NCBI GenBank assembly: GCA_947595045.1
Contig: CANQEN010000006.1
Location: forward strand, 1-35,264
Direction: 5' to 3'
Length of the DNA: 35,264 nucleotides
Origin: an uncultured Bacilli bacterium
GTDB lineage: Bacteria; Bacillota_I; Bacilli_A; RF39; UBA660
Part shown: positions 1 through 35,264 of the stretch, piece by piece
Layout: each line of letters opens with the position of its first letter
How positions within the stretch are numbered: the stretch's first letter is position 1
Position numbers and translations under genes: made by a program
The notes under the pieces: model-generated
Told to the model about the DNA's origin: nothing
Seen by the model: only the letters and a program-made list of their open reading frames with translations
Databases searched by the model: none

Positions 1-1
1 A

Positions 2-166
2 GGCGTGGCGCATCTTCCGAATGTCATCTGCCATGACAGCGGCTATGTGGACGGCAGCTATGCGTACTATGCTGGTGGGGTTCGGCCAGTCATCAATCTA
101 AAATCCAGTGTAAAAGTGACTAATACAGGGAATGGAACTAAAGATACACCATATAAATTAGGGTAA
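2..166 (+). CDS. C-terminal end (5' truncated by window) of DGR target protein; ...GVAHLPNVICHDSGYVDGSYAYYAGGVRPVINLKSSVKVTNTGNGTKDTPYKLG*
   Basis: Open frame from nt 2 to TAA at 164-166. Contains the VR. GGVRPVINLKS...V-GTK-PY-L tail is typical of C-type-lectin/FGE-like DUF6273-type C-termini (recalled, not searched). Confidence 0.8.
   Translation, partial: GVAHLPNVICHDSGYVDGSYAYYAGGVRPVINLKSSVKVTNTGNGTKDTPYKLG
19..89 (+). other. DGR variable region (VR); 3' invariant IMH-like segment ctggtggggttcggccag at 72-89
   Basis: VR 31-89 aligns ungapped to TR 311-369. All 11 mismatches (VR 32,35,39,50,53,54,57,59,65,68,71) lie opposite TR adenines. gaatgtc (19-25) matches TR 305-311 if 6 nt are inserted. 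Confidence 0.93.
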
Positions 167-174
167 AGAAACTT

Positions 175-203
175 GTGCCCTGCGAGAGGAAACTCGCGGG
201 CAC
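175..203 (+). other. Stem-loop downstream of VR (gtgccc-t-gcgag / aggaaa / ctcgcgggcac)
   Basis: 11-bp GC-rich stem with one bulged T and a 6-nt loop; no following U-run, so a simple terminator is unlikely. Confidence 0.75.
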
Positions 204-274
204 TCGATTAATTTTTAAGGTTTAGTAATTACAATATAATATTGTTGTGATTATAGGGTATGTTTGAGAAAGTC

Positions 275-369
275 TCCGAATTTGGACAACGCCAATAATG
301 TGTGGAATGTCAATAACAACGGCTATGTGAACAACAACAATGCGAACAATACTGGTGGGGTTCGGCCAG
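275..369 (+). repeat. DGR template repeat (TR), AAC/AAT-rich
   Basis: tccgaatttggacaacgccaataatgtgtggaatgtcaataacaacggctatgtgaacaacaacaatgcgaacaatactggtggggttcggccag; 59-nt ungapped homology to VR with adenine-only differences. Confidence 0.92.
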
Positions 370-520
370 CCCTTTAAAAATGCAGGTTATTAGGTTGGAT
401 ATAGGGCTTAGTAATTAGAATTATAAAGGACAGAACATATCCTTAGCTAATATAGCTAAAAGTGGAAATACAGATGGTTAAATATACGTATTTGCCTGTA
501 AACTGTATTAATGATTTAAG

Positions 521-559
521 GGCTAGTAAAGACTTAAATGTTTTTACTAGTCTTTTTTT
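521..559 (+). terminator. Rho-independent terminator between TR and accessory genes
   Basis: ctagtaaa (523-530) / tttactag (543-550) stem followed by tcttttttt. Confidence 0.8.
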
Positions 560-578
560 GTAGAAAGGTGTGTGTTGT

Positions 579-959
579 ATGAATAGTAGTATGAAAATAA
601 GAAAGATAGGAAAGTTTTATAATGTATTTGATGATGATTGTTATATATTATATTATTTGTTTGATTATAAGATAAAACAGAATAGAACAGGTTTTCCTAG
701 TAGTGCTTATAATAAGGTAATAAATAAATTAGAAGAACAAATGATTGATTATGAAATAATAGGGGAAGGAATAAAGATAAGTTTTAAAAAGAAAAATAAT
801 TATGATAAGTATGTCGAAAGTGGTAAAGATAAATATGAAAGAAAGTTAAAAAGACAAAATTTAGAAGGACAATTAGAAAAATTAAGTGAACAAGAATTAA
901 AAGAATTATATAAAATAGTAGAGGGTTATATAAGTGCAAGAGAAGTTTATAATAGTTAG
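579..959 (+). CDS. MutS domain I-like small protein, DGR accessory (MSL-like)
   Basis: IRKIGKFYNVFDDDCYILYYLFDYKI...TGFPSSAYNKVINKLEEQMIDYEII resembles MutS domain I (GdFYE-F-DA...P--GvP-h....L...Gy-v-i). RBS aaaggtg 564-570; ATG at 579 preferred over GTG 570. Confidence 0.6.
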   Translation: MNSSMKIRKIGKFYNVFDDDCYILYYLFDYKIKQNRTGFPSSAYNKVINKLEEQMIDYEIIGEGIKISFKKKNNYDKYVESGKDKYERKLKRQNLEGQLEKLSEQELKELYKIVEGYISAREVYNS

Positions 960-1278
960 AGAAATTAAGAAATTTATCAAGTCTATTGAAGAGATGATTA
1001 TTAATTTACCACGGAAAGAACGAGTAATGAAAGATCGATTTATGAATGATACTTTAGATTTATTAGAGATGATATATATAGCTAATCATAATGATATAGA
1101 AAATAGAAAGGAAATCCAAATAAAAATATTAAGTAAAATAGGAATGTTAGATTATTATATAGAAAGAATATATAATAATCATTATATAAGTGAAAGAGTA
1201 TGTTTTGAGAAAACCAATGAACTATTAAAGATAAATAAAATGGTGGTGAAGTGGGTACGTGAAAGTAAAAGTGAATGA
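934..1278 (+). CDS. avd: Avd-like accessory variability determinant (four-helix-bundle, 23S rRNA-IVP-like)
   Basis: Small, highly helical: IKSIEEMIINLPRKERVMKDRFMNDTLDLLEMIYIANHND...NELLKINKMVVKWVRES. Located directly upstream of the RT. Overlaps the previous ORF's stop (GTG start). Confidence 0.65.
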   Translation: MQEKFIIVREIKKFIKSIEEMIINLPRKERVMKDRFMNDTLDLLEMIYIANHNDIENRKEIQIKILSKIGMLDYYIERIYNNHYISERVCFEKTNELLKINKMVVKWVRESKSE

Positions 1279-2368
1279 AATAATAGAAGTATATACTGAT
1301 ATTGCAAAACATATAAGAAATAAAAGGAAAATACATATGTTTGAACGTAATAAAATGCAAAATATATTAATGATTCAGAATTGGTTAGATACAGGATATG
1401 AAGGTGGCTATTATCATATATTTATGATAACAGATCCTAAGTACCGAATAATAATGTCATTAAATATGAATGATAAGATAATAAATCATTATATAACAAA
1501 AAAAGTATTGATACCAAAGTTAGATAAATATTTAGATAAACGAAATGTAGCAACTAGAAAAGGATTAGGAAGTGATTATGGAATAAAACTAATTAAAAGG
1601 TATATAGAAGAACACAAGAAATATGATAAATTTTACATATTAAAAATAGATATATCTAAATATTTTTATAGTATAGATCATGAAGTATTAAAGGGAATGT
1701 TAAGGGAGAGTTTAGATAAAGAAGAAATGGAGATAGTAGAAAAAATAATAGATAGCACAAATAAAAACTATATAAATGAAAGAATTAATAAATTAATAGA
1801 CAAAGAGAAGAAAAGAATAGGTAAAAATGAAAGAATAATAGAAGAGTTAGAAAAAATACCAAGATATTTAAGAGGGAAAGGTTTACCAATAGGAAATATG
1901 ACAAGTCAGTTTTTATCAATTTATTATTTAAATAAATTAGACCATTATATAATACATGATTTACATTTAAAGGCTTATGTGAGATATATGGATGATTTTA
2001 TAATAATAAATAAAGATAGAAAATATTTAGAAGAATGTAAGAAAAAGATAGAAAATAAATTAGAACAAGAATATAAATTAAAAGTGAATAAAAAGAAGAC
2101 CGAAATAAAGAGAAGTAGAGAAGGGTTTGATTTTTTAGGTTATCATTTTAGAGTAAAAGATAATAAAACAATAGTGAAAGTAAGAAAAGAAACGATAAAA
2201 AGAATAAAGAGAAATATCAAAAAAGGTCAGAATGAATATAAAAGAGGATATAGAGATTTATGTTCATATTTTAGTAGTATAAATACGTATTTATATAGTT
2301 TTAAATATGGATCATATAGTAAAAGAAAGAGAATAGTAAATAAATGTATAAGAGATATGAATTTATAA
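1259..2368 (+). CDS. DGR reverse transcriptase
   Basis: RT motifs FYILKIDISKYFYSIDH, GKGLPIGNMTSQFLSIYYLNKLDHYI (GxxxSQ DGR motif), AYVRYMDDFIII, FDFLGYHF; adjacent to the TR/VR pair. Confidence 0.93.
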   Translation: MKVKVNEIIEVYTDIAKHIRNKRKIHMFERNKMQNILMIQNWLDTGYEGGYYHIFMITDPKYRIIMSLNMNDKIINHYITKKVLIPKLDKYLDKRNVATRKGLGSDYGIKLIKRYIEEHKKYDKFYILKIDISKYFYSIDHEVLKGMLRESLDKEEMEIVEKIIDSTNKNYINERINKLIDKEKKRIGKNERIIEELEKIPRYLRGKGLPIGNMTSQFLSIYYLNKLDHYIIHDLHLKAYVRYMDDFIIINKDRKYLEECKKKIENKLEQEYKLKVNKKKTEIKRSREGFDFLGYHFRVKDNKTIVKVRKETIKRIKRNIKKGQNEYKRGYRDLCSYFSSINTYLYSFKYGSYSKRKRIVNKCIRDMNL

Positions 2369-2610
2369 AAAGAATATATAAAAAATATATAATAATATTA
2401 GAAAAAAAGAATAGGTATATAAGTTATGGAATAGATAGAGATATATTAAAATATATGATGTTTGTAGGTGATATAGATATATTAAATAAGTATGAAATAA
2501 ATTATATAATAGTAGATAATTTAGATATAGTAAAACAAGATGAGTTTCAAGTAAATAAATATAATAAATATAAATATATATGTAAATTAATAAAGATATT
2601 GGAAGAGTAA
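2344..2610 (+). CDS. Small ORF downstream of and overlapping the RT; possible divergent MutS-I-like paralogue
   Basis: 88 aa; overlaps RT end by 25 nt. YIIILEKKNRYISYGIDRDILKYMM can be laid over IRKIGKFYNVFDDDCYILYYLF of ORF 579-959. Confidence 0.5.
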   Translation: MYKRYEFIKRIYKKYIIILEKKNRYISYGIDRDILKYMMFVGDIDILNKYEINYIIVDNLDIVKQDEFQVNKYNKYKYICKLIKILEE

Positions 2611-2705
2611 TAGTTTTATTTTAGTTTTTTTATTATATATAATTTTACTTATTACTATTTAAAAATAAAGATAAATATAGTAAAATAAAGCTGGAGGTTA
2701 AGGCT

Positions 2706-5636
2706 ATGTATACACCATTATATATTAAAACAGATAATTCATTACAGAAATCTTTAATAACGGTTAATAAATTAGTTAATTATGCTAAGGAACATAATAT
2801 TAAAGCATTAACTATTACTGATGATAATATGTATGGCGTTATGGATTTTTATAAGTTATGTATAGCTAATGATATTAAACCTATTATAGGATTAGAAATT
2901 AAATATAATGACTTATTTATAGTAGTGTATGCAATGAATGAAGATGGTTATAGAAGTTTGATTAAATTATCTACTATTCAATCAGAGAGGTGTATTATAA
3001 TAGATGATTTAAAATTATTTAGTAATAATTTGTTATGTTTAATTCCATATGAATCTAAAAAGGTATATAGTGAGTTAAAAGATATTTATGAGTATGTTTA
3101 TTTAACTTATCGTAATAAGGATGAAAGGGATAGTATTGATGGTATATCTTTGTATATGCAGGAAGTTATTTGTTTAACTAAAAAAGATACTGAATATATA
3201 AAATATATGGATGCTATTAGAGAGGGAATTACTGTTAATGATATAGACAATAATAAATTAGATTGTTATTTAAAGTTAGATGATGATTTAAAGTGGGATG
3301 ATAATCCTAATAGTAATTTAGTTTATGATTTATGTAATACTAAATTAACTTTTCATAAAAAGTTAATGCCTATATATGAGAATAAAGATAATATAGATAG
3401 TTTTACTTATTTAAAAAAGCAATGTATTATAGGATTAAGAAATAGATTTGGAGATAGAGTTTATTCTAAGTATCAAGAAAGATTAAAGTATGAATTAAAA
3501 GTTATTAATAAGATGGGATTTTGTGATTATTTTTTGATTGTAGCTGATTATGTTAGTTATGCTAAAAATAATAACATTATAGTGGGACCTGGACGTGGTA
3601 GTGCAGTTGGTTCATTAGTTTCTTATTGTTTAGGTATTACGGATATTGATCCCTTAGAGCATGATTTATTATTTGAACGTTTTTTAAATCCTGAACGGGT
3701 TAGTATGCCTGATATTGATATTGATTTTGAACATGATAAGCGTGATCAAGTTATTAACTATTGTATTGATAAATATGGTATTAAAAGAGTTGCACCTATT
3801 ATTACGTTTGGGACATTAGGAGCTAAACAATCAATTAGAGATGTCGGAAGGGCTTTAAATATAAGTTTAAGAATTATTGATGGTTTGTGTAAATTAGTTG
3901 ATTCAAGGCTATCATTAAGACAGAATTTAAATGATAGAGTAAAAAAATATTTAAATCGATATGATAATTTACCTTTAGTTTATCAAGTAGCTTTGGTGTT
4001 TGAAGGGTTGAAACGCCATACAAGTATACATGCTGCAGGTGTAGTTATGTCAAGGGATAATTTAGATTTATCAATACCTCTTGATCGACATGGCTCTTTT
4101 TATACTAGTGGTTATGATATGAAATATTTAGAAGAAATTGGTCTTTTAAAGATGGATTTTTTAGCTATTAAATATTTAACTACCATTAGATATATGATAG
4201 ATGCTATAAATGCTGAATATCATACTAATTTAACATTTGATAATATACCAAGTAATGATCCATTAGCTTATAAAATATTTGAAGATGCAAATACTTTAGG
4301 CATATTTCAATTTGAATCAGATGGTATGATTAACTTTTTGAGGCAATTTAAGCCTAATACTTTCTCTGATATATGTGCAGCTATTGCCTTATATCGTCCT
4401 GGACCTATGGGTAATATTCCATCATATATTAGAAGGAAAAATGGAAAAGAGCCAATAGATTATTTACATGATGATTTAAAACCAATATTAAAGTCTACAT
4501 ACGGTATTATTATTTATCAGGAACAAATTATGCAAATAGCATATATTATGGCTGATTATTCTTTAGGTGAAGCAGATATATTAAGAAAAGCTATGAGTAA
4601 AAAGAAAAAGGACTTATTATTGGAAGAAGAAACTAAATTTACTAATAGGGCAATAGCTAAAGGTTATGATAAAAATTTAGTTGATAAAGTTTATAAATTG
4701 ATGTTAAAATTTGCTGAATATGGCTTTAATAAATCTCATTCAGTAGGTTATTCTTTAGTATCCTATCGTATGGCTTATCTAAAAGCTTACTATCCTAAAA
4801 TATTTTTTTCTTCTCTTCTTTCGATTGATATGAATGATACTAGTAAGAGTAAAAAATATATCTATGAGTGTAGGGAACAAGGTGTTACTATTTTACCACC
4901 CAATATTAATATAAGTGGTAAATCTTATCATATGGAAGATAAAGGAATTAGATATCCTCTAACAGCTATAAAAGGAATTGGAGAAAGTGTGGCTGATACA
5001 ATTATAGAAGAGAGACAACAAGGGTTATTTATTGATATATATGATTTTATAAAACGATGTTATGGTCGCAATATAAATAATAAAATAATTAGTTCATTAA
5101 TTGAATCTGGTACATTTGATAGTTTTAACTATAATCGTAAAACATTAATTATGAATTTAGATGCTATTATTAATTATGGCGAATTAATTAAAGATTTAGA
5201 ACCAGAATATGTTTTAAAGCCTGAAATTAAATTATATCCTGAATATAGTAAAAGAGAGCTAATGCTTAAAGAACGAGAACTATTAGAATTTTATATTACT
5301 CATCATCCAGTTACAGAGGTAAAAACTAAATATAAAGATATTGTCTCTTTAAATCAGTTAGATAACTATTTTGATAAAGTTATTAAAACGATTGTATATA
5401 TAGATAGAATAAAAGAGATAATGACGAAAAAAAATCAAAAAATGGCTTTTATAGCTGGTAGTGATGAATTAGCTAAAGTGGATATAACATTGTTTCCTAA
5501 AGTATATGAACAGATGGGTAATTTTAATACGGGTGATATTATTGAAGTAGTAGGTAGAGTTGAAAAAAGATATGATCAATTGCAAATTATTGCTAATAAG
5601 GTTCAAGTTATTAAAGAATTATTTGATTATAGTTAG
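2706..5636 (+). CDS. dnaE: DNA polymerase III subunit alpha, DnaE type
   Basis: IIVGPGRGSAVGSLVSYCLGITDIDPLEHDLLFERFLNPERVSMPDIDIDFE and FNKSHSVGYSLVSYRMAYLKAYYP motifs; ggagg RBS. Confidence 0.95.
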   Translation: MYTPLYIKTDNSLQKSLITVNKLVNYAKEHNIKALTITDDNMYGVMDFYKLCIANDIKPIIGLEIKYNDLFIVVYAMNEDGYRSLIKLSTIQSERCIIIDDLKLFSNNLLCLIPYESKKVYSELKDIYEYVYLTYRNKDERDSIDGISLYMQEVICLTKKDTEYIKYMDAIREGITVNDIDNNKLDCYLKLDDDLKWDDNPNSNLVYDLCNTKLTFHKKLMPIYENKDNIDSFTYLKKQCIIGLRNRFGDRVYSKYQERLKYELKVINKMGFCDYFLIVADYVSYAKNNNIIVGPGRGSAVGSLVSYCLGITDIDPLEHDLLFERFLNPERVSMPDIDIDFEHDKRDQVINYCIDKYGIKRVAPIITFGTLGAKQSIRDVGRALNISLRIIDGLCKLVDSRLSLRQNLNDRVKKYLNRYDNLPLVYQVALVFEGLKRHTSIHAAGVVMSRDNLDLSIPLDRHGSFYTSGYDMKYLEEIGLLKMDFLAIKYLTTIRYMIDAINAEYHTNLTFDNIPSNDPLAYKIFEDANTLGIFQFESDGMINFLRQFKPNTFSDICAAIALYRPGPMGNIPSYIRRKNGKEPIDYLHDDLKPILKSTYGIIIYQEQIMQIAYIMADYSLGEADILRKAMSKKKKDLLLEEETKFTNRAIAKGYDKNLVDKVYKLMLKFAEYGFNKSHSVGYSLVSYRMAYLKAYYPKIFFSSLLSIDMNDTSKSKKYIYECREQGVTILPPNINISGKSYHMEDKGIRYPLTAIKGIGESVADTIIEERQQGLFIDIYDFIKRCYGRNINNKIISSLIESGTFDSFNYNRKTLIMNLDAIINYGELIKDLEPEYVLKPEIKLYPEYSKRELMLKERELLEFYITHHPVTEVKTKYKDIVSLNQLDNYFDKVIKTIVYIDRIKEIMTKKNQKMAFIAGSDELAKVDITLFPKVYEQMGNFNTGDIIEVVGRVEKRYDQLQIIANKVQVIKELFDYS

Positions 5637-5681
5637 TTGCGTAATTTTAATTTTTTTGGTATACTCATCATAGGTGGTAAC

Positions 5682-6050
5682 ATGGATGATAATGGTTTTA
5701 CTTTGATAGAATTGATTGGAGTATTAGTTATTTTAGTTGTTTTATCATTATTGATTAGTCCTGTTGTAGTTAATTTTATTAAAGATAATGAGTCTGATAT
5801 TGAAAAGCATAATATTAGCATGGTAGAAATAGCAGCTCAGAATATGATGACAGATGAAGAATATATTGATTTGTTACCAGATAAAAACGAGAAGTGTTAT
5901 ATTCAGGTAAGTGAAATTAGGAATAATGGTTATTTAGATTATGATTTTACTGACTTTGATGCAGGATATATTATTATAGTATCTAAAGAACACGGCTATT
6001 CTTATGAATATGATAATAGTCGTGGTTCTATTAGCAAATGTACAAGATAA
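5682..6050 (+). CDS. Type IV prepilin-like / pseudopilin protein
   Basis: MDDNGFTLIELIGVLVILVVLSLL N-methylation/cleavage motif; RBS aggtggt. Confidence 0.85.
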   Translation: MDDNGFTLIELIGVLVILVVLSLLISPVVVNFIKDNESDIEKHNISMVEIAAQNMMTDEEYIDLLPDKNEKCYIQVSEIRNNGYLDYDFTDFDAGYIIIVSKEHGYSYEYDNSRGSISKCTR

Positions 6051-6073
6051 AATATAAAAAAAGATAATAAAAA

Positions 6074-6107
6074 CTAAAAAAGGATTATAAATGACTTCCT
6101 TTTTTAG
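6074..6107 (+). terminator. Terminator-like hairpin ctaaaaaagga / tccttttttag
   Basis: Perfect 11-bp stem, weak downstream U-tract. Confidence 0.55.
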
Positions 6108-6161
6108 CTTTTATGTGTTAAAATGGACTATAGTAAATGTAGCACTAAGGAGGAATTAAAA

Positions 6162-6566
6162 ATGGGTTTTATAAAGAAGATGTTTAAAGATGATGAAGAT
6201 GATATCTTTAGTGGTGATGATAATAAATATTATGAATTAACTGAATCAGAGGCATTAACTGAAGAGGGTGGTGCAAAAATGATTTTGTTAGAACCAAGAG
6301 CATTTTCTGAATCTCAACAGATAGCTGATCATTTGAAAAAAAGAAATACAGTTGTAGTTAATTTAAAACGAGTAACTAGTGATCAAGCTAAACGTATTGT
6401 TGATTTTTTAAGTGGAACTATTTATGCTATCGGTGGCGATTTACAAAAAATAGGTGGAGGTATTTTTCTTTGTACTCCTAATAATGTAAATGTTCAGGGG
6501 AAAATCACTGATGAGACCGAGGGAAAAGACATTCATGATAATGATGATATCAATATTGAGTGGTAA
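6162..6566 (+). CDS. sepF: Cell division protein SepF
   Basis: [13 protein letters not shown]...[69 protein letters not shown] aaggagg. Confidence 0.93.
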
Positions 6567-6626
6567 ATGGTATTGCAATAATAATTTGTTTGTGCTATAG
6601 TATATAGCACCCAAGAGGTGATGATA

Positions 6627-7106
6627 ATGGAAAAATTTAATCGGGCACTTCGTGGGTATGATCCAGATGAAGTTAATAAATTCCTCGATCAAGTAATTGC
6701 TCAAGTTGAAAAGATGATTGAAGAAATGAAAGATAAAGATCGTGAGATTGCCCTTAGAGATGCTAAAATAGAGGAATTGACTAATGAGGTTAACAAAACG
6801 ACTCATCTTAAGGAAAAATTAGCGCAATATGAGCGAATGGAAGGTACTTTAAATAGAGCTATTGTTATGGCACAAAAGACATCTGATCAAATCAAGGCTA
6901 ATGCTTATAAAGAACGTGACATGATATTAGATTCAGCTAAGAAGAACGCTAATCAAATTGTAAATGAATCACTTTTGAAAGCTGAAAAAGCTGAGATGGA
7001 AGCTCATATGTTAAAGCGTAATATTAATGTGTTTAAGAAGAAATTACGTGATATTATTGAAACACAGTTAGAATTGGTAGAAGATATTGAGAAAGTAGAT
7101 TTTTAA
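6627..7106 (+). CDS. divIVA: DivIVA domain-containing protein
   Basis: MEKFNRALRGYDPDEVNKFLDQVIAQVEKMIEEM... followed by coiled coil; sits after SepF. Confidence 0.85.
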   Translation: MEKFNRALRGYDPDEVNKFLDQVIAQVEKMIEEMKDKDREIALRDAKIEELTNEVNKTTHLKEKLAQYERMEGTLNRAIVMAQKTSDQIKANAYKERDMILDSAKKNANQIVNESLLKAEKAEMEAHMLKRNINVFKKKLRDIIETQLELVEDIEKVDF

Positions 7107-7114
7107 AGCAGATG

Positions 7115-7302
7115 ATAGAGACGGTATATTAGGAATATGCATAGAGAACTTGTGGTTGGTGTAAACAAGTGAGGAATAATATATAGATCACTCTAGATGT
7201 TTTCTTATGAAACGGCAACGCGTTATAGTTTTAAGTGCATAATAATATTATGAAGAAGGGTGGTAACGCTCAATTGAGTCCCTTTGTCATAATATTTTTT
7301 TA
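7115..7302 (+). promoter_or_regulatory. T-box leader (probable tRNA-Ile-sensing)
   Basis: agaagggtggtaacgctcaattgagtcccttt at 7254-7285 matches the T-box/antiterminator (AGGGUGGNAcCGC...GUCCCUU); flanking aatattatga/tcataatatt stem and U-run; two genes upstream of ileS end. 5' boundary approximate. Confidence 0.85.
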
Positions 7303-7317
7303 TTACTAGGAGGTTTT

Positions 7318-8268
7318 ATGATACTATCAATAATTATGCTTATTGTAGGCTTCTTTTTACTAATTAAAGGGGCTGATATATTTGTAGATGGTTCCTCTAA
7401 TATGGCTGCTCATTTTAAAATATCTAAAATGATAATAGGTCTTACCATTGTGGCTTTTGGAACATCTGCTCCTGAATTAGCTATTAGTATCAAGTCTTTA
7501 TTAGCTGGTAGTGGGGATATAGTACTGGGAAATGTGATTGGTAGTAATATTATCAATATTTTACTGATATTAGGTGTTTCATCATTGTTTCACACTTTAA
7601 ATGTTAAAAATAACACGGTAAAAAAAGAGTTACCTATTGTTATGTTATTTACTGTTTTACTATCGGTTTTAATGATTGATAATGTCTTCGATAGCAATAT
7701 GGTATCTACATTTACTAGGAGTGATGGTGTTATATTATTACTATTTTTCTCCATTTATATATATTATTTAATATCAATGATGCGTAATAGAGTCAATGAT
7801 GATATTGATACTAATAATATATCAGTAGCACAATCATCTATATTTATTGTACTAGGTCTAATTGGGATTGTTTTTGGTAGTAATTTAGTTGTTGATTCAG
7901 CTACTAAAATTGCTCATAGTATAGGTATTAGTGAACGTTTAATATCATTAACTATCATTGCTTTTGGAACATCTCTACCAGAATTAGTAACTAGTATTAT
8001 GGCAACTGTTAAGGGCGAATATGATATAGCTATTGGAAATGTAGTTGGTAGTAACATCTTTAATATAGGTATTGTCTTAGGATTACCTATAGCTATATTT
8101 GGTGGTATTGGTCATATAGCTTTTAATTATCTTGATTTAATAATAATGTTATTAGCATCTATTTTATTATTTGTTTTTTCATTTAATGATCGCAAATTAA
8201 CTAAAATAGAGGGTGTAGTTATGTTATTAATATTTACGGTATATTATACCTATATAATTGTTGGTTAG
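7318..8268 (+). CDS. Calcium/sodium antiporter (CaCA family, YrbG-like)
   Basis: Two internal repeats: GLTIVAFGTSAPELAISIKS...GNVIGSNIINI and SLTIIAFGTSLPELVTSIMA...GNVVGSNIFNIG. Confidence 0.92.
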   Translation: MILSIIMLIVGFFLLIKGADIFVDGSSNMAAHFKISKMIIGLTIVAFGTSAPELAISIKSLLAGSGDIVLGNVIGSNIINILLILGVSSLFHTLNVKNNTVKKELPIVMLFTVLLSVLMIDNVFDSNMVSTFTRSDGVILLLFFSIYIYYLISMMRNRVNDDIDTNNISVAQSSIFIVLGLIGIVFGSNLVVDSATKIAHSIGISERLISLTIIAFGTSLPELVTSIMATVKGEYDIAIGNVVGSNIFNIGIVLGLPIAIFGGIGHIAFNYLDLIIMLLASILLFVFSFNDRKLTKIEGVVMLLIFTVYYTYIIVG

Positions 8269-8280
8269 GAGGTTATGTAT

Positions 8281-11200
8281 ATGAAATTTGAAGAATTAGA
8301 TAAAAGACGCAATAGTGAAGTAGAAACATCACTATGTGATAAATTTATCAAAGAAGATTTATTAAATAAAACAATTGAAAATCGTAAAGATAGTGAAGAT
8401 TTTGTTTTTTATGATGGGCCAGCAACGGCTAATGGAATGCCAGGGGTACATCATATTTTAGCTAAATTATTGAAAGATACTTTTTGTAAATATAAAACGA
8501 TGAAAGGTTATCGTGTTTTAAGAAAAGTTGGTTGGGATACCCATGGTTTACCAGTAGAAGTTCAAGTTGAAAAAGAACTAGGATTTAATGGTAAAGGTGA
8601 TATTGAAAAATATGGTATCAAAGAATTTAATGAAAAATGTCGTGAAAGTGTTTGGAAAAACGAAGCAGCCTTTAAAGATTTTACTAATAAAATAGGACAA
8701 TTTATTGATTTAGATCATCCATATATAACTTATGATAATAATTATATTGAAACAGAATGGTGGATATTAAAGAAATTCTTTGAGGAAGGTTTAATTTATA
8801 ATGGGCTTAAAATATTACCATATTGTCCAAGATGTGGTACTGGTTTAGCTAGTCATGAAGTTGCTCAGGGATATAAAGAAATTACCGTTAATACAGTAAC
8901 AGTTCCTTTTAAAGTTAAAAATCAAGAAAATACTTATTTACTTATTTGGACAACAACACCATGGACCCTTATGTCTAATGTAGCTGCTTGTGTTAATCCT
9001 AATGAAAAGTATGTTAAATGTCTATCAAAGGGATATAATTTTATTGTTGCTGATAAATTATCACACCAGGTATTAGGGGATGATTTTGAAGTAGTAGAAG
9101 AATATATGGGTAAAGATTTAGAGTATTTAGAATATGAACAATATATGGATATTTTACCCGTTAATAAAAAAGCTTTTTATGTTGTTTGTGATGACTATGT
9201 AACAATGGAAGATGGTACAGGAATTGTTCATATTGCTCCTGCTTTTGGTCAAGATGACTATGAAGTTGGTTTAAAATATGACTTACCAGTTTTAAATCCT
9301 GTTGATGAAAATGGTTGTTATACCGAAGGTCCTTGGAAAGGACGTTTAGTTGTTGATAGTGAATTAGAGATAGAAATAATTAAATATTTAAGTGAACAAG
9401 ATAAAATATTTAAAAAACAAAAAATGATTCATAATTATCCTCACTGTTGGCGTTGTAAGACTCCTTTAGTTTACTATTCTAAACCAAGCCTATACATTAA
9501 AGTAACAGCTTTTAAAGATAAAATAATTGAAGCTAACAAAACAGTTAATTGGTATCCTGATTATGTTGGTGAAAAAAGATTTGGTAATTGGTTAGATAAT
9601 TTAAATGATTGGGCTATTTCTAGAAATCGTTATTGGGGAACACCAATACCGTTATGGGAATGTGAATGTGGTCATCAAGAAATGATTGGCTCACGTCAAG
9701 AATTAGTAGAAAAAAGTATTGAAGACATTGATGAAACAATTGAATTACATCGCCCATATGTTGATGATGTTCATCTTAAATGTCCTGTGTGTGGCAAAGC
9801 AATGTCTCGTATTAAAGAAGTAATGGATTGTTGGTTTGATTCTGGGTCAATGCCGTTTGCTCAATATCACTATCCATTTGAAAATAAAGAATTATTTGAA
9901 CAACAATTTCCAGCTGATTTTATTAGTGAAGGTATTGATCAAACAAGAGGTTGGTTTTATTCCCTATTAGTTATCTCTACTTTTGTTATGGGAAAAAGCC
10001 CATATAAAAATGTGCTAGTTAATGATTTAATAACGGATAAATATGGTCATAAGATGCATAAGAGTAAAGGTAATGCGGTTGAACCATTTACCGTAATTGA
10101 AAAGTATGGTGCCGATCCAATTAGATGGTATATGTTATATACATCACCTGTTTGGACACCATTACGTTTTGATGAAGATGGTATTAAAGAGGTACAATCT
10201 AAATTCTTTAATACGTTAAAAAATACTTATACTTTCTTTAGTATGTATGCTAATATTGATAATATTGATCCAAGTCAATATGAAATTGATTATAAAGATT
10301 TAGATGAAATAGATAAATGGTTAATATCTAAATATAATAAATTAGTACTTAATGTAACTAAAAGTATGGATAACTACGATTTAACAACTAGTACTAGAAT
10401 GATTCAAAATTTTGTAGTAGAAGATCTATCTAACTGGTATATTAGACGTAATCGAAGAAGATTTTGGTCTAGTCAAAATGATACTTCTAAATTAGCTGTT
10501 TATAAAGTTACTTATGATATTTTAATTGGTATATGTAAATTAATAGCGCCAATTGTACCATTTACAAGTGATGAAATATATACTAAATTAACAAAAGAGG
10601 AATCAGTTCATTTAGCTGACTATCCAGTAGGTGATGAAAAATTAATCAACGAAAGAATCGAAGAGAGAATGGATTTAGTAAGAGATTTAATCAGTTTAGG
10701 TCGAAATATTCGTGAAGAAGTTAAAATAAAGGTAAGACAACCATTAACAGAAGCTTTAATTGATGCTAAAAATGAAACTTTAATTGGTGATTTAGTTGAT
10801 TTAATCAAAGAAGAATTAAATGTTAAGGAAGTTAAATTTATTAAAGATACAGAAAACTATATGAATTTTATCGTTAAACCTAATTTTAAAGAAGTAGGTA
10901 AAATATTTGGACCACTTATGAAAGAATTTCAAACTAAATTATTAACTTTAAGTATTGCTGATATTACTAAACTACAAAATAATGAAACTATCAATATGAC
11001 TATAGGTGATAAAGAATATGATATTGGCTTTAATATGGTTGATATTAGAACCGATTCTAAAGAAGGCTTTGATGTAGCAACTGATTCTAATAATTTTATT
11101 ATTTTAAATACGGAACTTACTGATGAATTAATTAAGGAAGGTATTGCTCGTGAAATGGTTAGTAAAGTTCAAAATTTACGAAAAACAAAAGATTTTGATA

Positions 11201-11379
11201 TAGCTGATCGAATAACTTTATACTATAATGGTGATGATGAAGTAACAGAAGCTATTACTATGTTTAGTGATTTTGTAAAAAATGAAACTTTATCAGTTGA
11301 TATTATTGTTAAATTTAATTTGACAGAAGAAGTTGATTTAAATGGGCATCAAACTTATATTGATATCGAAAAAGTATAA
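8281..11379 (+). CDS. ileS: Isoleucyl-tRNA synthetase (type 2-like)
   Basis: FYDGPATANGMPGVHHILAKLLKDTFCKYKTMKGYRVLRKVGWDTHGLPVEVQVEKELG; KMHKSKGNAVEPF; TLKNTYTFFSMYANID. Confidence 0.95.
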   Translation: MKFEELDKRRNSEVETSLCDKFIKEDLLNKTIENRKDSEDFVFYDGPATANGMPGVHHILAKLLKDTFCKYKTMKGYRVLRKVGWDTHGLPVEVQVEKELGFNGKGDIEKYGIKEFNEKCRESVWKNEAAFKDFTNKIGQFIDLDHPYITYDNNYIETEWWILKKFFEEGLIYNGLKILPYCPRCGTGLASHEVAQGYKEITVNTVTVPFKVKNQENTYLLIWTTTPWTLMSNVAACVNPNEKYVKCLSKGYNFIVADKLSHQVLGDDFEVVEEYMGKDLEYLEYEQYMDILPVNKKAFYVVCDDYVTMEDGTGIVHIAPAFGQDDYEVGLKYDLPVLNPVDENGCYTEGPWKGRLVVDSELEIEIIKYLSEQDKIFKKQKMIHNYPHCWRCKTPLVYYSKPSLYIKVTAFKDKIIEANKTVNWYPDYVGEKRFGNWLDNLNDWAISRNRYWGTPIPLWECECGHQEMIGSRQELVEKSIEDIDETIELHRPYVDDVHLKCPVCGKAMSRIKEVMDCWFDSGSMPFAQYHYPFENKELFEQQFPADFISEGIDQTRGWFYSLLVISTFVMGKSPYKNVLVNDLITDKYGHKMHKSKGNAVEPFTVIEKYGADPIRWYMLYTSPVWTPLRFDEDGIKEVQSKFFNTLKNTYTFFSMYANIDNIDPSQYEIDYKDLDEIDKWLISKYNKLVLNVTKSMDNYDLTTSTRMIQNFVVEDLSNWYIRRNRRRFWSSQNDTSKLAVYKVTYDILIGICKLIAPIVPFTSDEIYTKLTKEESVHLADYPVGDEKLINERIEERMDLVRDLISLGRNIREEVKIKVRQPLTEALIDAKNETLIGDLVDLIKEELNVKEVKFIKDTENYMNFIVKPNFKEVGKIFGPLMKEFQTKLLTLSIADITKLQNNETINMTIGDKEYDIGFNMVDIRTDSKEGFDVATDSNNFIILNTELTDELIKEGIAREMVSKVQNLRKTKDFDIADRITLYYNGDDEVTEAITMFSDFVKNETLSVDIIVKFNLTEEVDLNGHQTYIDIEKV

Positions 11380-11385
11380 AATAGA

Positions 11386-11425
11386 ACAAATAATTGATAA
11401 TTTAATTCAATTATTTGTTTTTTTT
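11386..11425 (+). terminator. Rho-independent terminator after ileS
   Basis: acaaataattga / tcaattatttgt perfect 12-bp stem plus T-run. Confidence 0.85.
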
Positions 11426-11549
11426 AATAAAAATATGATATACTAGTATTAGTTATCTTATAAGAATAGTATTGAAATACTTCTAATTATTTCATTAAAT
11501 CATAGATAACTTCAAAGAATAAGAAGGGAAATAATTAGGAGGTTTTTTT

Positions 11550-12752
11550 ATGAAAAATGTAAAATTAAGAATAGATCTTTTACCCAATTTATTCTTAAAA
11601 AATGATGGAACTTTTGATAAGGATGAGGCTATTAAGTTGTGTGGGAAAATAGCTGGTGTTTGTTATGATAAGGAAGGTTTTGTCCACTTAGAAAATGAAC
11701 CAATTGATAAAACAATGCGTAGAGTGTCAATGACCATTAATAATGGTCATCATAGTGTCTATGATCATGTTACTGTAAATTTAAATTTACAAAATATACC
11801 TAAAATTTTAGCCATGGTTATTAATAATGAGAAACAATATACAACTAGTGAAAAGTCAGCTAGATATACACCAGTACAACGAAAAGAAGGCTCAATTATT
11901 ACAGAATATGAAGAAAAACTTTATAATAAATGGATTAATATATTTAAAATTAAGATTAAAGAACAATATGGGTATATTTATAATGATTCTAAAATTCAAA
12001 AACTAGCACAAGAAAATGCTAGATATTTAGTAACGGTATTTATGCCAACACAAATGATTTATTCTACTTCTTTAAGACAAATTAATTATATTGCTTCTTG
12101 GATGAGAGATTATATAGATGAGGTTAATATCAATGATTTGTTTGAATTAAAGTTAGCTTATTATATGAGACAATTTCTAGATGAATTATATAGATTGAAT
12201 GTCTTAGATAAAAGACTTATGAAAAATGAAAAATATAGAAAAATATCTTTATTTGGTAGTAATTTAGATAAAAAAGAAGAATATTTTGGTGATGTGTATT
12301 CTACTATTTATAAAGGATCTTTTGCTCAACTTGCTCAAGCTCATAGACATAGAACAATTGATTATCAAATTGAATTGTTAGATAAAAAAGAATATTTTGT
12401 ACCACCAATTATTGCAGATGATCAAATGTGTGTTGATGAATGGCTTGGAGATATGCAAATAGTTAAAGGTGTAAATCCTCAAGGAGAACTTGTTAAAATA
12501 AGTGAAATGGGAAAATATGATGATTTTATTTTAAAATGTAAGGAAAGATTATGTTCAGCAGCACAACTTGAAATTATGTCACAAACAAGAGAAACATTAT
12601 TAAAATATAAGAAGGCATTGGAAGAATCTAATAGTCCTCTTGCAGTAGATATTGAAAGATATTCTCATGGTGCGAGATGTACATTCCCTGATTTTACATG
12701 TTCTTCTGATTGTAAATTTAAAGAAGGTAAGACTTTAATTAGAAAGGTTTAA
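11550..12752 (+). CDS. thyX: ThyX-like flavin-dependent thymidylate synthase family, long two-domain form
   Basis: YTTSEKSARY in the N-half (cf. S-NE-S-RY) and AHRHRTIDYQIELLDKKEYFVPP in the C-half (cf. RHR...FyvP); adjacent to tmk. Confidence 0.75.
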   Translation: MKNVKLRIDLLPNLFLKNDGTFDKDEAIKLCGKIAGVCYDKEGFVHLENEPIDKTMRRVSMTINNGHHSVYDHVTVNLNLQNIPKILAMVINNEKQYTTSEKSARYTPVQRKEGSIITEYEEKLYNKWINIFKIKIKEQYGYIYNDSKIQKLAQENARYLVTVFMPTQMIYSTSLRQINYIASWMRDYIDEVNINDLFELKLAYYMRQFLDELYRLNVLDKRLMKNEKYRKISLFGSNLDKKEEYFGDVYSTIYKGSFAQLAQAHRHRTIDYQIELLDKKEYFVPPIIADDQMCVDEWLGDMQIVKGVNPQGELVKISEMGKYDDFILKCKERLCSAAQLEIMSQTRETLLKYKKALEESNSPLAVDIERYSHGARCTFPDFTCSSDCKFKEGKTLIRKV

Positions 12753-12754
12753 TT

Positions 12755-13420
12755 ATGAATCAAAAGAAATTAATCGTAGTGGAAGGATCATGTGATGGTA
12801 TTGGTAAAACAACTCAATTTGAACTACTTGCTAACCGATTAAGAAAAGAACATTATACAATAGTAACGCATCATTTTCCATCATACGGTACTTACCAAGG
12901 TAATCCTGTTGAAAAATATTTACAAGGAGAATATGGCCAACCTAAAGATTTGTCTCCTTATTTTGTCAATAGTCTCTATGCCCTTGATAGATCTATTACT
13001 TGGTATAATGATTTAAAGGAAAAGTATGATAAAGGCAACCTTATTCTATTAGATAGGTATACTACATCTAGTATTATTTATCAATCAGCACTCATAAAAG
13101 ATCCTAATCAAAAGAAATATTTTATTGATTATGTATGTGATTTTGAATATAATAAATTGGGAATTCCTAAACCTGATAAAGTTATTTTTCTTCATGCCCC
13201 TTTTGATATGACTACAGAACTTCGAAATAATCGTAAACAAAATGAAGGGGTATCTAATGATATTCATGAACAAGATTTATCATTTATGCGTGATGTATAT
13301 AAAAGTGCTCTTTTTGTAGCTGATTACTTAGGCTGGGATAAAATTGAATGTAGTTATAATAATCAGATGCGAAGTATTGATGACATTCATCAAGACATAT
13401 ATCAATTAGTAAAAAAATAA
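12755..13420 (+). CDS. tmk: Thymidylate kinase
   Basis: LIVVEGSCDGIGKTTQFELLANRL P-loop; LLDRYTTSSIIYQSA. Confidence 0.9.
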   Translation: MNQKKLIVVEGSCDGIGKTTQFELLANRLRKEHYTIVTHHFPSYGTYQGNPVEKYLQGEYGQPKDLSPYFVNSLYALDRSITWYNDLKEKYDKGNLILLDRYTTSSIIYQSALIKDPNQKKYFIDYVCDFEYNKLGIPKPDKVIFLHAPFDMTTELRNNRKQNEGVSNDIHEQDLSFMRDVYKSALFVADYLGWDKIECSYNNQMRSIDDIHQDIYQLVKK

Positions 13421-13425
13421 AATTT

Positions 13426-13453
13426 GAAAATGTTTAATCATTTTCTTTTTTTT
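13426..13453 (+). terminator. Rho-independent terminator after tmk
   Basis: gaaaatg / cattttc followed by T8. Confidence 0.75.
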
Positions 13454-13572
13454 GGATAAAGATGTAAATAAATGTCAAAAAAGAGTCCTTTTTTTATTAC
13501 ATATAAAAAAAACAAAGTAAAATAGTGTATAATTATAACAAGATATGGTAGTATCATAGAGAGGAGAAATAG

Positions 13573-14022
13573 ATGGATAAAATAGATGTAAGTTTTAGAT
13601 TAGCTAATTTAGATGATGTGGTTGATATTATAACTTTATGTAATGAATGTTTTGAAGAAAATACGCCTTTAGAATATGCTACTAAAGTTTTTGAAGATAC
13701 TATGCATGATAAAAATCAAATCTATTTAGTAGGAACTGTAGATAATAAAATAATAGCTCATACTAAAATTACGGTTATACCTACAATTTACAAAAATATG
13801 AATACTTATGCCATTTTAAATCATGTATGTGTTAAACCAGAATATCGTCGACATAATATAGCTACTCAAATGTTGGATGAAGTGACTAAAATATGTAAAG
13901 AAAAGGATTGTAAAGTAATGGAATTATGGTCTAATAATTTTAGAGTGCCTGCTCATTCATGTTATAAAAAATATGGTTTTAAAGTAGTTGATGCTAAATT
14001 TTTTTCTAAAAAAATAGATTAA
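13573..14022 (+). CDS. GNAT family N-acetyltransferase
   Basis: AILNHVCVKPEYRRHNIATQMLDEVTKICKEKDCKVMELWS...SCYKKYGFK. Confidence 0.85.
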   Translation: MDKIDVSFRLANLDDVVDIITLCNECFEENTPLEYATKVFEDTMHDKNQIYLVGTVDNKIIAHTKITVIPTIYKNMNTYAILNHVCVKPEYRRHNIATQMLDEVTKICKEKDCKVMELWSNNFRVPAHSCYKKYGFKVVDAKFFSKKID

Positions 14023-14038
14023 AAAAGGAGTTAGATTT

Positions 14039-15220
14039 ATGAAGATAAGTAATGTTTATATCGGTGGTTGGTTTCAAAGAACAATGTTACAATTATCCGA
14101 AATATATGATTTTTTAAGAGAAGCAAAAACGCAATTAAATTTGGATCAAGATAAATTAAATGAATATCGTAAAAATTTAGGAATAGGTAAAATTGATTAT
14201 GGGGTATCAGGTGAGGAGTATATTGAATTTACAACTAATGAAAATATTTCTGTCAAAATATTTGAAGATGGACTTATCGTTTTAAATAATACTAATGTTA
14301 GTGAAAGTACTTTATTTGCTGATATTGATCATGTAACGGATTATTATGAAAATAAATTATCTCCAGCTTTTAGTTATATATTTAGTTTAGGAGCTCCGGT
14401 TCCTAAAGAATTAGCTAGTATTGAAAATGTATATCCTTATTTTGTAGTATGTGATAATGTAAGTAAAAATGATATTTCTGATCTATTATCTAGGACAGAA
14501 AAACAAAAATATTTTGAATTTAATAATGATAATTATGATGTTATTAGAGGCGATAAATATTATTTTATCAATAATAAGAAAAAAACATTTGAAAATATTG
14601 AAAGATATATTGAAGAACAAATTTTTATTAGAGAATTTAAAGGACAATTACATCGTTATTTAAATTTACATCGTATTATTTGGGAAAAAATTGATGAAGT
14701 AAAAGAAAATGCCAATGTTAAGGGCTCTGATATTGTAAAATTTACAACTAAATTAGAGGGATATGCTAAAACTATTAATTTAATTGATGGAAGAATTAAT
14801 CAAATGAGTACTTATATTGCTACTCGTGAAAAAATTGCTAAAAGTGATGCTGAATTAGCTGAATTTTTACAAATATCGGGTTACAGATACGAGACATTAA
14901 GAGATACCCTAGATTATATCAAATATTTATGGGATATGACTCAAAACTATGTATCATCAGCTCAAAAATTATTTGATGGAATTAAACAAGATGTAACTAA
15001 TAAATCAGTTGATAGTTTAACTATTGTAACGAGTATGAGTGCAGGGGCATCTATTATTGCTTTATTGACAGAAACAGCACCCGAATTTACTATATTTGGA
15101 GTTATTTATTTCTTTATTTTAGCTCTTTTAGGTTGGTCATCAACGAGAATTTTATCAGCAATTGCTAAAAGAAGAAAATATGAAGTATCTGATATTGAAT
15201 ATGAGAAGGATATAAAATAA
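14039..15220 (+). CDS. Hypothetical protein with C-terminal transmembrane segments, upstream of ABC exporter
   Basis: 393-aa ORF with RBS aaggag; helical middle, two hydrophobic segments near the C-terminus (SLTIVTSMSAGASIIALLTE; FTIFGVIYFFILALLGW); starts of the next ORF abut it. Confidence 0.75.
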   Translation: MKISNVYIGGWFQRTMLQLSEIYDFLREAKTQLNLDQDKLNEYRKNLGIGKIDYGVSGEEYIEFTTNENISVKIFEDGLIVLNNTNVSESTLFADIDHVTDYYENKLSPAFSYIFSLGAPVPKELASIENVYPYFVVCDNVSKNDISDLLSRTEKQKYFEFNNDNYDVIRGDKYYFINNKKKTFENIERYIEEQIFIREFKGQLHRYLNLHRIIWEKIDEVKENANVKGSDIVKFTTKLEGYAKTINLIDGRINQMSTYIATREKIAKSDAELAEFLQISGYRYETLRDTLDYIKYLWDMTQNYVSSAQKLFDGIKQDVTNKSVDSLTIVTSMSAGASIIALLTETAPEFTIFGVIYFFILALLGWSSTRILSAIAKRRKYEVSDIEYEKDIK

Positions 15221-16954
15221 ATGAAACGTTATATAAATACATTTAAAAAATTATTATCAATTGCTAATGATAAATATTTAGTTATTATCCAAATGTTCAT
15301 CAGTTCAGCACTAAATAATATTTCAAGTTTATTACCACCAATAGCAACAGCTGGTATTATTGCTATGATAACGGATAGTAATTTTGCAGGTATTTGGTAT
15401 TATGTTGTTTTATATTTAGTTTTCTATGGAGCTTATTTTGGTTCCCTTTATTGGCAATATTACACTTATACCGTTTTAGCTGATTATTACCATCTAGAAG
15501 TACAACGGTTATTATTTGAGAAAGTAGCTAATAATGAAACTATTTTCGATCGCTTTTCTAAGGGTAAAATTCTTGATACGTGTAATGATGATGTCAGATA
15601 TTTAGTAGATGTTATTGATTGTTTTGTCAAATCAACAATGAATATTTTTAAACTATTTATTATTTTTGTCATTTTCATGCGATATAATGTTATTGTTGCA
15701 ACAGTTGTATTATTAGTTAACCTATTATATTTAAGATTGATGAATGATAATTCTAAAATGGTATCTAAATATTATGAAGGAACTAGAAAATATGAAGATA
15801 AAGTAGGAGATACTTTAACCCAAATGTTAGCTAACCTGCAACAAGTAAAAACATTAAATATTATGCCTAAATTAAATAAAAATTTGGATAAAACAAGAGT
15901 AAAATGGAAAGAACAATATAAATTAAAAAGAAAATATTTAACAGCTAGATATGCCGTTATTCCAACTATTGTCTATATTGTTAAAATCTTACTATATATC
16001 TTTTTAGCATATTTAGTAATTAAGGGAAAAATGACACTAGATAAATTAGTCTTATTAATTAGTTATTTTGAAATGACAATAACATGTAATGATACAATGT
16101 TAGATAATCTTCTAAATTTAAGTAATTATGATGTACGAGTTAATCGTATTAAAACGATTTTAGAGTATACTTCACAAGGTGAATTTGAATTTGGTGATAT
16201 TGATAATGATTATATCAATGGTACTGTTGAATTTAAAGATGTATGTTTTGAACTAAAAGGTAATAAAATTTTAGATAAAGTTTCATTTAAAATTTATCCT
16301 AATGAAATTAATGCGATTGTAGGTCATAGTGGTAGTGGTAAAACGACTATAGTTAATTTGTTATATCGCTTAAATCATGTTAAATCCGGTGAAATATTAA
16401 TCGATAATGAAAGTATTTATAATTATTCTAAAAATGTATATTTTTCTAATGTATCCGGTGTATACCAAAAACCTTTTGTTTTTGATATGAGTATTAAAGA
16501 TAATTTATCACTAGTTGATGTTGATATCCAAAATCAAATAGAGGCATGTAAACGAGTAGGAATACATGAATTTATTCAAAGTTTGCCAAAAGGTTATAAT
16601 ACGGTAATTGGTGATGAAGTGCATCTGTTATCAGAAGGACAGAAACAACTTTTAGTTATAGCTCGAGCTCTTTTATCTAAATCAGAAATATTATTATTTG
16701 ATGAAGTAACTAGTAATATTGATCCTACTACAACCGATAAAATAGCAGAAATTCTTAAAGATTTAAAAGCAGATCATACTATTATAATGATTACTCATAA
16801 ACCAGAAATGATGGAAATAGCAGATCGTGTTATTGTCATGGATAAAGGTAAAGTTGTAGCTAAAGGAATCAATAGTGCTGTGTATACTAAGTCACCAATA
16901 TACCGAGATTTAAGAAATCGTACTTTTGCTAGTATAAGTAATGTTGAAAGTTAA
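15221..16954 (+). CDS. ABC transporter, fused permease/ATP-binding protein
   Basis: Walker A VGHSGSGKTT, signature LSEGQKQ, Walker B ILLFDEVTSN; N-terminal transmembrane domain. Confidence 0.95.
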   Translation: MKRYINTFKKLLSIANDKYLVIIQMFISSALNNISSLLPPIATAGIIAMITDSNFAGIWYYVVLYLVFYGAYFGSLYWQYYTYTVLADYYHLEVQRLLFEKVANNETIFDRFSKGKILDTCNDDVRYLVDVIDCFVKSTMNIFKLFIIFVIFMRYNVIVATVVLLVNLLYLRLMNDNSKMVSKYYEGTRKYEDKVGDTLTQMLANLQQVKTLNIMPKLNKNLDKTRVKWKEQYKLKRKYLTARYAVIPTIVYIVKILLYIFLAYLVIKGKMTLDKLVLLISYFEMTITCNDTMLDNLLNLSNYDVRVNRIKTILEYTSQGEFEFGDIDNDYINGTVEFKDVCFELKGNKILDKVSFKIYPNEINAIVGHSGSGKTTIVNLLYRLNHVKSGEILIDNESIYNYSKNVYFSNVSGVYQKPFVFDMSIKDNLSLVDVDIQNQIEACKRVGIHEFIQSLPKGYNTVIGDEVHLLSEGQKQLLVIARALLSKSEILLFDEVTSNIDPTTTDKIAEILKDLKADHTIIMITHKPEMMEIADRVIVMDKGKVVAKGINSAVYTKSPIYRDLRNRTFASISNVES

Positions 16955-16972
16955 ATATAAAGGGTTGATATA

Positions 16973-17617
16973 ATGTGCAAAGTAGTAATCTTTGATTGGG
17001 GTGGTGTTGTTGAAAGCCATGAAGACAATTTAAAAGATTGTAAAGATGCTAGAGAAAGATTAATTAGACGATATAATAATAATCTATCCAATCAAGATAT
17101 TGCAGATGGTTGGGTTAATCAGACTTCAACTGGTATTCAAATTGAGACTACTAATGATATTGATGATATAAAAGACTGGGTTAATGTAATTCAAACCCAT
17201 TTGCGCATTAATGTACCTTTTATAGAATTTAAAAAAATGTATGAAGAAGAATTTGCGAAAGTAAAATATTATAAAGAAGTAGTTGACTATGCTCATTCAT
17301 TAAAAAAAAGATGTAAAATAGCTATATTATCAAATCTAATAGCTTTTGATAAAAAGCGAATTGACGATGAATGCCATTTAGATCAATTTGATTATGTATA
17401 TTTATCTTTCAAAATTGGATTATTAAAACCAGATAAGAGAATATATGAATATGTTTTAAAGGACTTAAATGTATTACCAAGTGATATATTATTTATTGAT
17501 GATAATCATCAAAATATTTTAGTAGCTAAAGAATGTGGTTGGAATACTTGTGAAGCCTTTGGTTATGAATTAAGTAAAATAAAGAATTGTGTGGAAAAAT
17601 TTTTAGCTAGTAATTAA
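16973..17617 (+). CDS. HAD superfamily hydrolase
   Basis: VIFDWGGVVES, ILSNL, KPDKRIYEYVLKDL, LFIDDNHQNILVAKECGW. Confidence 0.88.
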   Translation: MCKVVIFDWGGVVESHEDNLKDCKDARERLIRRYNNNLSNQDIADGWVNQTSTGIQIETTNDIDDIKDWVNVIQTHLRINVPFIEFKKMYEEEFAKVKYYKEVVDYAHSLKKRCKIAILSNLIAFDKKRIDDECHLDQFDYVYLSFKIGLLKPDKRIYEYVLKDLNVLPSDILFIDDNHQNILVAKECGWNTCEAFGYELSKIKNCVEKFLASN

Positions 17618-17682
17618 TATTTTTCATTCAATATTTATGGTATATTATTTATAAATAATATTTATTCAATAGTTAGGTGACT

Positions 17683-17719
17683 AAAAACTAAGAAAATAAA
17701 GTCTTAGTTTTTTATTTTT
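17683..17719 (+). terminator. Rho-independent terminator
   Basis: aaaactaaga / tcttagtttt stem plus T-run. Confidence 0.8.
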
Positions 17720-18049
17720 CACTTTGATATATAAAATACTATTACATTAAGATAATATGATAATTTTATAAAAATTTAAATATAGTCAAAAAAGATTATT
17801 GTTCATCAACCTCGCAAATATTTTCTTATTTATTTTATTAAACAGAAATAAAAAGGTAATAAATTAGATTGAATATGAATATGGGTATTAATATATTAGG
17901 TTAAGGAATAGAATATTATGTATAAGTTATTAATTGTAAAAGATATTAATCTTTTTTAGAATTGATGTTTTTATAGATTATGCTATTGAATTTATGATAT
18001 AATGGCAATAAGGAAGATATGAGAGGAGAAGTAGGTTATCATTTTGCCT

Positions 18050-21000
18050 ATGTACATTTATATGGATAATGAGTTGCAAGTATTATTAGATAAAATGAAT
18101 TGGCCTTTAGAAGATAGGGCAATATTTGAAGAAGCTAAATTGTTGAAAGTTTTATGTGATAAAAAACTTAATGTATATACTTTTTTGATTAATATTAAAA
18201 CCAATTTATCACCAGATTTATTTAATACATTTATTGATAAATTAAAAGATGCTTTTTATGAAATGAAAGTTATGGTAATTTTTCAAGTATTAGATAAAAA
18301 TTATGAATTAGTTCAATCTTATTTTGAATATTTAATGAAACGTTATGGTAAAAAATGTCCTATTTTAACTACTTTAATAGATGCTAAAGTTGTAATAAAT
18401 GGGTCTACTTTAAATATTGAAGTTTCTAATATCGCTGAAAAAAGCAAGTTAGAGAGTTTGGCATCTAATATTATAGATGATTTTAATGCTTTGGGTTTTG
18501 ATAATTTAGTACTAGATATAACTATCAATACAAAAAAAAGTGATGAATTATATCAGAGTATTGAGAATGATAAAAATAAAAATAGTATGGTTGATAAAGA
18601 ACGATTAGATAAAATAGATGAAGTAATTGTACCAGATAAAAATACTTCTTATAAGCGCAATTATATACCAAAACCAATTGAAACAGAAGATCATCCTAAT
18701 GTTATTTTAGGAAGACTTATTGATACCGATATGACTAGAATAGATGTCATTATAGGAACTGTTAACAATATTGCTATTGAGGGTGAAATCTTTGGAATTG
18801 AGTTTAAAGAGACAAGGGCAGGCTTTATTATTGCTCAATTAAAAATAACTGATTATACAGATAGTATTTATGGAAAAATTTTTATTAATGATCAAGAAGA
18901 TTATAAACGATTACAAGGCTTGCTTAAGGTGGGAGAATGGTATAAATTTAGAGGTTCTATAAAGGATGATCGTTTTTCAGGAGAAGAGACTTTAAATATT
19001 CAAGATATAAATATTTCTAATAGGAAATTAGATGATACTATTGATGATGCTCCTGTAAAAAGGGTTGAATTACATGCCCATACAACAATGAGTCAAATGG
19101 ATGGTTTAGTTGATGCTAAAGTATTGTGTAAAACAGCTAAAAAATGGGGGCATAAAGCTATTGCTATTACTGATCATAATGGTTGTCAATCCTTTCCAGA
19201 TGTTTATCATTTTGTTTGTGATGTCAATAAAGGAGTTGAAAAAGAAGAAGATAAGTTTAAAGCCTTGTATGGTACTGAAATTACGATGATTGATGATACG
19301 GTGCAAATTGTATTAAGACCAACTGATGATGATTTAGTTGATAATACTTATGTAGTATTTGATACGGAGACTACCGGTTTTAATGCTGGTGGTGGTGATC
19401 AAATGATTGAAATAGGTGCAGTTAAAATTAATAATGGTGAAATCATTGATCGTTTTGATGAATTAATCAATCCTAATCGAAAATTGCATAGCAAAATTAC
19501 AGAATTAACCCATATTACTGATGATATGTTAGAAGATAAAGATACTGAAGAAAATGTTGTTAAACGTTTTATGAATTGGGTTGGAGATCTGCCTATGGTA
19601 GCTCATAATGCTAAGTTCGATGTGTCTTTTATAGAAATGGCCTTTTCTAAATATAAGATGGGTGAATTTACTAATACTGTTATTGATACATTAGAGTTAT
19701 CTAGGACCTTAGATAATAATTATGCTCGTCATAGCTTGTCAGCTTTAGTAAAACGTTATAATGTAGTGTTTGATGAAGATGCTCATCACCGAGCTGATTA
19801 TGATGCTGAGGGAACAGCTTTAGTTTTCCATAAAATGTTACAGAAATTAGATAGTCAAAATTATGAAAAGATAAGCGATTTAGATCGTTTAGTTAGTCGT
19901 GATGAAATTCACAAATATGGACGTGCTCATCATGTCAACTTGTTAGTAAAAAATAAAGTAGGACTAAAAAATCTATTTAAGATTATTAGTTTAGCGAATA
20001 CAACTTATTTATATAAAACACCACGTATATTACGAAGTGAAATTGAAAAACATCGGGAAGGGTTGTTAGTTGGTAGTGGTTGTTATGAATCTGAGGTTTT
20101 TACAGAAGCTAAGAGTAAGGGTGATGAAGAATTAACAAATATCATTAATTTTTATGATTACGTTGAAGTACAACCACCAGATGTATATGACCATTTGATT
20201 CAATCGAGTGATTTTGCTAATTATGATGAAGTATTAGAACATATAAAAAAGATAATTAGAGTAACTAAAGATGCAGGTCGTATAATTGTAGCTACAGGTG
20301 ATGTACATCATTTAAAGCCAGAAGATAGAATGTATCGTGAGATTATTGTTAATCAAAAAGTACCTGGAGGGGGACGACATCCGTTAGCGCGTAATTCGAT
20401 AACTAAAATACCGTCACAACATTTCAGGACAACAAGAGAAATGTTAGAGGCTTTTGATTTTTTAGATGAAGATTTAGCTTATGAAATAGTTGTCTTAAAT
20501 ACTAATAAGATAGCTGATATGGTAGAAATTATAGAGGTTATTATAGAGACAGGTGGAGTACCCTTTTCTCCTAAAATAGCTAATTCAGTTGAAACAGTAA
20601 CAGAACTTGTTTATAATTGCGCTAAAGCATGGTATGGGGATCCACTACCATATAATATTGAAGAGAGAATTGCTAAAGAATTATATGGGGATTGTGTAGC
20701 TAATGCTATATTAGAACAGTTACAAAGTGAAAATGTTTGCGAATCTGATTTAGAACATGAGTTATTTGATCGTGTTCATAAAGTTATTTTAGAAGGTTTT
20801 GATGCTGTAAAGAAATTAGTACGTAATAATATAAAGTTACATGAATCAGCTTTAACAGACGAAGAATTAGATAATAAATTACAAAAAAATCTAGGTGGTA
20901 TTATAGGTGGAGGCTTTGATGTTATCTATTTAATAGCTCAAAAATTAGTAAAACATTCTAATGATGATGGCTATCTGGTAGGTTCAAGAGGTTCAGTAGG

Positions 21001-22681
21001 ATCAAGTTTTGTTGCAACTATGATGGGAATTACAGAAGTAAATCCTTTACCAGCTCATTATCGTTGTTTAGAATGTCAGTATAGTCTTTTTGATGACGAT
21101 GATGGTAATCCACTAGGTGCTAATTATTCAAGTGGCTTTGATTTGCCTAATAAAAAATGCCCAAAATGTGGGGCCGATTTGTATAAAGATGGTCAAGATA
21201 TGCCGTTTGCTACTTTTTTAGGTTTTAATGCTGATAAAGTACCAGATATTGATCTTAATTTTTCAGATTTGAATCAGGCTGATGCACATGAATACACTAA
21301 AGTATTGTTTGGTGTTGATAATGTATATCGTGCTGGAACTATTGGTACGGTAGCAGAAAAAACAGCTTTTGGTTTTGTTAAAGGATACTGTGAAGATCAT
21401 AATATTATTATGAGGACAGCTGAAATAGAAAGATTAGCTATGGGTTGTACTGGAGTTAAGCGAACTACAGGTCAACATCCAGGTGGAATAGTAGTTGTCC
21501 CTAATTATATGGATGTTTTTGATTTTACCCCATTTCAATATCCAGCAGATGATGCTACTTCAGCTTGGCGAACAACGCATTTTGATTATCATGCCATTGA
21601 TCAAGATTTATTGAAATTAGATATTTTGGGTCATTCTGATCCTACTCAATTACGTATGATTCAAGATTTAACTAAAACAGATATTTTGAAAGTACCATTA
21701 GATGATAAAGAAACAATGAGTCTATTTACTGGTACAGAAGCATTAGGGGTTACTAGCGAACAAATTATGTGTAAAACTGGTACCTTAGGCATACCAGAAT
21801 TTGGAACGCCATTTACAATTGGAATGGTTGAGGAAACTAAGCCTAAAACTTTTGCTGAATTAATTAAAATATCTGGATTGTCTCATGGAACTGATGTTTG
21901 GTTAGGAAATGCTCAAGAACTAATTAGAAATAAAATAGTTCCCTTTAAAGATGTAATTGGTTGTCGTGATGATATTATGGTTTATTTGATGTATAAGGGC
22001 GTAGAACCAATTAAAGCATTTAAAATTATGGAATTTGTTCGAAAAGGTAAAGCTAGTAAAGATCCAGAGACTTGGGCCAAACATAAAGAGACAATGGAAA
22101 AAGCTGGCATTGAATCATGGTTTATAGAATCATGTGGTAAAATTAAGTATATGTTTCCAAAAGCTCATGCTGCAGCTTATGTTATAAGTGCTTTTAGAAT
22201 TGCATGGTATAAAGTACATATGCCTGTTTACTTTTATGCGTCTTGGTTAACTAGTAAAGCTACTGATACCGATATAGAGGTTATGTTAGGGGGATATAGT
22301 GCTATTAAGAAGAGAATTATTGAAATTCAGGAAAAAGGATATGATGCAACTAATAAAGAGATGGGTCAATTAGAAAGTTTAAAAGTATGCTTGGAAGCAA
22401 CTGCTAGAGGTATTAAGTTTTTACCTGTTGATTTAGACAAAAGTGAGGCAACAGTGTGGGGAGTTAAAGATGAAAAATCTATTTATCCACCATTTTCAAG
22501 TATTGATGGTTTAGGAGTTACTGTTGCTCAAAAAATTGTAACTGAGCGTGATAAGAGACCATTCTTAAGTGTAGAAGAAGTACAACATCGTGCTAAAATA
22601 TCAGCTACTTTAATGGATAGAATGCGCATGATGAATATATTTGATGGTATGGAAGAATCTAATCAATTAAGTTTGTTTTAG
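18050..22681 (+). CDS. polC: DNA polymerase III PolC-type (with embedded 3'-5' exonuclease)
   Basis: YVVFDTETTGFNAGGGDQMIEIGAVKI exonuclease; VELHAHTTMSQMDG PHP; SRGSVGSSFVATMMGITEVNPLPAHYRC; Zn motif CPKCG; FPKAHAAAYV. Exact start (18044 TTG or 18050 ATG) uncertain. Confidence 0.96.
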   Translation: MYIYMDNELQVLLDKMNWPLEDRAIFEEAKLLKVLCDKKLNVYTFLINIKTNLSPDLFNTFIDKLKDAFYEMKVMVIFQVLDKNYELVQSYFEYLMKRYGKKCPILTTLIDAKVVINGSTLNIEVSNIAEKSKLESLASNIIDDFNALGFDNLVLDITINTKKSDELYQSIENDKNKNSMVDKERLDKIDEVIVPDKNTSYKRNYIPKPIETEDHPNVILGRLIDTDMTRIDVIIGTVNNIAIEGEIFGIEFKETRAGFIIAQLKITDYTDSIYGKIFINDQEDYKRLQGLLKVGEWYKFRGSIKDDRFSGEETLNIQDINISNRKLDDTIDDAPVKRVELHAHTTMSQMDGLVDAKVLCKTAKKWGHKAIAITDHNGCQSFPDVYHFVCDVNKGVEKEEDKFKALYGTEITMIDDTVQIVLRPTDDDLVDNTYVVFDTETTGFNAGGGDQMIEIGAVKINNGEIIDRFDELINPNRKLHSKITELTHITDDMLEDKDTEENVVKRFMNWVGDLPMVAHNAKFDVSFIEMAFSKYKMGEFTNTVIDTLELSRTLDNNYARHSLSALVKRYNVVFDEDAHHRADYDAEGTALVFHKMLQKLDSQNYEKISDLDRLVSRDEIHKYGRAHHVNLLVKNKVGLKNLFKIISLANTTYLYKTPRILRSEIEKHREGLLVGSGCYESEVFTEAKSKGDEELTNIINFYDYVEVQPPDVYDHLIQSSDFANYDEVLEHIKKIIRVTKDAGRIIVATGDVHHLKPEDRMYREIIVNQKVPGGGRHPLARNSITKIPSQHFRTTREMLEAFDFLDEDLAYEIVVLNTNKIADMVEIIEVIIETGGVPFSPKIANSVETVTELVYNCAKAWYGDPLPYNIEERIAKELYGDCVANAILEQLQSENVCESDLEHELFDRVHKVILEGFDAVKKLVRNNIKLHESALTDEELDNKLQKNLGGIIGGGFDVIYLIAQKLVKHSNDDGYLVGSRGSVGSSFVATMMGITEVNPLPAHYRCLECQYSLFDDDDGNPLGANYSSGFDLPNKKCPKCGADLYKDGQDMPFATFLGFNADKVPDIDLNFSDLNQADAHEYTKVLFGVDNVYRAGTIGTVAEKTAFGFVKGYCEDHNIIMRTAEIERLAMGCTGVKRTTGQHPGGIVVVPNYMDVFDFTPFQYPADDATSAWRTTHFDYHAIDQDLLKLDILGHSDPTQLRMIQDLTKTDILKVPLDDKETMSLFTGTEALGVTSEQIMCKTGTLGIPEFGTPFTIGMVEETKPKTFAELIKISGLSHGTDVWLGNAQELIRNKIVPFKDVIGCRDDIMVYLMYKGVEPIKAFKIMEFVRKGKASKDPETWAKHKETMEKAGIESWFIESCGKIKYMFPKAHAAAYVISAFRIAWYKVHMPVYFYASWLTSKATDTDIEVMLGGYSAIKKRIIEIQEKGYDATNKEMGQLESLKVCLEATARGIKFLPVDLDKSEATVWGVKDEKSIYPPFSSIDGLGVTVAQKIVTERDKRPFLSVEEVQHRAKISATLMDRMRMMNIFDGMEESNQLSLF

Positions 22682-22690
22682 GAGATGATA

Positions 22691-23800
22691 ATGAAAAAGT
22701 TATTAATATTGATGAGTATACTCATACTAATATTAATAGTTATCTATACATATATATTTAATAATCCTTTCGTAGAAATAAAATTAGTTGGTAATGAGAT
22801 TGTACAATTAGAAGTTAATACTGATTATGAAGAATCTGGTTTTAATGCTTATATTTATAATAATAACTTAAATGATAAAGTTATAGTTGATACTAATTTA
22901 AATACTAAAAAATTAGGATCTTATCAATTAAACTATAAAATAACTTTTTTTAAAACCACTAAAGAGGTAAAAAGAAAAGTGATAGTTCAGGATACTACTA
23001 AACCTAAAATATTATTAATGGGTAATAATGAAATTATGTTGGAAGTAGGAACAGAATATAAAGAAATAGGTTATAAAGCGATAGATAATTATGATGGAAA
23101 TATAACCGATTTAGTAGAAATTGATTCCAATGTTAATTATAATATACCTGGAAAATATCAAATTATTTATAAAGTTGCTGATACTAGTAATAATATTATG
23201 ACAGCAGTTAGAAATATTATTATAAATCCTAAGGAAAATGAAAGTGAGTTTAGTGTTCATGAAAATAATGTAATTAGTAATAATGGATATAATGATATAA
23301 TAATGGGACCAACTTACATCAATGATATTTTGATTGTTAATAAAAAGTATGCTTTACCTAAAGATTATGGTTCAGGTATTGATTCTGAGGCTTTAGAATC
23401 CCTACATCAACTACAAAGTGCAGCTACTGCGGTTGGGATTGATTTACCTGTATTGTCGGCCTATCGTTCTTATGATGTACAAACACAATTATATAGTAAA
23501 TATTATGAAGTAGATGGTGATAAAGCTGATTCTTATTCAGCTCGGCCAGGACATTCTGAGCATCAAACAGGATTAGCTTTTGATGTTGGTTCAATTGACG
23601 ATAACTATGGTGAGACAGCATCAGGAATTTGGCTTAAAAATAATTGTTTTTTATACGGTTTTATTATTAGATATCCAATAGGTAAAGAGTATATAACTGG
23701 TTATAAATACGAACCATGGCATATAAGATATTTGGGTGTTGATATTGCTACTAATATAATGCAACGAAATATTACTTTGGAAGAATATTTAGGTATATAA
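22691..23800 (+). CDS. D-alanyl-D-alanine carboxypeptidase (VanY-like) with DUF5011-type Ig-like repeats
   Basis: SAYRSYDVQTQLYSKY...SARPGHSEHQTGLAFDVGS...EPWHIRYLG; VGTEYKEIGYKAIDNYDGNITDLVEIDSNVNYNIPGKYQIIYKVADTSNN. Confidence 0.9.
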   Translation: MKKLLILMSILILILIVIYTYIFNNPFVEIKLVGNEIVQLEVNTDYEESGFNAYIYNNNLNDKVIVDTNLNTKKLGSYQLNYKITFFKTTKEVKRKVIVQDTTKPKILLMGNNEIMLEVGTEYKEIGYKAIDNYDGNITDLVEIDSNVNYNIPGKYQIIYKVADTSNNIMTAVRNIIINPKENESEFSVHENNVISNNGYNDIIMGPTYINDILIVNKKYALPKDYGSGIDSEALESLHQLQSAATAVGIDLPVLSAYRSYDVQTQLYSKYYEVDGDKADSYSARPGHSEHQTGLAFDVGSIDDNYGETASGIWLKNNCFLYGFIIRYPIGKEYITGYKYEPWHIRYLGVDIATNIMQRNITLEEYLGI

Positions 23801-23802
23801 TA

Positions 23803-23845
23803 AAATAAACTAAGAATGGTAAAAGATTCTTAGTTTATTTTTACT
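23803..23845. terminator. Bidirectional terminator between convergent genes
   Basis: aaataaactaagaat / attcttagtttattt perfect 15-bp stem between convergent ORFs. Confidence 0.85.
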
Positions 23846-23886
23846 TTTTATGGATAAAATAATGTTGTATCGCTAAAACCTATAAA

Positions 23887-24720
23887 TTATAATTTTTTAA
23901 TTTTTACAGGTTGTTTATTTATTTCTGTATTTTCATTTAATAATTCAGAACTATAGGTTGTAACTTCATTATTTAAATTATTATTTATATTTAACATATT
24001 AGTTTTAATTTGCTCATAGTAAGAATGTAGAAGTTTTATATTTATTGACTCTGTATTGGTTATATAAACATAAAACATAGGACTATTTTTTTCCTTTATT
24101 TGCATTTGCATAGGATAAAATGTTGGGGTTATTAGTTCATTATTTACCTGTAGTTGGAAATTATATATAGTATCACTTCTATTTTCTACTCCAATAATTA
24201 CTGACGGGTAATGATTTATCATAGCCAATTGATAAGGGTACTTAGTTAAACTAGCTATTTTTTTTATTTCTTCTAAAGATATTTTATTAAAATTAGTAGT
24301 ATTTAAAATTATTGTCATTTTGCTTTTATCTAACTCTTTAGTAAGTGTATTAAAATATTCAAATTTATCCATTTTATTAGAGCATGTATTATAATCATGT
24401 TTTTCTTTGCTGGTTAACTTAATAAGATTTGACTTAACCAAGGGATAATTCAATAGTTCTTTTTTATCTAAATTATTAGTTATTAGAACATATCCTAAAT
24501 TAATTCCAGGAATCAAAATAAATAAGCTTCGTAAGCAATTTAATAATAATTTCTTTTGATGTTCTTGATTGATACAATCAATGGCATCATCTAAAATATG
24601 TTTTTTAATTTTATATCCACTATTAGGCAATATCAAAGTTGCAAAATTCATTCCATTTAGTAATATTTTGCCTGAGATAATTATAGTTATAATCCATATA
24701 ATAATATATATCGTTGACAT
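23887..24720 (-). CDS. Hypothetical membrane-anchored protein
   Basis: Minus-strand ORF; start MSTIYIIIWIITIIIS at 24720 with aaggaggt RBS; hydrophobic N-terminus; no family recognised. Confidence 0.75.
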   Translation of the reverse strand: MSTIYIIIWIITIIISGKILLNGMNFATLILPNSGYKIKKHILDDAIDCINQEHQKKLLLNCLRSLFILIPGINLGYVLITNNLDKKELLNYPLVKSNLIKLTSKEKHDYNTCSNKMDKFEYFNTLTKELDKSKMTIILNTTNFNKISLEEIKKIASLTKYPYQLAMINHYPSVIIGVENRSDTIYNFQLQVNNELITPTFYPMQMQIKEKNSPMFYVYITNTESINIKLLHSYYEQIKTNMLNINNNLNNEVTTYSSELLNENTEINKQPVKIKKL

Positions 24721-24872
24721 ACATATACCTCCTTGTATAAATAAAATATTAATGTTATTATCATATAACAAATAGCAATTAAAATCAAGAATTTTATTCA
24801 ACACAATTATATTATATGATAAAATGAAAATAGTAACATTAGGATTAAGTATTTGAGGGAGGAAATTTATAT

Positions 24873-26105
24873 ATGCATATAAAAATAAATTTGATAATAT
24901 ATGTAGTAATTATTATTTTAGGAGTAATTAGTATATATTATATTACATCTAATAATCGAGCAGAAGAAAAAATGATTAATTTAATTGGATTAACAAAAGA
25001 GCAAGCAGAGAAATATGCTAATGATCATAATATGAAATTATCAATAGAAGAAAGTTATAGTGATCAGGATATAAATACAGTTATTAAGCAAAGTATTAAA
25101 GAGGGAACTATTTTAGATGATAATCAAGAATTAGATATTGTAGTATCTAAAGGTTTAATATCTAATGATGAATTAACTAAATATAATGTAAATGAATTAG
25201 GTCGTATTCCGGTAATGATGTACCATGGAATTCATGATAAGACCAATGATGAAACAAATTACATTGGTGGTAATGTTGATAAAGATGGTTATCAACGAAC
25301 AGCAGAGGCTTTTCGAACTGATTTAGAGTTTTATTATAAACAGGGATATCGTATGATTAGATTGAATGATTATGTAGATGGAAAAATAGATGTTGAGTTA
25401 GGGTATAGTCCAATTATTTTAACTTTTGATGATGGTTTAGCTAATAATATAAAAGTAACAGGTGTTGATGAAAATGGCGAAATTGAAATAGATCCAAATA
25501 GTGCGATAGGTATTTTAGAAGAATTTAAAAAAAAATATCCTAATTATCATGTTACGGCTACTTTTTTTGTAAACGAAACTTTATTTAACCAATCAGAGTA
25601 TAATGATAGAATATTAAATTGGTTAATAGAACATGGATATGATATAGGAAATCATAGTGCTACTCATGCTGATTTTACCAAAATAAACTATAATGAAAGT
25701 ATTGAGGAAATTGGACGCGTTTATCAATTGTTGGATGAAAAGATACCTAATAAATATGTTCCAATAGTGGCATTACCATTTGGATCTCCATATGATAGTG
25801 CACATGCCAATTTTCCAGCTATTTTAAAGGGAGAATATCAATCAATAAATTATGAAACTAAAGCAACTTTAAGAGTAGGATGGGAAAGTGATTATTCACC
25901 ATTCTCTACTAGTTTTAATCCCCAATTTATTAAAAGAATTAGAGCATATGATAATAATGGTATAGATTTTGATATTAAAATGAATTTTGATAGATTAACT
26001 GATACGAGGTTTATATCAGATGGTGATATAGATACGATAACTATTCCATCTACTTTAATTAATGAGTTAAATAATCCTTGCGATTTGACAGTAAGGCAAT
26101 ATTAA
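24873..26105 (+). CDS. PASTA domain plus polysaccharide deacetylase (NodB-like) extracellular protein
   Basis: N-terminal TM; INLIGLTKEQAEKYANDHNMKLSIEESYSDQDINTVIKQSIKEGTIL (PASTA); PIILTFDDGLA, DIGNHSATHADF (NodB). Confidence 0.88.
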   Translation: MHIKINLIIYVVIIILGVISIYYITSNNRAEEKMINLIGLTKEQAEKYANDHNMKLSIEESYSDQDINTVIKQSIKEGTILDDNQELDIVVSKGLISNDELTKYNVNELGRIPVMMYHGIHDKTNDETNYIGGNVDKDGYQRTAEAFRTDLEFYYKQGYRMIRLNDYVDGKIDVELGYSPIILTFDDGLANNIKVTGVDENGEIEIDPNSAIGILEEFKKKYPNYHVTATFFVNETLFNQSEYNDRILNWLIEHGYDIGNHSATHADFTKINYNESIEEIGRVYQLLDEKIPNKYVPIVALPFGSPYDSAHANFPAILKGEYQSINYETKATLRVGWESDYSPFSTSFNPQFIKRIRAYDNNGIDFDIKMNFDRLTDTRFISDGDIDTITIPSTLINELNNPCDLTVRQY

Positions 26106-26148
26106 TGTATACAATGTGTCTAGTAACAGCAAAATATTGAACAAATAA

Positions 26149-26175
26149 TTGACATTTTATGATTGATGCTATAAT
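26149..26175 (+). promoter_or_regulatory. Promoter TTGACA / extended -10 TGcTATAAT
   Basis: ttgaca 26149-26154, tataat 26170-26175, 15-bp spacing, TGn immediately upstream of -10. Confidence 0.6.
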
Positions 26176-26182
26176 CTTAATA

Positions 26183-26290
26183 ATAGGAGATGACCATATA
26201 ATAAGTTTTGCTCATTAATAACAATTGAAAAGTTTAGTGTCATCAATTGTAAAGGGGCATGTTTCTTTCTATCTCCTAGACATTAGTTAT
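26183..26290 (+). ncRNA. Candidate structured small RNA of unknown class
   Basis: taggagat (26184-26191) / atctccta (26271-26278) closing stem; internal acaattga (26221-26228) / tcaattgt (26243-26250) stem; promoter just upstream; no ORF. Confidence 0.5.
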
Positions 26291-26460
26291 TAAAAAATAA
26301 TTAATTGTCATATTGACATAAAGTTTATATTAAAAATAGTAATGATATGTAAAATGTTATAAGTAAATGTACCCTCTTTATAACAAGTATTAATTAATAT
26401 TGATATTATATTCATTTGTCTATTATTAGTTTTTTATATAAACATTATTGTCAAAATAAA

Positions 26461-26582
26461 TACCACTTTTAATCATATAATAATATTGAGAGTAACTTCA
26501 TATAAGAAAAAGGGGTTAAAGAGATGTGATTCATGATATAAGTGGTAAAAAAAAGCACATATATTTCTATGTGTCTTTTTTT
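26461..26582 (+). ncRNA. Candidate structured RNA/leader ending in a terminator
   Basis: taccactt (26461-26468) / aagtggta (26540-26547) long-range stem; then gcacata / tatgtgt hairpin plus T7 at 26555-26582. Confidence 0.35.
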
Positions 26583-26622
26583 GTTTCATAAATCACAATT
26601 ATATATAGAAAGGTAATATTAT

Positions 26623-26688
26623 ATGTCAAATATAATATATGCAATATCAAAGAAAAGATTAAAGCGAAAGGATTACTATTTCCAATAG
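26623..26688 (+). CDS. Possible small ORF, MSNIIYAISKKRLKRKDYYFQ
   Basis: ATG preceded by agaaaggt RBS-like sequence; 21 aa, basic; too short to be sure. Confidence 0.25.
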   Translation: MSNIIYAISKKRLKRKDYYFQ

Positions 26689-26719
26689 ATGACTACTTAA
26701 AAGTATATACTATATTCGA

Positions 26720-26758
26720 AAAAACCTCGTTCCCTTTGTCCAAGAAACGGGGTTCATA
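26720..26758 (-). terminator. Terminator for rpmB (minus strand)
   Basis: On minus strand aaccccgtt...aacgaggtt followed by ttttt. Confidence 0.75.
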
Positions 26759-26777
26759 TTAATTGTATCTGTTTTTA

Positions 26778-26975
26778 TTATCCGACTAGATTTGCTTTTT
26801 TAGTACGGGCTATTTTATTTAAAGTTCTTTTTTCACTAGCACTAGTTTTAATTCTAGTCCCATCTGCTAGTGTCATTGTTTGAAGATTAACTTTTTGTGT
26901 ATGTCTAGTTGCTTTGCAAGAATGTGATCTTCTATTACCAGCAAGTGGCTTTTTACTTGTTACTTTTATCGCCAT
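26778..26975 (-). CDS. rpmB: 50S ribosomal protein L28
   Basis: MAIKVTSKKPLAGNRRSHSCKATRHTQKVNLQTMTLADGTRIKTSASEKRTLNK; RBS aggagg. Confidence 0.95.
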   Translation of the reverse strand: MAIKVTSKKPLAGNRRSHSCKATRHTQKVNLQTMTLADGTRIKTSASEKRTLNKIARTKKANLVG

Positions 26976-27135
26976 AAAAAAACCTCCTATCAAAAGTATA
27001 AATTCCCTACGTCTTTAAATTCTACCATATTTAATTTATAAAGTCAAACTCTAATTTTGACTGAAGAAACATAGCTATTTTGACAAAAGAGGATTGTAAT
27101 GATATAATTTTAGTACTTCGAGAGGAGCGAAATAA

Positions 27136-27717
27136 ATGAAAATTACTAGTGTTGATTTAATTATTAGTGCAGTTAGGCGTAGTCAATATCCTACAGATGA
27201 AAAACCAGAGTATTTATTAGTTGGTCGATCTAATGTAGGTAAGAGTAGCTTTATTAATACTTTAATAAATCGCAAAAATTATGCGAGAACATCTTCAACA
27301 CCAGGTAAAACACAAACGATTAATTTTTATTTAGTCAATGATAACTTTTATTTAGTAGATGCTCCAGGATATGGATTTGCTGCTTTAAGTAAAAAGAAAC
27401 AAAAAAAATTTGGATTAATGATGGAAGATTATTTGCAGAATAGGTCTAATTTAAAACAAGTATTTATGTTAATTGATTTTAGACATAAACCAACTAATGA
27501 TGATTTAATGATGTATAATTTTTTAAAGCATTATAAGATACCAGTTACTATAGTTGCTACTAAAACAGATAAAATAGGTATAACCTTACAACAAAAGCAA
27601 CGTAATATGATACTAGAGTCATTAGAATTAGTTGTAGGTGATGACTTTGTTATGTTCTCAAATGTGACCAAACTAGGTAAAAATGATATTTATCATAAAA
27701 TAGAGAGAACGATGTAA
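27136..27717 (+). CDS. ysxC: Ribosome biogenesis GTPase YsxC/EngB
   Basis: LLVGRSNVGKSSFINTLINRKNYARTSSTPGKTQTINFYLVNDNFYLVDAPGYGFA. Confidence 0.95.
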   Translation: MKITSVDLIISAVRRSQYPTDEKPEYLLVGRSNVGKSSFINTLINRKNYARTSSTPGKTQTINFYLVNDNFYLVDAPGYGFAALSKKKQKKFGLMMEDYLQNRSNLKQVFMLIDFRHKPTNDDLMMYNFLKHYKIPVTIVATKTDKIGITLQQKQRNMILESLELVVGDDFVMFSNVTKLGKNDIYHKIERTM

Positions 27718-27740
27718 CAATAGTTACCTCTATTTTTATT
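27699..27740 (+). terminator. Terminator overlapping end of ysxC
   Basis: aaaatagag / ctctatttt outer stem with inner gtaac/gttac; T-run. Confidence 0.55.
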
Positions 27741-27765
27741 TATCATAAAATATATTGGTGATGTT

Positions 27766-28242
27766 ATGAAAGTAGAAGGTGATAGTGATAATTTAGTTAT
27801 CTATATTAAGCATAAGACTAATCAGGATAAATTATTTAGTGATAAAGAGTTATTAGAAGAATATTTTAGAAGTTTAATATATCGGTTAAAAGATTATTAT
27901 GATTTAGATGTTGCTGGTTTTTATGATATTGATGTATATGTAGATCCTTTTTATGGCTTTGTTTTACAACTATCACGTGAGGATTTTGATTATTACTTGA
28001 GTTATAGTCAGGTAGAAATGCAAATAGAAGTTCATCCAACTAAATTTTTATATCAAATAGAAGATTATCATGATTTTAATCTTAAACAATTTAATTTATA
28101 TCAAAGTAATGGCAATTTTTATTTAGAACAAAAAGAAAAATTATCACAGTTAGATAAATTAAACTTATGTGAAAATAGCATCATTAAATATCTTGATACT
28201 GATAAAATTATTAATCATTCTTATAATAAAATAAAAGTTTAA
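27766..28242 (+). CDS. Hypothetical protein
   Basis: 158-aa ORF with ggtg RBS-like sequence; no recognised family. Confidence 0.65.
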   Translation: MKVEGDSDNLVIYIKHKTNQDKLFSDKELLEEYFRSLIYRLKDYYDLDVAGFYDIDVYVDPFYGFVLQLSREDFDYYLSYSQVEMQIEVHPTKFLYQIEDYHDFNLKQFNLYQSNGNFYLEQKEKLSQLDKLNLCENSIIKYLDTDKIINHSYNKIKV

Positions 28243-28262
28243 ATAAATGATTGTATGTATAA

Positions 28263-28290
28263 GCGTTCTATAAGGACGTTTTTATTTGAC
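28263..28290 (+). terminator. Terminator-like hairpin
   Basis: aagcgttc tataa ggacgttttt with G-U pairs. Confidence 0.5.
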
Positions 28291-28350
28291 AATTTATGTT
28301 AATATTTATAAAATATATATACAAATAAGTATTGAGAGGAAGTATGAAAA

Positions 28351-28617
28351 ATGGAATATAGTTATAGAACTAAAAATGTTTGTCCTAGAATTATTAAATT
28401 TAATTTAGATGGTAATATTGTCACTAATGTTAGATTTATAGATGGTGGTTGTCCAGGTAATTTACAAGCAGTACCAAGACTAGTAGAAGGAATGACTGTT
28501 TCTGAAATAGAATCTAAATTAGGTGATATTATTTGTGGTATGCGTGGTACATCTTGTGTATCAGAACTTACTAAAGCAGTAAAAGAAGCTTATGAAAAAA
28601 GTATACAACATATATAA
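28351..28617 (+). CDS. TSCPD domain-containing protein (TIGR03905-like)
   Basis: VRFIDGGCPGNLQAVPRLVEGM...IICGMRGTSCVSELTKAV. Confidence 0.85.
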   Translation: MEYSYRTKNVCPRIIKFNLDGNIVTNVRFIDGGCPGNLQAVPRLVEGMTVSEIESKLGDIICGMRGTSCVSELTKAVKEAYEKSIQHI

Positions 28618-28643
28618 ATAAATTTTAAATCTATCATGATGGG

Positions 28644-28695
28644 AAAACTAGCTTTTTATTATATTAAATTTAATATAAGCTAGGAGATTTTTATT
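28644..28695 (+). terminator. Long AT-rich hairpin / terminator
   Basis: ctagc (28648-28652) / gctag (28679-28683) enclosing the perfect 20-nt palindrome ttatattaaatttaatataa (28659-28678), then gagattttta. Confidence 0.6.
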
Positions 28696-28782
28696 TGTAA
28701 TTAATATAATCAACTGTATTTCATCGATTAATTATGACAAAATATGCAAAAAAAGATTAGTACAATAACATTGGTGACGGTT

Positions 28783-29253
28783 ATGAAGAAATACTTAGTG
28801 ACAATAATTGTCTCAGTTGCAATTGGAGTTATTATGGGGAAAGTCTTTTTAGAACAGTATGATGGTTATAAAGGTATTAGATTTACATCTAATACTGGTG
28901 AAGAAGTATATTTTATTAGATATGGAGAATTTAATACTGAATCGGAAATGGAACAAGCAACACTTACTCTCACTAGTTATATATATAATATAGTAGATAA
29001 TAAATATAGGGTGTTTATTGGTATTACTAAAAGTGAAGACAATTTAATTAAATTATCTAATTATTATACTGCTAAGGGATATTCTGTATATACGGATCGT
29101 TATTTTATTAATAATAGTGAATTTATTAAATTATTAGATAACTATGATACTATTTTAGCTAGTACAGATGATTCAATGGTAATTGATTCAGTTAATGGAC
29201 AGATATTAGAAAAGTATGAGGAGTTAGTTAATCAAAATGGTAGTAAAAATTAA
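28783..29253 (+). CDS. Membrane-anchored SPOR-like/hypothetical protein
   Basis: TM N-terminus then VYFIRYGEFNTESEMEQATLTLTSYIYNIVDNKYRVFIGITKSEDNLIKLSNYYTAKGYSVY, SPOR-like pattern; precedes radC/mreC. Confidence 0.6.
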   Translation: MKKYLVTIIVSVAIGVIMGKVFLEQYDGYKGIRFTSNTGEEVYFIRYGEFNTESEMEQATLTLTSYIYNIVDNKYRVFIGITKSEDNLIKLSNYYTAKGYSVYTDRYFINNSEFIKLLDNYDTILASTDDSMVIDSVNGQILEKYEELVNQNGSKN

Positions 29254-29917
29254 AGATTTACCTAAAGATGAAAGACCTTATGAACGATTAGTAAAATTAG
29301 GGGCTACATATCTAAGTAATGAAGAGTTAATTGCTATCTTGTTAAAGTCAGGTACTAAAGAAATATCATCTAAAGAGTTAGCAAACATGATACTATCTAG
29401 AATGGATAATATTAATGAATTAAAGAATATTAATTATGAACAATTAAGGACTATAAAAGGTATAGGTATGTCTAAAGCTTGTATTATATTAGCAGCTGTT
29501 GAACTGAGTCGAAGGATTAATGAACCGATTAATATAGAACAGGAATCATTTACTTCTAGTCAATTAGTATATCAATATTACAAAAATAAGATAGGTAATA
29601 AAAAACAAGAATATTTCTATTGTCTATATTTAGATAATCGTAAGAAATTAATAAGGGATAAGTTATTATTTATTGGTACAGTTAATTTTAGTGTAGTTCA
29701 TCCCAGAGAGGTATTTAAAGAAGCATACTTACTTAGTGCTAGTGCAATTATATGTGTTCATAATCATCCTGCTAATTACTTATTTCCGAGTCGTGAAGAT
29801 ATAGAGATAACTAAAAGATTAAAAGAGGTAGGTAATATTATTGGTATACCGATAGTTGATCATGTGATTGTTGGTGAAAATAATTATTATAGTTTTTTAG
29901 AAAATGGAGATATTTAA
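29237..29917 (+). CDS. radC: RadC family JAB-domain protein
   Basis: IKDLPKDERPYERLVKLGATYLSNEELIAILLKSGTK; ICVHNHPANYLFPSREDIEITKRL. Confidence 0.95.
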   Translation: MVVKIKDLPKDERPYERLVKLGATYLSNEELIAILLKSGTKEISSKELANMILSRMDNINELKNINYEQLRTIKGIGMSKACIILAAVELSRRINEPINIEQESFTSSQLVYQYYKNKIGNKKQEYFYCLYLDNRKKLIRDKLLFIGTVNFSVVHPREVFKEAYLLSASAIICVHNHPANYLFPSREDIEITKRLKEVGNIIGIPIVDHVIVGENNYYSFLENGDI

Positions 29918-29967
29918 GCTTTTATTCAGTAGTTTTTTGTATTATAATATAGGTTAAGGTGATATAC

Positions 29968-30798
29968 ATGAAACAAAGACAAAAGAATAATAAAACTAAA
30001 TATATCATTGTAGTTACTATAGTTATTATATTATCTATAATAGCTATGACTGTTTATTCTGTAACTACTAATCGTGAATTAACCTTTTTTGAAAAGGCAA
30101 TTCGCGATAGTGTTTTATATGTAGGGGAGATTATTTATACTCCTATTGATTATATTGAACATAAATTGAATCATAAAGATAATAATATTAGTGATAGTGA
30201 TAAACAAATTATAGAAAGGTATAAAGCTCAATTATTAGAGGTGCAAAAAGAAAATGAGGAATTAGAAAATTTATTACAATTAAATAAGTCTTTGTCACAA
30301 TATCAATATATAAATGCTACTGTTATTAATCGTGATATGGGTTATTGGTATAATACCTTAACTATTGATAAAGGATCTTTAGATGGTATTGAACTTGATA
30401 TGGCTGTAATCATAGATGGTGGTTTAATTGGAAAGATATCTAGTGTCAGTAATTTTAATAGTACGGTTAAGTTATTAACTACAGGGGATTTAATTAATAA
30501 AATATCAGTCAAAATAGAATCTAATGATGATTATATATATGGTCTTTTAAGTGGATATGATGAGAAGACTAATACTTATACAATTGATGGTATCAGTACT
30601 AATTTGGATATTAGTGATGGTGCCATAATTACAACTACAGGGCTTAGTAATAATTTCCCAAGTGGTATTTTAGTTGGGCATGTTAAGGAAGTTACAACTG
30701 ATAATTTTGATTTATCTAGAATTGTAAAAGTTACTCCATCAGTTAACTTTGATAATATTAGTTATGTTATGGTTTTAAAAAGAGAGGCAACTTCATGA
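29968..30798 (+). CDS. mreC: Rod shape-determining protein MreC
   Basis: TM, coiled coil, INATVINRDMGYWYNTLTIDKGSLDGIELDMAVI...GLIGKI; followed by mreD-like gene. Confidence 0.93.
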   Translation: MKQRQKNNKTKYIIVVTIVIILSIIAMTVYSVTTNRELTFFEKAIRDSVLYVGEIIYTPIDYIEHKLNHKDNNISDSDKQIIERYKAQLLEVQKENEELENLLQLNKSLSQYQYINATVINRDMGYWYNTLTIDKGSLDGIELDMAVIIDGGLIGKISSVSNFNSTVKLLTTGDLINKISVKIESNDDYIYGLLSGYDEKTNTYTIDGISTNLDISDGAIITTTGLSNNFPSGILVGHVKEVTTDNFDLSRIVKVTPSVNFDNISYVMVLKREATS

Positions 30799-31289
30799 TT
30801 AGCTTGATTATAATTATTTTATCTTTTTATTTAGAAGGTTTTATATCTAATTGGGTATCTAATAATGGTTTATTAGTACCAACTTTTACTATGATATCAC
30901 TATTATTAATTTATCCATACTATAATAGAAATAATTTTGGATTTATATTAACTTCAGGTATTATAGGTGCTTTATATGATATAACATATACTAATACTTT
31001 ATTTCTAAATACTATTGTTTTCTTAATTATTAGTTTATTAATTATAAAAGCTTATGATTATATAAATAATAATTTATTTAATACCACTATATTAAGTATA
31101 GTTATAATAGCTGTATATAGGATAATAACTTATTTTATTTTAGTAATATTAGGATATTTTTCTTTTAATGTTAATAAATTAATTGTGAGTTTCTATTCAT
31201 CTATTTTACTTAATATAATATATACTATTGCTATTTATCTATTAGCTTCTATAGTTGCTAAACGTTTTCAGATTAAAAAAATGGACTAA
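30795..31289 (+). CDS. mreD: Rod shape-determining protein MreD
   Basis: Small polytopic membrane protein overlapping the mreC stop by 4 nt; GIIGALYDITYTNTLFLNT. Confidence 0.85.
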   Translation: MISLIIIILSFYLEGFISNWVSNNGLLVPTFTMISLLLIYPYYNRNNFGFILTSGIIGALYDITYTNTLFLNTIVFLIISLLIIKAYDYINNNLFNTTILSIVIIAVYRIITYFILVILGYFSFNVNKLIVSFYSSILLNIIYTIAIYLLASIVAKRFQIKKMD

Positions 31290-31313
31290 AATTTAAAAAT
31301 AGTTCATTTTTTT
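31275..31313 (+). terminator. Rho-independent terminator after mreD
   Basis: aaaaaaatggacta / tagttcattttttt (one G-U). Confidence 0.8.
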
Positions 31314-31325
31314 ATGTAATTTTTA

Positions 31326-31339
31326 AGTACAAATGTTCG
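31326..31339 (+). promoter_or_regulatory. Gram-positive LexA/SOS-box-like site
   Basis: agtacaaatgttcg matches CGAACnnnnGTTCG at 8 of 10 defined positions; immediately upstream of the recA promoter. Confidence 0.5.
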
Positions 31340-31348
31340 ATAAAAATA

Positions 31349-31377
31349 TTGACAAGTGATATAATAAATTGTATAAT
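31349..31377 (+). promoter_or_regulatory. recA promoter (TTGACA-17-TATAAT)
   Basis: ttgaca 31349-31354, tataat 31372-31377. Confidence 0.85.
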
Positions 31378-31407
31378 AAGCTTGTAATAGTTGAAGGAGG
31401 AAAGAAA

Positions 31408-32436
31408 ATGGTTAAGACAACCACTGATAAAACATTAGAACAAGTAATGTTAGATATAGAAAAACAATTTGGTAAAGGAGCTGTAATGAAGTTAGGAGAA
31501 CATGCCCATCAAAAGATTGATGTAATACCAAGTGGTTCAATATCTTTGGATATTGCTTTAGGTATAGGGGGTTATCCTAAAGGGCGCATTATTGAAATTT
31601 ATGGTCCAGAATCTAGTGGAAAGACAACATTTGCTTTACATGCTATTGCCCAAGCTCAACAAAAGGGAGGTCGAGCTGCTTTTATTGATGCTGAGCATGC
31701 TTTAGATCCTCAATATGCAGCTAAAATAGGAGTTAATATTAATGAGTTATTATTGAGTCAACCAGATAATGGGGAACAAGCTTTAGAGATATGTGAAGCT
31801 TTAGTTAGAAGTGGAGCTATTAGTGTTATTGTTATTGATTCAGTAGCAGCTTTAGTACCACAAGCTGAAATAGAAGGTGAGATGGGTGATTCTCATGTAG
31901 GATTACAAGCCCGACTTATGAGTCAAGCTTTACGTAAATTATCGGGTGTTATTAATAAAACTAATACTGTTTGTATTTTTATTAATCAATTAAGAGAAAA
32001 AGTAGGGGTTATGTTTGGTAATCCAGAGACAACACCAGGTGGTAGGGCTCTTAAATTTTATGCTTCTGTTCGTTTAGAAATTAGACGTGGCGAGCAACTG
32101 AAATTAGGAACAGATATTATTGGTAATAAAACAAATATTAAAGTAGTTAAAAATAAGATGGCTCCTCCATTTAAAACTTGTTCAGTTGATATTATGTATG
32201 GAGAAGGTGTTTCCTTTACTGGTGAATTAGTTGATTTAGGAACTGAAGCTGGTGTTATTGAGAAAAGTGGAGCTTGGTATTCTTATAATGGTGAAAAAAT
32301 TGGACAAGGTAAAGAAAATACTAAAGAATGGTTAAAGAAAAATCCTAAGCAAATGGAAGAAATTGAGAAAAAGATTAGAGCTTTTTATGATCAAAATGAT
32401 GTAATTGATATTGGCAGTCAAGAAAAGAAAATGTAA
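31408..32436 (+). CDS. recA: Recombinase RecA
   Basis: [65 protein letters not shown]; ggagg RBS. Confidence 0.98.
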
Positions 32437-32479
32437 CCTTATTTTTTCCATTATATTTGAATGAGAAAGACTGTGAATA

Positions 32480-32681
32480 GTAACTGAAAGTCATACGATA
32501 GGATTAGAAGAATTTTATCCTCATGATAATTTTGTTGAGCATAATATGAGTGAAGCTTTAGAACAATTAGGTAGTAATGTTTGATTTATCATTATTAGAT
32601 AAGCAAAGATTACAAATATATAATGATATAGATAAATCTTTAGATATTAATGATGCTATATCAAATAAAAGTATTAAATAG
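32480..32681 (+). pseudogene. Probable gene remnant (C-terminal fragment, frameshifted)
   Basis: VTESHTIGLEEFYPHDNFVEHNMSEALEQLGSNV* in one frame, continued by (M)FDLSLLDKQRLQIYNDIDKSLDINDAISNKSIK* in another; no start codon upstream of the first piece. Confidence 0.4.
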
Positions 32682-32689
32682 TTGTAAAT

Positions 32690-32718
32690 AAAATGACTTG
32701 ATAAAAAGTCATTTTTGC
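32690..32718 (+). terminator. Terminator hairpin
   Basis: aaaatgactt / aagtcatttt plus short T-run. Confidence 0.7.
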
Positions 32719-32748
32719 TTTATACTGTATAATATGGGAGTGGGAGAA

Positions 32749-33156
32749 ATGATAGAAATTGAGTCACTCAGTGATTTTATTGATAGTGAACAATATCTGA
32801 AATTAGTGTCGCAAATATATGTGTTACTAGATTCATGTCGAGATGATTATGCTAATTTAGATAATTGGTTTTTTAGTCAATTTTTGAGTAAAATAGAAGA
32901 TGTTGAGGCTGATGTATTATTTGTTAGACAAAATAATCAAGTAATAGGTATATTATGCTTAGAGCTTATGCCAAAAGCTCGTATTATTACCTTATTAGTA
33001 AAAAAAGAATATCGTAATCAGCAAATAGGCACTTCTCTATTGGAGACAATTTTTTCTATATTAGAGACAGATAAACCAGAGTTTGTATGTCCTATTAGTA
33101 AATTGGGTATGTATAAACCATTTATTCAAAAATATTATTGGCAAGCTAACAAATGA
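32749..33156 (+). CDS. GNAT family N-acetyltransferase
   Basis: ARIITLLVKKEYRNQQIGTSLLETIFSIL. Confidence 0.7.
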   Translation: MIEIESLSDFIDSEQYLKLVSQIYVLLDSCRDDYANLDNWFFSQFLSKIEDVEADVLFVRQNNQVIGILCLELMPKARIITLLVKKEYRNQQIGTSLLETIFSILETDKPEFVCPISKLGMYKPFIQKYYWQANK

Positions 33157-33182
33157 GAAAGCTTATTATGAGGTGTTACAAG

Positions 33183-33617
33183 ATGGGAAAGGTAGTAGTA
33201 ATTTTTAATATATGTATTTTGTTGCTATTAGTGGGTTGTAATCATAGTAAAGTTTTACAATGTGAGAAATTGGAAAAAATGAATGGATTAGATTACAATA
33301 ACAGTATTAAATTAATATTTGAGGAGGATAAATTAAAGCAGGAGAATATGATTATGACAGTTAGTTTAGATGAACAGTATAATGCTTATTTGGATACTAT
33401 TATGGTTAATTTTGAGAGTAATTTTCAAGAATATCATAATATAAAAGGTATCGATTATACTATGGATAAGACTAGTAATGGTTTTAAATTAAATTTAGTT
33501 TTGAATATTGATGAAATGGATGATAGTGCTAAAGAAAAATTGGGCTTTTTAGACCTATCTAGTGATTATGATAGTGCAAGGAGACAATTTAAAAATGAGG
33601 GTTATACTTGTAAATAG
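33183..33617 (+). CDS. Putative lipoprotein
   Basis: Signal peptide with lipobox ILLLLVGC; small secreted protein. Confidence 0.7.
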   Translation: MGKVVVIFNICILLLLVGCNHSKVLQCEKLEKMNGLDYNNSIKLIFEEDKLKQENMIMTVSLDEQYNAYLDTIMVNFESNFQEYHNIKGIDYTMDKTSNGFKLNLVLNIDEMDDSAKEKLGFLDLSSDYDSARRQFKNEGYTCK

Positions 33618-33655
33618 ACCATTATTTTTGAAAAAGATAATGGTCTATTTATTGT
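33612..33655. terminator. Terminator, perfect 14-bp stem
   Basis: aaatagaccattat / ataatggtctattt between convergent genes. Confidence 0.85.
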
Positions 33656-33754
33656 TATACGATAATCTATAAGAAATTGTTTAGTTAATATTTAAGAAGT
33701 TTGGTTTTAATAGTTATGGTGCTGTACATAATAATATAAGATAACTTTAAAAAA

Positions 33755-35029
33755 TTAATTTTTTATTAAATTTATAGGTAATTTATTATATTGTTTCTTT
33801 GATAAATATTTTTGTACAATTCCATATAATAAGAATCCTATCCAAACACCTATTATGCCAAGAGGTGTAAGTGATAAAATATATGCAGAAATAATTTTGA
33901 TAATTGAACTTATAACATTTCTTTGAGCTAAAAATTTAAATTTTTTCATACCTCTTAATATTGAAAAATAATATGTTGCTGATATAATTATGTATGAATA
34001 TAATATAAATACAGGAAGAACTTTTAGAAAAATAAGTTTAAGTGTTGGTTCCCTAAGTGCTATGAACATAATTATGATAGAAATAAATAATGCAATAATG
34101 GGTAAAATGAATGAACAATAATTAATTAGTTTTTTTGCTATAACTTTAATTCTTTGAATATAGTTTTTTTCACCCTTTCCATTAGCTATACCAATACTTA
34201 TAGTTATACCATCACCTATTCCTTGTACAAATGTTTCGTATACATTATATATTTGAATTAATATAACATGCACAGCATATTCTAAATATCCCATTTTAGC
34301 AGCAATAAGATTAAATAAAAAATCATCAATTCTTGAAACGATTCTTTCAAAAAAATTCCACTTAAATAATTTTAGTATTTGTACAACGTATGATTTTACA
34401 AATTTTATTGTAATATTTTTAATTGAGTAAATCCATAAATAAAATAATAGAATGGTATCAATAATTACTGTTACTATAGCAACCCCAACTATCCCATATC
34501 CTAACTTAACTGCTAATAAATCTAAAATCAAATTCAGTATAACTGCAAATATTCTTAATTTTAATATATTTTTCTGATTACCTATTGTCCTTTGATAACC
34601 TGATAGGACTGTCACTAAACTACTTTGTATGAATCCAACTAATCTTATAGTTAAATATGTGATTGCTATAGCATCTACATTAAATAGTGGTGGAAATATA
34701 GATCGTATTAAATAAATGAAAATAATTGTTATTATAGAAACTATGATTGTTAAAATAATTGAGTTACCAACTATTAATTGAATTTTATTTTTACTATTTT
34801 CACCTAGGGAATTTGCTACTAATGTATTATTAGATAGATTAATTGTTGAAATGCTCATTTGCATCATATTAATAATTACAGACATTGCACCAAGCGCTGC
34901 TAGTTCTTTTGCCCCAACTAAAGATATAACTAATGTATCAACTAACGTCATTAATGTATTAACTAGATTTTCAAATGCTATTGGCAAAGATATTTTTAAT
35001 TGAGATTTTACATTATCTACTTCTTTCAT
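33755..35029 (-). CDS. MATE family multi-antimicrobial/Na+ efflux-type transporter
   Basis: MKEVDNVKSQLKISLPIAFENLVNTLMTLVDTLVISLVGAKELAALGA...; about 12 hydrophobic segments. Confidence 0.85.
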   Translation of the reverse strand: MKEVDNVKSQLKISLPIAFENLVNTLMTLVDTLVISLVGAKELAALGAMSVIINMMQMSISTINLSNNTLVANSLGENSKNKIQLIVGNSIILTIIVSIITIIFIYLIRSIFPPLFNVDAIAITYLTIRLVGFIQSSLVTVLSGYQRTIGNQKNILKLRIFAVILNLILDLLAVKLGYGIVGVAIVTVIIDTILLFYLWIYSIKNITIKFVKSYVVQILKLFKWNFFERIVSRIDDFLFNLIAAKMGYLEYAVHVILIQIYNVYETFVQGIGDGITISIGIANGKGEKNYIQRIKVIAKKLINYCSFILPIIALFISIIIMFIALREPTLKLIFLKVLPVFILYSYIIISATYYFSILRGMKKFKFLAQRNVISSIIKIISAYILSLTPLGIIGVWIGFLLYGIVQKYLSKKQYNKLPINLIKN

Positions 35030-35157
35030 ATTACCACCTAAATAATTTATATTTACAATAAAAGATTAATGGATATTGTCTTTGTCAACATGTCAAACCT
35101 TTTATTGGTAAATATAATCAATTTGTATATATAAAGGTATATTAAAATAAAAAAATA

Positions 35158-35180
35158 AAAACCGTTGGAAATCAACGGAT
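35158..35180 (-). terminator. Terminator for the tRNA transcript (minus strand)
   Basis: Minus strand: ccgttg atttc caacgg ttttta. Confidence 0.7.
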
Positions 35181-35190
35181 TATATCAAAA

Positions 35191-35264
35191 TGGTGACCCG
35201 TACGGGATTTGAACCCATGAATGCATGCGTGAAAGGCATGTGTGTTGAACCACTTCACCAACGG
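35191..35264 (-). tRNA. tRNA-Glu (anticodon TTC), 5' end cut by window boundary
   Basis: Reverse complement ccgttggtgaagtggttcaacacacatgcctttcacgcatgcattcatgggttcaaatcccgtacgggtcacca: anticodon loop ctTTCac, T-loop ggttcaaatcc, encoded CCA. Confidence 0.92.

Follow-up and report, generated by a model that had tools for sequence, protein, structure and literature searches.

The window analyzed here, the whole stretch of 35,264 nucleotides, is the entire contig C6 of its own genome (G000; 1.14 Mb in 75 contigs), so that the target gene is truncated at base 1. Its first part carries a diversity-generating retroelement (DGR) cassette in the order target 3' end, template repeat (TR), Sp RNA, terminator hairpin, MSL1, Avd, reverse transcriptase (RT), and MSL2, and next comes a gene that, from reading its sequence, we take to be DNA polymerase III alpha-like. 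The features, including the variable repeat (VR) within the target, are as follows.

2..166 (+): last 54 aa of the target gene, with the 5' part missing beyond the contig end; an open frame homologous to the C-terminus of about 24 other targets of the genome
31..89 (+): VR, the portion fitting the TR with A-only differences, from the alignment
74..89 (+): invariant 3' end of the VR, the probable initiation-of-mutagenic-homing (IMH) end, from sequence, with its role by analogy with BPP-1
266..369 (+): TR, about 100 nt in full, to which VRs on other contigs align; TR copies on contigs C39, C41, C34, and C22
370..521 (+): Sp, a structured spacer RNA 3' of the TR, kept at five of five TR loci in the genome and in relatives, with support from its fold
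522..559 (+): hairpin with T-run, the probable intrinsic terminator of the TR RNA, from fold and sequence
579..959 (+): MSL1, a stand-alone MutS domain I-like accessory, from PF01624 matches of orthologs and an AlphaFold model
934..1278 (+): Avd, a four-helix bundle accessory protein, from phrog_3206, NF033474, and a model
1259..2368 (+): DGR RT (LPIGNMTSQ, YMDD), from phrog_1423, PDB 8ub7, and a tree
2344..2610 (+): MSL2, a shorter paralog of MSL1, from hhalign profile-profile comparison

The RT matches phrog_1423 (7.9e-71), its best sequence match in the PDB is the Bordetella DGR ribonucleoprotein 8ub7 (1.2e-20), and the IGNMTSQ and YMDD motifs reported in a first-pass annotation of this DNA are present in the open reading frame at 1259-2368. 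The PIGxxxSQ pattern is common to this RT and the phage DGR RTs of BalMu-1, Lagaffe, Magia, and BIP-1, and its IGNMTSQ is unlike the PQGGPLSP of two group II RTs. The annotation had called for an RT phylogeny; in a tree of the window RT, four phage DGR RTs, and five group II RTs, the window RT groups with the phage DGR RTs (92/95), apart from the group II RTs (97/98). A group II intron RT is further rejected by a TIGR04416 score of 93 bits against a cut-off of 300 and by the lack of a QGxxxSP motif, and a retron RT, compared by profile only, by a score of 49 against a cut-off of 235 (4.5e-13). A search with the RT found no relative among viral contigs. The genome holds a second RT at C15:7232-7855 on the minus strand (locus L145), which is ruled out as a second DGR RT by its UG26 type (PADLOC RT_UG26, 1.8e-145), a class counted among candidate defence RTs.

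The Avd-like frame recognized in the first-pass annotation is borne out at 934-1278 by profile matches (phrog_3206, 2.7e-12; NF033474, 4.8e-8) and by a structure model (pLDDT 91) that matches Bordetella Avd, 4dwl and 8ub7_B, at TM 0.79-0.88. The MutS-I-like frame listed there is present too, but the clear one precedes Avd (579-959) and a shorter paralog comes after the RT (2344-2610). The window MSL1 itself has no MutS_I match in Pfam; its orthologs at loci L025 (2.6e-10) and L016 (6.4e-5) are over the PF01624 (MutS_I) cut-off. The top PDB matches of the MSL1 AlphaFold model (pLDDT 90) are E. coli MutS and human MutSalpha (E 0.03-0.09), with about 45 residues superposing on MutS structures at 1.1-1.6 A. 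Direct BLAST of MSL2 against MSL1 gave no match, and only profile-profile comparison linked the two (hhalign probability 97%, E 1.6e-11). GxFY is retained in most MSL copies, and the Glu of F-x-E, a MutS motif, is missing in all aligned copies. An ordinary full-length MutS is also encoded in the host genome, and the MutS-I-like proteins may shield the cDNA/target heteroduplex from this MutS of the host's own.

Template and variable repeats

VR 31-89 and TR 311-369 align ungapped over 59 nt at an offset of 280, and the 11 mismatches all stand opposite TR adenines (11/21 at A, 0/38 at other bases; Fisher p 1.3e-6), as the first-pass annotation had it. None of the changes affects a third codon position in the VR frame, again in agreement with that annotation, and VR variation spread over non-A TR sites, which it had named as evidence against a DGR, is absent from this pair. 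The next longest run with mismatches confined to A is 29 nt, or 31 nt in the other direction (offsets 100-2999, first 2.7 kb). The DGR reading is thus supported by A-specific TR/VR differences, a DGR-type RT, the Avd fold, and a VR near the target 3' end. Given the 0/38 non-A differences, it is also plausible from the sequence that the element is active or recently active, as first suggested.

The annotated TR limits, 311-369, are correct for these 59 nt, but the true TR is longer, about 266-369. Because VRs elsewhere in the genome align over that extent, window 1-30 is the 5' part of a VR that does not fit the window TR; only the 3' 59 nt of the window VR fit the TR of about 100 nt. Two origins are conceivable for this 5' part, namely misassembly where the contig ends and an older piece of VR left upstream of a homing junction. 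The latter would agree with the BPP-1 model, in which conversion is 3'-anchored and of variable length. The VR is possibly about two codons longer within window 1-30. At its other end, positions 74-89 are identical to TR 354-369, beyond which the sequences diverge (TC/CC), and by analogy with BPP-1 this stretch is the probable IMH end.

The C-terminal target family is expanded in the genome, with 28 matches to a 114-aa query and 29 to a profile; the TR is counted among these, as are three or four broken pieces, and about 25 are distinct C-termini. Fragments with stops lie at C11:23827-24000, C28:23-259, and C15:180-452 and are probable repertoire pseudogenes. In the window target, the VR ends about 75 nt ahead of the stop and the motif GVRPVINL resembles known targets; in profile searches, no C-lectin profile scored on the target. 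Many target genes are truncated at contig starts, and the prepilin likeness of the family rests on those with a visible N-terminus, which the window target lacks. These start with the prepilin motif PF07963, over the cut-off on C3 (4.7e-8) and slightly below it on C8 (0.0011). The genome also holds PilC-type, prepilin peptidase (PilD), and PilB-like genes on C35, and Tad-like genes adjoin the target and TR of C41, the names PilB-like and Tad-like being our assignment from reading the sequences. Given these genes for pilus assembly and prepilin processing, the targets probably make the variable ends of surface pilus-like proteins. Directly past the DNA polymerase gene, window 5676-6050 encodes a small prepilin-like protein (PF07963, 6.4e-6) without a variable C-terminus.

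Of the 12 VRs that align well to a TR, 10 show an A bias (p < 0.01). Pooled without C6, the VRs of this genome differ at 183 of 369 TR adenines and at 149 of 766 other positions (p 1.4e-24). Counted by VR adenines, the same pool differs at only 39 of 225, which gives the direction as TR to VR, with the TR as template. The VRs on other contigs carry about 19% non-A differences from extant TRs, far above an active pair, and many of them may be old or templated by TRs absent from the assembly. About 10 targets have no TR similarity.

Related genomes

Target families are expanded in five other genomes, G012, G034, G004, G025, and G022. In G012, whose RT is 58% identical to that of the window, about 10 VRs on other contigs can be fitted to the TR of the RT locus, the cleanest with differences at, for example, 16/32 A and 0/68 non-A. 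Pooled over all well-aligned VRs, the G012 counts are 186/317 at A and 40/681 at non-A (p 3.8e-74). A second TR, on C35 of that genome, fits its own adjoining target (17/29 versus 0/71; score 66 versus 26). With near-pure A-specific VRs on many contigs, G012 is an especially clean test case.

In G034, a broken RT with in-frame stops lies on one contig and a TR RNA next to a target on another (C15 and C24; loci L144 and L143), with 36 target matches, and the repertoire may have outlived its RT. G022 has 17 target-family matches and no RT match, so that the family can expand without a detected DGR RT. A search of genome contigs returned a sole RT relative, L045, from a goat omasum Bacilli metagenome-assembled genome. 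At 325-711 of L045, an MSL2-like frame sits between target and TR rather than after the RT.

Dispersed templates and their interpretation

Four further TR-RNA copies, on C39, C41, C34, and C22, lie in the genome without an RT. Those of C39, C41, and C22 are directly 3' of a target gene, and that of C34 breaks off at the contig end. MSL1 remnants accompany the copies on C34, C41, and C39 with no RT beside any of them, and these satellite loci are therefore best read as decayed duplicates of the DGR locus. The Sp segment is 92-97% identical among TR loci and folds with a z of -3.1; 11 pairs have changes on both sides across two genera, mostly in comparison with L045. In this predicted structure, Sp corresponds to the structured TR-proximal RNA expected of a DGR for cDNA priming. 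Rfam gave no match in the first 2.7 kb.

Several VRs fit a remote TR better than a near one. Those next to TR_C41 and TR_C39 fit TR_C6 better than the neighboring TR (44 versus 16 and 30 versus 13), and the VRs of C26, C8, and C60 fit the C41/C39-type TR. A two-template model gains 10-13 log units for the VRs of C69, C57, C52, C8, and C60, against a gain of at most 5.4 among 300 simulated single-template VRs, and these five look mosaic; C8 and C60 are duplicates that share derived bases. An unseen hybrid TR would explain the apparent mosaics equally well.

The host is a tiny gut-type bacterium with a reduced genome, carrying a genuine chromosomal DGR. It is very likely that this DGR is complete and that its machinery serves, as a probable hub, the repertoire of about 25 targets with dispersed TR RNAs. 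The RT-Avd complex would copy the TR RNA, comprising TR, structured Sp, and terminator, into cDNA, making errors where the template has adenine. This mutated cDNA, anchored at the common GGTGGGGTTCGGCCAG end, would then take the place of the 3' end of the sequence for the putatively C-lectin-like C-terminal domain in target genes. The dispersed TR RNAs would come from duplicated DGR loci that lost the RT. More tentatively, and with rather less than an even chance in our view, the RT-less TR RNAs may be working satellites, such that one RT-Avd writes several templates in trans into a pilin-like family, partial homings build mosaic VRs with the 3' part from one TR and the 5' part from another, and the twin MutS-I-like proteins block host repair of the edits. 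Were this so, the system would combine combinatorial with point diversity.

A somewhat less likely possibility is an ordinary cis DGR with a single TR and a single target, the other TR/VR-like loci being decayed duplication relics with no present role. No pair other than that of C6 is free of non-A mismatches, which fits such a history. So does the state of the satellites: the central part of TR_C22 is gone, and a target rewritten from TR_C39 would be thrown out of frame by its 1-nt deletion. Judging by these lesions, at least two of the four are probably dead. In addition, Sp conservation does not exceed that of the flanks at C22 (p 1.0) and C34 (p 0.45). Against it, C41 and C39 do have an Sp that is conserved beyond the level of its flanks (p 9e-10 and 6e-4), and adenines are conserved among the TR copies, which differ from one another chiefly at non-A positions (A 14/113, non-A 64/247; p 0.004), the reverse of the VRs. 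The near-pure A-specific VRs that one TR has on many contigs of G012, and the intact second TR beside its own target there, likewise speak against it.

It is quite improbable that co-assembly of strain variants of a single locus produced the TR copies and the extra VR genes. The assembly is fragmented, with contigs often ending within target genes or TRs and the window itself starting in a VR, as such an origin might produce. It is nonetheless largely refuted by the flanks of the copies, since the TR-bearing contigs have distinct neighbors and nothing in common with the window outside the target-TR-MSL segment; the listed contamination is 1.08%, and in G012 and G034, too, a TR RNA adjoins a target at a distance from the RT. 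An origin of the TR/VR similarity by ordinary gene duplication, with drift in a low-complexity, AAY-rich repeat, has next to no standing: paralogous C-termini do duplicate, as the derived bases of C8 and C60 show, but A-specificity in two genomes, the directionality of the mismatches, a window run far above other offsets, and the presence of RT, Avd, and RNA structure refute it.

Comparison with known systems

In known DGRs, a single TR usually serves no more than a few targets. The present arrangement, in which a reduced genome combines just one DGR RT with several TR RNAs and about 25 candidate targets and of which the window locus is one node, looks like an antigenic-variation or adhesin-repertoire system working by targeted hypermutation. 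It makes testable the trans action of TR RNAs, the choice of the RT among templates, and the function of MutS-like accessories. A literature search on DGRs with prepilins or multiple templates, in which most subscription papers fell outside coverage, did not find this arrangement described. What is new here is the scale of the target repertoire and the multi-template architecture, as remote targets (PMC4891356, PMC7517822), trans action from incomplete loci (PMC10907252), and MSL are already known. DGRs with several TRs were reported in one survey (PMC6642488), and pilin-like similarity of some targets has been mentioned (PMC6199706, PMC6642488).

The MutS domain I-like frame (MutS_I, PF01624) is a known DGR accessory within the cassette, as cited in PMC10053308; the second, shorter MSL paralog, after the RT or, in L045, between target and TR, is a difference. 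In the covered portion of PMC7517822, cyanobacterial DGRs likewise have remote C-lectin paralogs with TR homology, but the targets are mostly cytosolic and satellite TR RNAs are not described. The DGRs of Thiohalocapsa PB-PSB1 (PMC10907252) resemble this system in their many targets and duplicated loci, some without an RT, for which trans action is the best explanation; there, nine DGR loci and 15 conflict-system sensor targets have been duplicated with mobile elements, whereas here there is one DGR RT with prepilin-like targets. The Treponema denticola DGR, in the part of PMC4891356 covered, is also cellular, with a single core locus and, depending on the isolate, 2 to 7 remote targets, but has one TR per genome, compared with several TR copies and about 25 paralogs in 1.14 Mb. 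With the Bordetella phage BPP-1/BIP-1 DGR (mtd-TR-avd-bRT), the window shares A-specific TR-to-VR transfer, an SQ/YMDD-type RT, the Avd fold, and a VR at the target 3' end. It differs in being chromosomal rather than of phage, in joining one DGR RT to several TR loci and many remote targets, in its added MSL proteins, and in having prepilin-like targets in place of a phage tail target.
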